From Photobacterium sp. DA100 (GTDB taxonomy: Bacteria > Pseudomonadota > Gammaproteobacteria > Enterobacterales > Vibrionaceae): a DNA stretch of 64,000 bases. The position numbers and the translations under genes were made by a program. Below the pieces are notes generated by a model. The model searched no databases. It saw nothing but the letters and a program-made list of their open reading frames with translations, and was not told the DNA's origin. Numbering within the stretch: position 1 is the first letter of the stretch; the number at the start of each line of letters is the position of its first letter. The stretch lies in contig NZ_CP119423.1 of assembly GCF_029223585.1 (NCBI RefSeq), forward strand, positions 2,418,001 through 2,482,000, read 5' to 3'. This document shows, one piece after another, positions 1 through 64,000 of the stretch.

Positions 1-165
1 ACCTACCGGGAAATCGGCGAGTACAGCGGAACAGATACCACAACCGTGATCCGCTACTGTAAGACACTGAAAGAATCGGGAATACTCGAAAGCAACAGCC
101 GCAAGCCACTTCCCGTCAGCCTCCACCAGCTCGCTGATTATCGTAAATCACTATTGGTCAATTAA
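1..165 (+). CDS. C-terminal end of a helix-turn-helix protein (partial)
   Basis: An open frame enters from the left edge and stops at 163-165. The 54 visible residues include a stretch (EIGEYSGTDTTTVIRYCKTL, then KESGILE) that reads like a recognition helix and wing of a winged helix-turn-helix. That suggests a DNA-binding protein whose reading head lies at its C-terminus. The family cannot be named from this fragment. It ends 6 bases before the yidH-like gene, so it may be co-transcribed with it. Confidence 0.5.
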   Translation, partial: TYREIGEYSGTDTTTVIRYCKTLKESGILESNSRKPLPVSLHQLADYRKSLLVN

Positions 166-171
166 CGCATC

Positions 172-543
172 ATGAAATCACTCAGACGTCGACTTCCACG
201 CAAGACTTGGCGCCATGAAGGGCAGGCACCAGATTACCGCTTCTCGCTAGCGAATGAACGGACTTATCTGGCCTGGATACGCACAGCGCTGGCGCTTCTT
301 GCAGGGGCTATCGGTATTGACCAACTGACACCGGATCTTGCCGATCCGCTTGTTAGGATCAGCCTTTCCTCTTTTTTGTGCCTGTGCTCAGGTCTGCTGG
401 CTGTATTTGCCTATCGCCGCTGGGCCCAAAATGAGAAGGCTATGCGGGCTAACCAGCAACTCAAGTATACCGGCTTTCTCAAAATCATTAGCCTTGTGAT
501 GCTGTTCCTTACCTCGGTTGTAATTTTGGTTATCCTGTTATGA
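172..543 (+). CDS. YidH-like DUF202 membrane protein
   Basis: Small inner-membrane protein of 123 residues. The motif FSLANERTYLAWIRTALAL near residues 24-42 is typical of the DUF202/YidH family, whose function is unknown. Three hydrophobic segments follow (about residues 36-52, 60-78 and 103-123). Its stop overlaps the next start as ATGA, so the two genes are translationally coupled. The neighbour belongs to the same family, as in the yidH-yidG pair of enterobacteria. Confidence 0.8.
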   Translation: MKSLRRRLPRKTWRHEGQAPDYRFSLANERTYLAWIRTALALLAGAIGIDQLTPDLADPLVRISLSSFLCLCSGLLAVFAYRRWAQNEKAMRANQQLKYTGFLKIISLVMLFLTSVVILVILL

Positions 544-860
544 ATAGCGATCCCGGCCTGCAGCCTGAACGAACGGCCATGTCTTGGCTAAGGACACAGC
601 TGGTTTTATTCGCTTTGGGGCTGCTCTTTCTCAAAGTAACCGAGCATAGCCATTTCATTGCGTTACCCATTATGGGTTTTATTACGATGCTACTGGCAAT
701 ACTTGCCTCGTTATACAGCCGCTATCGGTTTACCCAAGTATTCGAAAATAACATGACGGTTTCGGCCAATGAGTGTTGGATAAAGCAATCTCTCTCTCTG
801 CTAATTGCACTGCTGGCAATTGGCTACCTTGCCTACCTCTGGGCCCCAAGTTTAAATTAG
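540..860 (+). CDS. YidG-like DUF202 membrane protein
   Basis: 106-residue membrane protein beginning inside the stop codon of the yidH-like gene. It carries the DUF202 signature in the form [20 protein letters not shown] (residues 10-29), followed by two more hydrophobic helices. The family probably works as a pair of small membrane proteins, but no function is established. The sulfatase-maturase-like gene starts 8 bases after its stop, which suggests one operon. Confidence 0.75.
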
Positions 861-868
861 GATTATTG

Positions 869-2164
869 ATGCAACCATCTTTTGGCTGCCACGTGATGGC
901 AAAACCTACCGGCTCAGTCTGTAACATCGATTGTGAATACTGCTTCTACCTAGAGAAAGATAAGCTATACCCTGAAAGGCAAAGTGACTGGCGGATGCCT
1001 GACGACACCCTCGACGCTTATATCAAACAGCATATCGAGGCCCAGCCCGGCCATGAGGTTCAAATCACCTGGCAAGGCGGTGAACCTACCCTAATGGGAC
1101 TGGACTTTTTCCAGCAGGCGGTTGAGCTGTGTGACAAATACGCTAACGGCAAACAGATCACCCATGCTTTTCAAACCAACGGCATTTTACTCAACGACAA
1201 GTGGTGCGAGTTTTTCAAACAACATAACTTCTTAATTGGCGTCTCCATTGATGGTCCTGAAGATCTCCACGATCATTATCGCCAAACCAGAAGCGGGAAA
1301 GGCACACACCAAAAAGTCCTTGCTGCTATTGAACTATTGAAAAAGCACCAGGTTGATTTCAACACCCTTACCGTGGTCAATGCACTGAACGTTAAGCATC
1401 CACTGCGGGTGTACCAATTTCTCAAAAGTACCGGTTCAACCTTCCTGCAGTTTATCCCTCTCGTCGAGCGTGATTCAGCCCAGCAAGACAACCCTATCCA
1501 GAACCTTGCCAGCCCCGGCGAGGCTTTTGGCAAAGTTACCAAGTGGTCGGTTGCCCCTGAAGAATATGGCCAGTTCCTGACTACCATTTTTGATTACTGG
1601 GTACGCAACGATATCGGCCGGACCTTTGTCCAAATGTTTGATACCACCCTTGCCAGCTGGCTGGGCCAACCACCCGGTATCTGTATTTTTTCTAAACAAT
1701 GTGGCCATGCCTTTGCCCTGGAAGCCAATGGAGATTTGTACCAATGCGACCATTATGTCTATCCCGAGTACAAACTCGGTAATATCCATGAAACCACCAT
1801 TTCGGAGATGAACCACAGTGAAGAGGCGATCAAGTTCGGCAAGGATAAGTTCGATTCACTGAACGACAAATGCCGTCAATGCCGCTATCTGCCTGCGTGC
1901 CATGGGGGCTGTCCCAAGCACCGGTTTGAACGGGGCCCATCCGGAAAAATCGATCACAGCTACCTATGTGCAGGCTACTTCAAGTACTTCAAGCATGTTG
2001 ATGAAGCCATGTCTATCATGGCCCGGCTATTGCAAAACCACAGGCCGGCCTCTGACATCAAATACTTCTTATCAGAGCAGCCTGCACCATCCAAAATAGT
2101 AGGCAGAAACGACCCTTGCCCTTGCGGAAGCGGTAAAAAATACAAGAAATGCTGTGACAAATAG
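869..2164 (+). CDS. Anaerobic sulfatase-maturating-type radical SAM enzyme with SEC-C tail
   Basis: 431-residue radical SAM/SPASM protein. The iron-sulfur motif CNIDCEYC lies near residues 18-25, followed by the family-typical FYLEK. Later Cys clusters ([13 protein letters not shown] and [18 protein letters not shown]) fit the SPASM auxiliary clusters of enzymes that convert a Cys or Ser of sulfatases to formylglycine. The last 20 residues ([16 protein letters not shown]) are a SEC-C zinc motif, which is not needed for maturase activity. I chose the ATG at 869 because AGGA lies 6 bases upstream; an earlier in-frame ATG at 773 sits inside the yidG-like gene. No sulfatase gene is in this window, so the substrate is unproven. 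Confidence 0.82.
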
Positions 2165-2186
2165 CGCCTGAAATGACAGATAAAAA

Positions 2187-2216
2187 AAATCCCGACATAA
2201 GTCGGGATTCTTTTGT
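2187..2216. terminator. Bidirectional Rho-independent terminator
   Basis: The stem ATCCCGAC/GTCGGGAT has a four-base loop. The minus strand carries eight T after the stem, ending the leftward tRNA unit. The plus strand has a weaker TTCTTTTGTTT run that would end the maturase transcript. Confidence 0.85.
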
Positions 2217-2217
2217 T

Positions 2218-2308
2218 TGGAGCGATACACAAGGTTTCTGGTCTTTAGGCTGCTGGTCGTGACTTCAACCTTGGCTTGGTTGCACTCTACCAACTGAACT
2301 CGTGTTAT
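2218..2308 (-). pseudogene. Degenerate tRNA-Gly copy
   Basis: The minus strand of this segment aligns by eye with the intact tRNA-Gly at 2539-2614 over the acceptor end (TGGAGCGATACAC versus TGGAGCGACACAC on the plus strand), the D arm (CTCTACCAACTGA) and the anticodon stem. The T arm is interrupted by about 15 extra bases. The anticodon loop is also changed, from CCTTGGCAAGG to CCTTGGCTTGG. The acceptor stem no longer pairs, so it should not give a working tRNA. It is the last member of the leftward tRNA unit. Confidence 0.65.
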
Positions 2309-2313
2309 ATAGA

Positions 2314-2400
2314 TGGTGCCCCGGGCCGGACTTGAACCGGCACAGCGCGAACGCCGAGGGATTTTAAATCCCTTGTGTCTACCAATTTCACCACCAGGGC
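2314..2400 (-). tRNA. tRNA-Leu (TAA)
   Basis: 87 bases with an encoded CCA. The acceptor stem GCCCTGG pairs with CCGGGGC. The anticodon stem-loop GGGA-TTTAAAA-TCCC gives anticodon TAA. A long variable arm (CTCGGCGTTCGCGCTGTG) identifies a class II leucine tRNA, and the T loop TTCAAGT is present. It lies downstream of tRNA-Gly in the same leftward unit. Confidence 0.95.
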
Positions 2401-2538
2401 ACGCAATGCTTTGCGATGCGTTTCGTAAAGTAAACACCATCTTTTTCTTACCGCTAATCGCCGTAAGATTTTAATCTGGAGAGACGTGGCCGACTAGGTA
2501 CACAAGGTTCCTCGTTGAAGCACATCAATCTTTAAATT

Positions 2539-2614
2539 TGGAGCGACACACGAGGTTCGAACTCGTGACCTCAACCTTGGCAAGGTTGCGCTCTACCAAC
2601 TGAGCTAGTGTCGC
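2539..2614 (-). tRNA. tRNA-Gly (GCC)
   Basis: 76 bases with an encoded CCA. The acceptor stem GCGACAC pairs with GTGTCGC. The D arm AGCTCAGTTGGTAGAGC, an anticodon loop centred on GCC (CCTTGCCAAGG) and the T loop TTCGAAC are all present. It is the first gene of the tRNA unit, 37 bases from the -10 box. Confidence 0.95.
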
Positions 2615-2651
2615 ATTGCTGCTTTAGGGCGTTGCCCTGAAAACGAGATTT

Positions 2652-2679
2652 ACTTTAACGGATTGAGATTTTTCGTCAA
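2652..2679 (-). promoter_or_regulatory. Promoter of the Gly-Leu tRNA unit
   Basis: On the minus strand TTGACG and TAAAGT are separated by 16 bases, just upstream of tRNA-Gly. This is a sigma-70-type promoter read from sequence only. Confidence 0.6.
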
Positions 2680-2879
2680 CATTAAATTTTAACTTTACGA
2701 ATCAATTGATTAAAAAGCAGCCCACCTTGTAGGTATCACGCACAATCAGCATCGGATTTGCACAACACACGGCCACTACAAACATAGGAATGGTCACAAA
2801 ACGCTAGACGCTGAAACTTGGCTAACGTAAGGTGTTGCCATGAAGATATACAGCTAAATCAATAACAAAGGGAATTTTC

Positions 2880-3887
2880 ATGAAATTGAGTGTACCAGAT
2901 AATTACCGCCCCTTACTGGGACTACGAGATACGGAAGTCGCAATCAAAAAGCTAAAAGACTATTTCGAAGATGCTTTAGCTTATGAGCTGTACCTGACTC
3001 GAGTTTCAGCCCCGCTTTTCGTTAAGCCGGAAACCGGCTTAAATGACAACCTTAATGGCACCGAACGTCCGGTGGATTTTGATTTGTTGGACGACAATAA
3101 CGCCCGGGTTGAAGTCGTGCATTCGCTTGCAAAATGGAAGCGTATGGCCCTGGGTCGTTATGGTTTCCAAAAGGACGAAGGTCTATACACAGACATGAAC
3201 GCCATCCGCCGCGACGAAGAGCTGGACAATATCCACTCAATTTACGTCGATCAGTGGGACTGGGAGAAAGTTCTCGATAAGTCGATGCGTCATGAAACCT
3301 ACCTTCATACCACGGTCGAAAAAATCTACAACGCCTTCCTCAAGACAGAAAATTACATCTATCAAGAATATCCTGTCTTGGAAAAGCGTCTTCCACCCCA
3401 AGTGACATTTGTTACCTCGGAAGAATTACTGGAAAAATACCCGAGCTTGACGCCAAAAGAACGCGAAAATGCAATCTGCGAAAAGCATGGCGCGGTTTTT
3501 ATTCGAAATATCGGCCATGCCCTATCAGATGGCGAGAGGCATGATGGCCGAGCTCCCGATTACGATGACTGGAACCTTAACGGTGACCTGCTATTCTGGA
3601 ACCCAATTCTAGGCAATGCACTGGAACTTTCATCTATGGGTATCCGCGTTTGTGAAAATAGTCTGACCGAGCAGCTAGCCATTGCCGGCTGTGAGGATCG
3701 CGCTTCACTGCCTTTCCATAGCATGGTACTGGATAAATCATTGCCTTATACCATAGGGGGTGGTATAGGACAGTCGCGTATTTGCATGTTTTTCTTGCAA
3801 AAAGCACACATCGGCGAAGTGCAGTCTTCTATCTGGCCTGATGAGATGATTGAAGAGTGTGAAGCCAGCAACATTCTTCTTCTGTAG
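2880..3887 (+). CDS. asnA: Aspartate-ammonia ligase (asparagine synthetase A)
   Basis: 335-residue cytosolic enzyme that makes asparagine from aspartate, ammonia and ATP. Length and sequence match the AsnA family (about 330 residues), a class II aminoacyl-tRNA-synthetase-like fold. Recognisable blocks are VEVVHSLAKWKRMALGRYGF near residues 78-97, DMNAIRRDEELDN near 105-117, and the C-terminal GGGIGQSRICMFFLQKAHIGE. An AAGGGAA ribosome site precedes the ATG. It is flanked by the tRNA unit and a shared terminator, so it is probably monocistronic. Confidence 0.95.
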   Translation: MKLSVPDNYRPLLGLRDTEVAIKKLKDYFEDALAYELYLTRVSAPLFVKPETGLNDNLNGTERPVDFDLLDDNNARVEVVHSLAKWKRMALGRYGFQKDEGLYTDMNAIRRDEELDNIHSIYVDQWDWEKVLDKSMRHETYLHTTVEKIYNAFLKTENYIYQEYPVLEKRLPPQVTFVTSEELLEKYPSLTPKERENAICEKHGAVFIRNIGHALSDGERHDGRAPDYDDWNLNGDLLFWNPILGNALELSSMGIRVCENSLTEQLAIAGCEDRASLPFHSMVLDKSLPYTIGGGIGQSRICMFFLQKAHIGEVQSSIWPDEMIEECEASNILLL

Positions 3888-3916
3888 TCTCACTCTTAAG
3901 AGGCCCATCCAATAGA

Positions 3917-3946
3917 AAAGGCCCCGGCAGCAATACCGGGGCCTCA
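3917..3946. terminator. Stem-loop between convergent asnA and arsJ
   Basis: A nine-base stem, AGGCCCCGG/CCGGGGCCT, with an eight-base loop sits between the two converging genes. The T run is poor on both strands, but the position suits a shared terminator. Confidence 0.65.
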
Positions 3947-3967
3947 CAGATGGAGCGACTCACAAAC

Positions 3968-5197
3968 TTATACTGTATTGATTCCTGGATGGGCCGGCAA
4001 GCGGATTGAGATAATTGTTGTCGCCACCAAGAAGGCCACCGACACCCACAAGCACGCCGCCAAGCCTGCAAACTGATAAACCAAACCAGACAGTACGGTA
4101 CCAATCAAGCGACCCATCGCATTGGCCATGTAGTAAAAGCCAACATCCAACGAGACACCGTCATCTTTGGCGTAGCTGACTATCAAGTATGAATGCAGCG
4201 AGGAGTTAACGGCAAATACCGCACCGAATACCAACAATCCCGCCACAATGGTCAGCTCAGGCTGCCAGTTGAACTGCACTCCGAGGGCAACAAGCATGGT
4301 GATGATACTGAGCAGACCCGCCCACCCCATCGCAGCCCGGCCATCTGGCACTGTTCCTTTGGCCTTACCGGTAATTTTCGGTGCGAGCCCCTGAACAAAG
4401 CCGTAGGCAATCACCCACAGGGCCAGAAAGCCACCGACCATGGTGTGGTCCCAGTCAAACACCTGACTAAGGTAGATTGGCAACGCAACCACAAACCAGA
4501 CATCCCTTGCGCCGAACAGGAACATACGGGCGGCGGACAAAATGTTGATACTCGAGCTCTTAGAGAAGATTTGCTTGAACTTAATTTTGTTCTTCGCCTT
4601 GCCCATGTCTTTTTCCAGCAATGCAAGACTCAGAGTCAAAACCATTGCCAGCAGTGCCGCCATGGCCAACACAGCGCCTTTAAAACCGACCACCGCCAAC
4701 AGCAAACCGCCAATGAAAAAGCCCGCACCTTTGAGGGCATTCTTGGAGCCGGTAAGAATAGCGATCCACTTGTATAGCGCTCCCTGCTGTTCACCGGGAA
4801 CCAGGGTTTTGATGGCACTCTTGGCACTCATCTTGTTAAGATCTTTCGCGATCCCTGACAAGGCCTGAGCCAGCATGACCCAAGGTACAGTCAGATACGC
4901 GGACGGCACCGCAAGCATGAGCAGCGCACCAACCTGCATCGCCAAACCAATGTTCATGGTGCGATTCAAACCCAGCTTGGCCCCCAGCCAACCACCTATC
5001 AAGTTGGTGACTACGCCGAAAAATTCGTAGAACAAGAAGAGCGAGGCGATCTGCAGCGAGGTGTAACCCAACTGGTGGAAATGTAAGACGACCAACATAC
5101 GCAATGCGCCGTCGGTAATAGTGAAGTTCCAGTAATTGAATGTCACCAGCATGTACTGACGAACATCTTTGGAGAGCTTGGCAATAGCCGAAATCAT
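3968..5197 (-). CDS. arsJ: ArsJ-type organoarsenical exporter (MFS)
   Basis: About 409-residue major facilitator with some 12 hydrophobic segments. The N-terminal pattern DVRQYMLVTFNYWNFTITDG followed by ALRMLVVLHFHQLGY is characteristic of ArsJ. Members export 1-arseno-3-phosphoglycerate, the unstable product made when GAPDH uses arsenate in place of phosphate. The GAPDH gene lies immediately upstream on the same strand, which is the diagnostic context. I prefer the ATG at 5197 (GAGTGAG upstream); a GTG four codons earlier is possible. Specificity for the arseno-compound is inferred from family and neighbour. Confidence 0.88.
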   Translation of the reverse strand: MISAIAKLSKDVRQYMLVTFNYWNFTITDGALRMLVVLHFHQLGYTSLQIASLFLFYEFFGVVTNLIGGWLGAKLGLNRTMNIGLAMQVGALLMLAVPSAYLTVPWVMLAQALSGIAKDLNKMSAKSAIKTLVPGEQQGALYKWIAILTGSKNALKGAGFFIGGLLLAVVGFKGAVLAMAALLAMVLTLSLALLEKDMGKAKNKIKFKQIFSKSSSINILSAARMFLFGARDVWFVVALPIYLSQVFDWDHTMVGGFLALWVIAYGFVQGLAPKITGKAKGTVPDGRAAMGWAGLLSIITMLVALGVQFNWQPELTIVAGLLVFGAVFAVNSSLHSYLIVSYAKDDGVSLDVGFYYMANAMGRLIGTVLSGLVYQFAGLAACLWVSVAFLVATTIISIRLPAHPGINTV

Positions 5198-5246
5198 GCA
5201 ATAACTCACTCTACTGTTTGTTGCTGTTTACCACTATTAATAACGA

Positions 5247-5273
5247 GACCAGCCCCAATATCAGGGGCTGGTC
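5247..5273 (-). other. Intercistronic stem-loop between GAPDH and arsJ
   Basis: A ten-base perfect stem, GACCAGCCCC/GGGGCTGGTC, with a seven-base loop lies in the 92-bp gap. No T run follows on the minus strand, so it looks more like an mRNA-stabilising or partial termination hairpin than a full stop. Confidence 0.5.
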
Positions 5274-5289
5274 ATTGGTACAGCGTTAC

Positions 5290-6291
5290 TTACACCAGGC
5301 CAACCTTGCGGATCAGCTCGGAAGTACGTGTTGCGTAACCCATTTCGTTGTCGTACCAAGCATACACTTTTACCATGCGGTCGTTCACAACCATGGTTGA
5401 TAGGGCATCAACGATTGTTGAACGCTGGTCGCCTTTATAGTCGATAGATACCAGAGGGCGATCTTCGTAACCCAGAATACCTGCAAGCTCGTTTTCAGAC
5501 GCTTCTTTCAATGCAGCGTTAACTTCTTCAGCAGTCACGTCGCGGCTTAGATCGAAGATGATGTCTGTCAGTGAAGCATTGGCTAGAGGCACGCGAACCG
5601 CATGGCCGTTAATCTTGCCTTCAAGCTCAGGGAAGATATCAATGATTGCTTTCGCAGAACCTGTTGTGGTTGGGATAAGGCTCATACCACACGCACGGGC
5701 ACGGCGAAGATCTTTGTGCGGCGCATCAAGGATAGTTTGGGTGTTTGTCAGATCGTGAATCGTCGTAAATGACGACTGCTCAATACCAAATTTCTCGTGA
5801 ATAACCTTAACAACAGGGGCAATACAGTTAGTGGTACAAGAAGCCGCTGTAACAATCTGGTGCTTATCAGCATCAAACAGGTAGTCGTTCACACCGACGA
5901 CCACGTTCAGTACGCTGTCATCTTTAACCGGCGCTGAAACCACAACACGCTTAACGCCCTGTGCTAGGTACTTATTCAGGTGCTCCATTTCACGGTGAAC
6001 ACCGGTTGCTTCCAGAACGACATCACAACCAGACCAGTCTACCGCATCGATATCGCGCTCTTGCGTACAACGGATCACAGAATCACCAATCTGCATTGAT
6101 TGGCCATCAGAAGTGACAGCATGATGCCAGCGGCCTTGTACTGAATCGAACTCCATCAAGTGAGCTAATGTTTTGGCATCACCTGCCACATCATTGATCT
6201 GGACAAACTCCACTTCTTCCCAATCAAACGCAGCACGCATCGCCAAACGACCAATACGACCAAAACCGTTAATGCCTACTTTGATAGCCAT
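5290..6291 (-). CDS. ArsJ-associated glyceraldehyde-3-phosphate dehydrogenase
   Basis: 333-residue GAPDH. The Rossmann motif INGFGRIGR lies at residues 7-15, and the catalytic site SCTTNC at 151-156 makes Cys152 the nucleophile. In ars clusters this paralogue oxidises glyceraldehyde 3-phosphate with arsenate to give 1-arseno-3-phosphoglycerate for export by ArsJ. Length and motifs are complete. A good ribosome site (AAGGAAAG) lies six bases before the ATG. Sequence alone cannot exclude a housekeeping role, but the location next to arsJ and an arsR-type regulator favours arsenate detoxification. Confidence 0.9.
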
Positions 6292-6322
6292 AATCTACTT
6301 TCCTTAAACCGTTAACTTTAAC

Positions 6323-6338
6323 ATATGATTTGTCATAT
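6323..6338. promoter_or_regulatory. Palindrome upstream of the GAPDH-arsJ unit, possible ArsR operator
   Basis: A perfect inverted repeat, ATATGA-TTTG-TCATAT, lies 32 bases before the GAPDH start, where a repressor would cover the promoter. ArsR-family operators are often AT-rich repeats containing CATATG-like half sites. Assignment to the nearby regulator is inference. Confidence 0.45.
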
Positions 6339-6589
6339 ATATGGTATGCCGCATATACTAGCCAGATCCGAACCGCTTTTCCAGATCTTTTTTCAAATAA
6401 TTACCACTGTCATTGCCAAGGTGACGTTAGGTATGGAGATACCTGTGCCACCTGCACAACACGAGGGTTCACAAAGCAAATTATAGTTAGGCTGCTGCCT
6501 GACTATTGCCCGAAGACTTCTAGGTGATAGCCAGGTGGTAACAAGAAAAGACGGCCCGAAATGACAACATCAAAGAGATAAACGACAAA
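6339..6589. other. Gap between the two ars transcription units
   Basis: About 250 bases with no convincing gene. Short open frames here lack ribosome sites. The stretch separates the phosphatase terminator from the GAPDH promoter, so the ars genes form two units on the same strand. Confidence 0.4.
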
Positions 6590-6619
6590 TACAAAAATGC
6601 CCTGCAAAGGCAGGGCATT
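6590..6619 (-). terminator. Terminator of the arsR-phosphatase unit
   Basis: A ten-base perfect stem, AATGCCCTGC/GCAGGGCATT, with an AAAG loop is followed on the minus strand by a T-rich run. It lies 31 bases past the phosphatase stop. Confidence 0.85.
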
Positions 6620-6650
6620 CAATGAGTAAGGAAAGCCTGACGGCTATGGC

Positions 6651-7145
6651 TTACTTATACTGCTGGATGTAGTCAATATGCGGCTGGCGCTGGAAGGCAC
6701 CCGGACGAAGCGCTTGGATCTTCTCGATCGTTGAGTTCAGTTCCGCACCGCGAGAAAGCATAATGCGTGCTGCAATCAAACCGGTACGGCCTGAGCCGCC
6801 CATGCAGTGGACAGCAATCGCATCGCCGTTATCCAACATGGCCTGAGCCGCCTTGTTAGCTTCAGGAAAATTAGCCTCAAACTGAGGACCCGGTGCACAG
6901 TCATCTTCGATAGGAAGGTGGAACCAACGCATACCTAGGTTACGGCACTGTTCTGCCAATGCTTCTAAACCGCCTTCAGGCAGATCTTCAGGCTCAAGGG
7001 CTGTCAGTACTGCTGTTGCGCCAGCTTCTTTTAATTGCACCAGAGAATCATACAAAGAAACGTCCTTAGTGCCAGGACACGGCGTCAGCAACAATGTGCC
7101 ACTATCTTCTAAAGGCAAAGTCCAGAACGGATGTGTGTTTGACAT
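6651..7145 (-). CDS. Dual-specificity-type protein phosphatase in the ars cluster
   Basis: 164-residue Cys-based phosphatase. The P-loop HCMGGSGR lies at residues 113-120, with Cys114 as nucleophile and Arg120 binding phosphate, and acidic residues near 80-82 are candidates for the general acid. It sits 74 bases downstream of the arsenate-reductase/ArsR fusion and before its own terminator. An AGGTG ribosome site precedes the ATG. The enzyme class is clear; its role in arsenic handling is not established. It could act on a phosphorylated or arsenylated metabolite or on a protein. Confidence 0.8.
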   Translation of the reverse strand: MSNTHPFWTLPLEDSGTLLLTPCPGTKDVSLYDSLVQLKEAGATAVLTALEPEDLPEGGLEALAEQCRNLGMRWFHLPIEDDCAPGPQFEANFPEANKAAQAMLDNGDAIAVHCMGGSGRTGLIAARIMLSRGAELNSTIEKIQALRPGAFQRQPHIDYIQQYK

Positions 7146-7219
7146 ATTTGCACCTATAAATAAGTAAATGAAATTTTAATACCCGGCGGGAGTACCGAGC
7201 GTTTTATAATCGTAAAAAA

Positions 7220-7981
7220 CTAGTTCAGTTTACTGAAGCCCGGCCTTTTGCGCTCTTGGCGCAGGCTAAGCTTTAGCTTCTCGTCATTGATCATACTAGG
7301 ATTGCCGTTTCTCACCGTGGCTAGTACATGGCGAATCCAAACCGGCAGTTGCTTGGCCAGGTGATAAAAAATCCATTGCCCTTCACGCTGGGTTTCCAAC
7401 ACACCGCCGTCACGAAGCAAGGCTAGATGGCGAGACACTTTCGGCTGGCTAACACCCAGCACATCAACCAGATCACCAACAGTTAGTGCTTGCTCATCTT
7501 CTATCAACATCAAGATACGAAGACGAAGCGGATCGCACAGAATCTTAAAAAACTCGACGGGACCAATCACCGAATCATGCTCTTCCCCATTGAGCATCAA
7601 ATACAATGCAATCCTACTTTCCAAGCCGTCTAAGGTGTCACGAAAAGGTTGGTCACCACTCTGGGGCTTGGGATCTTTAAAGTCCCAATGCAGAAGCGCG
7701 TCTGAATCAGGGAACAAGGCACATTCATTACTGGCCTTGTCACACAAGGTGATCACGGTATCAAAATGCTGCCCTTCGAGTTCCGCAGCCGAGCAACTCT
7801 TCAAGTTATCGCTGTTGATGCCGCGTTCGGCCAATACACGGTAAACACGAGGATCCACTTCCTCTGGTGCCATCCCTGCACTAACAACTTGGTAATGCTC
7901 ACCCGCCATATGCCGCATTGCAGCTTCAGCTAACTGAGAGCGGGCTGAGTTTCCGGTACATAAAAATAGGATTCGTTTCAT
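7220..7981 (-). CDS. arsR: Fused thioredoxin-type arsenate reductase and ArsR-family regulator
   Basis: 253 residues, two domains. Residues 1-132 are a low-molecular-weight phosphatase/ArsC fold: the P-loop CTGNSARS starts at Cys8, and Cys80 and Cys87 follow in TLCDKASNEC. The spacing 8/80/87 matches the three redox cysteines (10/82/89) of thioredoxin-coupled arsenate reductases. Residues 142-225 are an ArsR winged helix with recognition helix SQPKVSRHLALLRDGG. The usual arsenite-binding ELCVCDL helix is here ALTVGDL, without cysteines. The ATG at 7981 is chosen because the longer frame would start at 8017, inside the promoter and upstream of any likely transcript start. It probably represses its own unit and perhaps GAPDH-arsJ. 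Confidence 0.88.
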   Translation of the reverse strand: MKRILFLCTGNSARSQLAEAAMRHMAGEHYQVVSAGMAPEEVDPRVYRVLAERGINSDNLKSCSAAELEGQHFDTVITLCDKASNECALFPDSDALLHWDFKDPKPQSGDQPFRDTLDGLESRIALYLMLNGEEHDSVIGPVEFFKILCDPLRLRILMLIEDEQALTVGDLVDVLGVSQPKVSRHLALLRDGGVLETQREGQWIFYHLAKQLPVWIRHVLATVRNGNPSMINDEKLKLSLRQERKRPGFSKLN

Positions 7982-8004
7982 GTGACTTGCGCAGCAAATA
8001 ATAC

Positions 8005-8043
8005 ATATGGAAAGCATTATATATGCTTTCCATTATATGTAAA
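8005..8043 (-). promoter_or_regulatory. arsR promoter overlapped by a 23-bp palindrome
   Basis: On the minus strand TTTACA (8038-8043) and TATAAT (8016-8021) are 16 bases apart. The -10 box lies in the centre of the inverted repeat GGAAAGCAT-N5-ATGCTTTCC (8009-8031). A repressor bound there would block polymerase, so this is a strong candidate for the autoregulatory ArsR operator. Confidence 0.7.
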
Positions 8044-8076
8044 TCCCCGCGAGATTAGAGTGGGAGGGAGTTGGTG

Positions 8077-9174
8077 CTACACCGTATTCTCTAGCACCCA
8101 CTTACTGACTTTCGCCGCAACAGCAGGATGATTGAGCAAGTCGAGGTGATCGACCCCACCGACAACCCACTTATTTTCTGGTGGGTAATTCAATGCCATT
8201 ACACCCTTCGAGCTCTCTGCCAGCGCACTGGACACAGGCACCAAGCCATCCCCCAACCTACGGTTGTTTTCATCTTGAATATTTTTGCCAAGACAAGAGG
8301 CAACGGCATAGCACTGGACAGCATCAGGTAAAGTCGGCCGTTGGATCAGCTCGGTACCGGTCACTTTATCCTGATCAGCTTGCTTGAAAGGGATTGTAGG
8401 TGCTTGCCAGTCTTCGTGAACAATGTAACCACGACTAAGATCCTTACTGCCACTACTGCGTATCTCTCCCAGCTTTTGCAAGAACTTAAGCTGGGGGGTA
8501 TTAGCCACCTGTTCATCAATCCAACAGGCGAGCTTGGCCAGAGGGGCACCATTGTGTGGCGTCCCCAAGGTGATAAAGGTGCGAAGGGCCGACAGCCATT
8601 GCAGTTGGTTGATGCCGGCATAGTAGCAAGCACTGCGGGTCACCAACCCCCCCATGCTATGGCCGATGATCACCAGCTCTTTCACTTCGCAGGGCCAAGC
8701 CTGAAGCAATTTCTCCAACCGAAAAGCAAACTCTTCTCCATTCAAGGAAATATGGTTGCCTGTGTTGTACCATAAATAGATCGGCGTATAACCCGCGTTG
8801 ATAAACTGCTTGCCATGGTCGTGGCCTTTTCTCACCCAACCTTTATCGGCCATACACCAGCCATGGACACACAATACAATGCGATTTGAAGCATCTGGCA
8901 GCTGCCTTTCGAGATCTGCAGTATCGTCGCTTAGATTTTGGCTATGATCAGTGAACACCATAGGTATGGCAAACCGACTATTCCTCTGGAGCAAGTGGTC
9001 CCCAACCAAACCATTAAAACTTGCCAGCAAAGCATCCCCCTGCGCTGGCGGTAAGCCATGTTCAAGCAGCTCGACAACACGCTGTTTGGCGAACTCCGAG
9101 TTTTCTATCACTTTGGTAGAAATATCTTCCTTGAGGCTTTTGAGCTTTTCGCTCCATTCATTTTTAGAAATCAT
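8077..9174 (-). CDS. Alpha/beta-hydrolase, lipase/esterase-like
   Basis: 365-residue alpha/beta-hydrolase. RIVLCVHGWC near residue 94 is the oxyanion-hole strand, GHSMGG near residue 170 is the nucleophile elbow, and the distal GLVPVSS and GGVDHLDLLNHP fit the acid and histidine regions. No signal peptide is visible, so it is probably cytoplasmic. The fold resembles PGAP1/triacylglycerol-lipase-like esterases; the substrate is unknown. A TGAGGT ribosome site precedes the ATG. It is upstream of the ars promoter on the same strand and looks independent. Confidence 0.75.
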   Translation of the reverse strand: MISKNEWSEKLKSLKEDISTKVIENSEFAKQRVVELLEHGLPPAQGDALLASFNGLVGDHLLQRNSRFAIPMVFTDHSQNLSDDTADLERQLPDASNRIVLCVHGWCMADKGWVRKGHDHGKQFINAGYTPIYLWYNTGNHISLNGEEFAFRLEKLLQAWPCEVKELVIIGHSMGGLVTRSACYYAGINQLQWLSALRTFITLGTPHNGAPLAKLACWIDEQVANTPQLKFLQKLGEIRSSGSKDLSRGYIVHEDWQAPTIPFKQADQDKVTGTELIQRPTLPDAVQCYAVASCLGKNIQDENNRRLGDGLVPVSSALAESSKGVMALNYPPENKWVVGGVDHLDLLNHPAVAAKVSKWVLENTV

Positions 9175-9363
9175 TACTACCTCAAATAAACTTCCTGCTA
9201 TTTATCTGATAGTAAGCATATAGATTAGAATTAACAACTGATTTTGGCCGGTGATCGTGAAGGTAAATTATAAAATGAGAGTTAAAATAGAATCGTTCTG
9301 AATAAATAATAAAACTATTTATCATAGAATAAATAATTAGAATGTTCATTCTAACATTCACAT

Positions 9364-9406
9364 AAAGTAAAAAGACACTGTAAGAATAAATCCTACCGTG
9401 CCTTTC
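9364..9406 (-). terminator. Terminator of the GMC oxidoreductase gene
   Basis: As minus-strand RNA, AAAGGCACGGUAGG pairs with CUUACAGUGUCUUU, using a few G-U pairs and one mismatch. A T-rich run follows. It lies 21 bases past the gene stop. Confidence 0.6.
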
Positions 9407-9426
9407 TTTTTATTCATCGATGTCGT

Positions 9427-11064
9427 TTATGCAACGCAATCTTTCATCGCAGATACATTTTCTTCTCTGATAGATATATCATTTAAAATCATATCTGCAG
9501 CTTTTTCGCCAATCATAATGGTAGGCGCGTTGGTATTTCCACCCACTAATGTCGGCATAATAGAGGCATCCACAACCCGCAAGCCAGTAATACCATGAAC
9601 GCACAAACGCTCATCGACCACGGCGAGCGCATCATGCCCCATTTTACATGTACCAACCGGGTGATAAATTGACTCGGCCTTATGCCTGATAAACGCTTCT
9701 AGCTGCTCGTCAGTTTGTACTTCCTTACCCGGGAACACTTCCTTTCCACGGTAGTGGTCGAAACCCTCTTGCTTTAAGATCTGCCGAGACATCTTAATCG
9801 CCTTGAGCATCACTTCAATGTCTTCAGGGTGGCTAAGGTAGTTTGCCTTTATAAGAGGTGGCTGCAAGGGATCGGTACTAGCGAGCCCTAGGCTTCCCCG
9901 ACTCTTTGGGCGAAGGTTGCACGCATGGAGCGAATAGCCATGTTTGACGGTTTGTAGTAAATCCAAGCCATGGTTATCAAGGTAGCAAGGTGAGAAATGG
10001 AACTGGACATCCGGCTTATCAAGCTCGGGAGAGGTTTTGGCAAAGCCACCAGCCTCAGCAATATTGGTCGTAAAATTTCCCTTTCTAAACAGCAAGTAAT
10101 CAAAAATACCTTTAATGGATCTGGTTAATGCTATAGGAGAAAAACCGACAGAATGAAATGTCCGCTCGCGGGTGACCACCAGTACATCAAGATGATCCTG
10201 GAGGTTCTTGCCGACCCCCGGCAGGTGGTGCTTCACTTCAATACCGTGAGCTTCGAGCTCTTGTCTGTCCCCCACCCCAGATAGCATCAGCAGCTGCGGA
10301 CTGTTGATGGCCCCGCCGCTCAAAATAACTTCTCGCTTGGCCGTGATCTTATATTTAACCCCCGCTTTACGGTACTCCACCCCGGTTGCCTTACCCTGTT
10401 GGATCAGTATCTTAGTTGTAATTGCATCCGTGATAACAGTCAGGTTTGGCCGCTGTTCAGCAGGTCGTAAAAAAGCAACCGCCGAGCTACACCGCTGGCC
10501 GTTTTTCTGAGTCACTTGATAATAACCGACGCCGGCTTGCTCTTTACCGTTGAAGTCTGTCGATATCTGATGGCCAGCCTGCTCAGCTGCTTTGAGAAAC
10601 GCGTCGGAAAGCGGATTATTAATTCGAAGATCAGAGACATGCAGCGGCCCATCAGCGCCGTGATAGTCATCTCCGCCGCGCTGCTGGGTTTCGGATTTTT
10701 TGAAATAGGGCAGCACTTCATCATAGCTCCACCCTTTGTTGCCCAACGCTGCCCACTCATCATAGTCACTGGCATGCCCTCGGATATAACACATGGCATT
10801 CGAGGAGGAACTTCCTCCCAATGTCTTGCCCCGAGGCCAGAAGAGTTGCCGGTTGTCGAGGTTGGGCTCTTGCTCTGTGTAATAGCGCCAGTTCATTTTC
10901 TTTGAGTGCATCATTCCAATGATACCCAATGGAACGTGAACAACCGGGCTGCTATCTTTTGGGCCCGCCTCGACAAGGCAGACTTTTAAAGAAGGATCTG
11001 ATGATAGTCTATTTGCAAGCACGCATCCCGCCGAACCCGCCCCTACAATTATGAAGTCATACAT
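9427..11064 (-). CDS. GMC-family oxidoreductase (choline/alcohol dehydrogenase-like)
   Basis: 545-residue flavoprotein. The FAD-binding motif IVGAGSAGCVLANRLS starts near residue 5, the GMC signature PRGKTLGGSSSSNAMCYIRG lies near 78-97, a second signature GGAINSPQLLMLSG near 250, and the C-terminal catalytic block YHPVGTCKMG near 467. The family oxidises primary alcohols such as choline or aliphatic alcohols. No betaine-aldehyde dehydrogenase or BetI regulator is adjacent, so a choline role is not supported. Its neighbours (lipase-like enzyme, lipid genes) make a long-chain or aliphatic alcohol plausible but unproven. A GAGGG ribosome site is present. Confidence 0.8.
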   Translation of the reverse strand: MYDFIIVGAGSAGCVLANRLSSDPSLKVCLVEAGPKDSSPVVHVPLGIIGMMHSKKMNWRYYTEQEPNLDNRQLFWPRGKTLGGSSSSNAMCYIRGHASDYDEWAALGNKGWSYDEVLPYFKKSETQQRGGDDYHGADGPLHVSDLRINNPLSDAFLKAAEQAGHQISTDFNGKEQAGVGYYQVTQKNGQRCSSAVAFLRPAEQRPNLTVITDAITTKILIQQGKATGVEYRKAGVKYKITAKREVILSGGAINSPQLLMLSGVGDRQELEAHGIEVKHHLPGVGKNLQDHLDVLVVTRERTFHSVGFSPIALTRSIKGIFDYLLFRKGNFTTNIAEAGGFAKTSPELDKPDVQFHFSPCYLDNHGLDLLQTVKHGYSLHACNLRPKSRGSLGLASTDPLQPPLIKANYLSHPEDIEVMLKAIKMSRQILKQEGFDHYRGKEVFPGKEVQTDEQLEAFIRHKAESIYHPVGTCKMGHDALAVVDERLCVHGITGLRVVDASIMPTLVGGNTNAPTIMIGEKAADMILNDISIREENVSAMKDCVA

Positions 11065-11414
11065 AACTTTCCCTCAATACGATATCCTTATTCAGCCAGC
11101 CAATTATTTAATCCAGTCTTCATCATCTTTTTTATTTAATCATAGTGTAGTTTAATTTTTCAGTGGTAAATACATCGCGGCTCTGCATTTATTTTTCAGA
11201 TAAAAATAAAAAGTGATCCATATTAAACTTTTTGCATTTAATGCAAGACAAGAACTCAGACCAGTGTAAATATGTATTGGTTAAAGGAATACAGCATTTC
11301 TGAATTCATAAAACTTAACGGTTTTCTCTAGTCTATCTTTGGATATCTAGAGTTTTCATCAATTATCACGGCACACGTATTTGTGCTGGCTAGGAACAAG
11401 TAAAGGAACACATC
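11065..11414. promoter_or_regulatory. Divergent promoter region of the GMC gene and acbP, with palindrome
   Basis: An AT-rich 350-bp region without genes. It holds a perfect odd palindrome, TTGCATT-T-AATGCAA (11232-11246), and a second inverted repeat, CTCTAG/CTAGAG (11326-11352). Either could be an operator serving one of the divergent genes. I could not assign a regulator. Confidence 0.4.
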
Positions 11415-11681
11415 ATGGCAGATTTAAAAGCGAGTTTTGAACAAGCTCAAGTAGACGTTAAAGCACTGACTAAACGCCCTTCTAACGACGAGCTACTCGC
11501 ACTCTACTCGCTGTTCAAGCAGGCAACTGAAGGTGACGTAAAAGGCAAACGTCCAGGCATGTTTGATTTCAAAGGCGGCGCTAAATACGACGCATGGGAA
11601 AAACTAAAAGGAATGGATGCAGAAACGGCAATGCAGCAGTACGTTGACAAAGTTAGCGAGCTAGCTGCCGCTTACGCATAA
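11415..11681 (+). CDS. Acyl-CoA-binding protein
   Basis: 88-residue soluble carrier of long-chain acyl-CoA. Family hallmarks are all visible: LKASFEQAQVDVKALTKRPS at the start, LLALYSLFKQATEGD near residues 28-42, and KGGAKYDAWEKLKGMDAETA near 53-72, including the KYDAW core. Length matches the typical 86-90 residues. It is a single gene with its own terminator, beside a wax ester synthase/DGAT and a GMC alcohol dehydrogenase, all likely to handle acyl-CoA or fatty alcohols. Confidence 0.93.
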   Translation: MADLKASFEQAQVDVKALTKRPSNDELLALYSLFKQATEGDVKGKRPGMFDFKGGAKYDAWEKLKGMDAETAMQQYVDKVSELAAAYA

Positions 11682-11711
11682 GCCTCAACATCTCGCTCCC
11701 AACTGTATCTT

Positions 11712-11737
11712 AAAGGTCGCTATGCGGCCTTTTTTTA
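11712..11737 (+). terminator. Terminator of the acyl-CoA-binding protein gene
   Basis: The stem AAAGGTCGC/GCGGCCTTT (one G-T pair) with a TAT loop runs straight into seven T. Confidence 0.85.
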
Positions 11738-11762
11738 TGGACCGCTACTAGAAAATCCCATA

Positions 11763-11800
11763 TAAAAAAAAGCTAGACCCGCATTTACAGATCTAGCTTT
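11763..11800 (-). terminator. Terminator of the wax ester synthase gene
   Basis: A nine-base stem, AAAGCTAGA/TCTAGCTTT, with a 14-base loop is followed on the minus strand by a run of T. It faces the terminator of the acyl-CoA-binding protein gene. Confidence 0.75.
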
Positions 11801-11829
11801 CAACTTCCCGTTTAGAGCTGTGCGAGTGG

Positions 11830-13509
11830 CTAGCTCACACTTTTGGCTTGCCCGACTTTGACTTCTTCTATCGGTGCTTGATCGAGTTCATCTTGGTTTT
11901 TAGCCGGTGTTTCCGGATCAATTTCGACGGTTGCCGATAACATTTCGGTTAACCTTGCCAACTGCTTTTCAAGTTGTTCAACTTTACGTTGCTTCTCCTG
12001 ATAGAGTCTCTCAAACTCGTCATCTTCCGGCGTCAATGAGCCCTGTGCTGCCTCGACCGCTAGTTCAACCGCCAGTGACTCGTCATGCTGGTAACCCAAC
12101 TGCTCGGCGACAGCCTGCGCCGCGGTTTCCATCACTTCCTGCTCAATCTCGGCAAACGCATCGCACATGTAGTCAGTGATCACTTCAAAGCCCGGTAGGG
12201 ACTGGTTACATGCTACCAACGAAAAGTACATGGTATCGGCATTACTGAAGAAGGTGATATTCAGGGTCTGGCCTGGCATCAACAACGAGACAGGATACTG
12301 CTCACGCACCTTGGCACCCATGAAGTAAAGCTCTTCTTTAGCCCCTGGTACATTGGAGATTAGAAGGTTACTGGCTGGCGGAATATAGTTATTCAAGCCA
12401 AATTTACCGCTGAACAATGAGACGCCATTTACCAGCAACGAGTAGTTGATATAAGCATCTGGTGAAATATTCAGGGCTTCGTTTTTCAGATCCGTTGTCG
12501 CGTGCTGGATAGACTCAAGACGCTGTAACGGCGATAGCCCCTGCCTGCCCAACTCAACATGGCCAATCGACATCTTATTACCTGATTTACCCTCATCCCC
12601 TTTCGCTCGCAGGTTGATTGGCATCATGGCAACCAAGGGCTTGCGGATAGGGATTGCCCGGTCATTCAGGTAGCGATTGAGAGCAATATCACTGATGGTG
12701 AACAGGATATCGTTCATTGACGCACCGGTGATGCGGCTGATGTGCTTGAGCTGCGAGATAGAGAAATGACCGAGGCTCACGGCACGGCTACGCTTGGGGC
12801 TCAGGTTGAACGGCGTCTTCGGTGCCGTAAACGGTACTTTCAAATCGCAATCGGCCAAGTTCACTGCTTTGAGTGCCAGTTTACTGCCTAAGCGGAACAT
12901 CGATGGAATAAGAGAAATCTGTTTGGTGGCAGCCACCGCTGTTTTCATTACCATATCGGTAAGATGGGATTCCTCACGGCGTTGGCGCGGCGTTTTTCTT
13001 AAATCGCACTGCCAAAGAGGTTTGCTGAATGACTCTTCCACCGAGGTCGAGCAGCTCTGGGTAAAGATCTTACTGGCTCTTACACCGTCAGCCATTGAGT
13101 GGTGGATTTTCAACACCAACGCCACTCGGTTATTTTCCAACCCACCAATAACCCAGACTTCCCACATCGGACGGCTGCGATCCAGCACTTGACTGTGCAA
13201 GCGGCCGACGACTTGCTGCAGCTGCTGCTCGTTGCCCGGTGATGGAAGCATGGTAATACGGAGGTGATCTTCCAAATTAACATTGTTAACCGTGGTCCAG
13301 CTAGGGCGCCCAGTCAAAGACCAATTCAGTTTCCAGTTAAATGGCGGCACCATTTCAGGTTGTTGCAGAAAGCTGGCGTATAGCTCTTGGGCGTAGGTCC
13401 CTGCATGCTCCTCCGGCGGGTCAAGAATAACCAAACCAGTAACATGCATCGGGGTTTTTGCCGTTTCAAAGGCAATAAAGCTGAAATCCAGCAGAGACAA
13501 ACTCGGCAT
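11830..13509 (-). CDS. Wax ester synthase/diacylglycerol acyltransferase (WS/DGAT) with C-terminal coiled coil
   Basis: 559-residue acyltransferase that joins acyl-CoA to fatty alcohols or diacylglycerol. The catalytic motif HHSMADG is at residues 136-142, preceded by RSRPMWEVW (111-119); MNDILFTISDIAL further on matches the conserved ND motif. Family members are usually 450-500 residues. Here about 100 extra residues follow the fold, including the heptad-rich EKQRKVEQLEKQLARLTEML. The start at 13509 is chosen for its AAGGA ribosome site; an in-frame ATG 17 codons earlier has none. A phasin-like gene lies just upstream on the same strand, suggesting storage of neutral lipid in granules. Confidence 0.87.
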   Translation of the reverse strand: MPSLSLLDFSFIAFETAKTPMHVTGLVILDPPEEHAGTYAQELYASFLQQPEMVPPFNWKLNWSLTGRPSWTTVNNVNLEDHLRITMLPSPGNEQQLQQVVGRLHSQVLDRSRPMWEVWVIGGLENNRVALVLKIHHSMADGVRASKIFTQSCSTSVEESFSKPLWQCDLRKTPRQRREESHLTDMVMKTAVAATKQISLIPSMFRLGSKLALKAVNLADCDLKVPFTAPKTPFNLSPKRSRAVSLGHFSISQLKHISRITGASMNDILFTISDIALNRYLNDRAIPIRKPLVAMMPINLRAKGDEGKSGNKMSIGHVELGRQGLSPLQRLESIQHATTDLKNEALNISPDAYINYSLLVNGVSLFSGKFGLNNYIPPASNLLISNVPGAKEELYFMGAKVREQYPVSLLMPGQTLNITFFSNADTMYFSLVACNQSLPGFEVITDYMCDAFAEIEQEVMETAAQAVAEQLGYQHDESLAVELAVEAAQGSLTPEDDEFERLYQEKQRKVEQLEKQLARLTEMLSATVEIDPETPAKNQDELDQAPIEEVKVGQAKSVS

Positions 13510-13635
13510 AAATCTATTCCTTTTTTGCGTTGTGGCATGGTCTGGTTGGTAGCAATGCACGAGCTATCACGCTGGTACGGTTACCACCAACCAAGGTCTG
13601 TCCCTTTGCCATTGTCGCTTAATGTGTACAGTCCG

Positions 13636-13995
13636 TTACTTTGCAGCTAGTTTTTCTACCATCTCTTGTAGATGGTCAACTTTCTTCTCAAAGTTGCTCA
13701 AGCGATCGCGGTCGATCCCACAAGTTGCGTTGAATGCATGGTTGAATTGCGATTCCGCTTGGCCAAACAGACCGCGCTTGGTCTCTTGGATCCGCTCAAC
13801 CATTTCAGTTTCAACTTCGCTGCCTTTAGAAACCAAATCCTGGATTTGCTTGGTCACCATATGCTGCGCCATACCGACCTGCTCGGTACCTTTGCTGTAA
13901 GCACCAAGGCCGGCCCAAATCACAGTACGAACAGAAGACTCACCCATCTGGGTGGCTGATTTCACACTACCAATAAGTTTTTTAGGGTTAATCAT
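13636..13995 (-). CDS. Phasin-like granule-associated protein
   Basis: 119-residue, largely helical protein resembling the PhaF/PhaI phasin family, which coats polyhydroxyalkanoate or lipid granules. Visible are the conserved region near residues 25-45 (TVIWAGLGAYSKG) and ERIQETKRGLFGQAE. The tail (FEKKVDHLQEMVEKLAAK) forms heptads. It is read 126 bases ahead of the WS/DGAT gene on the same strand. The ATG at 13995 is seven bases after GAGGA; an adjacent upstream GTG is less likely. Confidence 0.72.
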   Translation of the reverse strand: MINPKKLIGSVKSATQMGESSVRTVIWAGLGAYSKGTEQVGMAQHMVTKQIQDLVSKGSEVETEMVERIQETKRGLFGQAESQFNHAFNATCGIDRDRLSNFEKKVDHLQEMVEKLAAK

Positions 13996-14171
13996 CACTT
14001 TATCCTCGATAAATCAATTCGATACTTAAACCCTACCAATTAGAATTAGATCAATCTTTCTAATTCAACCAAGGAATTGGTAAGCAGCTCACACAACGTC
14101 TCCGTGGTAAAGACCACTAACACGAACACCTGCAGGCACATTAGCAATGCTCATTGCGCATATGCGTGACA

Positions 14172-14214
14172 AAAGTCCCAAAACCACATAATCGACAAAT
14201 TTTGGGGCTTTTTT
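14172..14214 (+). terminator. Plus-strand terminator with no gene before it
   Basis: A 12-base stem, AAAGTCCCAAAA/TTTTGGGGCTTT (one T-G pair), with a 16-base loop ends in six T. It lies in the 316-bp gap between the divergent phasin and acetyl-CoA hydrolase genes, 98 bases ahead of the latter. There is no upstream plus-strand gene for it to end, so it may be a leader attenuator or the end of a small RNA. The rest of the gap shows no gene. A 14-bp imperfect palindrome, AGAGTGAACGCTCT, follows near 14226-14239. Confidence 0.6.
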
Positions 14215-14311
14215 GTCCAAAAATAGAGTGAACGCTCTAAGTTCAGGGGTAACAATGGGGGGATAACAACAATAAGAACTTATATGAATAATATCGAACA
14301 AGGAATGCACT

Positions 14312-16549
14312 ATGTCAGTTTTAGAAATCGTAGATTCATCATACCCTGCTCCTGAAGCATCTGACCTCTCAGTGAAAGCTCCCGCTACCGTTGTTGCCAC
14401 TGCCGATGAACTGGTTGATCAGGTCATTGCTACCGTAGGCAAGAATATTGTTCTCGGTGCTCCGCTCGCCATCGGTAAACCGGTAAGCTTTGTGAATGCG
14501 CTGTACCAACGAGCCAAAAAAGATCCGAGTATCAACCTGCGGATCGAAACCGGGATCACCCTAGAAAAACCGGTAGGCAAAAGTAAAATCGAACGTGGCT
14601 TCCTCGAACCTTTCGTTGCCCGTGAATTCGCCGATGTGCCTGATATCGACTACATCATGGACCTTCGTGCAGGCAAAGTGCCAAGCAACGTAACCATCAG
14701 TGAGTTTTTCTTTAAAGCCGGCAGCTTTATGAACTCACCACAGCAGCAAAACTACACCTCAACCAACTATACCCATGCAGTGCGTGACCTGCTAGATAAA
14801 GGGGTGAATGTCATTGGCCAGTTGGTTGCTGCACGTACTATCGATGGTGTCACCACCTACAGCTTATGTAGTAACTCGGATCTCGCACTGGACTTCGCCA
14901 TTGAGATCGAGAAGCAAAAAGCGCAAGGTCGACACATCACTATTCTCGGCGAAGTAAACAGCAATATGCCATTTATGCAAAACCATGCTGAAGTGCCTAG
15001 CTCTGAGTTTGATTTCATCCTGGACGGCAACAGCCAGCCAGATCACAAAGATTACCAGCTATTCGCGGCTCCTCACGCCAGCATTTCGGCTGAAGATCAT
15101 ATGATTGGCCTCTACTCCAGCGCCTTGATCAAAGACGGCGGTACCCTTCAGGTTGGCATCGGCTCGCTCAGTAGTGCCCTGAGCTACAGTACCTTGGTTC
15201 GCCACCAGCAGAACCGCATTTACAACAAAATGCTGTCTGAGCTGAACGTCTACGATAAATTCCCTATCTGCAAGGAAGTCGGTGATACCGGCGCATTCGA
15301 GCAAGGTCTCTACGGCTGTAGCGAATTGATGGTGGACGGCTTTGTTCATCTCTACCGAGCAGGTATCTTGAAGCGTGAAGTGTTTGAGGATCTCACGATT
15401 CAGCGACTTCTTAACGATGGTTTGATCAATAACGAAGTGTCTGTCATGACACTGCTGGCATTGTTAGAGCGCCAAGCCATTTCCGCTGAACTAACCGCCT
15501 CTGATGTCTCTTACCTCAAGCGCTTCGGCATTTTCAACGACAAGGTCGACTATGTTGATGGCAAGTTGGTCACCGCAGAGGGCACCAGCAAAGCCAATAT
15601 CCAAGACAAAGATGCCCTTGAGTGGATCGCCAAGTACGCACTCGGCCAGCGCCTGAAAGGCGGTACGGTGATGCATGGCGCCTTCTTCATCGGTCCAAAA
15701 GATTTCTACCAGGAGCTGAACAACTTTAGCCAGGAAGATCATGACAAATTCTGCATGACCAGCGTAAATTACGTCAATGACCTGTACGATCACTTCCTAG
15801 GTAGCCAACAATTGAAACAAGCCCAGCGCCAACATGCCCGCTTCATGAACTCAGGTATGATGGTCACCCTAGATGGCTCTGTTGTCTCGGATGCCCTGGA
15901 AAACGGACAAGTCGTCAGCGGTGTTGGCGGGCAGTACAACTTTGTCGCCCAGTCGGGACAAATGCGTGACTCTCGCTCAATCATCAAGATCCGCAGCTGC
16001 TCATTCCGCAAAGGTAAGCTACGTTCCAATATCTTGTTTAATTACGGCCACAACACCATACCTCGCCAGTTACGCGACATTGTTGTCACCGAGTACGGTG
16101 TTGCGAATCTGCGCAGTAAACCGGATCATGTTGTCTACACCGAACTCATTAAGATTGCGGACTCACGTTTCCAGCAGCAGTTGCTTGATGAAGCTAAAGC
16201 CGCGGGCAAAGTGGCCAAGGATTACCAGATCCCGAAAGAGTATTCCAACAATACCCCAGAGGCAATCCAGGCCTTCTACAAGAAGTACACTGACCAGGGT
16301 ATTTTCGGTCCATTCCCATTCGGCTGCAGCTTTACCGACCAAGAGCTGAAACTGGGCAAGGCACTGAAGGCGCTGAAAGCTAAGTGTGCAACGCCAACTG
16401 GCAAGCTAAAAGCTATTGCCCAATCATTGTCTGCACCGAAACCAGACCATGATATCGATATTCTGCTTAAGCGTGTTGGTCTCGACAAGCCAGAGAACCT
16501 TGAAGAAAAAATTACGCGCAAGTTAGTGATCGCTGAACTCGTTAAGTGA
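14312..16549 (+). CDS. Acetyl-CoA hydrolase/transferase family protein
   Basis: 745-residue protein of the acetyl-CoA hydrolase/CoA-transferase superfamily. The N-terminal half has GKNIVLGAPLAIGKP. The C-terminal half carries the family block VVSGVGGQYNFVAQSG near residues 532-547 and VVTEYGVANLRSKP near 590-603. The family moves or hydrolyses CoA from acetyl-CoA and related short-chain thioesters. At about 745 residues it is longer than the usual 430-540-residue enzymes and matches a long subgroup. The ATG follows AAGGA at a good distance. It is divergent from the phasin-WS/DGAT pair and probably monocistronic. Confidence 0.82.
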   Translation: MSVLEIVDSSYPAPEASDLSVKAPATVVATADELVDQVIATVGKNIVLGAPLAIGKPVSFVNALYQRAKKDPSINLRIETGITLEKPVGKSKIERGFLEPFVAREFADVPDIDYIMDLRAGKVPSNVTISEFFFKAGSFMNSPQQQNYTSTNYTHAVRDLLDKGVNVIGQLVAARTIDGVTTYSLCSNSDLALDFAIEIEKQKAQGRHITILGEVNSNMPFMQNHAEVPSSEFDFILDGNSQPDHKDYQLFAAPHASISAEDHMIGLYSSALIKDGGTLQVGIGSLSSALSYSTLVRHQQNRIYNKMLSELNVYDKFPICKEVGDTGAFEQGLYGCSELMVDGFVHLYRAGILKREVFEDLTIQRLLNDGLINNEVSVMTLLALLERQAISAELTASDVSYLKRFGIFNDKVDYVDGKLVTAEGTSKANIQDKDALEWIAKYALGQRLKGGTVMHGAFFIGPKDFYQELNNFSQEDHDKFCMTSVNYVNDLYDHFLGSQQLKQAQRQHARFMNSGMMVTLDGSVVSDALENGQVVSGVGGQYNFVAQSGQMRDSRSIIKIRSCSFRKGKLRSNILFNYGHNTIPRQLRDIVVTEYGVANLRSKPDHVVYTELIKIADSRFQQQLLDEAKAAGKVAKDYQIPKEYSNNTPEAIQAFYKKYTDQGIFGPFPFGCSFTDQELKLGKALKALKAKCATPTGKLKAIAQSLSAPKPDHDIDILLKRVGLDKPENLEEKITRKLVIAELVK

Positions 16550-16565
16550 TCAACGCGTTATTAAT

Positions 16566-16594
16566 AACTGGGCCGCGGATGGCCCAGTTTGTTT
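16566..16594 (+). terminator. Terminator of the acetyl-CoA hydrolase gene
   Basis: A nine-base perfect stem, AACTGGGCC/GGCCCAGTT, with a six-base loop is followed by TTGTTT. Confidence 0.85.
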
Positions 16595-16648
16595 ATGCCC
16601 GGGTAACTTCTAGTTACCTGGGTTGATTTGAAAGCAATGAGGTAATCT

Positions 16649-16792
16649 ATGTCGAACAAGAGCAAGGAAATGGCGCTGTGCCCATACGCAGCCGTTTGGG
16701 GATGCCCGAAATGTCCGGTAAAAAAAATCTGCCCAGGTAAAACCACCATTGGCGATCAACCCATAAAACGTAAACAAGAAGCAAGCAAGTAA
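16649..16792 (+). CDS. Small Cys-rich protein, 47 residues
   Basis: Unrecognised short gene. An AATGAGGT ribosome site precedes the ATG and a stem-loop follows the stop. The protein has four cysteines arranged C-x8-C-x2-C-x5-C, in the segment CPYAAVWGCPKCPVKKICPG, then a basic tail ending KRKQEASK. The pattern suggests a small zinc- or iron-sulfur-binding knuckle. It stands between two terminators, so it is its own unit. That structure, the ribosome site and the cysteine spacing are the reasons I call it real. Confidence 0.6.
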   Translation: MSNKSKEMALCPYAAVWGCPKCPVKKICPGKTTIGDQPIKRKQEASK

Positions 16793-16805
16793 CCCGCAAT
16801 CTGAT

Positions 16806-16838
16806 CCCCAGATGGTGCCCTACCATCATCTGGGGTTC
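16806..16838 (+). terminator. Terminator of the small Cys-rich gene
   Basis: A nine-base perfect stem, CCCCAGATG/CATCTGGGG, is followed by a short TTCTC tail. Confidence 0.65.
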
Positions 16839-17057
16839 TCTCAACCGTTCGTTTCATGCAGCGCCATTGATACATATTCGTCTTTCTACACTTTCTCACG
16901 AAACCTGTCTCAACGATTGTAAAGTGCTAAAACTCTTGTTATTTCTTCTAGCACATCATCTGCACAGCTGACTATGATTAAAATAAAACCACCGTCATAG
17001 CATTAAAATAGCACCAACTAGCGTTGTACGGTGGGTAACCAATGTGGGGGAGAAGCT

Positions 17058-17663
17058 ATGGAAATGATGAAAGCCATTCTGTTTGGCGTTATCTTATCAT
17101 TGACCGTCGGGCCAATAGCCATTTTGGTACTTAACAACGGTATGCACCATGGCTACATAGCAGCAGTGCGGAGTGCGGCGGGCGCTGCATTGGCTGACTA
17201 TTGCTATGCCTTAGTAAGCTTCGTAACCAGCAGCTTATTGATCAAAAATCTCGACCAGTACCACTACCAAATCATCCTGCTCTCTTCTTGGGTACTCATT
17301 TTCATGGGCTTTTATATGATGTTCAATGCCATGAAAAATACCAAACTCCTTGCAAGGGTACACCGCCCGGCAAAGAAATTAGGTTTTCGCTCGGCCTTTT
17401 ACCTGACACTCGCCAACCCGATTGCCATCATTGCACTCTCCGCATTTATCGGCCATTCCAGTGAGCATGTGGATTTATTGTTTGCCATGCAACTTGCTGG
17501 AGCGGTGTTCGTGGGGAGTTTAATTATTCAGTGCCTACTTGCCCTTTCCGGCTTTGCACTGAAAGATGACGACAGCATCACCTTTCCCTTCTATTTGCAA
17601 TTGCTCGGCGGCTTGCTGATTTGTCTATTTGGGGTAAATAATTTTGTTGAGCTTGCCGGATGA
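17058..17663 (+). CDS. LysE-family amino acid exporter
   Basis: 201-residue inner-membrane protein with about six hydrophobic segments. The N-terminal pattern MKAILFGVILSLTVGPIAIL and the following GYIAAVRSAAGAALADYCYA match LysE/RhtB translocators. YLTLANPIAIIALSAFIG near residue 115 is the second conserved block. The substrate (lysine, threonine, homoserine or other) cannot be read from sequence. The ATG at 17058 follows GGGGGAG; an earlier in-frame start lacks a ribosome site. Confidence 0.83.
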   Translation: MEMMKAILFGVILSLTVGPIAILVLNNGMHHGYIAAVRSAAGAALADYCYALVSFVTSSLLIKNLDQYHYQIILLSSWVLIFMGFYMMFNAMKNTKLLARVHRPAKKLGFRSAFYLTLANPIAIIALSAFIGHSSEHVDLLFAMQLAGAVFVGSLIIQCLLALSGFALKDDDSITFPFYLQLLGGLLICLFGVNNFVELAG

Positions 17664-17671
17664 GCAGCAAA

Positions 17672-17705
17672 GAAAAAGGCCTAGCGTTAACGCTAGGCCT
17701 TCAAT
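17672..17705. terminator. Terminator shared by lysE-like gene and tRNA-Cys array
   Basis: The 13-base stem AAGGCCTAGCGTT/AACGCTAGGCCTT is a perfect palindrome. On the minus strand it continues into TTTTTCTTT, ending the tRNA array. It also lies right after the LysE stop. Confidence 0.9.
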
Positions 17706-17707
17706 GA

Positions 17708-17781
17708 TGGAGGCGCGTCCCGGAGTCGAACCGAGGTCCACGGATTTGCAATCCGCTGCATAGCCACTCTGCCAACGCGCC
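17708..17781 (-). tRNA. tRNA-Cys (GCA), array copy 5
   Basis: 74 bases with an encoded CCA. The acceptor stem GGCGCGT pairs with ACGCGCC. The anticodon loop ATTGCAAAT gives GCA, and the T loop TTCGACT is present. It is the last copy in transcription order, next to the terminator. Confidence 0.95.
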
Positions 17782-17852
17782 AAATTGTCCAAGCCCGCCT
17801 ACCCGGCGGCTTGTCTGGTTACTGCCGCCAACGGGCTTCAGAACCGAAATGA

Positions 17853-17926
17853 TGGAGGCGCGTCCCGGAGTCGAACCGAGGTCCACGGATTTGCAATCCG
17901 CTGCATAGCCACTCTGCCAACGCGCC
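17853..17926 (-). tRNA. tRNA-Cys (GCA), array copy 4
   Basis: Identical by eye to the other four copies: anticodon GCA, encoded CCA, 74 bases. Confidence 0.95.
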
Positions 17927-17997
17927 AAATTGTCCAAGCCCGCCTACCCGACGGCTTGTCTGGTTGCTGCCGCCAACGGGCCTCAGAACCGAAATGA

Positions 17998-18071
17998 TGG
18001 AGGCGCGTCCCGGAGTCGAACCGAGGTCCACGGATTTGCAATCCGCTGCATAGCCACTCTGCCAACGCGCC
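17998..18071 (-). tRNA. tRNA-Cys (GCA), array copy 3
   Basis: Identical by eye to the other four copies: anticodon GCA, encoded CCA, 74 bases. Confidence 0.95.
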
Positions 18072-18142
18072 AAATTGTTCAAGCCCGCCTACCCGGCGGC
18101 TTGTTCGGTTACAGCCGCCAACGGGCCTCAGAACCGAAATGA

Positions 18143-18216
18143 TGGAGGCGCGTCCCGGAGTCGAACCGAGGTCCACGGATTTGCAATCCGCTGCATAGCC
18201 ACTCTGCCAACGCGCC
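18143..18216 (-). tRNA. tRNA-Cys (GCA), array copy 2
   Basis: Identical by eye to the other four copies: anticodon GCA, encoded CCA, 74 bases. The spacer on its 5' side is slightly more diverged (ACATTGTCC in place of AAATTGTCC). Confidence 0.95.
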
Positions 18217-18287
18217 ACATTGTCCAAGCCTGCCTACCCGGCGGCTTGTCTGGTTGCTGCCGCCAACGGGCTTCAGAACCGAAATGA

Positions 18288-18361
18288 TGGAGGCGCGTCC
18301 CGGAGTCGAACCGAGGTCCACGGATTTGCAATCCGCTGCATAGCCACTCTGCCAACGCGCC
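18288..18361 (-). tRNA. tRNA-Cys (GCA), array copy 1
   Basis: First copy in transcription order, nearest the promoter. Identical by eye to the others, with anticodon GCA and encoded CCA. Confidence 0.95.
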
Positions 18362-18417
18362 ATCAATTTTGTCAGTACCGCTGAATATCGGCCAATGCCG
18401 CTGCGGTACGGAGGTGT

Positions 18418-18445
18418 AATTTACTGATTTTCTGGGATGAGTCAA
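18418..18445 (-). promoter_or_regulatory. Promoter of the tRNA-Cys array
   Basis: On the minus strand TTGACT and TAAATT are 16 bases apart, about 56 bases before the first tRNA-Cys. The remaining 240 bases up to the aldolase terminator show no gene. Confidence 0.6.
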
Positions 18446-18684
18446 ACAAAAATACAAGAACTTGCTTCAACTGAACAATTTCCAACACATCAAGCCAAAA
18501 AAACGGCCTAATTCGTATGGAAACCCACCAATCGCTAGGATGAGCACAATAAACTTAGAATGCCTCTATCGCACTCTTTTGTTGATAAACAGCATCCGAG
18601 ACCGGCTTTTCGACCTCTTCAACACGTTTTTTTAAGTCGATCATGCTTGCTTAAGTTACTTTGCTAACTACGCTGTAAATAAGA

Positions 18685-18712
18685 CTAAAAAAGCCCACCT
18701 AGGGCGGGCTTC
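18685..18712 (-). terminator. Terminator of the eda gene
   Basis: On the minus strand the hairpin AAGCCCGCC/GGTGGGCTT (one mismatch or wobble) is followed by seven T. Confidence 0.8.
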
Positions 18713-18737
18713 GTATAATCATAATGTCGAGGCACCG

Positions 18738-19370
18738 TTAGCCGTTCACTAACTCAACCGCTTCACGCACCAAGCGACCGATTTCGTCCCAGTCTCCATT
18801 TTCAATCAGCGCCGGGGCCACCATCCAGGTACCACCACAACAAATGACGCGATCAATGGCTAGGTAGTCACGTACGTTGGCCTTGCCAATACCGCCAGTT
18901 GGCATCAAGGATACATCAACGTAGGGTGCCAGCAGCGACTTGATCATATTAATCCCGCCTGACGCTTCGGCCGGGAAAAATTTCAAGAAGGTCAGTCCCA
19001 TCTCCAACGCCTGCTCAACCTGGCTTGGATTGTTGATACCTGGCACCATAGGGATCCCCTGCTCCAGGCAGTAACGCACAGTGTTAGGGTTAAGCCCCGG
19101 TGCCACCACAAACTCAGAACCCGCTTCTTTAGCGCGATCGACTTGCTCAGCATTCAGCACCGTACCCGCACCGATACACATCTGTGGGTAGGCTTCGCGC
19201 ATCAAACGAATAGCTTCGGCCGCCGCCTCAGTACGAAAAGTCACCTCGGCAACCGGTAGGCCATTTTCGACAAGGGTTTTAGCCAGAGGCACAGCCTGTG
19301 ACACATCGTTGATTTGAATAACAGGTATAACTTTGAAGGCTTTAAGTTTCTCGATGATCTGCTGAGACAT
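18738..19370 (-). CDS. eda: KDPG/KHG aldolase
   Basis: 210-residue class I aldolase that splits 2-keto-3-deoxy-6-phosphogluconate into pyruvate and glyceraldehyde 3-phosphate. The catalytic Glu block VAEVTFRTEAA (near 40-50), IGAGTVLN (near 72-79) and the Schiff-base lysine in TFLKFFPAEASGG (near 131-143) are all present; length is typical. It is the last gene of a leftward group with KDG kinase, a sodium symporter, RidA and a deacylase. That context suggests KDPG from an amino-sugar acid rather than only the Entner-Doudoroff route. Confidence 0.93.
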   Translation of the reverse strand: MSQQIIEKLKAFKVIPVIQINDVSQAVPLAKTLVENGLPVAEVTFRTEAAAEAIRLMREAYPQMCIGAGTVLNAEQVDRAKEAGSEFVVAPGLNPNTVRYCLEQGIPMVPGINNPSQVEQALEMGLTFLKFFPAEASGGINMIKSLLAPYVDVSLMPTGGIGKANVRDYLAIDRVICCGGTWMVAPALIENGDWDEIGRLVREAVELVNG

Positions 19371-19401
19371 GTTCAGGTGTTCCTATTTACAATAAATCTA
19401 T

Positions 19402-20322
19402 TTACATTAAGTTTTTCATTGCATCGGCCGGAATAATCGCCCCGGGATGCTGGATAACAATAGACGCTAACTGGTGGCCCAGCTCGGCAGCAGCAGACTC
19501 ACTGCCACCACTCAAACGACCAGCCAAGTAGCCTGCGGCAAAAGAGTCCCCTGCCGCGCAGGTATCAATCACTTTCTCCACCTTATTGGCCGCGATGTAA
19601 GACTCATACGGCTGGTCTGACTGCAACTGGCTAACCACCAAGCACGGCTCACTGCCCCGCTTGATCACCACCTCCTGGCAGCCGAATGATCGGCAGCGGT
19701 CGACTATGCTCCCTTGCCCCCAAACCAAGTGGTCATCATCTTCTGTGATCAAGGCAATATCGACAAAAGGAAGAACCTGTGAATACCAATACTGGGCCTG
19801 CTTGGACGTCCATAGCTGTGGGCGGAAGTTGTTATCAAATAACACTTTGCCCCCCTTGGCTTTATGTTTGTCCAGCAAAGTAACCAAGGTCGCTTTGGCA
19901 TCTTCAGCCAAAATCGCCAAGCTGATCCCGCTGATATACAGGGCATCAAAATCATGGTTTTCAATCGCTTGCTCAAGCGGAGTAAGCCCACAGGCAAAAT
20001 AAAATTTCGCCGCACTGTCGTTGCGCCAGTAATGGAAGTGACGCTCGCCGTTTGGCTCTGTCTCCACCAGGTAAAGGCCCGGCAGTTTATTTTCCAGCTT
20101 GCGCACCATAGAGGTATCGATATTTTCCTGCTGCCAAGCATTGAGCATGTCCTGGCTGATATTGTCGACACCCAATGCCGTAGCGTAACTGACAGCAATA
20201 TCACGGCTAGTGCCCAAACGAGACAGGTACAGCGCCGTATTTAACGTATCTCCACCAAATGTTCGTTGTAGCGGTTGGCCGCTAAGCTCGACCATGCACT
20301 CACCAAAAAAAGCAATTTTCAC
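19402..20322 (-). CDS. kdgK: 2-keto-3-deoxygluconate kinase (PfkB family)
   Basis: 306-residue sugar kinase that phosphorylates 2-keto-3-deoxygluconate to KDPG, the substrate of the aldolase encoded 31 bases downstream. The N-terminal ribokinase signature FGGDTLNTALYLSRLG is near residue 22, and the C-terminal signature DTCAAGDSFAAGYLAG near 250 contains the catalytic Asp. The start codon is GTG, preceded by GAAAGGT. Family and neighbour make the substrate assignment firm. Confidence 0.9.
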   Translation of the reverse strand: MKIAFFGECMVELSGQPLQRTFGGDTLNTALYLSRLGTSRDIAVSYATALGVDNISQDMLNAWQQENIDTSMVRKLENKLPGLYLVETEPNGERHFHYWRNDSAAKFYFACGLTPLEQAIENHDFDALYISGISLAILAEDAKATLVTLLDKHKAKGGKVLFDNNFRPQLWTSKQAQYWYSQVLPFVDIALITEDDDHLVWGQGSIVDRCRSFGCQEVVIKRGSEPCLVVSQLQSDQPYESYIAANKVEKVIDTCAAGDSFAAGYLAGRLSGGSESAAAELGHQLASIVIQHPGAIIPADAMKNLM

Positions 20323-20368
20323 ACTGCTACCTTTCTAATTATTCGAACTGTATTTAAAGCGTAACTGA

Positions 20369-20406
20369 AGATGCAGGCCTTACATCACAACAAAGGCCTG
20401 CATTTT
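20369..20406. terminator. Stem-loop between the symporter and kdgK
   Basis: An 11-base stem, ATGCAGGCCTT/AAGGCCTGCAT, with an 11-base loop lies in the 100-bp gap. T bases follow on the plus strand only, so on the leftward mRNA it may reduce rather than end transcription. Confidence 0.5.
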
Positions 20407-20422
20407 GACGAGTTTCAGAAGA

Positions 20423-21913
20423 TTATTTTGCGGTAACCGGCTGAGCGTCGATACCTGGCTCTTCAGGCTTTTCCATCGCCGCACGCTCGGCATCAAGGAT
20501 GGCTTGCGCTTCTTCTTTAGACACCTTGTTCGCTGGCGTAACCAAGCTAACCACGACACCGGCAACCAAAGCAGTTGTGACAGATGGAATGACCGGGTTG
20601 CCCCAGAATGCTGTCCAGTCGGCGTTGAACATGACAGAGAATGACGCTGCTGATGCACCTGCCAAGGTAGCCAGTGCCCCCTGCCAGTTGTAGCGGCCCC
20701 AGAAGCGACCCAGCATACCGCACACAAACATGCCTGACATGACTGTCGAGATCATCTTGGTGATGTAGCTGATAATGTCATTCGAAGTCAGGGCGAACAG
20801 CAGTGCCAGACCGATACAGATAACCAGGGCGATACGCGAGTAGGTAACCATCTTGTCTTTTGATGGGACTCTGCCCGTGAACATGATGTAGATATCACGC
20901 AGCAGGATAGATACACCGGCAATCGCATCGGAACTTGCACTCGACATCGTTGCTGACAGACCTGCAATCAGAACAATCATGCCGATACCCACAGGCAGCA
21001 CGGTTGCTGCTACATATGGGAACGCAAAGTTGGCGTTGTTAAGCTCTGGGTTGATCGCATGGGCTGACATACCGATAACCGCAGGGATGATAGAGAAGAA
21101 CAAGTACAGTACACCCGACAACACGAACGAGCGGCGAATGGTCGGTACGTCTTTACCCGAGTAGATACGCTGGCGGAAAGAAGGGGTGGCCAAGATCCCC
21201 ACACCAACCACCAGGGCCAGTGAGATACCCGGGATCATGCCCAGTTTTTCCAAGCCGAGGAAGCTGACAGAAGCAGGCTCCATCGCAGCATACAGGTTAT
21301 CAAGTCCACCGATATGGTTGACCGACAGTACCGCCATCAGGATGAAACCGGCAAACAGGATCACGGCCTGAATAGTATCGGTCCAAACTACCGCGGTGTA
21401 ACCCCCAATCACGACGTAGATAGTAAAGGCAGCGGCGATAATCATCTTAGCGGTGTTGAGCTCGATGTCTGCAATCCAAGCCAGGTACATACCACCACCA
21501 AGAATGTGCGCGCCCAACCAACCGATAGAGGCGGTAAAGATCAGGATACCCACGACATTTTTGACAACCTTGTTGGCTCCGACATAGTAAGCCAGCTCTT
21601 CACTCATGGTCATGAAATTAAGCTTACGTACCGGGGCAAACCAGTAGGCGAGCAGCAGGATACCCAAGGCACCGCCAATACCGTAAAGTGCGCCAGCCCA
21701 ACCGTTGGCATAACCAAAGCCAACCGCCCCCATGCTCGAACCTGTACCCACCATGGTGGCTACCGTGGTACCCAGTACCAAGAACAGCGGAAGACCACGA
21801 CCTCCAAGCAGAAAGTCTTCGCCTGATTTCTGGTTACGCGATACAAACCAACCTAACCAGATTAAAAAAACCACATACGCACCGAAACCGGTGAGAAAGA
21901 GTGTACTGTTCAT
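20423..21913 (-). CDS. Sodium:solute symporter (SSS family)
   Basis: About 496-residue membrane carrier with 13 or so hydrophobic segments. Conserved pieces are GGRGLPLFLVLGTTVATMVG near residues 35-54, the block WTDTIQAVILFAGFILMAV, and the sodium-site-like SATMSSASSDAIAG. The ATG at 21913 follows AAGAGGT at five bases; an ATG eight codons upstream lacks such a site. In this cluster the likely cargo is N-acetylglucosaminic acid or a related amino-sugar acid, an inference from the flanking enzymes. Confidence 0.85.
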   Translation of the reverse strand: MNSTLFLTGFGAYVVFLIWLGWFVSRNQKSGEDFLLGGRGLPLFLVLGTTVATMVGTGSSMGAVGFGYANGWAGALYGIGGALGILLLAYWFAPVRKLNFMTMSEELAYYVGANKVVKNVVGILIFTASIGWLGAHILGGGMYLAWIADIELNTAKMIIAAAFTIYVVIGGYTAVVWTDTIQAVILFAGFILMAVLSVNHIGGLDNLYAAMEPASVSFLGLEKLGMIPGISLALVVGVGILATPSFRQRIYSGKDVPTIRRSFVLSGVLYLFFSIIPAVIGMSAHAINPELNNANFAFPYVAATVLPVGIGMIVLIAGLSATMSSASSDAIAGVSILLRDIYIMFTGRVPSKDKMVTYSRIALVICIGLALLFALTSNDIISYITKMISTVMSGMFVCGMLGRFWGRYNWQGALATLAGASAASFSVMFNADWTAFWGNPVIPSVTTALVAGVVVSLVTPANKVSKEEAQAILDAERAAMEKPEEPGIDAQPVTAK

Positions 21914-22015
21914 CCCATACCTCTTATAATCCGTCATTGCTTTTATTTGCTTGGGGATAGTCTCATCACTTACTACCCCATGAGTTACTGACTAATTTCA
22001 GTATTTTGCTTTTTT

Positions 22016-22042
22016 AGGGTTGGTACTTTGCCAACCTTTTTT
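22016..22042 (+). terminator. Plus-strand terminator-like hairpin upstream of the symporter
   Basis: The stem GGTTGG/CCAACC followed by TTTTTT reads as a terminator on the plus strand, although all nearby genes are on the minus strand. It would stop antisense transcription entering the ridA region. Confidence 0.4.
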
Positions 22043-22131
22043 CTTTGGCCTGTCGGCTCTGTTTCTTTGGCTCTAGTTGTAATAGCCCGCCAACTTCCGT
22101 TGTGGCATCGCTTGTCAATTGGGCTTCTGCT

Positions 22132-22163
22132 GGCCCCGCGGCTTTATTGTTTTATGCGGGGCC
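22132..22163. other. Stem-loop between ridA and the symporter
   Basis: An eight-base perfect stem, GGCCCCGC/GCGGGGCC, with a 16-base loop sits 18 bases past the ridA stop. No T run follows on the minus strand, so it is probably an mRNA processing or stability element. Confidence 0.45.
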
Positions 22164-22180
22164 CGAAGATAATGCCTGAA

Positions 22181-22573
22181 TTAACGGCGATCTTCGCGGT
22201 AGCACGTCACATCCACCTCAACTTTTACGTCAACAACCAGGTCACATACCATGCAGATACGTGCTGGTGGGTGCTCACCGAAGAACTCTTTGAACACTTT
22301 GTTGAATGACTGGAAGTAGCGTGAATCTGTCAGTACCACTTTCACGTGCACCACATCTTCTAGGCCGTAACCAGCTTCTTCCATAATGTCGACACAGTTC
22401 TGGATCGCCAAGCGAGACTGCTCGATGATGCCACCTTCAACCACTTCACCGTCTGTCATTGGTGTTTGACCAGAGACATACAGGAAACCACCCGCCTGAG
22501 TTGCACGTGCAAAAGGTAGGTGCTGACCGCCGGTGCCTGTACCGCCTTCGATGCCATAGCGTGTGATAGTCAT
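22181..22573 (-). CDS. RidA-family enamine/imine deaminase
   Basis: 130-residue YjgF/RidA protein. These enzymes hydrolyse reactive enamines and imines released by PLP-dependent dehydratases. The catalytic arginine lies in HPPARICMVCDLVVDVKVEV (near 99-118), and YVSGQTP is in the N-terminal half. The ATG at 22573 is preceded by GGAGAAAG; a TTG five codons earlier overlaps that site and is not the start. It fits beside the PLP deaminase at 25169, whose product would pass through an enamine. Confidence 0.88.
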   Translation of the reverse strand: MTITRYGIEGGTGTGGQHLPFARATQAGGFLYVSGQTPMTDGEVVEGGIIEQSRLAIQNCVDIMEEAGYGLEDVVHVKVVLTDSRYFQSFNKVFKEFFGEHPPARICMVCDLVVDVKVEVDVTCYREDRR

Positions 22574-22625
22574 AATTTCTTTCTCCAACGTTGTGTTACT
22601 TAGTTCAATTTACTGTCCCTGGGGG

Positions 22626-24065
22626 TTAGTCCTGGTGACGGTATAGGAAACGACCATGGCGGTTATCACTCACCTGACCGTTTTGATAACTGATGCAGCC
22701 ATTGACCATGACCACGTCAATCCCTTTCGCTGCTGCAATCGGATTTTCGAAACTTGCAACATCGATAATGGTGTTCGGATCAAACATCACGATATCGGCA
22801 TAGGCCCCTTCGCGAATTTCTCCCCGGTCTTTAAGGCAATAGCGCTTGGCCGACATGCCTGTCATTTTGTGAATCGCCAGTCCCAGTGAAAACAACTGGC
22901 GTTCACGGCTGTAATAGCCCAGCACCCTTGGAAATGAGCCCCACAAACGTGGGTGCGGGTGTGGGTCATTCGGCAGGCCATCGGAGCCCACCATGGTTAA
23001 TCGGTATTTCAGTACCCGCTCGACATCGGCTTCGTCCATGCAGTGGTAAACCGCGCCTGCTGGCTGAAGTTGCTTGGCCGCTTCCATCAGAGGCAACGCC
23101 ATCTCTGCAGCAATGTGTTTGAGCATTTTTCCTGCGTGTTCAGGGTGCGTCTCTGACCAGGTAATGAAGATATCTATCTCATCGGTGACCTGATTGAGAT
23201 CAAGTGTCGACGAGCTCGCAGAATAGGGGTAGCAATCACAAGCAACATCTTGGTGCTTGGCTGTTTTTTCCATTACATTAAGCACTTCAACTGTGCGTCC
23301 CCAGTTACCGGCTCCAGCACATTTGAGGTGCGAAATCACCACTGGCACCTTGCCATGCTTACCGGTGGCAAAGGCTTCTTCCATCGCCTTGAGGATCTGC
23401 TCGAACTCGGTCCGCATATGGGTGGTATAGATCCCGTCAAACTCAGCCAGCTCCTCAGCAAGGGCCATCACTTCCTCTGTCGGCGCTTGTTTGGCTGAGG
23501 CATAAGCCAAGCCAGAGCTTAAACCTAAAGCGCCCTGCTCCATCGCCTCGTGCAGCTTGGCTTTCATCGCTGCAATTTCATCGCTGGACGCTGCACGGTA
23601 CAAATCATCCATCTCGTTGTTGCGCAGTGTGGTATGGCCCACCAGCGCAGCAACATTGACAGCAGGCTCTGCTGCCGTGACGGCCTCGGCATAGGAAGCG
23701 AATGTCGGGTATTTAAAATCTTGCTGCTTGCCCAGCAGGTTCATCGGATCCGGCGGATCCCCGGCCAGCGTTGCTGGTGAAGCACTGATCCCGCAGTTAC
23801 CAACGATGACGCTGGTGACACCTTGGCTGATCTTCGGCAAACAGTCGGGATAACGGATCACATTGGTATCGTCATGGGTGTGCACATCGATAAAACCCGG
23901 CGCTAACGCCTTGCCATGACCATCGATGATCTGTGAGGCTTCGCACCCGGCTAAATCCCCTATGGCTGCAATACGATCCCCTGTAATAGCAACATCGGCG
24001 TTGTAAGGCTCACTACCCGAGCCATCAACAACTTGAACATTTCGGAAAACGGTATCGAACTGCAT
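22626..24065 (-). CDS. N-acyl-D-amino-acid deacylase family amidohydrolase
   Basis: 479-residue zinc amidohydrolase. The metal motif DVHTHDDTN is near residues 59-67, the metal-bridging Cys region GNCGISASP near 93-101, HLKCAGAGNWG near 245-255, and the catalytic Asp in SDGLPNDPHPHPR near 378-390. The family removes acyl groups from N-acyl-D-amino acids. D-glucosaminic acid is a D-amino acid in configuration, so with the KDG kinase and aldolase nearby the likely reaction is deacetylation of N-acetylglucosaminic acid. N-acyl-D-amino acids are the alternative. An AAGGAAG ribosome site is present. Confidence 0.87.
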   Translation of the reverse strand: MQFDTVFRNVQVVDGSGSEPYNADVAITGDRIAAIGDLAGCEASQIIDGHGKALAPGFIDVHTHDDTNVIRYPDCLPKISQGVTSVIVGNCGISASPATLAGDPPDPMNLLGKQQDFKYPTFASYAEAVTAAEPAVNVAALVGHTTLRNNEMDDLYRAASSDEIAAMKAKLHEAMEQGALGLSSGLAYASAKQAPTEEVMALAEELAEFDGIYTTHMRTEFEQILKAMEEAFATGKHGKVPVVISHLKCAGAGNWGRTVEVLNVMEKTAKHQDVACDCYPYSASSSTLDLNQVTDEIDIFITWSETHPEHAGKMLKHIAAEMALPLMEAAKQLQPAGAVYHCMDEADVERVLKYRLTMVGSDGLPNDPHPHPRLWGSFPRVLGYYSRERQLFSLGLAIHKMTGMSAKRYCLKDRGEIREGAYADIVMFDPNTIIDVASFENPIAAAKGIDVVMVNGCISYQNGQVSDNRHGRFLYRHQD

Positions 24066-24131
24066 GAAACTTCCTTCTTTATGACGCTAATTCTGCACAA
24101 CCGTTAATCCGAACTGTTCGGACAGGTTGTG

Positions 24132-25004
24132 TTAATCGCCGAGAGGCTGTCTATCCTCTCCACCACGATGACTGTCTAATGCCAGCTTCAAGCGGCGCAG
24201 CTTATCGCGGGTCCGGCGTTTATGGCTCAAGGCCAACTCCGTTGACAGCACATCGATCAACGCCATCATGGCGTAACGTGATGCCGACGGTTTGTAGATA
24301 AAATCGGTCTCTTTGGTGACAACCGGCAGAACCAAATCACTGACCTCAGCCAGCGGTGATTCCTTAGGCGTTATGGCTATCACCTTCAAACCATATTGTT
24401 TGGCAATCGATGCCGGCTCTACCACTTCTGGCGTGTAACCGGTCGCGGAAATCACCACCATCACATCATTGGCATCGGCAGTGGAAGCCACCATTCTCGC
24501 CAACAGGCCATCGTTGTAGGCCGTAACCGGGTAGCCGAGGCGGAACAAGCGAAACTGCAGTTCCTGCGACAACATGGTTGAGCCCCCCCCCATACCAATG
24601 GCCAAAATTTGCCGGGCGTTCTGCAGCATATCTACTGCAGAAGCCACATCCTGCTCGTTGACCACTTTGCGGTTTATGTTGATCACATTTTTGATCGACT
24701 CATAAACCCCTTGGATCCCCGACTGATCCGGCGACTCATGAATGAATCGCTGACCGATGGCAAGTGACTGAGCTAATTTCAGCTTCAGATCCCGCACATT
24801 CTTACAGCCAACCGCTTTGGCAAAGCGGGTAATGGTTGCCTCACTCACTCCGGCTTCTTCGGCCATTTGAGTAATGCTGTAACCCGATGCTGCGGCCAAA
24901 TCATCAATCACCAACATGGCGACTTTCTTCTCAGCATCCCGCAATTGCGAGAAGCGCTCGGTAATTCTTGAAACAATATCGACTTCGATTGTCACGGCTT
25001 TCAC
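24132..25004 (-). CDS. MurR/RpiR-family transcriptional regulator
   Basis: 290-residue regulator with an N-terminal RpiR helix-turn-helix (residues 10-85; recognition region EAGVSEATITRFAKAVG) and a C-terminal SIS sugar-phosphate-binding domain (about 125-260; ILAIGMGGGSTMLSQEL and VISATGYTPEV). RpiR proteins usually sense phosphosugars or sugar acids. It is divergent from the PLP deaminase and heads the leftward group, so it probably controls both from the 164-bp gap. GTG at 25004 is used; a GTG three codons in, after AAAGGTG, is equally possible. Confidence 0.87.
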   Translation of the reverse strand: MKAVTIEVDIVSRITERFSQLRDAEKKVAMLVIDDLAAASGYSITQMAEEAGVSEATITRFAKAVGCKNVRDLKLKLAQSLAIGQRFIHESPDQSGIQGVYESIKNVININRKVVNEQDVASAVDMLQNARQILAIGMGGGSTMLSQELQFRLFRLGYPVTAYNDGLLARMVASTADANDVMVVISATGYTPEVVEPASIAKQYGLKVIAITPKESPLAEVSDLVLPVVTKETDFIYKPSASRYAMMALIDVLSTELALSHKRRTRDKLRRLKLALDSHRGGEDRQPLGD

Positions 25005-25168
25005 CTTTCTCTCGACAGGGCAAATAGTAATTTCAGGGCAGGTTCAAAACAGTGAGAAACAGCACAAATCGCTCAGTAATGTTTGATACTTTCTAACACC
25101 AATAATATTATCACCACGCTAAAACGCAGTAATAACAAGCCCTGAGAGCTATGTTAGGAGAATAATAA

Positions 25169-26443
25169 ATGACCCAAGCAAATAAAAAGCATGTTAGTAA
25201 ATACCAAGATATTCATCACAAAAAATTTCCCGTAGGCACCAAAGGGATATGGGTGGATGAAAAAACGGAGGGAAAATACAGCCTAATTAACGAGGAAATC
25301 AGCCTACCAGCAGCCGTTATCAAGCAACAGTCGATTGATAACAACCTAGACTGGATGCAACAGTTTGCCGAGCACCACAACGTCAAACTGTCTCCGCACG
25401 GCAAGACAACCATGACACCCGCATTCTTTGAGCAGCAGCTTGAAGCTGGCGCTTGGGGTCTGACTGTCGCCACGGCCCCACATGCCGAAGTGGCAGCGTC
25501 AGCTGGTGCCAAACAGATCATGATGGCCAATCAATTGGTGGGTAAGGCCAACATGGCAATCATCAAGCGTCTTCTAACCCAGCATGACGTGACATTCTAT
25601 TGCTGTGTGGATTCCAAAGAGAATGCCGACCAACTGTCTGCGTTCTTTGCTGGCACCGGCGTTACCGTACATGCGCTGATCGAATTTGGGGTTGAAGGCG
25701 GTCGTTGCGGTTGCCGTACTCCGCAGCAGGTTGTTTCACTGGCCCAACACATCGATAGCCTAGATGGGATTTGCCTGGCCGGTATTGAAGTGTATGAAGG
25801 GGTGATCCACGGCGACAATGCCGAACAAGCTATCCGTGAATTCTTGGCAACTACCGTCAAGACGGTCGAACAGCTAAAGGAAGAGGGATTAATCGCACTT
25901 GATAGCCCTATCGTGACTGGCGCAGGCTCTGCTTGGTATGACGTTGTGGCTGAGAGTTTTGCCCAGTGCCAACACCTATTGGCAATCATCCGCCCTGGCT
26001 GTTACCTCATCCACGATACCGGGATCTACCAAGATGCCCAAAAAAATGTCATGGCAAGGGCGCAAGTAAACCAAGGTTATGCCTGTGATTTGGGTGGCGA
26101 TCTTGAATCGGCACTGGAAGTGTGGGCGTATGTGATTTCCCGTCCGGAACTAAACAAAGCAGTGATCGGCCTTGGCAAGCGTGATGTGGCGTTTGATGCA
26201 GGTCTGCCTATTCCAGAGCGGGGCTACCGCAATGGCGAGCAGATTGAAGTGAAGGGGTTGGAAGCAACTGCGATTATGGATCAGCACACGTTTGTCACCG
26301 TTCCCGACGGCTACGACCTGCGTGTTGGCGATGTAATTGCATTTTCTACCTCACATCCATGCCTGACTTTTGATAAGTGGAAATACATCTGCATTGCCGA
26401 TGGAGATTACCAAGTCTCTCGGTTGGTAGAAACCTGCTTCTAA
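25169..26443 (+). CDS. PLP-dependent D-amino-acid deaminase (DSD1/alanine-racemase fold)
   Basis: 424-residue enzyme with the fold-type III barrel and D-serine dehydratase-like C-terminal domain. The PLP lysine is in LSPHGKTTMTP near residue 76. The zinc-binding HPC motif is in STSHPCLTFDKW near the C-terminus. The family eliminates water and ammonia from D-serine, D-threonine or similar substrates. Applied to D-glucosaminic acid this would give 2-keto-3-deoxygluconate, exactly the substrate of the nearby kinase. A TAGGAG ribosome site lies eight bases before the ATG. It is divergent from the regulator. Confidence 0.85.
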   Translation: MTQANKKHVSKYQDIHHKKFPVGTKGIWVDEKTEGKYSLINEEISLPAAVIKQQSIDNNLDWMQQFAEHHNVKLSPHGKTTMTPAFFEQQLEAGAWGLTVATAPHAEVAASAGAKQIMMANQLVGKANMAIIKRLLTQHDVTFYCCVDSKENADQLSAFFAGTGVTVHALIEFGVEGGRCGCRTPQQVVSLAQHIDSLDGICLAGIEVYEGVIHGDNAEQAIREFLATTVKTVEQLKEEGLIALDSPIVTGAGSAWYDVVAESFAQCQHLLAIIRPGCYLIHDTGIYQDAQKNVMARAQVNQGYACDLGGDLESALEVWAYVISRPELNKAVIGLGKRDVAFDAGLPIPERGYRNGEQIEVKGLEATAIMDQHTFVTVPDGYDLRVGDVIAFSTSHPCLTFDKWKYICIADGDYQVSRLVETCF

Positions 26444-26531
26444 CTCGGCATCAATCGTACCTCTAGGGCTATCCCCTTAGAGAAGGCGCTTCGCCACGTT
26501 CGTTTTCTAGCCTTCGCGGCGATGATATTTC

Positions 26532-26560
26532 AGGCAGCAATAAGCCTATTGCTGCCTATT
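26532..26560 (+). terminator. Terminator-like hairpin after the deaminase gene
   Basis: An 11-base perfect stem, AGGCAGCAATA/TATTGCTGCCT, with an AGCC loop is followed by ATT. A second hairpin, CTCTAAGGGG-type, lies at about 26460-26483. Confidence 0.65.
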
Positions 26561-26693
26561 CATTCACACGCACAACATAATCATCTAATACCCTGTTTTT
26601 TATAGGGTTTACTATCAAAAAACTTTGCCTGACAAATCAAGGTGTGTATTATCACTGTGTCATTTCACGTGCCACAAAGGATTAGGCCTGTTT

Positions 26694-26897
26694 ATGAATT
26701 TTACTTACCTCATCGAAGGCACGCTATTTGCCTTGATCGTACTGCTCCTTGGCTTGGCTGGCGGTTCTTTCTTTACCATGGCGACGCTGAAGCGCCCTGC
26801 TGAAGGGAGTAGCCTGGTTGAATCTCGCATCGAATTCGGGTTCTACGGTGTGGCCAGCTTGGTTTTTGCTGGATTGCTCACCGGTATCCTCTGCTGA
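26694..26897 (+). CDS. Small two-helix membrane protein
   Basis: 67 residues with two hydrophobic helices (about 5-28 and 48-66) joined by a short charged loop (LKRPAEGSSLVESRIE). I do not recognise the family. The ATG at 26694 is used; the AAAGGA upstream is somewhat far, at about 12 bases. It stands alone between the deaminase and a convergent VOC gene. Confidence 0.55.
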   Translation: MNFTYLIEGTLFALIVLLLGLAGGSFFTMATLKRPAEGSSLVESRIEFGFYGVASLVFAGLLTGILC

Positions 26898-26922
26898 CTT
26901 CTCTCACTGCCGCCTATCACGC

Positions 26923-27306
26923 TTAGGCTTGGTATAATTCCAGCGGCAGTCCATCCGGGTCTTGAAAGAACGTATACGTTTTTCCTGTATATTCATCGAT
27001 CCGGATCGGCTCTACTTCTACTCCTCTTGATTCAAGATAACCAGTGACCTGTTCAACCGAGTCGACCACAAACGCCAGATGGCGTAACCCTCTAGCCTCG
27101 GGGAAACTTGGCCTTGCAGGCGGGTTAGGAAAAGAAAACAGCTCTATCTGACTGTTGTCGGGCAGTTGCAAGTCCAGCTTCCATGAATCTCGTGCTTCGC
27201 GGTAATGCTCAGCCAACACTTTCAATCCCAAGATGTCGACATAGAAGGCTCTTGACCTTGAGTAGTCTGAGCAGATAATCGCGGCATGGTGTATCGCCTT
27301 TAACAT
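26923..27306 (-). CDS. YaeR-like VOC-family metalloenzyme
   Basis: 127-residue single-domain vicinal-oxygen-chelate protein of the glyoxalase I fold. Likely metal ligands lie in AIHHAAI (His6/His7), QIELFSF (Glu near 54), GLRHLAFVV (His near 75) and GLPLELYQ (Glu near 123). It closely resembles the YaeR group, whose reaction is not established. The start is at 27306. Confidence 0.8.
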   Translation of the reverse strand: MLKAIHHAAIICSDYSRSRAFYVDILGLKVLAEHYREARDSWKLDLQLPDNSQIELFSFPNPPARPSFPEARGLRHLAFVVDSVEQVTGYLESRGVEVEPIRIDEYTGKTYTFFQDPDGLPLELYQA

Positions 27307-27448
27307 AAATAACCTTTAATAATCATCTTATTGTTACTATCTCACCCCTCCCCCCACAACGCAATGGACAGAATACCCATACCTTAGCCGGAAAACAGCC
27401 AAGGTATCTACCCATGCAAAAAAGTGCATTATTTTTGCCTGCAAGGTA

Positions 27449-27477
27449 TTTACAACACAGTTTTTTATTTATATGTT
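27449..27477 (+). promoter_or_regulatory. Promoter of the first brnQ leader
   Basis: TTTACA and TATGTT are 17 bases apart. The same two boxes with the same spacing precede the second brnQ leader. Confidence 0.65.
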
Positions 27478-27513
27478 GTAAGTGACTTCGATACTTATGT
27501 TCAGGAAAACGCC

Positions 27514-27633
27514 GTGTTTCATTTCGCTAATCAAACAACTTGCCAACGCCCAGTTTGCAAACCTGTTATGACTACAGGCGGAACATTCGTATCGCATAAT
27601 ATTATTGCTGCTATTCTAGTGATTATTAACTAG
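27514..27633 (+). CDS. Leader peptide of the first brnQ unit
   Basis: A short frame of 39 residues from a GTG at 27514, preceded by CAGGAAAA. An internal ATG at 27568 would give 21 residues. The peptide ends NIIAAILVIIN: eight of the last ten residues before the final Asn are Ile, Leu, Val or Ala, including five Ile codons. The stop codon overlaps the first arm of a switchable hairpin ahead of brnQ. This is the design of branched-chain amino acid attenuator leaders. The function as a regulatory leader is inferred. Confidence 0.65.
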   Translation: MFHFANQTTCQRPVCKPVMTTGGTFVSHNIIAAILVIIN

Positions 27634-27714
27634 GCTGGCGGCTATTCACCCGTCAGCCAGGCTGACGGGGAGCAATGTCTTTACCCACCTGTTTTTCTTC
27701 AGCCTTTCTGACGG
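27633..27714 (+). promoter_or_regulatory. Alternating hairpin region (attenuator) ahead of the first brnQ
   Basis: Four complementary arms are visible: GGCTGGCGG (27633-27641), CCGTCAGCC (27650-27658), GGCTGACGG (27660-27668) and TCAGCC/CTGACGG (27699-27714). Arm 2 can pair with arm 1, arm 3 or the CTGACGG of arm 4. Translation of the leader would decide between pairings. No long T run follows, so control could be on transcription or on brnQ translation. Confidence 0.6.
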
Positions 27715-27754
27715 TCCATAACAAAAACTGATGTCTATCAGAGGACTTGTCCGA

Positions 27755-29071
27755 ATGACTAAACAAAACACCTTGGCGATTGGCCTAATGACTTTTGCGA
27801 TGTTTCTTGGTGCCGGAAACATCATCTTTCCCCCTTTTCTTGGCCTTCAAGCCGGTACACAATATTTTCCTGCCATGCTTGGCTTTCTCGTTACCGCTGT
27901 CGGTCTACCAGCCCTGACACTGATCGTCATGGGTCGCCTGAGCCATAGCCAGCAGCTTACCGCCGCTTTGCCAAAACCGATGGCCACCGGCTTTTGGGTC
28001 TTGCTGTTTACTGCCATCGGGCCAGCATTTGGTATGCCTCGCGCAGTAACCGTTGCCTATGAGATGGGTATTGCTCCATTTGCCTCAAATGACCTGTTAC
28101 TGCCTTTTTCGTTGGTTTTCGTGACAGTCACCCTACTGCTTGCTTTCCAGCGAGGTAAGTTAGTCGATTACATCGGTAAAGTGATGACACCACTACTGGT
28201 TTTACTGCTGGCAGTACTAGCAATCTCGGCCGTTGTCTCACCCATCAGCCCAATGACCCTACCAAGCGCTGCCTATCAGCATCAAGCTGTCACCCAGGGG
28301 CTTATTCAGGGTTATATGACCATGGATGCTATCGCTGCGGTTGGCTTTGGCTGGGTGATCATCAAGACCATTCAAGACAAGGGAGCCACTTCAACTAACG
28401 GATTGTTTACCAGTACTGTAAAAGTTACTCTGATCTATGCCGCTCTGATGTCGGCGTGCTATCTGGCAATGGCTTATGTCGGAGCAACCTCATCCGCTGT
28501 TGCCAGCGATGCAACCAACGGTGGTGAGATCCTCACGCGCTATGTGGCAAACCTGTTTGGCCTACAAGGACAGTTATTACTCGCGATCATCATAGTGATG
28601 GCATGCCTGACCACTACAGTCGGCCTGACAAATGCCTGTGCTGAGTACTACCAGCAAACATTCAATGCCCCTTTTTCTATCACGGCAACTATCGTCTGCG
28701 CCCTGACCGGCTTGCTTGCCAACTTCGGCCTGGATCAAATCCTCCAGATCAGCCTGCCAGTGATATTGGTACTCTGCCCAGTTGCCATTGCACTGGTTAT
28801 TACGGCACTGGTCGTGAAGCCCGCTTCGTCTCAGCGCGCCATCTTTGTCGCGGCAGTTTCTGTTACGCTGGTATTTGGTAGCATCGATACCCTGCATATT
28901 CTCGGTCTGATCCCGGCACAATGGGAGAGTACTCTCACGGATTTCTTGCCGCTCTATGCCGCCCATGCCAGCTGGCTACTCCCGTGCCTGACAACCCTGC
29001 TCTTTAGCTTTCTGGCTAATGTATCACTGGGGAACCGTAGCAAGCCGGTGGCATCTACTCCGGCGAAATAA
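27755..29071 (+). CDS. brnQ: Branched-chain amino acid carrier, first copy
   Basis: 438-residue BrnQ/LIVCS sodium-coupled importer of Leu, Ile and Val with about 12 membrane helices. The N-terminus NTLAIGLMTFAMFLGAGNII then FPPFLGL is diagnostic, and TMDAIAAVGFGWVIIKTI near residues 197-214 is conserved. The ATG at 27755 aligns with the start of the second copy; an ATG eight codons upstream is possible. An unusually long leader with a peptide precedes it. It is clearly paralogous to the gene at 29603, though with many substitutions. Confidence 0.92.
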   Translation: MTKQNTLAIGLMTFAMFLGAGNIIFPPFLGLQAGTQYFPAMLGFLVTAVGLPALTLIVMGRLSHSQQLTAALPKPMATGFWVLLFTAIGPAFGMPRAVTVAYEMGIAPFASNDLLLPFSLVFVTVTLLLAFQRGKLVDYIGKVMTPLLVLLLAVLAISAVVSPISPMTLPSAAYQHQAVTQGLIQGYMTMDAIAAVGFGWVIIKTIQDKGATSTNGLFTSTVKVTLIYAALMSACYLAMAYVGATSSAVASDATNGGEILTRYVANLFGLQGQLLLAIIIVMACLTTTVGLTNACAEYYQQTFNAPFSITATIVCALTGLLANFGLDQILQISLPVILVLCPVAIALVITALVVKPASSQRAIFVAAVSVTLVFGSIDTLHILGLIPAQWESTLTDFLPLYAAHASWLLPCLTTLLFSFLANVSLGNRSKPVASTPAK

Positions 29072-29105
29072 AGCATAACGTCGCCGAAAACCTAACCAAA
29101 ACACA

Positions 29106-29145
29106 CAAAACCGCCCTTGAGATAACAAGGGCGGTATGCTTTTTG
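29106..29145 (+). terminator. Terminator of the first brnQ
   Basis: A ten-base perfect stem, ACCGCCCTTG/CAAGGGCGGT, is followed by ATGCTTTTT. The second brnQ therefore has its own promoter and leader. Confidence 0.85.
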
Positions 29146-29283
29146 CGGCCACCCGGCACTATCGCATCAGCCGGTAAAACTCCGCCCAATCGCCACATGG
29201 CAATACAAACCGTCAGCCAGTGCCGTGTGGGTAGGATAATATTTACCAAGCACTAAATTTTGTGACTTTTTTCACTTTCCATG

Positions 29284-29312
29284 TTTACAGCTCAGAAAAA
29301 TGCTTATATGTT
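29284..29312 (+). promoter_or_regulatory. Promoter of the second brnQ leader
   Basis: TTTACA and TATGTT are 17 bases apart, identical boxes and spacing to the promoter at 27449. Confidence 0.65.
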
Positions 29313-29373
29313 GTATACCCAAGTAACATCGAGTTACCCAGACTTATTGTTGTTTCGCACTAGGAAAAGCTCA

Positions 29374-29490
29374 ATGCTAGATCTTCTCTCTCAAACCGCT
29401 GCTACTACCGTTTTGGCTTATGCCAAACGTGCGGTTTTGCGTGCAACACAATCTGTCGTCTCTGTCGTCGTCCTAGTCATCGTCATCTAG
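29374..29490 (+). CDS. Leader peptide of the second brnQ unit
   Basis: 38-residue frame from an ATG at 29374, preceded by TAGGAAAAG four bases upstream. The peptide begins MLDLLSQTAATTVLAYAK and ends VVSVVVLVIVI, with seven Val, two Ile and one Leu in its last eleven residues. Its stop codon overlaps the first arm of the downstream hairpin set, exactly as in the first unit. The two leaders share layout but little sequence apart from the hydrophobic end, which supports selection on codons rather than on protein sequence. Confidence 0.8.
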   Translation: MLDLLSQTAATTVLAYAKRAVLRATQSVVSVVVLVIVI

Positions 29491-29567
29491 GCTGGCGGCT
29501 ATTTTCCGTCAGCCAGGCTGACGGAGAATCAACATATCAATACGTTTATCTTCCCAGCCCCTGACGG
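29490..29567 (+). promoter_or_regulatory. Alternating hairpin region (attenuator) ahead of the second brnQ
   Basis: The same arms as in the first unit: GGCTGGCGG (29490-29498), CCGTCAGCC (29506-29514), GGCTGACGG (29516-29524) and CAGCC plus CTGACGGTCC (29555-29570). The arms are conserved while the spacers differ, which indicates a functional RNA switch. Confidence 0.65.
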
Positions 29568-29602
29568 TCCCAAGAATTAAAAGCAAACACAGGGTTCGTC
29601 CA

Positions 29603-30907
29603 ATGAAGACTAACGATACACTTGCCATCGGCTTGATGACCTTCGCCATGTTCCTCGGCGCTGGCAACATTATTTTCCCCCCTTTCCTCGGCTTGGAAGC
29701 CGGCACCCAGCTGCTGCCCGCCATGATTGGTTTCCTGGTTACGGCTGTCGGGTTACCCGCCCTGACCCTGCTTGTTTTTGGCCGCTTGAGCGATAGTAAG
29801 CAGCTGACAAACCCGCTGCCAAGCTGGCTAGCCACCCTGATCTGGGTTGCCCTGCTTACCGCCGTTGGCCCTGCATTCAGTATGCCCCGCGCCGTTACCG
29901 TTGCCTATGAAATGGGGATCAACCCGTTTGTCGATAGCGAGCAGCTACCACTCTTTTCCCTCATTTTTTGTAGCTTGACCTTACTACTGGCCTTTCACCC
30001 GGGTAAGCTGGTTGATTATATCGGCAAGATCATGACACCACTTTTGATCATCATGCTTTGCACACTGGCTATCACCGCTGTGGTCAACCCGCTATCTGCA
30101 CCGCTCGCACCACAGGGTGAATATGTCGATTTTGCTTTTACCCAAGGTTTGGTACAGGGCTATATGACAATGGATGCCATCGCTGCGGTTGGCTTTGGCT
30201 GGGTGATCATCAAAGCCATTAACAACAAAGGGGTAACCGACAAAAAAGCGGTAGGAAAATCGACGTTCAAAGTAGCTTTGATTTATATCATTCTGATGGG
30301 GGCATGTTACTTGGCGATGGGTTATGTCGGTGCCACTTCCAGCCCTATCGCGGCAGGAGCAAGCAATGGTGGTGAACTGCTAAGCCTTTATGTTGCATAC
30401 CATTTTGGTGAATACGGACAATTGCTGCTGGCTGCAATCATTATCATGGCCTGCCTGACGACAACGGTTGGTCTGACTAACGCCTGTACCGAGTATTACC
30501 AAGAAACCTTCGGTGTCCCGTTCCGCCGTACCGCCACGATTGTTGTGGTTCTGACCGGTATTATCGCCAATGTCGGGCTTGATCAAATTCTGGCCCTGAG
30601 CCTGCCGGCTATCCTGGTGCTGTGCCCTGTTGCTATTGCCCTGATCCTTTGTGCGCTGTTCTACCCGGGCCAAACCAAGTACCGCAACACCTATATGGCC
30701 GCCATCGCTATCGCTTTCATCTTCGGCAGCATCGACGCCGCCAGTATCCTTGATGTTGTCCCAAGTGCGCTGGACGGCAGCTTTAACAAATGGCTTCCGC
30801 TGTACTCGGCAAATGCCAGTTGGCTGCTGCCTTGTGCGCTGGTATTGCTTTCAAGAAAATTAAAGCTATCAATAAAGTCTCGGCAGCTAGCAGGCAGTCA
30901 CAACTAA
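29603..30907 (+). CDS. brnQ: Branched-chain amino acid carrier, second copy
   Basis: 434-residue BrnQ paralogue. It shares long blocks with the first copy, including LAIGLMTFAMFLGAGNIIFP near residues 7-26, QGYMTMDAIAAVGFGWVII near 188-206 and CLTTTVGLTNACTEYYQETF near 274-293. It has its own promoter, leader peptide and hairpin set, so the pair arose by duplication of the whole regulated unit. The C-termini differ most, as expected if the copies diverged in substrate preference or affinity. Function as a Leu/Ile/Val importer is family knowledge. Confidence 0.92.
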   Translation: MKTNDTLAIGLMTFAMFLGAGNIIFPPFLGLEAGTQLLPAMIGFLVTAVGLPALTLLVFGRLSDSKQLTNPLPSWLATLIWVALLTAVGPAFSMPRAVTVAYEMGINPFVDSEQLPLFSLIFCSLTLLLAFHPGKLVDYIGKIMTPLLIIMLCTLAITAVVNPLSAPLAPQGEYVDFAFTQGLVQGYMTMDAIAAVGFGWVIIKAINNKGVTDKKAVGKSTFKVALIYIILMGACYLAMGYVGATSSPIAAGASNGGELLSLYVAYHFGEYGQLLLAAIIIMACLTTTVGLTNACTEYYQETFGVPFRRTATIVVVLTGIIANVGLDQILALSLPAILVLCPVAIALILCALFYPGQTKYRNTYMAAIAIAFIFGSIDAASILDVVPSALDGSFNKWLPLYSANASWLLPCALVLLSRKLKLSIKSRQLAGSHN

Positions 30908-30913
30908 AACGAA

Positions 30914-30953
30914 AAAGGGAAAATACAGTGTCCCCACTCGTATTTTCCCTTTA
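30914..30953. terminator. Terminator between convergent brnQ and nrfF
   Basis: A 13-base perfect stem, AAAGGGAAAATAC/GTATTTTCCCTTT, with a 13-base loop lies seven bases past the brnQ stop. Confidence 0.75.
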
Positions 30954-30983
30954 CTGGCAAAAAACTCACCACGAAGCGAGCGC

Positions 30984-31457
30984 CTACTCTCTTGCCCGCT
31001 GCTGGCGTCTAATCGTGCCCCAGATAATTGATCCAAACAGGGCGAGCAATAAGAATGGTCCCCCCCACAATAAATACGTTTGCGGGTTCAAACGTGGCTT
31101 ATACAACACAAAATCGCCAAACCGTGACGTCATAAACTCAATCACCTCCTCGTCACTTCGTCCGGCATCAACCATTTGATAGACCTTGAGCCGCAAGTCT
31201 TTCGCCACTGGCGAATTCGACTCAATCAGGTTCTGATTCTGGCATTGCGGACAGCGCAAGCGGCGTGATAGCTCGATTGCCCGCCGCTGCTCGGCAGAAG
31301 AGCGGAAGCGAAACGTCTCCACGGATTCAACTAACTGTGTATCGGCAGCGACAAAAATCTGATCTGTCTGTGCCGCCGCTGGCATACTCATGGCTAGCCC
31401 CCCCAGGCACAAAACCAGAAGCACCGTTTTTATTTGACTAACCAGATTTCTAACCAT
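30984..31457 (-). CDS. nrfF: Haem lyase subunit NrfF/CcmH-like
   Basis: 157-residue periplasmic, membrane-anchored thiol protein that helps attach haem to cytochrome c. An N-terminal signal segment is followed by the conserved LRCPQCQNQNLIES with redox pair CPQC, and a C-terminal transmembrane helix (TYLLWGGPFLLLALFGSII). The start at 31457 overlaps the preceding gene by eight bases and has GAGGT upstream. In nrf loci this subunit works with NrfE on the CXXCK haem of NrfA. It is the last gene of the leftward nrf operon. Confidence 0.87.
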   Translation of the reverse strand: MVRNLVSQIKTVLLVLCLGGLAMSMPAAAQTDQIFVAADTQLVESVETFRFRSSAEQRRAIELSRRLRCPQCQNQNLIESNSPVAKDLRLKVYQMVDAGRSDEEVIEFMTSRFGDFVLYKPRLNPQTYLLWGGPFLLLALFGSIIWGTIRRQQRARE

Positions 31458-31995
31458 TGGTGACCTCTTCCTGCTGTAAGCGCTCAATCACCGGGACGAA
31501 CTCCCGTTGCCATATGGCTTCATCCAATGGGCCAAGATAGCGGTACCGGATCATGCCATGGTTATCGATAAGGTAACTTTCCGGGGTGCCGTATACGCCC
31601 AAATCCAATGCCAGGGCTCCTTTGGGATCGTACAACACCGCTTGGTAAGGGTTGCCACTTTGGGTTAATTCACGCATTGCCGATTGGCGGTTATCCCGAT
31701 AATTGAGCCCCACAATGGCAACATCCCCTTGCTGCGCCAGCTGCATCAGAAACTGATGCTCGCTTTTGCATACGGCACACCAAGAAGCCCAGACATTGAG
31801 CAAATGCAGTTGTCCCGCCAGCAAGGTTTGATCCGCCACACCCGGCTTATCCAGCCGCGGCAAGCTAAAAGCTGGCACTGGCTTCTCCTCAAGTTTTGAC
31901 GTCTGGCCATCTTGGGTAAGCATCACCGCCAAGCTAATCACTGCCAGAATCGCCACGACAACAGCCAAAGGAAGGTATCGGCTCGTCAATCTCAT
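31450..31995 (-). CDS. DsbE/CcmG-like periplasmic thioredoxin
   Basis: 181-residue protein with one N-terminal membrane anchor (LPLAVVVAILAVISLAVML) and a thioredoxin fold. The active site is ASWCAVCKSE near residues 71-80, and the cis-proline region YGTPESYLID lies later. These proteins reduce apocytochrome cysteines before haem ligation. It lies between nrfE and nrfF, overlapping the latter, as in several nrf operons. Confidence 0.88.
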   Translation of the reverse strand: MRLTSRYLPLAVVVAILAVISLAVMLTQDGQTSKLEEKPVPAFSLPRLDKPGVADQTLLAGQLHLLNVWASWCAVCKSEHQFLMQLAQQGDVAIVGLNYRDNRQSAMRELTQSGNPYQAVLYDPKGALALDLGVYGTPESYLIDNHGMIRYRYLGPLDEAIWQREFVPVIERLQQEEVTNG

Positions 31996-32008
31996 ATCTT
32001 GTCCACCA

Positions 32009-33982
32009 CTACTTCCAAATCACTATCGTTTCAGATTTTTTCGGTTGATGACGCTTATGCGAAACCCGCTTGCCAGCCAAGCTGCCTACCGCTATGGCCC
32101 CGCCAACCATCATCAAAATACTTCCAACCCACAACCAACGAACATAAGGCTTGTATTGGATCCGCACCGCATAGTCGGTGCGGTTAAGCTTCTCGCCGAG
32201 CGTGATATAGATATCACCGTGCCAGAACCATGCAATACCCGGTTCACTCATGTTCATGGTGCGTACCGTATAGTGACGGCGCTCGGGGCGAATGGTCGCA
32301 ATCAATCGATCGTCTTTACTCACGGTGATTTGCGCCTGTTCGGCGGTGTAGTTCGGCCCGACCAGCAGGTCGGTTTGCTGGTAGGTAAAGTGATACTCAT
32401 CCAGCGAAACGGCATCGCCTGGCCCCATCTTGCTGCTAATTTCCTGATCGTAGTGACTCACCAGAGTGGCACCGATAATCGTGGCAGAGACACCGATGTG
32501 GGCGATTACCATGGCAGCTTGCTTCCAAACCACACCTCGCATGCCCTTTGCCCGACGGGCATGGATACGGATGTACATCGCTTGCAGGGCACTGAGCGCG
32601 ATCCAGATAGCCGTGATGAACGCCAGACAGACGGTAAGGTTGATCCCTCGCTCAAACAATACCGACAGCGCGACCCCCATCACGATAGACACCGACATCG
32701 GCGCCAAGGCTCGGGTGATCACATCTTCCAACCCTACCTTGTGCCAGCGGATCACTACCCCAAGCCCCATAAAGAGGAACAGGATAAAGCTCATCGGCAC
32801 AAACATCGCGTTGAAATAAGGTGCGCCGACGGAGATATTGCCGAGCCCCAAAGCTTGGAACACCAATGGATAAAAGGTTCCCAGCAGTACGGTTAGCATC
32901 GAGACCACAAACAAGCTGTTCCCCACCATGAACATAGCTTCCTTCGACAAGAAGCCAAAGTTGGCTGCCACAAAATAGCGGCCAGAGCGGATCGCAAACA
33001 GTGACAAGGCAACGATCAGGATCAAGGCCAGCATAGCGAGCAAGGTCACGCCGCGAGTCGGGTCGACAGCAAATGCATGGACGGATGTCAGTACCCCAGA
33101 ACGAACAATAAAGGTGCCTAGCAAACTGAGCGAAAAGGTCGAAATCGCCAGCAACAAGCTCCAGCCTGACAATGCCTTGCGGTATTCGGTGATCATCAGT
33201 GAGTGGATCAGTGCGGTTCCCGTCAGCCACGGCATTAACGAGGCGTTTTCAACCGGATCCCAGAACCACCAGCCTCCCCAGCCGAGTTCGTAGTATGCCC
33301 ACCACGAACCCAGCGCGATGCCACCGGTAAGGAAAACCCAGGCCGCCAGCGTCCATGGCCGGCTCCATTTCGCCCAGTCACCCTTACCGTGTTCGCCGGT
33401 CAAGGCGGCAATGGCAAAGGCAAAACTGACGGCAAAGCCGACATAGCCCAAATACAGCATAGGTGGATGGAAGATCAGCCCGACATCCTGCAGCATCGGG
33501 TTCAAATCGCGCCCTTCCAGCGGTATCGGGAACAAGCGCTCGAATGGGTTTGAAGTAAGAACCACAAACAAGCTGAATAAGAAAACCAGCCCGGATAAGG
33601 TCACCAGCACCCTGGCAATAAAGGCCTCATCCAACCTGCGGCACGACCGCGCGACCAGGGCACTCCAGAGCGTCAGGGAAAATAACCAGAACAGGAACGA
33701 GCCTTCGTGACCGCCCCATACGGCAGCGAGCTTGAAGAAAATGGGTAATTGGGTATTGGAGTGATGGGCAACGTAGGCGACCGAAAAGTCATCCAGGGCG
33801 AAACTCATGCCCAACAGGACAATCGATATACCGACAAAAGCAAAGGCGCCATAACTTAATGGCCATGCATAGCGAGTAAGGTATGAATCCTTTCTGACTA
33901 ATCCGATAGCCGGCACAGTGGCTCCGAGCAAGGCAAACACCATACCTAGGATTAACGAAAAATGTCCAACTTCAGGGAGCAT
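32009..33982 (-). CDS. nrfE: Haem lyase NrfE (CcmF family)
   Basis: 657-residue polytopic membrane protein. The tryptophan-rich WWD haem-binding signature is GSWWAYYELGWGGWWFWDPV near residues 226-245, followed by ENASLMPWL. Conserved histidines flank it (for example WGGHEGSFLFW near 90-100). CcmF-type lyases attach haem to cytochrome c. The nrf-specific copy serves NrfA's unusual CXXCK site, and position in the operon supports that over a general ccm role. Confidence 0.9.
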   Translation of the reverse strand: MLPEVGHFSLILGMVFALLGATVPAIGLVRKDSYLTRYAWPLSYGAFAFVGISIVLLGMSFALDDFSVAYVAHHSNTQLPIFFKLAAVWGGHEGSFLFWLFSLTLWSALVARSCRRLDEAFIARVLVTLSGLVFLFSLFVVLTSNPFERLFPIPLEGRDLNPMLQDVGLIFHPPMLYLGYVGFAVSFAFAIAALTGEHGKGDWAKWSRPWTLAAWVFLTGGIALGSWWAYYELGWGGWWFWDPVENASLMPWLTGTALIHSLMITEYRKALSGWSLLLAISTFSLSLLGTFIVRSGVLTSVHAFAVDPTRGVTLLAMLALILIVALSLFAIRSGRYFVAANFGFLSKEAMFMVGNSLFVVSMLTVLLGTFYPLVFQALGLGNISVGAPYFNAMFVPMSFILFLFMGLGVVIRWHKVGLEDVITRALAPMSVSIVMGVALSVLFERGINLTVCLAFITAIWIALSALQAMYIRIHARRAKGMRGVVWKQAAMVIAHIGVSATIIGATLVSHYDQEISSKMGPGDAVSLDEYHFTYQQTDLLVGPNYTAEQAQITVSKDDRLIATIRPERRHYTVRTMNMSEPGIAWFWHGDIYITLGEKLNRTDYAVRIQYKPYVRWLWVGSILMMVGGAIAVGSLAGKRVSHKRHQPKKSETIVIWK

Positions 33983-33999
33983 CTATATTCCTTGTTACT

Positions 34000-34029
34000 A
34001 AATCGCCACAGCACGGGCTGTGGCGATTT
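34000..34029. other. Stem-loop between nrfD and nrfE
   Basis: A 12-base perfect stem, AAATCGCCACAG/CTGTGGCGATTT, with a six-base loop lies in the 66-bp gap. It may separate expression of the electron-transfer genes from the haem lyase genes. Confidence 0.55.
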
Positions 34030-34048
34030 TATTCATTTCTTCCGCAAC

Positions 34049-35008
34049 CTATAAGGTTGTCATTTGTCCAGCATACAGCACAAACGTACGTAGCATCAGT
34101 ACACCGATCAAACTTAGGGTCGTCACCAGCATAATAAAGGCTTTGTTGTGTTTGACACCGGCAGGGCTAACCGCATTCAAGCCAAGCGGCACCAACATCC
34201 CCATGCCAATCACGCCGTACCAGAACCAACTGGCCCAGAAACCGCCGCCAATAGCAGCCATGGCTGCAGCTTGGCTTTGGCCACCACCGAAATACAAGCC
34301 GGTAAACAGCGCAAAAATCACAAACAGCTCGAACATCACCACCGGGCGCTCAAACTTGTGCACCCAGCCTACACTGGCACTTGTCGCTGACTCTTTGAAT
34401 ACCACCACACCAAACAGCAAGCAGGCCGCGGCACCGGAGGACAGGCTCGAGAACAGGAACAAGATCGGCAACACGGGGTTGTTCAGCATCGGGTAGGTCT
34501 GTAGCGCCGACAGCAGGAAGCCGGTGTAGGCCGCCAGAACCAAGGCCAGGAAGCCAAGGAACAGCTCAATGCTGTTTTCGAAACGATCAAGTACTTTCAA
34601 GACCTTGCCAACAATTGGCAATTTTTCACCCAGCAAGTCCAGCAGCTCGTTCTTGTAGATGATGGCAAGCCACGCGAACAGGACAACCAGGTAAACCTGG
34701 AACAGTACTACACCCATCGACATCACTGAGGTCGGGTTGTAGAAAATCATGATTTTCCAGAACGACCACGGCTTGGTCAGGTGGAAGATCAGGATCAACA
34801 ACCCCACGATGATCCCGAATGGCGCCAGGATCGCCGTCGCTTTGATAATACCGTTGCTGGCCGGATAACCTTCGATCACCTTACGCTTGAGGTAAATTGC
34901 AATCATCACCGCACCGGCTGACATCCCCGCCAGGAACAGGTAGACCGCAATGATCCAGTCCCAGACCAGCGAGTCAAAATAAAAGGCATCTGCAAATGTC
35001 GTACTCAT
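34049..35008 (-). CDS. nrfD: NrfD membrane quinol dehydrogenase subunit
   Basis: 319-residue integral membrane protein with about eight to nine helices. FDSLVWDWIIAVYLFLAGMS near residues 10-29 is typical of NrfD/PsrC proteins. It oxidises quinol in the inner membrane and passes electrons through NrfC and NrfB to NrfA. Its start overlaps the nrfC stop by four bases. Confidence 0.93.
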   Translation of the reverse strand: MSTTFADAFYFDSLVWDWIIAVYLFLAGMSAGAVMIAIYLKRKVIEGYPASNGIIKATAILAPFGIIVGLLILIFHLTKPWSFWKIMIFYNPTSVMSMGVVLFQVYLVVLFAWLAIIYKNELLDLLGEKLPIVGKVLKVLDRFENSIELFLGFLALVLAAYTGFLLSALQTYPMLNNPVLPILFLFSSLSSGAAACLLFGVVVFKESATSASVGWVHKFERPVVMFELFVIFALFTGLYFGGGQSQAAAMAAIGGGFWASWFWYGVIGMGMLVPLGLNAVSPAGVKHNKAFIMLVTTLSLIGVLMLRTFVLYAGQMTTL

Positions 35009-35697
35009 CCTTTTATCTCCCCTTTTCCATGTGGCACCTTATACATCTTAGGCGCGGTGCCGAGCTCGACTTTTTGTCGGTAGACCGGCTTCTGCGTGAT
35101 GAGCTGGCTGATTTCACTGTTAGGATCATTCAAATCGCCGAAGGTCAGTGCCTTGGTTGGGCATGACTCAACACAGGCCGGTTGTTTGCCTTCCTTGAGG
35201 TTGGTTTCACGGCAGAAGTCGCACTTATCCGCTGATTTAGTTTCAGGGTGGAAGAAGCGCACCTGATAAGGGCATGCTGCCAAACAATAGCCACAACCGA
35301 CACACTTGAAGTTGTTAACGGCAACAATACCGGTCTCATCGTCTTTGAAGGCAGCTCCCGTCGGGCAAACATGTACGCACGGCGCGTTATCACAATGCTG
35401 ACAAGAGATACGGGTAAATTGATAGTCAACATCTGGGTATTCGCCCTGCGGCTCACTGCGGACGATTTCCAATCGCGAAACCCCTTCAGGCACATTATTG
35501 ACTTCACGGCAGGCATCGGTACAGGCTGTACAACCGATACACAATGTTTCGTCGTGAACCATACCGTAGCGCTTCACCCCATCTTCCATGGTCGCCGCCA
35601 GTGTCTTGCGACCGCCAACGAGGTTAGAGGCTGCCACCCCTGTAGTGAAGATAACTGCCCCGGCACCGGCCAGGAAGTTACGTCTTGAACACGTCAT
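35005..35697 (-). CDS. nrfC: NrfC ferredoxin-like iron-sulfur subunit
   Basis: 230-residue periplasmic iron-sulfur protein. The twin-arginine signal SRRNFLAGAGAVI is at residues 4-16. Four cysteine groups follow: CIGCTACTDAC, CQHCDNAPCVHVC, CVGCGYCLAACP and CDFCRETNLKEGKQPACVESC, consistent with four [4Fe-4S] clusters. The ATG at 35697 is chosen because GGGGAGAG lies three bases upstream and the Tat signal starts there. It carries electrons from NrfD. Confidence 0.93.
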   Translation of the reverse strand: MTCSRRNFLAGAGAVIFTTGVAASNLVGGRKTLAATMEDGVKRYGMVHDETLCIGCTACTDACREVNNVPEGVSRLEIVRSEPQGEYPDVDYQFTRISCQHCDNAPCVHVCPTGAAFKDDETGIVAVNNFKCVGCGYCLAACPYQVRFFHPETKSADKCDFCRETNLKEGKQPACVESCPTKALTFGDLNDPNSEISQLITQKPVYRQKVELGTAPKMYKVPHGKGEIKG

Positions 35698-35707
35698 ACA
35701 CTCTCCC

Positions 35708-36313
35708 CTACTTTTTTGCTTTTGTCTGATCGGAATGGCAGTCGACACAAAGCTTGATTCTTGGCTTTCTCTCGATATCTTTCATCGGATCAGATGTTGG
35801 GTGGATGTTATGGCAAGAGGCACATGAGAGATCCAACGCGTGGACATCGTGGGTCCAGTTTGCTTCACGCAGATTCTCAGCCTCATGGCAGTTCACACAG
35901 GTTTCGTTTTGCTGCGTGATCCAGGCGACATCGGCCGCAGGCTTTTCAGTACCGGCAACAGACTGAGCTGGAGCAAACTTGGTTACCTCTTTTGCGCCAT
36001 TGCGGTGATCCTTGCCTACATTGCTGTGGCAATCGACGCAGGTCACATCACGGTTTGTGTGCGGGTTAATGGCGGCACTATGTGCGCCTTTGAGAACGTC
36101 TTTTTCATCCTTGTGGCACTGGGTACAGGCGTAATCCCGGTCACGGATGAATTCGACGACATGTCTGCCGGACTCCGAAGTGGTTACAGAAGGATTGGCT
36201 GCTGTGGCTTCTGTGCTTTGGGAGTCTGCGGCAACATTGATTGAGAAACCCCAAATACACATAGCGACAAACAATGTCAGCATGCTATTCAGGGCTACTT
36301 TATGATTGCCCAT
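35708..36313 (-). CDS. nrfB: NrfB pentahaem cytochrome c
   Basis: 201-residue exported cytochrome. A signal peptide (about residues 1-29, ending near NVAADS) is followed by five haem sites: CTQCH, CVDCH, CVNCH, CASCH and CVDCH. Five is the number in NrfB, the electron donor to NrfA. It is the first gene of the leftward nrf operon, ten bases ahead of nrfC. An AAGGTG ribosome site is present. Confidence 0.93.
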   Translation of the reverse strand: MGNHKVALNSMLTLFVAMCIWGFSINVAADSQSTEATAANPSVTTSESGRHVVEFIRDRDYACTQCHKDEKDVLKGAHSAAINPHTNRDVTCVDCHSNVGKDHRNGAKEVTKFAPAQSVAGTEKPAADVAWITQQNETCVNCHEAENLREANWTHDVHALDLSCASCHNIHPTSDPMKDIERKPRIKLCVDCHSDQTKAKK

Positions 36314-36565
36314 TTTTCACCTTTTCATCTTCCACAATTACTTTTTTATTAAAATCAAAAAGTAACCGGTGCTGATAATACAAATCAGGCACAAACGTGC
36401 CCCTTGATTTTTGCAATTAATAATCCATTGCACTTGAAATCAATTCTTATTTGCATCATTTTTTAAGCCACAACGCTCAACAAACGTATTAAACTATATT
36501 TCAGGATGTGAAAATATGCGACAAATAACAAATACACCAAAAGCAGTATTGAATATGAACTTTTA

Positions 36566-36579
36566 CTGATTTAGATCAA
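36566..36579 (+). promoter_or_regulatory. FNR-like site upstream of nrfA
   Basis: CTGAT-TTAG-ATCAA differs from the FNR consensus TTGAT-N4-ATCAA at one base. Oxygen-responsive control of nrf genes by FNR is established in enterobacteria. Confidence 0.65.
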
Positions 36580-36658
36580 CCTCAAAACCCACCCTAACAT
36601 GTTGTTTTAAAATAAAATTAAATCAAAACACCCACACTATCCCAAAGGGTTATGTAAA

Positions 36659-36682
36659 TACCCCCTTGGGGGTATATGGGTA
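36659..36682 (+). promoter_or_regulatory. NarP/NarL-like 7-2-7 palindrome and extra heptamer
   Basis: TACCCCC-TT-GGGGGTA is a perfect palindrome with the 7-2-7 geometry of NarP/NarL sites. ATGGGTA at 36676-36682 is the exact complement of a consensus heptamer, TACCCAT. Nitrate/nitrite response is inferred. Confidence 0.6.
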
Positions 36683-36866
36683 AATTATTAATCTAGCTCG
36701 CGTTATTCGCTTTTCCCTTTTGATCCACAACAAAAAAAGAAACCGGATTCGTCTCGTTTTATTTTCTATCTGATACTCTTATTCAGAACTCTGATTCTGT
36801 TTGCATCAAAAAGCCGCATTCACAACGCTTGGCTCTATTTACAACAAGAATTATGGAGTGCACATC

Positions 36867-38306
36867 GTGAGTAATAAATGGACGAGAAATACTGCCGCTG
36901 TTGCAGCATTACTGTCTGCAATATTTCTTTCTGGCAATGTATTAGCCAGTGAGCAACCAGCAGCACAAGAAAGAATTGAAGCTCGCAACGAAACCTTTGC
37001 CGCTGACCATGTCGATCAGTTCAAAACATGGGAGGCAACCAAGGAAAGTAAAGACATCGAAGATGCCCTGGAAGGTGATCCGAACATGGTCATCCTGTGG
37101 GCAGGCTATGGCTTTGCTAAAGACTATAACAAAGCCCGTGGCCACTACTATGCGCTGACAGATGTTCGTGAAACACTTCGTACTGGCGGTCCTCAGGATG
37201 AAAATTCGGGCCCGATGCCGATGGCTTGTTGGAGCTGTAAGAGCCCCGACGTCGCCCGGGTGATTGACGAGCGCGGCGAAGATGGTTATTTCGAAGGCAA
37301 ATGGGCACGCTTGGGCTCGGAAATCAGCAACACCATTGGTTGTGCCGACTGCCACAATACCAACAGCGAAGATTTCAAACAGGGCAAACCGGCCCTAGCC
37401 TTGTCACGTCCTTACGCGGCCCGTGCAATGGAAGCGATCGGCAAGAAGTTTGAAGACGGTTCGCGCCTTGACCAGCAGGCCCAGGTCTGCGGCCAGTGCC
37501 ACGTGGAATACTATTTCCAGAAACAAAGCCACAACTCAGTGAAGTTCCCATGGGATATGGGCACCGGTGTTGACGAGATGGAAGTGTATTTCGATAACCT
37601 CGGCTTCAGTGATTGGACCCACGGCCTATCGAAAGCCCCAATGATCAAAGCCCAGCACCCAGAGTACGAAACGTGGCGCGACGGTATCCACGGCAAGAAC
37701 AACGTAACCTGTATCGACTGTCATATGCCGAAAGTACAGAATGAAGACGGCGTCGTATTTACCGACCACAAAGTGGGTAACCCATTCGACCGCTTCGAAG
37801 ATACTTGTGCCAACTGCCACACCCAGGATAAAGAAACCCTGCAGGGTATCGTCTCAACCCGTAAAGCTCAGGTGCTAGAAATGAAACTTCGCACCGAGAA
37901 GCAAATCGTTGCTGCCCACTTTGAAGCGAAAGCCGCTTGGGATGCCGGCGCGACCGAGGAAGAGATGAAGCCAATCCTGACCGACATCCGCCACGCGCAA
38001 TGGCGCTGGGATTACGCGATTGCCTCCCACGGTGTTCACATGCACGCACCAGAAGTCGCGCTTCGCGTTCTGGGCACCGCACTGGATAAAGCAGCCGATG
38101 CCCGCGCCAAAGTGGTCCGCCTACTGGCTACCAAAGGCATCACCGACCCAGTGGAAATTCCTGATATTTCCACCAAGCTAAAAGCCCAGCAAGCACTTGG
38201 TATGGATATGGATGCAATGAACCAGGAGAAAGAAGACTTCCTGAACACTGTTGTGCCTAAATGGGAACAAGAAGCCAAAGTTCGCGAAGCGAGCTACGAC
38301 CAATAA
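36867..38306 (+). CDS. nrfA: Cytochrome c nitrite reductase NrfA
   Basis: 479-residue periplasmic enzyme reducing nitrite to ammonia with six electrons. A signal peptide (residues 1-28, cleavage near VLASEQ) is followed by the catalytic haem motif CWSCK, whose Lys replaces His, then CADCH, CGQCH, CIDCH and CANCH. That is the five-haem set of NrfA, and length is typical. The start is GTG at 36867 with GGAG eight bases upstream; a longer frame from 36801 would disrupt the signal peptide. Divergent from its partners nrfBCD. Confidence 0.96.
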
Positions 38307-38699
38307 GGTTTCTCCTACACAAACCGATAAACAACGCCCCGATTTGCCGGGGCGTTGTTATTTTATTGCTGCGAGGCTGAAGATAACCAACTATCTGAAA
38401 GCCATCATGAACTTTATCATTGCCACGCAAGCGCAACAAAACTCAACAAAGTGTTAGAAAGTATTACCCAGCAACATCAATTCAGTAATTCCCGATGAGT
38501 GCTTAAGACATAAAAGTGTATTGCGCCTTTCAGGAAATCAAATAAAACCATTAAAATTCATAACCTTAAAAACATCTATTTCTTTCACGCTAAAATAAAA
38601 GGCCGTCATAAAGTCAGATTTTAACCTGGCAGGGCGATTTGACTCACACCCAGCAGTAAGGTTTATAATTTCCAGCGAATTTGGCACAGGCTTTATTTA
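38307..38699. other. Gap between nrfA and the copper operon
   Basis: Apart from the nrfA terminator I see no gene or clear motif in about 330 bases. The promoter of the copper operon should lie toward its right end. Confidence 0.4.
38330..38366 (+). terminator. Terminator of nrfA
   Basis: A 12-base stem, AACAACGCCCCG/CGGGGCGTTGTT, is followed by ATTTTATT. Very similar hairpins occur at 46134 and 57041. Confidence 0.9.
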
Positions 38700-39122
38700 A
38701 TGCGTTTTCCTCGTTTCATCACACTGTTGTTGCTGCTGACAATCTCCCTTTCGGGGGGAGTCGCTGCTACACCTGTCAGTTATGAAACCAGCGATTTAGC
38801 GCCACACATTACAGCCATTAATCCAAGCGATTGCCATGGGGCTGACACTCATTGTGACCACCATGACGCCTCCTTGCACCATAACGCTTCACATCAAAGT
38901 TCTTCAAGCAACAGCCATGCAGAGCCGATGACAAACAGCTGCCCTCACGATGGATTGCAAGAATGTTGCCTGATCACGCCTTGTAACTTTTCATCTGCGG
39001 CATTTACCCACACCATCGTCAAAATGCCGAATTTCAATTTCAGTGGCCAACGCCCGTCCTCTGCCGTTTCTTTCTATCTGTCGGCCTCGCCTAATAACCT
39101 GTATCGGCCTCCAATAGCCTAA
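38700..39122 (+). CDS. Exported His/Cys-rich protein heading the copper operon
   Basis: 140 residues. A signal peptide (1-23, ending near GVAATP) is followed by a metal-rich segment (about 44-66) including CHGADTHCDHHDASLHHNASH, and later CCLITPCNF. I do not recognise the family. It precedes cusCBA by 79 bases on the same strand, so a periplasmic copper or silver buffer is a reasonable guess. Only a weak ribosome site precedes the ATG. Confidence 0.65.
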   Translation: MRFPRFITLLLLLTISLSGGVAATPVSYETSDLAPHITAINPSDCHGADTHCDHHDASLHHNASHQSSSSNSHAEPMTNSCPHDGLQECCLITPCNFSSAAFTHTIVKMPNFNFSGQRPSSAVSFYLSASPNNLYRPPIA

Positions 39123-39201
39123 CTGTTCACTTATTTATCAATGGCGTATTGAATGCCACGGCATCAGTTCGTCTGTTATTCACTAAATAAAATGAATAGT
39201 C

Positions 39202-40473
39202 ATGAAAATCCGATACCTAAATTTAGCCGCAGCGCTTTGCGGTACGCTGCTGAGTGTGCCAGCTGCATTGGCCTCGCTGACTCTCTATGAGGCAGTTGAT
39301 ATTGCCATCGAGCAAGATACCACCCGGCTACAGCTGGATTACCAATCTCAAGCGCTACGCGAGAGTGCGGTTGCCGCCGGTCAATGGATGGATCCCAAGC
39401 TGAAAGTCGGCGTGGGCGGACTGCCGGTGGACAGTTTCTCCCTGAATGACGACATGATGACAAGTGTCTCCGTCGGCTTGATGCAGACCTTCTCGCGGGG
39501 AAATACCCTCGCCTTGCAGGAATCACGTGGCGGCATCGAAGCTGACAGCATGGAGCTCGCCATGGAGCTTCGGGCCCTCGAACTATCACGAACAATTACG
39601 GAACTGTGGATTGAGCTATATTATCTGCGGCAATCCCATGAGTTGCTGCTGTCCCGCCAAAACCTCTTGGAACGCCAGCATAGCGAGGTAACCGAGTCTT
39701 ATGCCCTGGGGAATAAGGCCGAAGCTGAAGCGGTATTAGCCGTTGAAATTAGCCAAGGACGTATCGAGCAACAGTTACTGGCAAACCAGCAACTTCAGCA
39801 GGTCCAACTGGCACGCCTGACCGAATGGCTAGGTAGCGATCTTGCTTCTGTTGATGCCAGCCGCTTGCCACAATGGCCTATGCTGCAGCAAATGCTGCAA
39901 ACCCCTGCCCGCTGGCCCGAACAGTTGTTGTCTCACCCGAGTGTTCGCCAACTCGACAAGTTAATCGAGCTTCGCGCAACCGATGTGGACATTGCCAACG
40001 AGGCTTATAAACCAGAGTTTGGTGTCGAAATGATGTATGGCTATCGCCAGGCAGAAGATATGGGTGGCCGTCAGGCCTCTGATCTCGTCAGTGTGTCTCT
40101 GACGATGGATCTGCCGCTGTTTACCAACAAGCGCCAAGACAAACGCCTCAATGCCGCTCAGCTCAATATGGTTGCAGGCAAAGCACAGCGCGATACATGG
40201 CTGCGCCAACTGCATGCAGAAATTACTCGCCTAGAGCAGGAAACTACCCTCACTCAGCAGCGAATTGATACCTATCAAAATCAAATTATTGAACGCAGCA
40301 AAGCACGTCTCGCCACGGTGGAAAGCAGCTATGAAAGTGGCTTTGCCACTTTCGCCGATGTGATTCAAGCCTCAGATGAGCTGCTGACCGTGGAAATGGA
40401 GCTTGCACGAGTGAAAGCCGATCATCACCAACGCCTCAACCAGCAGGCTTTCTATCTGAACCGCTACTTCTAA
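39202..40473 (+). CDS. cusC: TolC-family outer membrane channel (CusC-like)
   Basis: 423-residue outer-membrane factor with a signal peptide ending near ALASLT. The TolC-type repeated helical architecture is visible as long amphipathic stretches rich in Leu, Gln and Glu (about 45-215 and 235-423). No lipobox Cys is visible. It is followed by a membrane fusion protein and an RND pump, so it forms the outer channel of the tripartite copper/silver exporter. Confidence 0.85.
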   Translation: MKIRYLNLAAALCGTLLSVPAALASLTLYEAVDIAIEQDTTRLQLDYQSQALRESAVAAGQWMDPKLKVGVGGLPVDSFSLNDDMMTSVSVGLMQTFSRGNTLALQESRGGIEADSMELAMELRALELSRTITELWIELYYLRQSHELLLSRQNLLERQHSEVTESYALGNKAEAEAVLAVEISQGRIEQQLLANQQLQQVQLARLTEWLGSDLASVDASRLPQWPMLQQMLQTPARWPEQLLSHPSVRQLDKLIELRATDVDIANEAYKPEFGVEMMYGYRQAEDMGGRQASDLVSVSLTMDLPLFTNKRQDKRLNAAQLNMVAGKAQRDTWLRQLHAEITRLEQETTLTQQRIDTYQNQIIERSKARLATVESSYESGFATFADVIQASDELLTVEMELARVKADHHQRLNQQAFYLNRYF

Positions 40474-40499
40474 AGCCAATACCAACAGGAACATGAATA

Positions 40500-42317
40500 A
40501 TGAAAAAATATGTTATGACCTTTTTAGCTCTGAGCATCAGTGCTGGTGTTGGCTTTACGTTGGGCAAACACGCAGATAGTACCCATGCACATGCAGAACA
40601 TACCGGCGAAAAGCAACCGCTTTACTGGGTCGCCCCAATGGATCCCAACTACAAACGCGACCAACCGGGTAAATCACCGATGGGCATGGATCTTATTCCG
40701 GTCTATGAGGAAGATTTACAGGGCGGAAATGAGCCTGCAGGAACAGTCTTTATCGACCCTGCGGTTGAGAACAACCTCGGCGTCAAGAGCGCGCCGGTAG
40801 AGTATCGAAACTTAGCGCTGCCGGTGGACACAGTGGGCTATGTCAGCTTTGATCAGCAACGCTATTGGCAGGTTAACCTAAGGGTCAATGGCTGGGTCGA
40901 GCGCCTGCACGTCAATACCACAGGGGAGAAAGTCAGTAAGGGAGATGTACTCTTTACGCTCTATTCGCCTGAGTGGGTTAAAGCCCAGGAAGAACTGCTC
41001 AATGCCGTTCGCGCCAACCGTAATGCAATGGTTAATGGTGCAAAGCAGCGGTTACGTGCACTAGGCATGGATGATGCCCAGGTATCCCAGGTTATTCGCT
41101 CCGGCAAGCCCATTCACCATGTCGCGGTTAAAGCCCCGGCTGATGGCATTATTGATGCTCTAAATATTCGCGAGGGGGCATTTTTGTCACCTCAGCAAAC
41201 CGTCATTAGCGGCGGTGCACTCGATACGGTCTGGGTCGAGGCCGAAGTTTTTGAACGACAGGCAGGCCAGGTTAAGGTCGGATCTCGTGTCAACATGGCA
41301 ATCGATGCCCTGCCAGGCGAGCAGTGGCAAGGCTATGTCGATTACATCTACCCGGTACTGAATTCGGCAACGCGCAGTATGCGAGTGCGAGTGGTCTTTG
41401 ATAATCCCGAGTTGCGCCTCAAACCTAACATGTATACCAAGTTAGTAATAGAAGCAGCGTCTGAGCAGCAAAGTCTGGTCGTACCTCGCCAGGCCGTGAT
41501 CCGAAACCGTGACATGACCCGTGTTGTCTTGGCGCTCGGAGACGGCAAATACCGCTCTGCCCGGATAGAAACCGGAATGGAAAACCGTGAATGGATCGAA
41601 GTGACTGCCGGCCTGACCGATTCAGATAGAGTCGTGACATCGGCGCAATTCATGCTGGACTCTGAATCATCACAAAGTGCCGACCTAAGCCGGATAAATG
41701 GTGCTGAAGCTGCCCCCGTAATGGTCGATGGTCTTTTTGTCGCTTCTAATGGTCAAAACCGGGTTCGGATATCCCATATGCCAGTACCGGAATGGAATTG
41801 GCCTGCGATGGAAATGGACTTTGACGTCTCAGATGATGTCAGCTTCAAGGCGTTATCAAAAGGTGCCCCGATCCGCTTTGCACTGCAGAAAGAGAAAAAC
41901 CAATACCTCATTGTTTCCCTGTCAGATGAGAAACCACAGTTGCCCGATGATTTCGTGCTGAACGATCACAGTCATATGGATCATAGCAATATGGACCACA
42001 GTGCGATGGGACACGACATGATGGATCACAGCACCATGGACCACAGCGCGATGGGTCACGACATGATGGATCACAGCAATATGGACCACAGCGCGATGGG
42101 TCACGACATGATGGATCACAGCACCATGGACCACAGCAATATGGACCACAGTGCGATGGGACACGACATGATGGATCATAGCACCATGGACCACAGCAAT
42201 ATGGATCACAGCGCGATGGGGCACGACATGCTGGATCACAGCACCATGGATCATAGCAATATGGACCACAGCGCGATGGGTCACGACATGATGAACCACA
42301 ATAAGGATGGCGAGTAA
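40500..42317 (+). CDS. cusB: CusB-like membrane fusion protein with C-terminal Met/His repeats
   Basis: 605-residue periplasmic adaptor. After an N-terminal membrane anchor comes a heavy-metal-binding motif (YWVAPMDPNYKRDQPGKSPM, residues 41-60), the lipoyl/barrel domains (about 95-400), then a CusF-like copper domain (RISHMPVPEWNWPAMEMDF near 422-440). The last 115 residues are repeats of MDHS and MGHD, giving dozens of Met and His. Such Met/His runs bind Cu(I) or Ag(I) in other copper proteins but are not usual on CusB. The stop overlaps the cusA start by one base. Confidence 0.92.
   Translation: MKKYVMTFLALSISAGVGFTLGKHADSTHAHAEHTGEKQPLYWVAPMDPNYKRDQPGKSPMGMDLIPVYEEDLQGGNEPAGTVFIDPAVENNLGVKSAPVEYRNLALPVDTVGYVSFDQQRYWQVNLRVNGWVERLHVNTTGEKVSKGDVLFTLYSPEWVKAQEELLNAVRANRNAMVNGAKQRLRALGMDDAQVSQVIRSGKPIHHVAVKAPADGIIDALNIREGAFLSPQQTVISGGALDTVWVEAEVFERQAGQVKVGSRVNMAIDALPGEQWQGYVDYIYPVLNSATRSMRVRVVFDNPELRLKPNMYTKLVIEAASEQQSLVVPRQAVIRNRDMTRVVLALGDGKYRSARIETGMENREWIEVTAGLTDSDRVVTSAQFMLDSESSQSADLSRINGAEAAPVMVDGLFVASNGQNRVRISHMPVPEWNWPAMEMDFDVSDDVSFKALSKGAPIRFALQKEKNQYLIVSLSDEKPQLPDDFVLNDHSHMDHSNMDHSAMGHDMMDHSTMDHSAMGHDMMDHSNMDHSAMGHDMMDHSTMDHSNMDHSAMGHDMMDHSTMDHSNMDHSAMGHDMLDHSTMDHSNMDHSAMGHDMMNHNKDGE
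41964..42302 (+). repeat. Tandem repeat encoding the Met/His tail of CusB
   Basis: Near-identical units built from ATGGACCACAGC and ATGGGTCACGACATG repeat for about 340 bases in frame. Synonymous differences (for example GATCAC/GACCAC) separate the units. Repeats like this change copy number easily. Confidence 0.9.
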
Positions 42318-45300
42318 TGATAAACAAAATTATCCGTTGGTCGATCACCAACCGATTCTTTGTCCTCATCGCTGCGGCCATGCTGGCAGCCGGCGGGCTT
42401 TATTCGGTGAACAAAACCCCTATCGATGCCATTCCTGATCTGTCGGATGTGCAGGTCATCATCAAAACCAGCTATCCGGGGCAAGCACCACAAGTTGTCG
42501 AGGACCAAGTGACCTACCCGCTATCGACAGCCATGCTGGCAGTCCCTGGCGCGCAGGTCGTTCGTGGCTTTTCCTTCTTCGGTGACTCGTACGTTTACAT
42601 TATCTTTGATGACAGCACCGACATGTACTGGGCTCGCAGCCGGGTCCAGGAATACATGGGGCAGGTTTCCTTACCGGCAGCAGCAAAACCCGAGCTGGGG
42701 CCTGATGCCACCGGGGTTGGCTGGGTGCTGAGCTATATCCTGCAGGATAAAACCGGTCAGCATGACCTGAGTGAATTGCGCAGCCTGCAGGACTGGTTCT
42801 TAAAATACGAGCTGCAGACTGTCGATGGTGTCTCAGAGGTGGCGACTGTCGGCGGCATGGTTCGCCAGTACCAGGTCCAGATTGATCCTGACAAGTTGCG
42901 GGCTTATAACCTGACCCTGGCCCAAGTCAACCAGGCGATTCAGAGCGGCAACCAGGAGGTGGGCGCCTCAGTGATCGAAGTCGCAGAGGCCGAGCATATG
43001 GTGAGAACCACGGGTTACCTTCGCTCTGCGGAAGATATTGCCGCCCTGCCACTTAAACTGTCTGAAACCGGCACCCCCTTGATGCTCGGCGACATCGCCG
43101 ATATCTCGATGGGACCACAGATGCGCCGCGGTATTTCAGAATTCAACGGTGAAGGTGAAGCTGTCGGTGGTGTCATCGTTATGCGATACGGGGAAAATGC
43201 CCGTGAGGTTATCACCAATGTCAAAACGAAAATGGCCGAACTGGAACGTTCACTGCCAGATGGCGTCGAGATGGTCATCACCTATGACCGTTCAGGCCTG
43301 ATTGACTCGGCAGTTGATAATCTCAACAACACCCTGATCAAAGAGTTTGTGGTCGTCACGCTGGTTTGTGCGCTGTTCCTTTTCCATATTCGCTCTTCGC
43401 TGGTTATCTTGATCAGCTTGCCACTTGGTATTCTCAGTGCGTTCATCATCATGCAGTGGCAGGGTATTAACGCCAACATCATGTCTCTGGGCGGGATTGG
43501 TATTGCCATTGGAGCCATGGTAGATGGTGCCATAGTGATGATCGAAAATGTTCACAAGCATCTTGAGCGAAACACAGAAACCGACAAAAACCGCTGGGAG
43601 ATCATTGCTACTGCTGCAGAAGAGGTGGGGACTCCCCTATTCTTCTCGCTGCTTATCATTACCCTCAGCTTTGTCCCGGTATTCGCCCTGGAAGGCCAGG
43701 AAGGCAAGATGTTTGCGCCACTGGCTTTTACTAAGTCCTACGCCATGGCAGCGGCGGCTGGGTTGGCCATTACACTCGTACCGGTACTGATGGGCTACTT
43801 CGTTCGTGGCCGTATCATGCCCGAGCAGAAAAACCCTATCACCCGTATGCTAGTGGCCAGCTACCGCCCGATGCTGAAATTGAGCCTGCGCTACCCTAAG
43901 ACCATGATCGCGATGTCGTTGGTGTTGCTGGCATCAGCCTGGTACCCATACAGCAAAATGGGCAGCGAGTTTATGCCTCCGCTCGATGAAGGCGATCTGA
44001 TGTATATGCCAACAACCTACCCGGGGATCTCGATTGGTAAAGCGCGGGAATTATTGCAACAAACCAACAAGCTGATCAAAACCATCCCTGAAGTCGAGAC
44101 GGTTTGGGGCAAGGCCGGACGTGCCGAAACTGCAACCGATCCTGCTCCGCTGACGATGATAGAAACGTTTATTCAGCTCAAACCGCGCAGTGAGTGGCGC
44201 GAAGGCGTTACCACAGACACATTGCGCAACGAGCTTGACAGCTTGGTGAAATTTCCCGGCCTGAGCAACGCGTGGGTTATGCCAATCAAGACCCGTATCG
44301 ATATGCTCTCGACCGGGATAAAAACACCGGTGGGAATTAAGGTTTCAGGTCCGGACTTAAAGACCATCGAAAAAATCGGCAAATCGCTGGAGGAAGTTGT
44401 CGGCCAAGTGCCTGGGGCTGTATCGGTATACGCTGAGCGCGTAGCCGGCGGACGGTACGTGACTATCGATGTCGATCGTCACCGCGCGGCTCGCTACGGC
44501 TTATCCATCCAAGATGTCCAGCAGGTGACCAGTGCCGCCGTCGGTGGGATGAACGTCGCTGAGACACTGGAAGGGCTTGAGCGCTATCCGGTGAATGTCC
44601 GCTATCCGCAGCATTACCGAGATTCTGTATACAGCCTGCAGAATCTGCCGCTCGTTACGCCGCTGGGCGCGCATATCACCCTTGCTGATGTCGCCGATAT
44701 CCGCTACGAGGATGGCCCTCCGATGATCAAAACCGAAAATGCTCGCCCCAACGGCTGGATTTTTGTCGATATCGAAGGCCGAGACCTTGGCAGTTTTGTC
44801 GAAGAGGCCCGCCAGCGGGTTGCCGAGGAAGTCAGCTTGCCAGCCGGCTATGCCATCAGTTGGTCGGGGCAGTACGAGTATATGCAGCGCGCGATGGAGA
44901 AGCTGAAAATTGTTGCCCCGGTGACACTCGGCATCATCTTTATGCTGCTCTACATGAGTTTCCGTCGCTTTGGCGAAGTTGCCATCATTGTCGGTACCCT
45001 GCCGCTAGCCCTCGTGGGTGGCCTTTGGTTGATGTACTACCTTGGCTACAACCTCTCGATTGCCGTTGGGGTTGGTTTTATCGCCCTGGCGGGTGTGGCA
45101 GTCGAAACCGCCATTATCATGCTGGTCTACTTGAACCAGGCCTGGCAACGCAGGATAACTGAACGGGAGCAGCAAGGGAGCCATGTCACAGAGGAAGATC
45201 TCGAGCAAGCCATCTTAGAAGGGGCTGGACAACGCATCCGCCCAGTCATGATGACCGATCTCACGGTCGTTATCGGCCTGATCCCAATTATGATCGGCAG

Positions 45301-45472
45301 CGGCACGGGCTCCGAGGTGATGCAGCGCATTGCCGCCCCAATGCTGGGAGGCTCGGTATCATCGGCTCTGCTGACCCTGCTGGTGCTGCCATCTATCTAC
45401 AAACTTTGGAAAACCTACTCTCACCGCCTGCAAACTGCACCGGCGGCTGAGGTTCAATTAAATATCAATTAA
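42317..45472 (+). CDS. cusA: Copper/silver RND efflux pump CusA
   Basis: 1051-residue heavy-metal RND pump with 12 membrane helices and two large periplasmic loops. The proton-relay and HME signature GIGIAIGAMVDGAIVMIENV near residues 394-413 is present, as are the N-terminal TPIDAIPDLSDVQVII and the repeated second-half GVGFIALAGVAVETAIIML. It takes metal from the periplasm or CusB and expels it through CusC using the proton gradient. Adjacent CueP and Met-rich partners support Cu(I)/Ag(I) specificity over Co/Zn/Cd. Confidence 0.93.
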   Translation: MINKIIRWSITNRFFVLIAAAMLAAGGLYSVNKTPIDAIPDLSDVQVIIKTSYPGQAPQVVEDQVTYPLSTAMLAVPGAQVVRGFSFFGDSYVYIIFDDSTDMYWARSRVQEYMGQVSLPAAAKPELGPDATGVGWVLSYILQDKTGQHDLSELRSLQDWFLKYELQTVDGVSEVATVGGMVRQYQVQIDPDKLRAYNLTLAQVNQAIQSGNQEVGASVIEVAEAEHMVRTTGYLRSAEDIAALPLKLSETGTPLMLGDIADISMGPQMRRGISEFNGEGEAVGGVIVMRYGENAREVITNVKTKMAELERSLPDGVEMVITYDRSGLIDSAVDNLNNTLIKEFVVVTLVCALFLFHIRSSLVILISLPLGILSAFIIMQWQGINANIMSLGGIGIAIGAMVDGAIVMIENVHKHLERNTETDKNRWEIIATAAEEVGTPLFFSLLIITLSFVPVFALEGQEGKMFAPLAFTKSYAMAAAAGLAITLVPVLMGYFVRGRIMPEQKNPITRMLVASYRPMLKLSLRYPKTMIAMSLVLLASAWYPYSKMGSEFMPPLDEGDLMYMPTTYPGISIGKARELLQQTNKLIKTIPEVETVWGKAGRAETATDPAPLTMIETFIQLKPRSEWREGVTTDTLRNELDSLVKFPGLSNAWVMPIKTRIDMLSTGIKTPVGIKVSGPDLKTIEKIGKSLEEVVGQVPGAVSVYAERVAGGRYVTIDVDRHRAARYGLSIQDVQQVTSAAVGGMNVAETLEGLERYPVNVRYPQHYRDSVYSLQNLPLVTPLGAHITLADVADIRYEDGPPMIKTENARPNGWIFVDIEGRDLGSFVEEARQRVAEEVSLPAGYAISWSGQYEYMQRAMEKLKIVAPVTLGIIFMLLYMSFRRFGEVAIIVGTLPLALVGGLWLMYYLGYNLSIAVGVGFIALAGVAVETAIIMLVYLNQAWQRRITEREQQGSHVTEEDLEQAILEGAGQRIRPVMMTDLTVVIGLIPIMIGSGTGSEVMQRIAAPMLGGSVSSALLTLLVLPSIYKLWKTYSHRLQTAPAAEVQLNIN

Positions 45473-45484
45473 AGAAAAACTATT

Positions 45485-46012
45485 ATGAAATACTTCAACA
45501 AAATCGCACCTGTAGTCGCCCTAATGGCTTCGTTTGGCACATCAGCAATGACGGCAGAAGAGTTCAGCGCTCTTAGCCCGCAGCAGGCGTTAAAACACTC
45601 TCACCAGTGGCATCGTACCGGTGAGGCAACCGTTAAGGTGATGCCTGACAGCCTCGAAGCCACACTGCCTTCTGGCGAGGAAGCGGCCATTCCGCTGACC
45701 GAGGAGTTCCTGCTGTCAGTCGCGCCGTATATCAACTACACCCACCCTTGTACTTACCATGTACCGACAGGGTGCCAGGGCGAACTGGTGGAAGAAGAGC
45801 TGCACCTGATGATCAAAGATATGACAACAGGTAAAGTCGTGAAGAATGAGATGGTCACTACGCAAAAAGATGGTTTCATCGATATCTGGATGCCACGAGA
45901 CGGCGAATATCAGTTTATGTTCCACAAAGGTAACTTGATGGCATCAGAAGTACTTAGCACCAAAGGGGACAGTCGCACCTGCATCACCACAATGAAACTG
46001 GTCGCCATGTAA
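45485..46012 (+). CDS. cueP: CueP-like periplasmic copper-binding protein
   Basis: 175-residue exported protein with a signal peptide ending near SAMTAE. The core THPCTYHVPTGCQGELV contains Cys89 and Cys97, and Cys166 lies in SRTCITTMKL. This three-cysteine arrangement matches CueP, a periplasmic Cu-binding protein known from Salmonella that supplies copper to superoxide dismutase. It is 12 bases after cusA and ends the copper operon. Confidence 0.85.
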   Translation: MKYFNKIAPVVALMASFGTSAMTAEEFSALSPQQALKHSHQWHRTGEATVKVMPDSLEATLPSGEEAAIPLTEEFLLSVAPYINYTHPCTYHVPTGCQGELVEEELHLMIKDMTTGKVVKNEMVTTQKDGFIDIWMPRDGEYQFMFHKGNLMASEVLSTKGDSRTCITTMKLVAM

Positions 46013-46022
46013 CCCTTTAAAC

Positions 46023-46060
46023 CGCACGGGCCGGATTCTGGTGTAAGCCAGCCCGTGCGA
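46023..46060 (+). terminator. Hairpin after cueP
   Basis: A nine-base perfect stem, CGCACGGGC/GCCCGTGCG, with a 19-base loop lies 11 bases past the stop. It lacks a T run; the next hairpin is the better terminator. Confidence 0.45.
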
Positions 46061-46133
46061 CACTCGAGGGGATGAAGCCAACGATCGCTAAGCGAACCAG
46101 GCCCCGTAAATTTTCCCCTTCTCCGGATAATGG

Positions 46134-46165
46134 ACAACGCCCCGCTTTAGCGGGGCGTTGTTATT
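46134..46165. terminator. Terminator between cueP and the convergent lysR gene
   Basis: A 13-base perfect stem, ACAACGCCCCGCT/AGCGGGGCGTTGT, with a two-base loop, then TATTTCT on the plus strand. It overlaps the lysR stop codon. Confidence 0.8.
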
Positions 46166-47084
46166 TCTCGGCCAACAACTCAAACCGCTCAATCAAGAAA
46201 TCCAAGAACAAGCGAATCCGCTTCGGCTGATACTGCCTGCTCATATAAATAACGTTCAAATCAGCGCCTGCCGCTGAAGTGGACGCGTTGAAGTTCTTCA
46301 TGTACCCATTTAGCACTGTCATTAAGCGCTGCTGCTTAATATCTTCTTGTACATCCAGCATGGATTTCAGTGCAATACCAGCCCCGTCCAAGGCCCACTG
46401 GCGAATGACTTCACCGTCATCGGAGAAACGCTTGGGTACCACAGTCACAGTATTGTGCTTTTCATGGTCCTCGAAGTGCCAGGTTTTCAACTCTTCGTTG
46501 TTGCGCACCATGGCTAAACAGTCATGGCGAGCCAGATCCTGCGGCGTGATGGGCGTTCCCTTCTTGGCTAAATACCCTGGCGATGCACACAGCACCCGTC
46601 GGCTAGATGCCAGCTTGCGCGAGATCAGGCTACTATCGGCAAGCTCGCCGTAGCGAATCACAATATCCAGCCCGGACTCAGCGAGATTCGACAAGTTATC
46701 GTTCAAGTAGAGGTATGGGGTGACATCGGGATATCGCTCGGCAAAGTCTGACACAAGAGCTGAAATGTACTGCTTGCCGATATCCCGCGGCGCAGAAATT
46801 TTCAAGGTGCCACGCACTTCTTTCACCCCGGTTTGCAGGAGGTTTTCCGTTTCCCTCACACTATCGAGGATCTCAAGACAAGCCAAGTGGTACATAGCAC
46901 CTGAATCCGTCAGCGAAAGATGGCGTGTACTGCGGTTTAGCAGCTTAACGCCATAGCGATCTTCCAGCGCCTGTAACCTTGCCGTTACTGTCGCTGGCGA
47001 CAACCCCAACTCCCGTCCCGCCGCTGCAAGACCTTGATTTTTAACGATGCTTACAAACAACGCCATATCCGCAAACTTGTCCAC
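46161..47084 (-). CDS. LysR-family transcriptional regulator
   Basis: 307 residues. An N-terminal helix-turn-helix (AAAGRELGLSPATVTARLQA near 20-39) is followed by the substrate-binding domain. The DNA-binding and effector region resemble the large CrgA/AaeR-type subgroup. The start is GTG at 47084, preceded by AAGGAAG. It is divergent from the SDR-MFS-glutaredoxin-OYE operon and probably controls it from the 135-bp gap, which contains AT-rich repeats GAATTC/TGAATTC. Confidence 0.9.
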   Translation of the reverse strand: MDKFADMALFVSIVKNQGLAAAGRELGLSPATVTARLQALEDRYGVKLLNRSTRHLSLTDSGAMYHLACLEILDSVRETENLLQTGVKEVRGTLKISAPRDIGKQYISALVSDFAERYPDVTPYLYLNDNLSNLAESGLDIVIRYGELADSSLISRKLASSRRVLCASPGYLAKKGTPITPQDLARHDCLAMVRNNEELKTWHFEDHEKHNTVTVVPKRFSDDGEVIRQWALDGAGIALKSMLDVQEDIKQQRLMTVLNGYMKNFNASTSAAGADLNVIYMSRQYQPKRIRLFLDFLIERFELLAEK

Positions 47085-47219
47085 TCTCTGCTTCCTTCCT
47101 GTTACCCCCGCCCATCACTATTCATATAAACCGAATAATGAATTCGAATTATAGCTAATTATCAATTTATATTGAATTCATATACTAGCCCCATCGAAAC
47201 AAACTAAGAGACAGTCACC

Positions 47220-47888
47220 ATGAATACAGAGAAAACCGTGTACGTGATTATCGGGGGCACATCAGGAATTGGTGCCGAGCTTGCCAACCAACTGAAAAGC
47301 GACAACACAGTGATCCATGTTGCCAGTCGAAAGACGGGGTTAGACATCAATGATGAGCAATCTGTATACCGCTATTTCGAATCTATCGGCGCGATTGACC
47401 ACCTTGTTATCACCGCAGGTTCTTTTGCCCCAGCAGGGAAAGTCACTGATATCGACACTGCAGCAGCCAAGGCGGCCTTCGATACCAAATTTTGGGGGAC
47501 GGTCCGCACCGTCAAACATGCCGCCCGCTATATCAAGCAAGGGGGATCCATCACCCTGACCACGGGCATGCTGTCACGCAAAGTCGTCGCCGGTACGTAT
47601 GTCAAGACCGCCATCAATGCAGCCTTGGAAGCCATCACTAAAGTGCTGGCTAAAGAGCTTGCGCCAATTCGGGTCAATGCCGTCAGCCCCGGCCTAACCC
47701 AAACAGAGGCCCATAAAGGGATGAGCGAAGAAGACAGGAATGCCATGTATCAGCATAGCCAGAGTAACCTGCCGGTAGGTAAGGTCGGTCAACCCACCGA
47801 TATCGCGATGGCTTATGAACTGTTGATGCACAACAGCTATATGACCGGTGCAGTCATCGACGTTGAGGGAGGAGCACTGCTCAACTAA
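47220..47888 (+). CDS. Atypical short-chain dehydrogenase/reductase
   Basis: 222-residue SDR with the cofactor motif GGTSGIGAEL near residues 13-22 and the NAG-equivalent region VITAGSFAPAG. The usual catalytic YxxxK is not visible. The aligned segment GTYVKTAINAALEAITK has Lys and Asn where Tyr and Lys are expected. It may be an atypical reductase or a cofactor-binding protein. It is first in an operon of redox genes, with clear spacing to the LysR gene upstream. Confidence 0.85.
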   Translation: MNTEKTVYVIIGGTSGIGAELANQLKSDNTVIHVASRKTGLDINDEQSVYRYFESIGAIDHLVITAGSFAPAGKVTDIDTAAAKAAFDTKFWGTVRTVKHAARYIKQGGSITLTTGMLSRKVVAGTYVKTAINAALEAITKVLAKELAPIRVNAVSPGLTQTEAHKGMSEEDRNAMYQHSQSNLPVGKVGQPTDIAMAYELLMHNSYMTGAVIDVEGGALLN

Positions 47889-47959
47889 ACGCCGCCAAAA
47901 CAACGACTTTTCAGACAACCTTGGCACCTAACACTCAAAAAAAATCATAGAGATTTCAC

Positions 47960-49147
47960 ATGAATAAACAAAAGATGCCGCTGCAGGTATGGGTCTTGAC
48001 GCTCGCAGCCTTTGCGATTGGCACCGCAGAATTTGTTATCGCAGGTATTCTGCCACAAGTCGCTCACTCCCTTTTGATTACCGAAGGCCAAGCTGGCTAC
48101 CTAATCAGTGCCTATGCATTGGCAATCGTGGTCGGCGGCCCGCTACTGACCATCTACCTGGCCCGGTTCAACAAAAAAACCGTATTGGCCGGCCTGATGG
48201 TGCTCTTCATCGTCGGTAATCTACTGTCTGCGTTTGCACCGAACTATATCGTGCTCATAGCCAGTCGCGTAATAACCGGCTTGGTGCAAGGACCTTTCTA
48301 CGGCATTGGTGCTGTAGTGGCGACCAATCTAGTGTCAGAAAAAATGGCAGGTCGAGCGGTAGGCCAAATGTTCGCAGGCCTTACTCTGGCTAATGTTTTG
48401 GGCGTGCCTGGCGGTACTTGGATTGGCTTGCAGTTTGGCTGGCACACCACGTTCTTAACCGTTGCCGCCTTTGGCCTGATGGCACTGTTCTTTATTACTG
48501 CTGTCATTAGGCCCGCAGGTCACGGCGAAGCCAAAGATGTCAAAGAACAGTTGCTGGCGTTCAAAAATCCCATGCTGCTGCTCAGCCTTGCCATCACTGT
48601 CTTTGCTTGGTCCGGTTTCATGACACTTTATGGCTACTTGGCGCCAATCGCGATGCATATCACCGGGTTTGCCGAAGGCACGGTTACTTGGATTTTGGTT
48701 ATCGTCGGACTCGGTCTGATCATTGGTAACACCATCGGCGGGCGCTCCTCCGATAAGAATTTACACCGAGCATCCATGTTCTGGGCCATCGCCATGATTG
48801 TATCTCTGGTAGCGGTCGGACTCGCTGTCGAAAGCAAAATCATGTTTATCGCTGCGGCCTTTGTGTTTGGTATCGCTTCTTTTGCCAATGTACCTGCGAT
48901 GCAGTTGCGAGTGATGAACCATGGCGGTGAGGGCCAGGAATTAGCCGCAACGGCAAACATTTCTGCTTTCAATTTGGCCAACGCATTCGGCGGGTTCTTG
49001 GGTGGCATGGTGCTCGATAGCCCAATGGGGGCAAGCATGATCCCCTATGCCGCGGTTGTGGTCCCGGTTGTCGGTTTGTGGCTAATCGCCAAAGCCAATC
49101 GCCGCGAACGCTCTCAACCCACGGTTACCCCCGCCTTCACTCACTGA
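47960..49147 (+). CDS. MFS drug/metabolite exporter (DHA1 type)
   Basis: 395-residue major facilitator with 12 predicted helices. The N-terminus LAAFAIGTAEFVIAGILPQ matches the AraJ/PbuE/chloramphenicol-efflux group, and GLVQGPFYGIGAVVATNLV near residues 110-128 is the conserved motif C region of drug/proton antiporters. It sits between the SDR and glutaredoxin genes, so it may export a toxic electrophile or its product. The substrate is unknown. Confidence 0.85.
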   Translation: MNKQKMPLQVWVLTLAAFAIGTAEFVIAGILPQVAHSLLITEGQAGYLISAYALAIVVGGPLLTIYLARFNKKTVLAGLMVLFIVGNLLSAFAPNYIVLIASRVITGLVQGPFYGIGAVVATNLVSEKMAGRAVGQMFAGLTLANVLGVPGGTWIGLQFGWHTTFLTVAAFGLMALFFITAVIRPAGHGEAKDVKEQLLAFKNPMLLLSLAITVFAWSGFMTLYGYLAPIAMHITGFAEGTVTWILVIVGLGLIIGNTIGGRSSDKNLHRASMFWAIAMIVSLVAVGLAVESKIMFIAAAFVFGIASFANVPAMQLRVMNHGGEGQELAATANISAFNLANAFGGFLGGMVLDSPMGASMIPYAAVVVPVVGLWLIAKANRRERSQPTVTPAFTH

Positions 49148-49185
49148 ATTCAAATTATTAATCTAACAGACCATCAGGATACAGT

Positions 49186-49815
49186 ATGAAACTTTATATT
49201 TTTGAACATTGCCCTTTCAGCGCTCGTGTTCGCTATGTTGCCGGTATGCTCAATATCTCATTGGATATCATCAACCTCGACTATGACGATGATACGACCA
49301 CCGCCGACATCATTGGTACTAAACAAGTTCCTGTATTAGTCAAAGACAATGGCCAAGCCATGGCTGAAAGCCTCGAAATTATCGAGTACTTCTTGACACT
49401 GGCCGATTCAACCGAGACACACCTACCTTCTCAGAAGGTGCTGGACTGGCAACGTAGCGCTTTCCTGCCGCTTCAAAAAGTAGGCTACCCGCGCTGGTCA
49501 AGCATGAACCTTCCCGAGTTTAGCTCTGACTCAGCCAAGCAGGCCTGGCGAAACAAAAAAGAGACCGAAGCATTGGACTTTGACACCCTGCTTCGTGAGA
49601 CTCCGGCTATCGCCAGAGAAGTAGAATCTTTAATCCAGCAAGCCAGCAAAGTGCTCAATTTGATGTCGAAGCAGCCTATGACCTTAGTCGACAAAGCCAT
49701 CATGTTCTCCATTCTCAGAGGCTTTTTCAGCGCAGCGGAGCTCCAGTGGGATCACGCCGTCAAAGAATGGATGGTATCTGCCAGCAAGAAAAGCAACGTA
49801 AAGCTACTGAAGTAA
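49186..49815 (+). CDS. grxB: Glutaredoxin 2-like protein with monothiol active site
   Basis: 209-residue GST-like protein of the GrxB family. The N-terminal thioredoxin domain begins LYIFEHCPFSARVRY; the active site is CPFS where GrxB normally has CPYC, so only Cys9 remains. KQVPVLVKDNGQAMAESLEI near residues 46-65 carries the glutathione-binding cis-Pro and Glu-Ser. The C-terminal part is helical. Loss of the second Cys favours monothiol deglutathionylation or GST-like conjugation over dithiol reduction. It lies in an operon with an old yellow enzyme. Confidence 0.85.
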   Translation: MKLYIFEHCPFSARVRYVAGMLNISLDIINLDYDDDTTTADIIGTKQVPVLVKDNGQAMAESLEIIEYFLTLADSTETHLPSQKVLDWQRSAFLPLQKVGYPRWSSMNLPEFSSDSAKQAWRNKKETEALDFDTLLRETPAIAREVESLIQQASKVLNLMSKQPMTLVDKAIMFSILRGFFSAAELQWDHAVKEWMVSASKKSNVKLLK

Positions 49816-49825
49816 AGAGGCCATT

Positions 49826-50923
49826 ATGAGCAAGCTATTCGAACACACTCAGCTAAAACACCTTGCCCTGCAAAACCATGTGGTCATGGCGCCAATGACA
49901 CGCGCGCGCACCAGTCAGCCGGGTAATATTCCTAACCCAATGATGGCGACTTACTATCAACAACGTGCAAGTGCAGGATTGATCATCTCAGAGGCCACGC
50001 AAATATCTGATGACGCACAAGGCTACTCTTTCACGCCGGGCGTCTACACCGATGAGCAAGTAGCCGGTTGGAAACCCGTTACCCGAGCCGTTAAGGCACA
50101 AGGGGCGGCAATGTTTTGCCAACTATGGCATGTGGGGCGTGTCTCCCATCCGACATTCCACAACGGCGAGCTGCCGATAGCCCCCTCAGCATTAGCCCCA
50201 GTCGATACAAAAGTTTGGATCGCCGATGAGCAAGGCAAGGGCAACATGGTTGACTGCGCTGAGCCTCGAGCCATGACTCAAGCCGATATCGATAGAGTGA
50301 TCCAGGACTTCGCCTACTCGGCCAAACGAGCCATCGAAGCTGGCTTTGATGGGGTTGAAATTCATGGTGGCAACGGATATCTCATCGACCAGTTCCTGCG
50401 CACCAACTCCAACCACCGCAGCGACAACTATGGTGGCAGCCGCGAAAACCGACTTCGCTTTTTACTGGAAGTTGTTGAGGCGGTATGTACAGAGATAGGT
50501 GCAGACAAAGTTGGCGTCCGACTCGCACCTTTCATTACCTTCAAGGATATGAATTGCCCCGATATTGTGCCAACCATCCTTGAGGCATCAAAGCAACTTC
50601 AAGCTCGTGATATTGCATACCTGCACTTATCAGAAGCCGACTGGGATGATGCACCGGTGATCCCGGAAAGCTTCCGTATTGAACTGCGCGAACGCTTCAC
50701 CAATACCATTATTGTTGCGGGCAGTTACACGCAGGCGCGTGCCGAGGCGGTGCTGGATAAGGGCTATGCCGATCTTGTCGCATTTGGCCGGCCGTTTGTC
50801 GCCAACCCAGACTTGGTATCACGCCTGAAAAACCACCAGCCGCTGTCAAACCTCGATGGCGCCACGCTATTTGGCGGCGATCACCATGGCTACACTGATT
50901 ATGCGGCGTGCGAGATAAGCTAG
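49826..50923 (+). CDS. nemA: Old yellow enzyme, NemA-type alkene reductase
   Basis: 365-residue FMN enzyme that reduces electrophilic alkenes with NADPH. Family features are visible: VVMAPMTRARTSQPGNIPN near residues 19-37, QLWHVGR near 100-106, the substrate-binding His/Asn pair in IHGGNGYLIDQFLR near 178-191, and GRPFVANPDLVSRL near the end. It starts ten bases after the grxB-like gene. The operon as a whole looks like defence against reactive electrophiles. Confidence 0.9.
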   Translation: MSKLFEHTQLKHLALQNHVVMAPMTRARTSQPGNIPNPMMATYYQQRASAGLIISEATQISDDAQGYSFTPGVYTDEQVAGWKPVTRAVKAQGAAMFCQLWHVGRVSHPTFHNGELPIAPSALAPVDTKVWIADEQGKGNMVDCAEPRAMTQADIDRVIQDFAYSAKRAIEAGFDGVEIHGGNGYLIDQFLRTNSNHRSDNYGGSRENRLRFLLEVVEAVCTEIGADKVGVRLAPFITFKDMNCPDIVPTILEASKQLQARDIAYLHLSEADWDDAPVIPESFRIELRERFTNTIIVAGSYTQARAEAVLDKGYADLVAFGRPFVANPDLVSRLKNHQPLSNLDGATLFGGDHHGYTDYAACEIS

Positions 50924-50933
50924 GGCCGGACCG

Positions 50934-51707
50934 CTACTCCCAAAAAACAGGCTGAAGATAACAGTGATTATCTGGTGTGAAAACCAGTATCCATGCGCTA
51001 TCGTTCCATTGCATCTGGTGCTCTTTGTCCTGGTGGTTAGGCTCAATATCAATACAGCGCTGGGAGGTCTCATCCGTACTTCGCAGTTCGATGGAAAAAC
51101 TGGCAACGTCACTAGGCAAAGAAAGTGGCGGCGATAATGTTTGACTTGAAAGCCCTTCGATAATGGCATGTCCATTTAGGTATACATCCGACCGTAAACG
51201 CGAGTTGGGTGATGACGCATCGATAACAAACAGCGGGACATTATTGTTCGCCCTAACAGTACTTGGTCTCTCCACCGCATACAACGAATAGCGGTCAGTC
51301 AGGGTATTCCCAAAGGCAAAGACCCAATAAGGCGTGTCACTCCTGAGCGCAATTTGTGTGTCTTGTAGTATCAGCCGTGTATTCCTATCACGCAGGGAAA
51401 TCGTCAGGTTTTGCTCATGCCGTTGGTCAAATTGATAGAGGTGCTGCGAGCGTTCACTCGTTCCATACAGGAGATGCCCTTGGCTTAAACCATGCTCATC
51501 GTTTTCGCCGCCGGACGCAATGATATCAACAACGGCATAGTCTGATCCGCCGTAGACAAAATCAAAAGCGTGAATATCTTGCCGGGCCTGAAAGTGACTA
51601 ATTGCAGCTGTTGAAGTGGCACCACTACTGCCCCCTCCACAACCTGAGACCATTAAGCCTGTAATCAGTACCAGCAAATAATATATTACGTCAGTCTTCT
51701 TCATCAT
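50934..51707 (-). CDS. Lipoprotein of unknown function
   Basis: 257 residues with a lipoprotein signal: hydrophobic VIYYLLVLITGLMVSGC, so Cys23 should be lipidated, then a Gly/Ser linker. The rest is beta-rich, with regularly spaced strands (for example YWVFAFGNTLTDRYSLYAVE), somewhat like DUF4397-type repeats in exported proteins. I cannot name a function. It converges on nemA with an 11-base gap and follows the 116-residue gene on the same strand. Confidence 0.65.
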   Translation of the reverse strand: MMKKTDVIYYLLVLITGLMVSGCGGGSSGATSTAAISHFQARQDIHAFDFVYGGSDYAVVDIIASGGENDEHGLSQGHLLYGTSERSQHLYQFDQRHEQNLTISLRDRNTRLILQDTQIALRSDTPYWVFAFGNTLTDRYSLYAVERPSTVRANNNVPLFVIDASSPNSRLRSDVYLNGHAIIEGLSSQTLSPPLSLPSDVASFSIELRSTDETSQRCIDIEPNHQDKEHQMQWNDSAWILVFTPDNHCYLQPVFWE

Positions 51708-51714
51708 ATTTATC

Positions 51715-52065
51715 TCAGCAATACTCTCGGCTGTCGGTATACAACGCCATTTGGGGACACCGAAATGGATCAGAGATATATATCCACCTTGGTTTCCTCG
51801 CTAAAATAGTGGTGGAATAATGTGTTTCCATATATCGAAGAGTTTCTTCAATTACCGTATCCCACTGTTTGTCAATTTTGCTTGTCTCTTGATTAGCCTT
51901 AGGACTAACACTCCAAAACTTATCATTTAGTTGAGGACATATATAAATAGCCCCACCGTCATCAACAATGACTTCTCCCTTCAGTTTATTTTCTCGAAGC
52001 TTTTGGTTGACGTCGTCTTTGGTATCGGTTGCAATTTCAATTGAATATATAAAAGGCATTTTCAT
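51715..52065 (-). CDS. Hypothetical protein, 116 residues
   Basis: Unrecognised soluble protein ending in Cys. It begins MKMPFIYSIEIATDTKDDV and has a central WDTVIEETLRYMETHY helix. Seven bases separate it from the downstream lipoprotein gene, so the two may be co-expressed. Base composition is AT-richer than its neighbours, a weak hint of different origin. No signal peptide or membrane segment is visible. Confidence 0.5.
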   Translation of the reverse strand: MKMPFIYSIEIATDTKDDVNQKLRENKLKGEVIVDDGGAIYICPQLNDKFWSVSPKANQETSKIDKQWDTVIEETLRYMETHYSTTILARKPRWIYISDPFRCPQMALYTDSREYC

Positions 52066-52128
52066 TTCTTATAGTTAAAAGAATCCCTCAAGCCTATGCC
52101 TGATAATTGGGTGTACAAATAATAAGGG

Positions 52129-52833
52129 TCAGAGAAACCTACGAGGATCTCTGATACTGAGATCAACCCCATCCAACTGCTCTGACAGTTGCTGGAGATC
52201 TACGATGTTAATCTTGCCGCGGTGAAGCTGAACAAGTTGCGCTCGTTCAAGTTGCTTCATCACCTCATTCACGCGTTGTCTGGCAATGCCGGTCATGTCA
52301 CTCAGTTGCTGCTGTGAGATGACAATTTCATTGTGTGCCCCTCGCCGCTCCAAGTGGACAAGGATCTCTAGCAACAGATATATCACCCGCACCGCCATAC
52401 TCTCACTGTTAATTAACTGACTCTGCAGCCACTTATCCCGAGATTCAAACGTAAGCGAATAGAACCATTTATACACTTCAGAATGCGTTAAACTCACCTC
52501 CCTTAACCTGTCATTACTGAAATTAATAACGCGGCAAGGCTCCAGCTCAATAAATACGAATGACGACAGTGTTGAGGCTTGGTCAATATAATTACCAAAC
52601 CACCCACCTTGACCGATAAGAATGCAGTTTGCTGTTTTTAAGTTGGGGGTTTGAATACAAACAGCCAGCGTCCCCTGTTCTAGAAAGTTAACCCCTTGGT
52701 TTACAAGGCTAGAGTTGTCCAGATCTCTTTCCATAATGTGCTTTCGTTTGGCTAATTTCATCAACGCCTGTTTAAGGCCAGGGGATAGTTCTGTCGTCCA
52801 TCTAAGCTCTTGACTGCTGACCCTTTTGTTCAT
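52129..52833 (-). CDS. Crp/Fnr-family transcriptional regulator
   Basis: 234 residues. A cNMP-binding-like beta-roll (about 30-130) is followed by a C-terminal Crp-type helix-turn-helix, VISQQQLSDMTGIARQRVNE near 170-189. The N-terminal cysteine set of FNR is missing and the cAMP-binding residues are not evident, so it probably senses something else. It lies upstream of the lipoprotein genes on the same strand and next to an NrfG-like gene; no target can be assigned. An AGGTAGTC ribosome region precedes the ATG. Confidence 0.82.
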   Translation of the reverse strand: MNKRVSSQELRWTTELSPGLKQALMKLAKRKHIMERDLDNSSLVNQGVNFLEQGTLAVCIQTPNLKTANCILIGQGGWFGNYIDQASTLSSFVFIELEPCRVINFSNDRLREVSLTHSEVYKWFYSLTFESRDKWLQSQLINSESMAVRVIYLLLEILVHLERRGAHNEIVISQQQLSDMTGIARQRVNEVMKQLERAQLVQLHRGKINIVDLQQLSEQLDGVDLSIRDPRRFL

Positions 52834-53185
52834 GACTACCTGATCGCTAATTACTGTTATTGAAGTATAGCCACCCTATCGCACCGGTGATGGCCACTGT
52901 CAATTAAAGCTCTCGTTCCCTAACAGGGTAAGTAGTATAAGAGTAACTCTGGCTGATAAGTATCCGCTAGCGGACACTTCTTCGAATTAAGGTATATTTC
53001 GGATTATCGGATATTAAACTGACATTCTATACCACGCCGATCTTGTAACTTGAAATACCAGCTGGCGACTTAACCTGCAGCAGGTAATCGAGGTATGACG
53101 CCCAAGATACAACGGTTACTATGATCATATGCCTGCCTTGCAGGGGGCCATGGATGAAATTCATGGACCCCAGAGCGCCATTCGC
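52834..53185. other. Gap upstream of the Crp/Fnr-type gene
   Basis: 352 bases without a gene. A hairpin GGGGCCATG/CATGGACCCC-like (about 53143-53172) lies 14 bases past the NrfG-like stop and may end that gene; its T run is poor. Confidence 0.4.
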
Positions 53186-53860
53186 TTACGGCGCGATAAA
53201 ACTCTTCGCCCGGTTGATTGCATTGATAATCTCAACCCGGTCCAGATCCGTCCGCTCGGTATCGAGCACTTGCTGCCAGGTATCGATGGCTTTCTGGTAG
53301 CGGGCATTGAGGAAATAGTCAGAGGCCAGCAACATCAGGGCTGAAATATTATTTTTATCCAACGCCAAGGCCTGTTCCAGCCAAGCCTGACTTTGCGGCG
53401 TGAAGTGCTGCTTTTCCTGATAATAGCTTGCTGTTGCCATTGCCGAGTAGATATTCGACTGCGGTTCAGGCGCAAGCCTTAACGCATACAGAAATGCAGT
53501 CCCGGCATTCTCAAACTCGCTGCTATACATATAGGCGTTACCCAACGCATACCAAAGCTCGCCATTTTGCGTGTCTTCACGCAGCTTATCCTGTATTTCT
53601 TTGATTTGCTTCTGATTCAACTCAGAAGCACTCATCAGCATTTCTTCAGGCACTGGTTGAGGGGATTCTGCACGCCGTATGGTATTTTGGGGTTCATGGC
53701 CCAAGAAGGCATAGCTGGTTACGGAGAGCACCGCCAGTAGCGCAACAATCATCAGCGATGCCGGCGTCGCCTTACGGTTGTATCGATACGAATGACCAAT
53801 AATCAATGCACAAGCCATGATTAGCAACAGTAGGAAAAACAATCCTTGGTAATTCAGCAT
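53186..53860 (-). CDS. nrfG: NrfG/CcmI-like TPR protein
   Basis: 224 residues. Two N-terminal membrane helices (5-22 and 33-52) anchor a periplasmic tetratricopeptide domain (about 80-224). ELWYALGNAYMYSSEFENAG near 101-120 and ALMLLASDYFLNARYQKAID near 174-193 are clear TPR units. In cytochrome c maturation NrfG and the CcmI tail hold apocytochrome for the lyase. The rest of the nrf lyase set is 19 kb to the left, so assignment to NrfA maturation is likely but not certain. Confidence 0.72.
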   Translation of the reverse strand: MLNYQGLFFLLLLIMACALIIGHSYRYNRKATPASLMIVALLAVLSVTSYAFLGHEPQNTIRRAESPQPVPEEMLMSASELNQKQIKEIQDKLREDTQNGELWYALGNAYMYSSEFENAGTAFLYALRLAPEPQSNIYSAMATASYYQEKQHFTPQSQAWLEQALALDKNNISALMLLASDYFLNARYQKAIDTWQQVLDTERTDLDRVEIINAINRAKSFIAP

Positions 53861-53952
53861 TCCCGAAAATCCATATAACGTAATTGAAATACCAGTTTAC
53901 CAGAGCCTTGTAACGGCACCTGAAAAGAATGTCGGATATTTAGCCCAGATCA

Positions 53953-53988
53953 AATCAAAAAAGGCAGCGCCACTGCGCTGCCTTTGTA
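53953..53988 (-). terminator. Terminator of the glutaredoxin gene
   Basis: An 11-base perfect stem, AAAGGCAGCGC/GCGCTGCCTTT, with a CACT loop is followed on the minus strand by TTTTGATTTG. Confidence 0.85.
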
Positions 53989-54022
53989 TTGCCTAAATGA
54001 TTGAGCAGAATGCCCGTTGAGC

Positions 54023-54331
54023 TTACAGCTCAAAATCACCAAACGCATCGTTTTCTACCTGACGCTCGAGGAAAGCAACCAAGTCATTGTGGCCACCGAT
54101 ATATTGGCCATCCAGAATGATTTGCGGAACCGTGCGTACCTGATTACCTGTTTGCTGCTCGATAAAATCAACCATAGTTGTTTTGGCAAGATCAGTCCCC
54201 AAGACCAAGGTAGTGTACTCAGTACCACGCTCGTCCAAAATAGCCTTTGCTTTTACACAATATGGGCAGTTTGGCTGGGTGATCACCAAGTTCTGGTAGC
54301 CAGCAAGTTGCTCCATCGTCATATCAGACAT
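54023..54331 (-). CDS. Dithiol glutaredoxin
   Basis: 102-residue glutaredoxin. The active site NCPYCVKAK is near residues 21-29, followed by the cis-Pro region RTVPQIILDGQYIGGHNDL (66-84). This is a classic glutathione-dependent dithiol reductant. It is a single gene with its own terminator. Contrast the CPFS protein at 49186. Confidence 0.9.
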   Translation of the reverse strand: MSDMTMEQLAGYQNLVITQPNCPYCVKAKAILDERGTEYTTLVLGTDLAKTTMVDFIEQQTGNQVRTVPQIILDGQYIGGHNDLVAFLERQVENDAFGDFEL

Positions 54332-54417
54332 GTTTACTTTCTCATTCCGGTGTTATGTAGTGGCTAAGACTAAAACATCGCTGATACCGCTGACAAGTAC
54401 TCACGCCGCAACAAAGT

Positions 54418-55503
54418 TCACTCGCTGGCAATTTGCACAGGAATGCGGCGCCGGCCAAAGCTTTTCTGGATCAGCTTAAAACGTCCGGCGAGTTGATAGC
54501 CACAATACGTACACTCTCCCTGATCGGTGAGGTGGCTGTCTCCGAGTTGATACCAGTTTCTGGTCAGGACATTCTGGCCACAGCCCGGGCAATAGGTACT
54601 GTCTCCTTCGACATCAAAAATATTCCCTACATAGGCATAGTGTAAACCGTTGGCTATTGCTATCTCGCGCGCTTTTTTCACCGTCTCGGGAGGAGTAGGC
54701 TGTTTGTCCATCATTTTGAAGTCTGGATGAAACGCACTGAAGTGTACCGGTACATCAGGGCCGAGGTTGTCATGTACCCAGCAGGTCAGCGCCTCTATCT
54801 CCTGTGGACTGTCGTTTTCGTCGGGGATCAACAAGGTGGTAATTTCAAACCACACATCGGTTTCGTGGCGCAAGTAGAGCAAGGTGTCGAGTACAGGAGC
54901 GAGATGGCCGCTGCATATTTTATGGTAAAAGCGCTCCGTAAAGGCCTTCAGGTCAATATTCGCCGCATCCATGTAGCGGTAAAACTCAACTCGTGGCTTT
55001 TCGCAGATATAACCGGCACTGACAGCAACACTGTGTATCCCCAGCTCTCGGCAGGCCTGTGCGGCATCAACCGCATACTCCATGAAGATCACCGGGTCGT
55101 TATAGGTAAAGGCAATACTGTCACACCCATACCGCTGAGCAGCCAAAGCCAGTTGATCAGGCATGGCTGTGGAACACAAGGTATCTATCTGGCGGGACTT
55201 GCTGATATTCCAGTTCTGGCAGAACTTACAGCCAAGGTTACACCCGGCAGTACCGAATGACAGCACCGAACTCCCCGGGTAAAAGTGATTGAGCGGTTTT
55301 TTCTCAATCGGATCGATACAAAACCCGCTGGAGCGACCGTAACTGGTCAGCACGATTTTGCCTTCATGGGCTTGCCTGACAAAGCACGCCCCTCGCTTCC
55401 CCTCTCGCAACCGACACTGCCGGGGGCAAAGGTCGCACACCACCCTACCGTCATCAAGCCGATGCCAGTATTTTGTTGGATAGAATTCAGGAGGTTGAGG
55501 CAT
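54418..55503 (-). CDS. AmmeMemoRadiSam system radical SAM enzyme
   Basis: 361-residue radical SAM protein. The N-terminal cysteine group CDLCPRQCRLREGKRGAC is followed by the iron-sulfur motif CNLGCKFC (in FGTAGCNLGCKFCQNW) near residues 88-95. A C-terminal zinc-ribbon has YCPGCG and CTYCG. It belongs to the PflA-like group always found with Memo and AMMECR1 genes, whose product is unknown. It is divergent from those two genes, which start 143 bases away. The ATG at 55503 follows AGGGTG; an earlier start at 55542 is less likely. Confidence 0.9.
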   Translation of the reverse strand: MPQPPEFYPTKYWHRLDDGRVVCDLCPRQCRLREGKRGACFVRQAHEGKIVLTSYGRSSGFCIDPIEKKPLNHFYPGSSVLSFGTAGCNLGCKFCQNWNISKSRQIDTLCSTAMPDQLALAAQRYGCDSIAFTYNDPVIFMEYAVDAAQACRELGIHSVAVSAGYICEKPRVEFYRYMDAANIDLKAFTERFYHKICSGHLAPVLDTLLYLRHETDVWFEITTLLIPDENDSPQEIEALTCWVHDNLGPDVPVHFSAFHPDFKMMDKQPTPPETVKKAREIAIANGLHYAYVGNIFDVEGDSTYCPGCGQNVLTRNWYQLGDSHLTDQGECTYCGYQLAGRFKLIQKSFGRRRIPVQIASE

Positions 55504-55646
55504 GGTCGTCACCCTAGCGGTTATTGATTTTGAACAGAACACATTGATGTAGCTCTAATTTCTGACACCGTGAGATCATTTACAGGTATTTATTCCTATA
55601 CTTAAGATTAGTCCAGATCTTTAGACTGTATACTGGTAGGTAGCCT

Positions 55647-56435
55647 ATGAACACACGTCCACCAGCCGTTGCAGGCCAGTTCTATTCCCGCTCTGCGGCT
55701 ACCCTGAAAACACAAATGGATAAATGGCTTAAGGTTTGCCAACATGCAACCCCGATCCGAGCCATTATAGTGCCCCACGCCGGGTATATGTTTTCGGGCA
55801 GCGTCGCCGCAGAAGCCTACCGTTACCTGCTACCAGAAGCCGAACGTATCCGCCGGGTGATCCTTATTGGCCCCAGCCATCGCTACTATTTCCAAGGCTG
55901 CGCCATACCCGCGGCGGATTATTTTGAAACACCGTTAGGTCAAGTCAAAATCGACACACAATTGGTTGAAAAACTGAAGGAAATAGAAGATATTGAAGTA
56001 TCGGATCAGGTTCATGCCCTAGAGCACTGCCTCGAAGTGCAATTGCCTTTCCTGCAGTCATGTTTACATGACTTCACCCTGTTACCGCTCTTAACCAGTA
56101 ATGTAAGCCCAACGAAAGTCGCCAAGCTCATTGATACCCTTTGGCAAGGTGACGATTGTCTACTCGTTGTCAGTAGTGATTTGAGTCACTTCCACTCCTA
56201 TGCGGAAGCCCAGCGTATTGACAGCCAGACCTGCAAGATGATTGACAACTACGAGCCAACTCTCGCTCCTGAGCAAGCTTGTGGTTCAACAGGCATTAAT
56301 ACATTGCTATTGCTAGCCAAACAAAGGGGATACACACTTACTCGTAAAACACTAATAAACTCTGGCGACACTGACGCCGGAGATAAGGAGAGAGTCGTAG
56401 GATATGTCAGCTATCTCGTTTCAGAACCTCAATAA
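55647..56435 (+). CDS. AmmeMemoRadiSam system protein B (Memo family)
   Basis: 262-residue protein of the Memo family, structurally related to extradiol dioxygenases. Metal-binding histidines lie in IVPHAGYMFSGSVAAEAY near residues 41-58, GPSHRYYF near 75-82 and SSDLSHFH near 182-189; EHCLEVQLPFLQ is conserved. The biochemical role in bacteria is unknown. Its end overlaps the AMMECR1 gene by 32 bases, indicating translational coupling. Confidence 0.93.
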   Translation: MNTRPPAVAGQFYSRSAATLKTQMDKWLKVCQHATPIRAIIVPHAGYMFSGSVAAEAYRYLLPEAERIRRVILIGPSHRYYFQGCAIPAADYFETPLGQVKIDTQLVEKLKEIEDIEVSDQVHALEHCLEVQLPFLQSCLHDFTLLPLLTSNVSPTKVAKLIDTLWQGDDCLLVVSSDLSHFHSYAEAQRIDSQTCKMIDNYEPTLAPEQACGSTGINTLLLLAKQRGYTLTRKTLINSGDTDAGDKERVVGYVSYLVSEPQ

Positions 56436-56994
56436 AGGTGAGCTAACCCAACTTTTGGATGTGGCTCGTGATGCCATTCGTGGCCACTTCTCTGATGATC
56501 TTCCCCAGCCTCCACAGCTTGATTTATATAGCAAGAAACTACTTCAGCCCGGAGCCTGCTTTGTTACCCTTACCGTAAATGGTCAGCTTCAAGGGTGCCT
56601 GGGCACCACTGTCGCACACTCTCCACTGGTAATGGAAGTACACAACAAAGCCCGAGCAAGTGCCTATCAAGACCGCCGATTTATGCCGCTGGTCGAAGAA
56701 CAACTTGATGACTTGATGGTGGAAGTCTCGGTTCTTTCCCAACCAGAAGATCTCGCTGTCGACTCTGAGCAAGCACTCGTTGACTATCTGGACAATAACA
56801 AAGTCGGCGTTATCCTGTCGGATAATCATCGCCAAGCTTTGTTCTTGCCACAAGTTTGGGAGCAACTGCCAAATCCCAAAGACTTCATCCGCCAACTGAA
56901 ATTAAAAGCCGGCTGGAACAGCGTTTACTGGTCTCCATCGATGAAAGTGCAGGTGTTCAAAGTCAATAGTATCAGTGGTAAGTATTACTACTAG
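56404..56994 (+). CDS. AmmeMemoRadiSam system protein A (AMMECR1 family)
   Basis: 196-residue AMMECR1-domain protein. The hallmark is CFVTLTVNGQLQGCLGT near residues 51-67, where LQGCLG stands for the usual LRGCIG, plus ARASAYQDRRF near 80-90 and VEVSVLSQPEDL near 103-114. Human AMMECR1 is linked to a developmental syndrome, but no activity is proven in any organism. It starts inside the 3' end of the Memo gene. Confidence 0.93.
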   Translation: MSAISFQNLNKGELTQLLDVARDAIRGHFSDDLPQPPQLDLYSKKLLQPGACFVTLTVNGQLQGCLGTTVAHSPLVMEVHNKARASAYQDRRFMPLVEEQLDDLMVEVSVLSQPEDLAVDSEQALVDYLDNNKVGVILSDNHRQALFLPQVWEQLPNPKDFIRQLKLKAGWNSVYWSPSMKVQVFKVNSISGKYYY

Positions 56995-57038
56995 GCTATT
57001 GGTTAATAGCGATGAGAGATTGTCACTTCCGCCCCAAT

Positions 57039-57072
57039 TAACAACGCCCCTTTTGAGGGGCGTTGTATATCG
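57039..57072. terminator. Terminator between AMMECR1 and the DUF3541-like gene
   Basis: A ten-base perfect stem, ACAACGCCCC/GGGGCGTTGT, with a TTTTGA loop lies between the converging genes. The stem repeats those at 38330 and 46134. Confidence 0.8.
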
Positions 57073-57095
57073 AATTCGTTTTAATTCGCTAGGTA

Positions 57096-58256
57096 TTACT
57101 TGGTAATCAAGCCATAGGGTTTGCCGGTGAAGATCTCCGGCTGTTTCTGAATCGTTGGGACAGCATGGGTTCCTTGCCAATCCAGTAGCATTATCGCGAG
57201 CACATTACGGTGTTCGCCATCGAGTAAATCCGTACTACCGTTTACCGCCGGGACTATACCCGCTTGGCGGTTCAAAGCACGCTGTATTGTCCTGCGGGTC
57301 TTTTCAACCACGGGGTCGTCTTCCAACCCGGCCAACAGGAAATTGATCCCAACCTCGGCGATCACATCCTCTTTCGAACGTTCAAGGATGGTATCGATAT
57401 TGGCTCGGTAATAATCATAGATCCATTGATAGTCAGACTCTTTTATCGGATGCTGATAATACTCTGTTGCGGCAAAAACGATATGAGTTAGGCCGTAAAC
57501 CTTATTCATGAACTGTTGATCACTAAGCTTGTTATCTTGGCTGTCGGGGTAGGTTTCTTTGAAGGCTGCAATAAAGTCATCAATCACATCCTGCTCCCCT
57601 AACTGGCGCAGCCAATACACCTGGTTAGCCAATTGAGCAGCCCACGCCCTTATCATTTCAGGATCCGTCGCATACTGTTTGAAGTCATAGCGGCGGATCA
57701 CTTCGCGCAGCTTTACATCTTCACGATGCTTAAGACCATATTCATTGGCTCTGGCCATCGAACCCAACAGATCAACCCCGAGGTAAAAATATTCCGGTTT
57801 GTCTTTTGTCGCTTCGTATCGCAAGTCGCTGCGAACATCTTGTTTGTGATCATAGCGAGCGAGGCGTTTAACTGAATAGGCGGTAATTTGTTCAGGGGTG
57901 TGCACTTCGGTAGCGAAGTAATTCAACCGACTGGCCACACGCGCCATGTCAGACCATATCGCAGCTTGGTATTTGGGATCTTGCGTCTGGCGATACATCC
58001 GCAGGCCATAATGGCCCATTTTAAAGGCAGGAAGGGTAAAGAGCTGGCTTTCGTAGGTTTGGCGAATTCGCTCCGCATCTTGCTGGTAGCTCACTTGCCC
58101 GTCGTTGGAAACGGCATTGGAGCCGTCAGCACGAGCAGTCGGCCCATGCTCGGCCAGGGAGTGAACATCAGCCCATATCACTGGCGATGTGGCCATCGCC
58201 CCAGCTATCAGCGTAAAGGCGGCTGCCCTGTGTAATCTACTGCTACCCCATCCCAT
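57096..58256 (-). CDS. Exported helical protein, DUF3541-like
   Basis: 386 residues with a signal peptide (1-30, cleavage near VIWADV). The remainder is predicted mostly helical, with repeated Tyr-rich segments such as YFYLGVDLLGSMARANEYGL near 157-176. I believe it is the Vibrionaceae DUF3541 family, but recall is uncertain and no function is known. The ATG at 58256 is preceded by GGGAG at six bases; a start six codons earlier lacks a site. It is probably monocistronic. Confidence 0.65.
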   Translation of the reverse strand: MGWGSSRLHRAAAFTLIAGAMATSPVIWADVHSLAEHGPTARADGSNAVSNDGQVSYQQDAERIRQTYESQLFTLPAFKMGHYGLRMYRQTQDPKYQAAIWSDMARVASRLNYFATEVHTPEQITAYSVKRLARYDHKQDVRSDLRYEATKDKPEYFYLGVDLLGSMARANEYGLKHREDVKLREVIRRYDFKQYATDPEMIRAWAAQLANQVYWLRQLGEQDVIDDFIAAFKETYPDSQDNKLSDQQFMNKVYGLTHIVFAATEYYQHPIKESDYQWIYDYYRANIDTILERSKEDVIAEVGINFLLAGLEDDPVVEKTRRTIQRALNRQAGIVPAVNGSTDLLDGEHRNVLAIMLLDWQGTHAVPTIQKQPEIFTGKPYGLITK

Positions 58257-58408
58257 TGAAGACTCCCTGCCCATTGCGAAAAATATTTATATCCAGCACG
58301 CTAGCAAAGCATTGGAGCCTTAACGTCAGAAAGGTGTAAATTAATGCTCGCAGCTGTGATCACCATAACAATAGCAAAAAGTAATTGGCCACATGCCGCG
58401 GGCAGGCT

Positions 58409-59014
58409 TTAGCTCATGATCTCCCGAAAGGTTAGGTTAATGCGCGCAGCCGTCGGCCGCCGTGTTTTCGGTACCGTGTGCTGCCAAAAACGCTGCAACT
58501 CTCCCGCCATCACCAGCAGCGAACCACTGGTAAGCAGGTACTCTCTTTTTTCCTTGGTTTGCCGGTGGCGCAAGACAAAACGCCTGGAGGCACCAAGGCT
58601 GACGGAGGCGATGACAGGCTCCGCCCCCAGTTCTGGCTCATTATCCTGATGCCAGCCCATATAATCGTGGCCATTGCGGTACTGGTTCGCCAATACCGAA
58701 TTGAATTTAACATCCAGCAGCGACATTAGTTGCTGGCGGATAGCCTGCAAGGTCGGACTCCAGGGATCAGGCTGCATGGTCAGGCCCGAATAGGTATATA
58801 CCGCATCACCGCACCAAGCCTGCAACCGCGGTTGCAGCACTTCCCGGCCAAACATCCTGATTTTCTGCTGCTGCCAATCCAGCTCCTGGTTGAGTTGTTC
58901 AAAGCATTGCTCAGCCACGCTGCGCTCTAGAAAGTGCGGTTGCCAATACACCCTGCCCTGAGGCAAGGTCTGCCAGACGCCGCCATGGTCACGAAGCCGG
59001 CTAATGGCGTTCAT
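58409..59014 (-). CDS. alkB: AlkB-like Fe(II)/2-oxoglutarate dioxygenase
   Basis: 201-residue dioxygenase of the AlkB family that removes methyl groups from alkylated DNA or RNA bases. The iron-binding HQD motif is in MGWHQDNEPELG near 117-128 (His and Asp), with VISVSLGASRRFVLRHR near 133-149 and the 2-oxoglutarate-binding RINLTFRE near the C-terminus. It resembles the ALKBH2/3-like subgroup. It overlaps the end of the citrate-synthase-family gene by 14 bases. Confidence 0.87.
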   Translation of the reverse strand: MNAISRLRDHGGVWQTLPQGRVYWQPHFLERSVAEQCFEQLNQELDWQQQKIRMFGREVLQPRLQAWCGDAVYTYSGLTMQPDPWSPTLQAIRQQLMSLLDVKFNSVLANQYRNGHDYMGWHQDNEPELGAEPVIASVSLGASRRFVLRHRQTKEKREYLLTSGSLLVMAGELQRFWQHTVPKTRRPTAARINLTFREIMS

Positions 59015-60134
59015 CTATCGGTATCCATTCTTGGTGCTCTGGGCCGATATAGTCAGCACTCGGACGGATAATACGGTTATGATCCCGCTGTTCGAACACG
59101 TGGGCTGCCCACCCAGTCACCCTGCTCATAACAAAAATAGGCGTGAACAATTTGGTTGGTATTCCCATGAAGTGATACGCCGACGCATGGAAAAAATCGG
59201 CGTTACAGAACAAATTCTTCTCTCGCTTCATCACCGCTTCGACCCTGACCGAAATATCATAAAGAACAGGATCATTGGCATCTTTAGCCAACTGTTCTGA
59301 CCATGCTTTGATCAGCGCATTGCGAGGGTCGGACTCGCGATAAATGGCATGGCCAAACCCCATGATCTTCTCTTTTTTCTCCAGCATTGCCATGATGCCT
59401 GATTCCGCTTCATCTGGTGTCTGCCATTGCTCAATCATATCCATAGCAGCCTCATTGGCGCCGCCATGCAAAGGCCCTCTCAAGGTACCGATCGCCGCAC
59501 AGACACACGAGTGGATATCAGACAGGGTCGAGGCACAGACCCGGGCAGCAAACGTCGAGGCATTGAATTCATGCTCGGCATACAGAATCAATGAACAATG
59601 CATTACCTGCTTATGCAAGTCTGACGGCGTCTCGCCCGTGAGCATTTTCAAGAAGTAGCCAGCAATACTGTCTTGATCGCAATAGGTTTCTATCTTCACC
59701 CCGTGGTGACTGTAGCGATACCAGTAGCAGATAATAGCTGGCAACAACGCAAGCAATCTATCGGCTTTATCGTACTCCTCGGTAAAGCCGTGCTCCTGCT
59801 CGAGGTTTCCCAGCATGGAGCACCCCGTGCGCATTACATCCATCGGATGGGTGTCAGCAGGAATTTGCTCCAACACCAACTTCAACGCCAGCGGCAAACC
59901 ACGGTACGAAACCAGCTTGGTTTTGTAAGCGGCAAGCTCAGCGCGGGTTGGCAATTTTCCTTTCAAAAGCAGGTAGGCAACCTCTTCGAACTCAGCATGC
60001 TTGGCCAAGTCAGAGATATCGAAACCTCGGTAAGTTAAGCCTGTGCCGGTCTTGCCAACCGTACAGAGTGCCGTGCTACCGGCCGTTTGGCCGCGCAAGC
60101 CTTCGCCGCCCAGCGGCTTGAGTGAGTCAGGCAT
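59001..60134 (-). CDS. prpC: 2-methylcitrate synthase/citrate synthase
   Basis: About 377-residue citrate-synthase-fold enzyme that condenses propionyl-CoA (or acetyl-CoA) with oxaloacetate. Landmarks are GLTYRGFDISDLAKHAEFEE near 32-51, the catalytic His in LYAEHEFNASTFAAR near 187-201, and GFGHAIYRESDPRNA near 259-273. The N-terminal KPLGGEGLRGQTAGSTALCT is typical of PrpC rather than GltA. No prpB, prpD, acnD or prpF is in the window. The ATG at 60134 follows GGGAGGAG. Confidence 0.9.
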   Translation of the reverse strand: MPDSLKPLGGEGLRGQTAGSTALCTVGKTGTGLTYRGFDISDLAKHAEFEEVAYLLLKGKLPTRAELAAYKTKLVSYRGLPLALKLVLEQIPADTHPMDVMRTGCSMLGNLEQEHGFTEEYDKADRLLALLPAIICYWYRYSHHGVKIETYCDQDSIAGYFLKMLTGETPSDLHKQVMHCSLILYAEHEFNASTFAARVCASTLSDIHSCVCAAIGTLRGPLHGGANEAAMDMIEQWQTPDEAESGIMAMLEKKEKIMGFGHAIYRESDPRNALIKAWSEQLAKDANDPVLYDISVRVEAVMKREKNLFCNADFFHASAYHFMGIPTKLFTPIFVMSRVTGWAAHVFEQRDHNRIIRPSADYIGPEHQEWIPIDERH

Positions 60135-60242
60135 GGAGCTCCTCCCTGTCGAATCATCCTCGTGTCCAAGTGATTTGGGCCTATTCAAAAGCCTAGGCCA
60201 GGAAACACCATAAAACCAATCATGACAGGAGCAATAACGCCT

Positions 60243-61397
60243 TTATTTCAGAGCAATATCTACCCAAACCAGGCGGTGATCGGAGCCCGCCTGCGGACGC
60301 TCGCGACCGCGAGCATCGGTAATTAGATGCCGCAGCGGATCTTTCTTGTCGGGCCAGAACACCCCGGACTGCAATACATCCAGGTTGGCCGACGGCAAGG
60401 CATAATCAAGGCGAAGCCCGGAGATATGGGTCCATTCACTTGGCCGCCCGCGACGTGGTTGCCAAGGGCGGAGAAAGCGCCCACCCAGGCTTTTCGGTGT
60501 CATCCGCCCGGAGGAAGCGCTACGGTGGATCTTGGGGTGCAACAACAGATCGCGGATAGCCCGCTTCATACCGTCACCATCGGCCATATCGGCATTCAAA
60601 TCACCCAGCACCACAAAACGGCTGCCACAGGGCAGCCCTCCAGTCCCCCCCTTGTCATCTACCAAATGCTCGGCGTCTTCGATAATCGCGGTTACCAGGG
60701 CCAGCTCATCATGGTTGCGGCGGGCATTGCGTCTTTCGTGGCCGTCAAACACCGGCGGCGTTGGATGGCAGCACAGCAGGTGAAGGATCTCGCCACCGAC
60801 ATTGACCGGGACCAGTACATGGTTTTTGGATGATAGGCGCAACTCGGCACAGGCGGCGGCTGAGTAGTAGTCTTCGGGCATTTGATGGCCCGGCAAGTCC
60901 TGCCACCGCAAGGTTTGCCAGCTTTTTATCTCCTCATCGAGCAGGGGATAGCGCGACAAAATCACAAAGCTGAAATGACCATGGTGTTCACCAAACCCTT
61001 GGGCATCATTAGGCAAGGTGATCTTCCCGTCCCCATCGAGATCATTGGCCATCGCCAGTCCGGTATTTGATGGGGGGCAGTAGCGATAGGGATAGGACAC
61101 CGCAGGCTGCCCATGCTGGGACAATGCCAGGTAATGTTGGCAAAATCGCGCCACTGCTCCGTCGTCACCGCCAAGGCCTGGATGGTCGAATTCACAAAGC
61201 ATCAATACATCCGGGTTGACGTGCTGGATAATGGCCGCTAGTTTTGAAAAGCGCTCATGATCTGGTTGCTCAAGCTGTCTGAGAATTTCACCCGACGCGG
61301 CGGCTGACATGGAAACATTAAATACCGCAGCACGAATAATGGAGGGTAAATTGCTGGCCGAAGAGCGACAAAATGATGAGGTGTGCAAGAGGATCAC
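60243..61397 (-). CDS. Endonuclease/exonuclease/phosphatase family protein
   Basis: 384 residues of the EEP fold. RAAVFNVSM near the start, a metal-binding Glu region (VLMLCEFDHPG near 66-76), FVVLGDLNADMADGDG near 268-283 and the terminal SDHRLVWVDI are the classical motifs. A central insertion with NDLDGDGKITLPND looks like a Ca-binding loop. No signal peptide is clear. The substrate could be nucleic acid or a phospho-compound. The start is uncertain; GTG at 61397 is used. Confidence 0.75.
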   Translation of the reverse strand: MILLHTSSFCRSSASNLPSIIRAAVFNVSMSAAASGEILRQLEQPDHERFSKLAAIIQHVNPDVLMLCEFDHPGLGGDDGAVARFCQHYLALSQHGQPAVSYPYRYCPPSNTGLAMANDLDGDGKITLPNDAQGFGEHHGHFSFVILSRYPLLDEEIKSWQTLRWQDLPGHQMPEDYYSAAACAELRLSSKNHVLVPVNVGGEILHLLCCHPTPPVFDGHERRNARRNHDELALVTAIIEDAEHLVDDKGGTGGLPCGSRFVVLGDLNADMADGDGMKRAIRDLLLHPKIHRSASSGRMTPKSLGGRFLRPWQPRRGRPSEWTHISGLRLDYALPSANLDVLQSGVFWPDKKDPLRHLITDARGRERPQAGSDHRLVWVDIALK

Positions 61398-61477
61398 TCA
61401 CAGAATAATTTGAACAAACAGTATACCCACTTCCGATCAATTGCTCATCAGAAATGGGGAATAACGGAATGAAACTC

Positions 61478-61963
61478 TTACTCTGTCAGTTGAGAAATTG
61501 CCATTCTAATCTGCTTGGCATCTGACTCGGCGCGATGCTGCACGGGACCAAGCTCCGCCATAATTTGCTGGAAATGCGCTCGATCGATGCCATTTTCCTG
61601 CAGCAGCCACAAACCGACCTCGGTCAAAGTAAACGAAGGTCGCATATGAGCAGCGTGATATAACCTGCCGAGCCAGAACAGATCCCACTGGCTGTCACAG
61701 AAGACACGCTCATATTTACCTAAAACGGCATTGAGGTGATGACATACATCAACAACCTGCAGCCCTTCGTTATGAAGCTCTTGACGGGAAATTTGGTGAA
61801 TTTCTTGCTCAGCATATTCATCCCAATGTTGCCAAGGATCACCAGCGGTTAATGGGTTGATTAACAGACTGTTTGCCGAGCCGTCTGGTAGTGAGTATCC
61901 CACCTCAATCGGGTAAGACTGGCCGGATAGACCGGATGCTTCAAAATCCAATGTTGCCCACAT
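61478..61963 (-). CDS. DEDDh-type 3'-5' exonuclease domain protein
   Basis: 161 residues with an exonuclease fold: TLDFEASGLSG near 4-14 carries the first Asp and Glu, a middle CDSQWDLFWL carries the second Asp, and HRAESDAKQIRMA near 142-154 has the His and last Asp. It resembles small RNase T/DnaQ-like proteins. The ATG at 61963 follows GGGAG at about six bases; a longer frame starting 15 codons upstream is less likely. Substrate unknown. Confidence 0.8.
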   Translation of the reverse strand: MWATLDFEASGLSGQSYPIEVGYSLPDGSANSLLINPLTAGDPWQHWDEYAEQEIHQISRQELHNEGLQVVDVCHHLNAVLGKYERVFCDSQWDLFWLGRLYHAAHMRPSFTLTEVGLWLLQENGIDRAHFQQIMAELGPVQHRAESDAKQIRMAISQLTE

Positions 61964-62278
61964 TGCGCTCTCCCTGATGCGATCATGAGTACTTACCACC
62001 AATACCACGACTTCCTGTCAAAAAACTGTATGGTAAGCGATTAAGGCATTTGTTCACCCTATGCAAAGGTAATAGCAGATACCTGCGGTGTACTCAATAA
62101 ATGTAGTCGGAAACATGATGTTGTTGGAGGAAAAAAATCAATATGCTCAATAATGATACAAGATTGAATGCCTCGGCGTTCCCTATCATCCGCGCAATAA
62201 ATTACGAGATATACATCGTCAACACCCCACAAATTGAATTACACTCAGGGAAATACTTATAAGCTGTATAGATTCAAT

Positions 62279-62794
62279 ATGACGCCTGTTATCGGCTTTG
62301 CCGGCTATAGTGGCTCGGGCAAAACGACCCTCCTCGAACACCTCATTCCCCTACTGAAAGCGCGGGGACTACGTATAGGTTTAGTCAAACATAGCCACCA
62401 CAATATCGACCCAGACAAACCCGGCAAAGACAGCTACCGACTACGCCACGCCGGTTGCAACCAGACATTACTTGCAACCAAGGAAAGGCACATGCTCTAT
62501 TTTGAATACCCAGAGCCTGAGCGGGCAGAGCCGCAACTTGAGCAATGCCTTTCACAACTGGATCACAGCCAGCTGGATGTGATTTTGGTTGAGGGGTTTC
62601 GCGACCAGCCGATCGTCAAAATTGAAGTGCATCGCCCGAGCTATGGCAAGCCACTTTTGCACCCACACGACCACAACATTATTGCCTTTGCCAGCGATGA
62701 GCCGGCCCCTGAAGGATGCACACTGCCTTATTTGGATTTAAACACCCCTCAGAGCGTCGCTGATTTCATAATGAAGCGGTTACGGGACAATTAA
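62279..62794 (+). CDS. mobB: Molybdopterin-guanine dinucleotide biosynthesis protein MobB
   Basis: 171-residue GTP-binding protein that assists MobA in attaching GMP to molybdopterin. The P-loop GYSGSGKTTL lies at residues 9-18; KHSHHNIDPDKPGKDSYRLR near 36-55 and VILVEGFRD near 100-108 are conserved in MobB. Length matches the family (about 170). No mobA is adjacent. The ATG at 62279 has only a weak ribosome site. Confidence 0.9.
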   Translation: MTPVIGFAGYSGSGKTTLLEHLIPLLKARGLRIGLVKHSHHNIDPDKPGKDSYRLRHAGCNQTLLATKERHMLYFEYPEPERAEPQLEQCLSQLDHSQLDVILVEGFRDQPIVKIEVHRPSYGKPLLHPHDHNIIAFASDEPAPEGCTLPYLDLNTPQSVADFIMKRLRDN

Positions 62795-63366
62795 AGCTGC
62801 GCTGCCCGCTTGGAAACCACATCAAACCATAACTGACGGCGTTTATCGCTGGCATTCAGCACCGGCCCCAAATAGGTCGAACGCTGGTTTTTTATTCCAG
62901 TAAAACTCAAAATAGCATGCTTAAGCTGTTTATAGATCGGGTTGCCATTAACGTACTTGTACCAAAAGGGGGGCGTGTCGAGCGTGACGATCAGTTCTGA
63001 TGTCCGTCCGCTCAAAAGCTTTTGTGGTATAGCCTTGCCTTCTTGGTACTTGAACGCAAAACCGGGAAGAAACGCTCTATCAATAGCGCCTTTAAACTTG
63101 GCGGGCACCGTCCCCCACCAAACGGGGCTGATGATGACAATATGCTCTGCCCACATGACTTTCTGCTGAAAGGCTTTCAAATCGTCTTCCAGCGGAGACT
63201 CGGTGTCATAACCTTGCTGAAGGTCCATCTCAAACGACATATCAGCAATATTGATTTGTTGGATCTGATGCTTCTCACTAGCAACCTTCGCATAGCGATC
63301 AGCCAAAGACTGACATAGGCTTGTTTGCTTTGGATTCGCATTGATCACCAAGACTTTTCTCATCAC
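62791..63366 (-). CDS. NAD(P)H:quinone oxidoreductase-like flavodoxin-fold protein
   Basis: 191 residues of the NQO1/KefF/MdaB superfamily. VLVINANPKQTSLCQSLADR near 5-24 is the FMN phosphate loop, IVIISPVWWGTVPAKFKGAI near 77-96 is the conserved flavin region, and TLDTPPFWYKY follows. It reduces quinones or similar electrophiles by two electrons. A MerR-type gene lies 54 bases upstream on the same strand, and the gap holds a MerR-style promoter. AAGGAGGT precedes the start. Confidence 0.87.
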   Translation of the reverse strand: MMRKVLVINANPKQTSLCQSLADRYAKVASEKHQIQQINIADMSFEMDLQQGYDTESPLEDDLKAFQQKVMWAEHIVIISPVWWGTVPAKFKGAIDRAFLPGFAFKYQEGKAIPQKLLSGRTSELIVTLDTPPFWYKYVNGNPIYKQLKHAILSFTGIKNQRSTYLGPVLNASDKRRQLWFDVVSKRAAQL

Positions 63367-63399
63367 AGTACCTCCTTGTGTATGGTGGAGGCATCTTAA

Positions 63400-63424
63400 A
63401 CCCTACCCCTAAGGTCAGAGTCAA
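63400..63424 (-). promoter_or_regulatory. MerR-type promoter/operator of the oxidoreductase gene
   Basis: On the minus strand TTGACT and TAAGAT are 20 bases apart, longer than normal, as MerR proteins require. An imperfect dyad ACCTTA-N4-TAGGGT (63400-63415) lies between the boxes. The -35 box touches the end of the merR-like gene. Confidence 0.65.
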
Positions 63425-63762
63425 TAGTCACACTGCGCAATAGACTGCCGGTACTCACCAATACGGACCGACTTCGCTTCCAGCGTCTTAATCTGGAGGG
63501 CAATCTCATGTTGTTTGTGCTCGAGTAGCTGCAGCACTTTGCCCCAATCAAAATCATTCTTACCATTCACCAACACTTTCAGCTCTGATAGGTGTAGCCC
63601 AAGAGACTGTCCCTCTTTTATCAAACGGATAAACTCGACATCAGCCACTGAAAACACCCGATAGTTGCCCGATCTCGCTACGGCCAGTAACCCCATGGAC
63701 TCATAGAGCCGAATTGCCCGCTCCGAGGCCCCAGACTTTTTTGCTGCTTCACCTATGTACAT
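63421..63762 (-). CDS. MerR-family transcriptional regulator
   Basis: 113 residues. The winged helix begins MYIGEAAKKSGASERAIRLY, followed by RSGNYRVFSVADVEFIRLI near 30-48 and a C-terminal dimerisation helix. Its only Cys, near the C-terminus (SIAQCDY), does not form a metal site, so it may respond to organic or redox signals. It probably activates the flavodoxin-fold oxidoreductase just downstream. Length is short for the family but complete. Confidence 0.87.
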   Translation of the reverse strand: MYIGEAAKKSGASERAIRLYESMGLLAVARSGNYRVFSVADVEFIRLIKEGQSLGLHLSELKVLVNGKNDFDWGKVLQLLEHKQHEIALQIKTLEAKSVRIGEYRQSIAQCDY

Positions 63763-63910
63763 GGGTTTCCATTCCTTATACTTCCACTCAACTTTCTCTA
63801 TTTCCCTTCTTGCTCAATCAGGCCACCGTACAAACAGCGCCTGCCAAAGATATGCAAGAATAGGTATAGTAATTGTTTTAGATAAATAAAATCAAATAGT
63901 TAGTGTTTAA

Positions 63911-64000
63911 TTATCTTTTTAACAAAAGGAATTTCGCCAGTCGCTGAAGCGCCCAGTACCGCTGGGTGATTAATGGCAGAGGCGCTAGTTCATTGAGCCT
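63911..64000 (-). CDS. Possible C-terminal end of a gene entering from the right edge
   Basis: On the minus strand an open frame runs from the window edge to a TAA at 63911. The 29 residues (LNELAPLPLITQRYWALQRL and a basic end KFLLLKR) look protein-like. Too little is visible to name a family. The 148 bases between it and the merR-like gene show no gene. Confidence 0.4.
   Translation of the reverse strand, partial: RLNELAPLPLITQRYWALQRLAKFLLLKR

Follow-up and report, generated by a model that had tools for sequence, protein, structure and literature searches.

Two successive genes for branched-chain amino-acid transporters in Photobacterium sp. DA100 are each preceded by a short frame ending in branched-chain codons, which raises the question of what these frames control and why both genes should have kept one. 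The locus lies in the window, that is, the whole stretch of 64,000 nucleotides analysed in this study, and all of its features described below are on the forward strand. It is probable that each brnQ is governed by a ribosome-sensing leader, in which stalling on the leader would set the initiation of brnQ translation through a downstream RNA arm, arm D.

The brnQ genes and their leader peptides

Both genes showed good matches to PF05525 (BrnQ), with 396 and 401 bits against a cut-off of 22.3. In the protein tree brnQ 1 (27755..29071, E=3e-118) falls in the Ile clade, and brnQ 2 (29603..30907, E=1e-119) forms a clade of its own nested in the Ile clade. The start of brnQ 1 is most likely at 27755, downstream of the ribosome-binding site, rather than at 27731. 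A terminator-like hairpin at 29110..29135, a pattern match only, separates the two units.

The original prediction had placed a leader frame with an Ile/Val/Leu-rich end, its stop at arm A, before each gene, and both were found as described. Leader peptide 1 (27514..27633; GTG start, 39 codons, TAG stop) has the Ile-type end NIIAAILVIIN and homologues that include L084 and L087 (ATG start), while leader peptide 2 (29374..29490; ATG start, 38 codons, TAG stop), recognized from its frame and homologues, has the Val-rich end VVSVVVLVIVI. The branched-chain run is therefore as predicted, although the single grouping "Ile/Val/Leu" masks a split between an Ile-rich copy 1, a Val-rich copy 2 and a Leu-rich third paralogue. 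At least eight Ile, Val or Leu among the last 11 residues were found in only 2 of the 722 short-frame ends in the window, one being leader 2 and the other the last residues of a membrane-protein frame (172-543); leader 1, with 7/11, lies just below this cut.

A branched-chain codon end was present in the leader frames of 131 upstream regions, representing 122 distinct sequences (nine are letter-for-letter repeats of other rows, some from one genome entered twice). This set excludes L004 (no leader), L050 (the same locus as L177) and L178 (a disrupted or incomplete brnQ), and the stop positions of L122, L125, L126 and L159 were assigned by hand. A short, translated-type frame with cognate codons upstream of a related gene is what characterizes a leader-peptide attenuator in the broad sense. 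Coding constraint was uneven: pN/pS of the N-terminal part was 0.31, 0.42 and 0.50 in three of the four sets and 0.86 in the remaining one, and over the last 14 codons it was low in the Ile set only (0.12), with 0.77 and 1.42 in two others.

The predicted promoter-like element TTTACA-N17-TATGTT was located before both copies, at 27449..27477 and 29284..29312. Matches of this kind between 26000 and 32000 are at chance level (8 vs 6.6 +- 2.5 in shuffles). Its putative role is suggested by recurrence upstream of related leaders: a similar pattern precedes 8/8 copy-2-type leaders and 30/65 Ile-labelled ones (the 65 including three rows excluded from other counts), compared with 28/2680 mononucleotide shuffles. 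It was found for 13/49 Val-type and 0/12 Leu-type leaders; because the sequence examined extends up to 350 bases before brnQ, some promoters may fall beyond it.

RNA arms of the two units

In both copies the leader frame is followed by a stop touching arm A and then by arms B, C and D, and all four predicted arm sequences (GGCTGGCGG, CCGTCAGCC, GGCTGACGG and CTGACGG) occur in each. Unit 1 begins with a codon-region arm (segment 1, GCTGCTATTCTAG, 27607..27619), which pairs with the stop and arm A according to the fold and the swap test. Arm A (segment 2, 27633..27641) shares the last base of the leader stop and is supported by the A:B swap test; arm B (segment 3, CCGTCAGCC, 27650..27658) and arm C (segment 4, GGCTGACGG, 27660..27668) are supported by the B:C tests and the C:D swap test, respectively. 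The partner of C, arm D' (CAGCC, 27700..27704), is recognized from sequence and alignments. Arm D (segment 5, CTGACGGTCC, 27708..27717) has complementarity with B as well as with the ribosome-binding region of brnQ 1 (segment 6, AGAGGACTTGTCC, 27740..27752), as indicated by the swap tests, including D:RBS.

Unit 2 has the same layout, with a codon-region arm (segment 1, GTCGTCGTCCTAG, 29464..29476) again pairing with the stop and arm A by fold and swap test. Arms A (29490..29498), B (29506..29514), C (29516..29524) and D' (29555..29559) were placed by sequence, and arm D (CTGACGGTCC, 29561..29570) and the brnQ 2 ribosome-binding region (CAGGGTTCGTCC, 29590..29601) by the D:RBS test. Three points go beyond the original prediction: the codon-region arm pairs with A, D is complementary to the ribosome-binding site of brnQ, and the DA100 genome has elsewhere a third, Leu-type brnQ copy, which belongs to a more distant clade and has a Leu-rich leader.

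Single-strand folds of the window copies gave z = -5.2 and -4.0 for longer stretches and -3.5 and -2.8 for shorter ones, with no preference between B:C and B:D in either copy. An Rfam search of the whole window returned seven matches over gathering, all tRNA; between 27400 and 29620, up to E=1, the one match was to an sRNA model on the other strand (29107-29167, E=0.34), with no relevant family. No earlier account of these putative brnQ leader switches was found in the paper searches made or in Rfam.

Distribution of the leaders

A leader was found for 112 of the 113 Vibrionaceae brnQ genes most like copy 2 (E<=2.2e-119), the sole leaderless case being a brnQ that begins 7 bases into its contig. 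For two leader models each match was compared individually with the position of brnQ, and it lay directly upstream of the gene in 63/64 cases for R1 (E<=2.3e-14) and 49/49 for R2 (E<=6.3e-17). Outside Vibrionaceae but in the same order, an Ile-type leader was present in six of the nine loci read, which cover a minority of the 179 matching genomes; of the six, L193-L197 represent one family, one of them matching the Moritella leader, and L189 another. The remaining three loci read (L202, L204, L215) were without an Ile-type leader. Kistimonas carries a diverged form of the device at both of its brnQ genes. Among more distant Vibrionaceae brnQ loci, L199 is of the Leu type, and no recognizable leader of this kind was seen at L200, L201, L203, L205-L214 and L216; at L213, L214 and L216 there are frames in which Ile/Val/Leu make up 7-8 of the last 12 residues, but without matching arms. 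A class-wide search found 4/274 genomes at E<=1e-80, counted irrespective of leader status.

Leader codons and transporter clades

In a tree of 53 chosen BrnQ proteins the leader codon class tracks the transporter clade, the Ile, Val and Leu leaders belonging to separate clades. The tree gave long-branch warnings for L202, L218 and the point where Kistimonas joins. Five of its rows are labelled "none", L218 among them irrespective of its upstream region. L103 was classed as Ile by a text rule in the folding and swap tests, though its protein (L239) is in the Val clade. The exception in the tree is window copy 2, which lies inside the Ile clade yet has a Val-rich leader; because of this combination, Val codons seem to have been acquired a second time in the copy 2 lineage.

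A broader interpretation is offered more tentatively, as a little less than an even prospect. It holds that three paralogous branched-chain importers would each be under a switch of their own, one for Ile, one for Val and one for Leu, that the switch would be a six-segment chain of competing helices ending on the importer's own ribosome-binding site, and that in the lineage of the window the Val-reading member may have been lost and rebuilt by duplication of an Ile-type importer whose leader codons changed from Ile to Val.

Co-variation of the helices

Comparison of related sequences revealed the leaders, the arms and the co-variation of most links. Swap tests were made on 32 non-redundant leaders, permuted within class 5000 times. 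The native pairing was reached by 0/5000 permutations for each of codons:A, B:C, C:D and D:RBS, with weaker results for A:B (p=0.022) and B:D (p=0.016), while the control pairings A:D (0.45), B:RBS (0.78) and C:RBS (0.51) did not co-vary. D:RBS was tested with two windows for the ribosome-binding site, both significant (p=5e-5 for the narrower; 0/20000 in a second run with the other). With the narrower one, pairing to the leader's own site did not surpass that to the sites of other leaders in some cases (window copy 1 ranked 23/32; L122, L128 and L163 ranked 32), so that D:RBS complementarity is strong in many groups and not in all.

In the Val alignment 90.2% of B:C cells were paired vs 82.2% in shuffles, with 23 double changes vs 10.6 (0/500 for both); two of the five covariation measures were within the shuffle range (double-changed pairs 189/500, further pair types 151/500). 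In one B:C stem test the patterns used to locate the two cores were themselves biased towards pairing, and its evidence therefore comes from the flanks alone. The swap tests and the stem covariation together point to mutually exclusive arms, between which ribosome position would select. C:D' and D:RBS scarcely overlap in leaders of the Ile class, and mutual exclusion is therefore not required between these two. In line with the check proposed in the original prediction, leader codons and covarying arms are conserved in related genomes, and the device, with its codon type, stop position and arms, is kept on both paralogues.

Probable endpoint of the proposed switch

No long T run had been noted after the hairpin, and by a hairpin-plus-U-run rule neither window copy has an intrinsic terminator (0/2), so the endpoint would be translation or Rho, the two options originally left side by side. 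Co-variation of arm D with the ribosome-binding site of brnQ favours translation, an arm pairing with the gene's own site being characteristic of translational attenuators. Rho-dependent attenuation, in which the leader ribosome together with the hairpin (B:C or C:D) would gate Rho access to a G-poor, pyrimidine-rich spacer and so switch brnQ transcription, is unlikely. It agrees with the lack of a U-run terminator in the window copies and with a C-D' spacer that appears pyrimidine-rich in the alignments (judged by eye, unscored), but at about 30 bases this spacer is short, and the D:RBS co-variation is left unexplained.

It is quite improbable that the leader chiefly recruits ribosomes, raising brnQ translation by reinitiation or coupling with the codon run incidental, a role for leader genes proposed in PMC4833913. 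The leaders do closely precede brnQ, but neither the separate Ile, Val and Leu runs matching transporter clades nor the covarying competing arms would be accounted for. Even less can be said for transcription attenuation of the classical kind, ending in an intrinsic terminator: codon run, antiterminator-like arm and hairpin follow one another in the same general order, and the DA100 leaders of ilvG and leuA, used as positive controls, are of this kind and have a U-run terminator, but the scan of all 131 leaders gave only ten weak terminator-like matches, none in the window. That the B-C palindrome serves as a DNA operator bound by a transcription factor, with the leader frame a by-product, is hardly credible and was set aside: CCGTCAGCC-A-GGCTGACGG forms an almost perfect inverted repeat, but it lies downstream of the leader stop and more than 150 bases past the promoter-like element, G-U pairing maintains several of the B:C pairs while the flanks vary on both sides, and further helices co-vary as well.

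Proposed mechanism and direction of response

Under the preferred reading of a ribosome-sensing leader acting on translation, we infer that a shortage of charged tRNA would slow the leader ribosome at Ile/Val codons in copy 1 or mainly at Val codons in copy 2. Depending on its position, arm A would or would not be available to bind arm B, and this in turn would decide which downstream helices form (codons:A, A:B, B:C or B:D, C:D', D:RBS). Through the last of these, pairing of D with the ribosome-binding site would govern initiation of brnQ translation in vivo rather than termination of transcription, and the paralogues would be wired to different amino acids through their Ile, Val and Leu leaders.

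Some amino-acid importers of other bacteria are under T-box control, and because of this precedent we lean slightly towards starvation raising brnQ; equilibrium folding of the Ile class points the opposite way. Between stalled and terminating states, folding predicted little change in SD accessibility overall. With the Kistimonas leaders L022 and L023 counted as Ile and Val, accessibility was higher when terminating in 57/62 Ile-class leaders (by >0.2 in 17), and the difference exceeded 0.2 in 0/49 of the Val class. In the copy-2 type it was higher when terminating in 5/8 (by >0.2 in two; window copy 2 unchanged), and in the Leu class the shift was opposite, by >0.2 in 4/12. A simple home-made co-transcriptional simulation of 32 leaders gave no consistent difference between the two states and no clear switch. 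The original proposal, attenuation of an importer by Ile/Val/Leu supply, is thus borne out as to the leader device and not as to supply lowering expression, given folding signs that are opposite between classes and the outcome of the simulation.

If the proposal is true, these leaders would amount to a naturally occurring series of sensors for amino acids, differing in leader codons on related importers, and leader codon choice could reveal the amino acid handled by each paralogue. A leader-peptide switch ending on transporter translation initiation would also stand beside ordinary terminator-type ilv/leu attenuators in one genome, available for comparison.

Comparison with known systems

The ilvGMEDA and leuABCD operons of enterobacteria are ribosome-mediated attenuators. 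The brnQ device resembles them in its short leader of Ile/Val/Leu codons and in competing arms where a stalled ribosome would free arm A. Unlike them, it would control a transporter, is without a U-run terminator in the window copies, adds arms C, D' and D leading to the ribosome-binding site, and comes in Ile, Val and Leu versions on paralogues. In translational attenuation of the ermC/cat type, a stalled leader ribosome rearranges helices ending at the next gene's ribosome-binding site, as is proposed for the brnQ helix chain; here, however, the signal would be uncharged tRNA and not an antibiotic, and there are more segments. The Corynebacterium ilvB uORF motif, as described in PMC11109978, likewise has a leader rich in Ile, Leu and Val codons; unlike the brnQ device, it precedes ilvB and is reported to include an intrinsic terminator. 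In the LEU element of actinobacterial leuA, according to PMC1262725, it is the run of codons that pairs with the SD, at the foot of a pseudoknot preceding a biosynthetic gene, whereas the brnQ device would use a separate D arm on the importer's ribosome-binding site.

Leader units of the window brnQ genes

The brnQ leader device is real and conserved. It is most likely a ribosome-sensing leader that acts on translation of the transporter, and its Ile, Val and Leu versions sit on different paralogues. The window carries two brnQ genes in tandem (PF05525 family match), each with its own leader unit, and the leader peptide and hairpin arms originally predicted for both were located in each copy. 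In unit 1, a promoter-like site (27449-27477) is followed by a GTG-started leader frame of 39 codons (27514-27633), RNA arms A (27633-27641), B (27650-27658), C (27660-27668), D' (27700-27704) and D (27708-27717), the ribosome-binding region (RBS, 27740-27752) and the ATG of copy 1 (27755). Unit 2 comprises a promoter-like site (29284-29312), an ATG-started frame (29374-29490), arms A (29490-29498), B (29506-29514), C (29516-29524), D' (29555-29559) and D (29561-29570), the RBS (29590-29601) and the ATG of copy 2 (29603). The units look like separate transcripts, given the terminator-like hairpin between them (29110-29135). Many leader-bearing brnQ genes of relatives seem, from script-assigned starts, to begin with TTG or GTG, whereas both window copies begin with ATG.

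For the N-terminal part of the leader, three sets gave pN/pS values of 0.31, 0.42 and 0.50, against 0.86 for the Aliivibrio Ile set; coding constraint is thus supported, though not uniformly across sets. Over the last 14 codons, where RNA pairing also constrains the bases, the Ile set gave 0.12 and two further sets 0.77 and 1.42, while the fourth had zero synonymous changes, which left its ratio undefined.

Elsewhere in the window, five tRNA-Cys (GCA) genes form a tandem, 145-base repeat, about 96% matching (17703-18362, minus strand), and 773-2164 holds what we take to be a Radical-SAM/SPASM-like frame, which carries a metal-binding motif at its C-terminal end and adjoins two small membrane proteins.

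Helix pairing

The partners of each candidate helix were exchanged among 32 non-redundant leaders, within class, over 5000 permutations, and the covarying arms sought in related leaders were found. None of the permutations reached the native energy for pairing of arm A with the leader codon run (-14.6 against a swapped mean of -13.2 kcal/mol), for B:C (-20.7 against -18.9), C:D (-14.9 against -13.3) or D:RBS (-10.4 against -8.9). The signal was weaker for A:B (p=0.022) and B:D (p=0.016), perhaps because those arms scarcely vary, and the control pairings A:D (0.45), B:RBS (0.78) and C:RBS (0.51) gave none.

As the B:C cores had been found by patterns favouring pairing, only six flanking positions were counted as evidence. 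Paired cells numbered 75 of 96 in the Ile group (52, 69 and 52 at slides +1, -1 and +2), 45 of 54 in the Val group (25, 35 and 30) and 19 of 30 in the Leu group (12, 16 and 11). The B:C stem of the Val alignment was 90.2% paired against 82.2% in shuffles and held 23 double changes against 10.6, neither value being reached in 500 shuffles; an A-U/U-A exchange was present, while double-changed pairs (189/500) and further pair types (151/500) did not exceed the shuffles. D:RBS complementarity is maintained with letters that differ among groups (e.g. GGUCC/GGACU, ACCUGC/GCAGGU, GCCCU/AGGGC, GGCUCCA/UGGAGUC). Its strength is uneven: when a narrow RBS window is taken, copy 1 ranks 23rd among the 32 leaders, and three of Val type come last.

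Distribution and codon classes

One protein search of named genomes found such a leader upstream of brnQ at 20 of 20 loci, in Photobacterium, Aliivibrio, Vibrio, Moritella and Kistimonas, the last with a diverged form upstream of both brnQ genes. From brnQ upstream regions read among 329 Vibrionaceae genomes, three RNA models were made: R1 (Ile type, 36 leaders), R2 (Val type, 26) and R3 (Leu type, 11). At E<=0.01 these matched in 61, 66 and 68 of the 329 genomes respectively, counts that take in weak matches and cross-matches among types. Position was checked for R1 and R2: 63 of 64 strong R1 matches (E<=2.3e-14) and 49 of 49 strong R2 matches (E<=6.3e-17) lay directly 5' of a same-strand brnQ, and in 25 genomes R1 and R2 leaders stood on the same strand no more than 6 kb apart. 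The single strong R1 match without brnQ (L178, G009:C462:10600-10960) has an Ile-type leader and then a brnQ-like TTG start meeting an immediate stop, either a disrupted copy or a contig of mixed assembly. The expected conservation in related Vibrionaceae was borne out by a codon-run leader at 112 of 113 brnQ places with E<=2.2e-119; the remaining one begins 7 bases into its contig. Three more distant Vibrionaceae brnQ loci (L213, L214, L216) have Ile/Val/Leu-rich frames ending 80-193 bases upstream, without the described arms; these may be leaders of another kind or due to chance.

Three types of leader end were distinguished: Ile (e.g. IIAVILVIIN), Val (SVVVVI) and Leu (ILLLSLKLIQS). The device is retained on both window paralogues, as had been claimed, with an Ile-type leader on copy 1 and a Val-rich one (VVSVVVLVIVI) on copy 2. 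The genome has four brnQ genes; the third (L003, G000:C1:3645076-3646305) is preceded by a leader with leucine codons, NLLLLLSLGLIRG, whose arms are similarly arranged, and no leader was recognised upstream of the fourth (L004). When 53 selected BrnQ proteins were placed in a tree, the Leu, Val, copy-2-type and leaderless sets were each set off by a branch of their own. The nesting of the Val-rich copy-2 group within the Ile clade is most simply explained by a Val-type leader having evolved anew in the window's lineage. Copy-2-type and Ile-type genes stand side by side in six genomes (G000, G042, G049, G051, G061, G071), where the best R2 match had E=7e-10 and those with E<0.005 were the copy-1 and copy-2 leaders themselves.

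Endpoint and sign of regulation

In this genome the ilvG and leuA leaders are closed by ordinary terminators, a GC hairpin plus U-run (L227, ~819-970, MQFMANALLLIINVIVVLISLRGGRAGVN; L228, ~537-665, MKTRFSSLLLSLLLIVTRSRG). Unlike these, neither window leader has a U-run terminator, in agreement with the original prediction; among the 131 brnQ leaders searched for hairpin plus U-run, 10 were weakly terminator-like, seven of them at one position, 43 bases past the stop, in a single genus. This absence, together with D:RBS co-variation, favours control of brnQ translation initiation, the first of the two endpoints proposed. The second, Rho acting at the leader, may still apply, the C-D' spacer being pyrimidine-rich in appearance.

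Under translational control, two chains would give opposite signs. In A-B-D-RBS, B:D would free the RBS and starvation would close it; in A-B-C-D'-RBS, C:D' would free the RBS and starvation would open it. Judged by mean overlap with D:RBS, the Ile group favours the first chain (B:D 4.8 bases, C:D 0.9), the Leu group favours the second (1.8 and 5.6), and the Val group is intermediate (3.6 and 3.0). In equilibrium folding, the Shine-Dalgarno site of Ile leaders was more accessible with the ribosome at the leader stop (terminating) than held at the codon run (stalled) in 57 of 62, by >0.2 in 17; copy 1 gave 0.39 against 0.15. The same direction was seen in five of eight copy-2-type leaders, copy 2 itself being unchanged at 0.48. 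No difference >0.2 appeared in any of 49 Val leaders, and stalled exceeded terminating by >0.2 in four of 12 Leu leaders. When 32 leaders, two of them from Kistimonas and outside the class tallies, were run through a simple co-transcriptional simulation, the stalled state was the more open in 2/12 Ile, 1/4 copy-2-type, 3/9 Val and 2/5 Leu leaders; for the terminating state the figures were 2/12, 2/4, 0/9 and 1/5. As these three lines differ among classes, either chain may apply; by analogy with precedent, we lean towards starvation raising import.

Comparison with known systems

No Rfam family matched the brnQ leader device, and no report of it in these bacteria was recognised among the titles and abstract openings of the literature searched. 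Its novelty is limited to that literature; comparative work on proteobacterial attenuators exists that is older and falls outside it. GcvB is reported to lower BrnQ in Vibrio alginolyticus (PMC9409037), a control different from the leader device described here.
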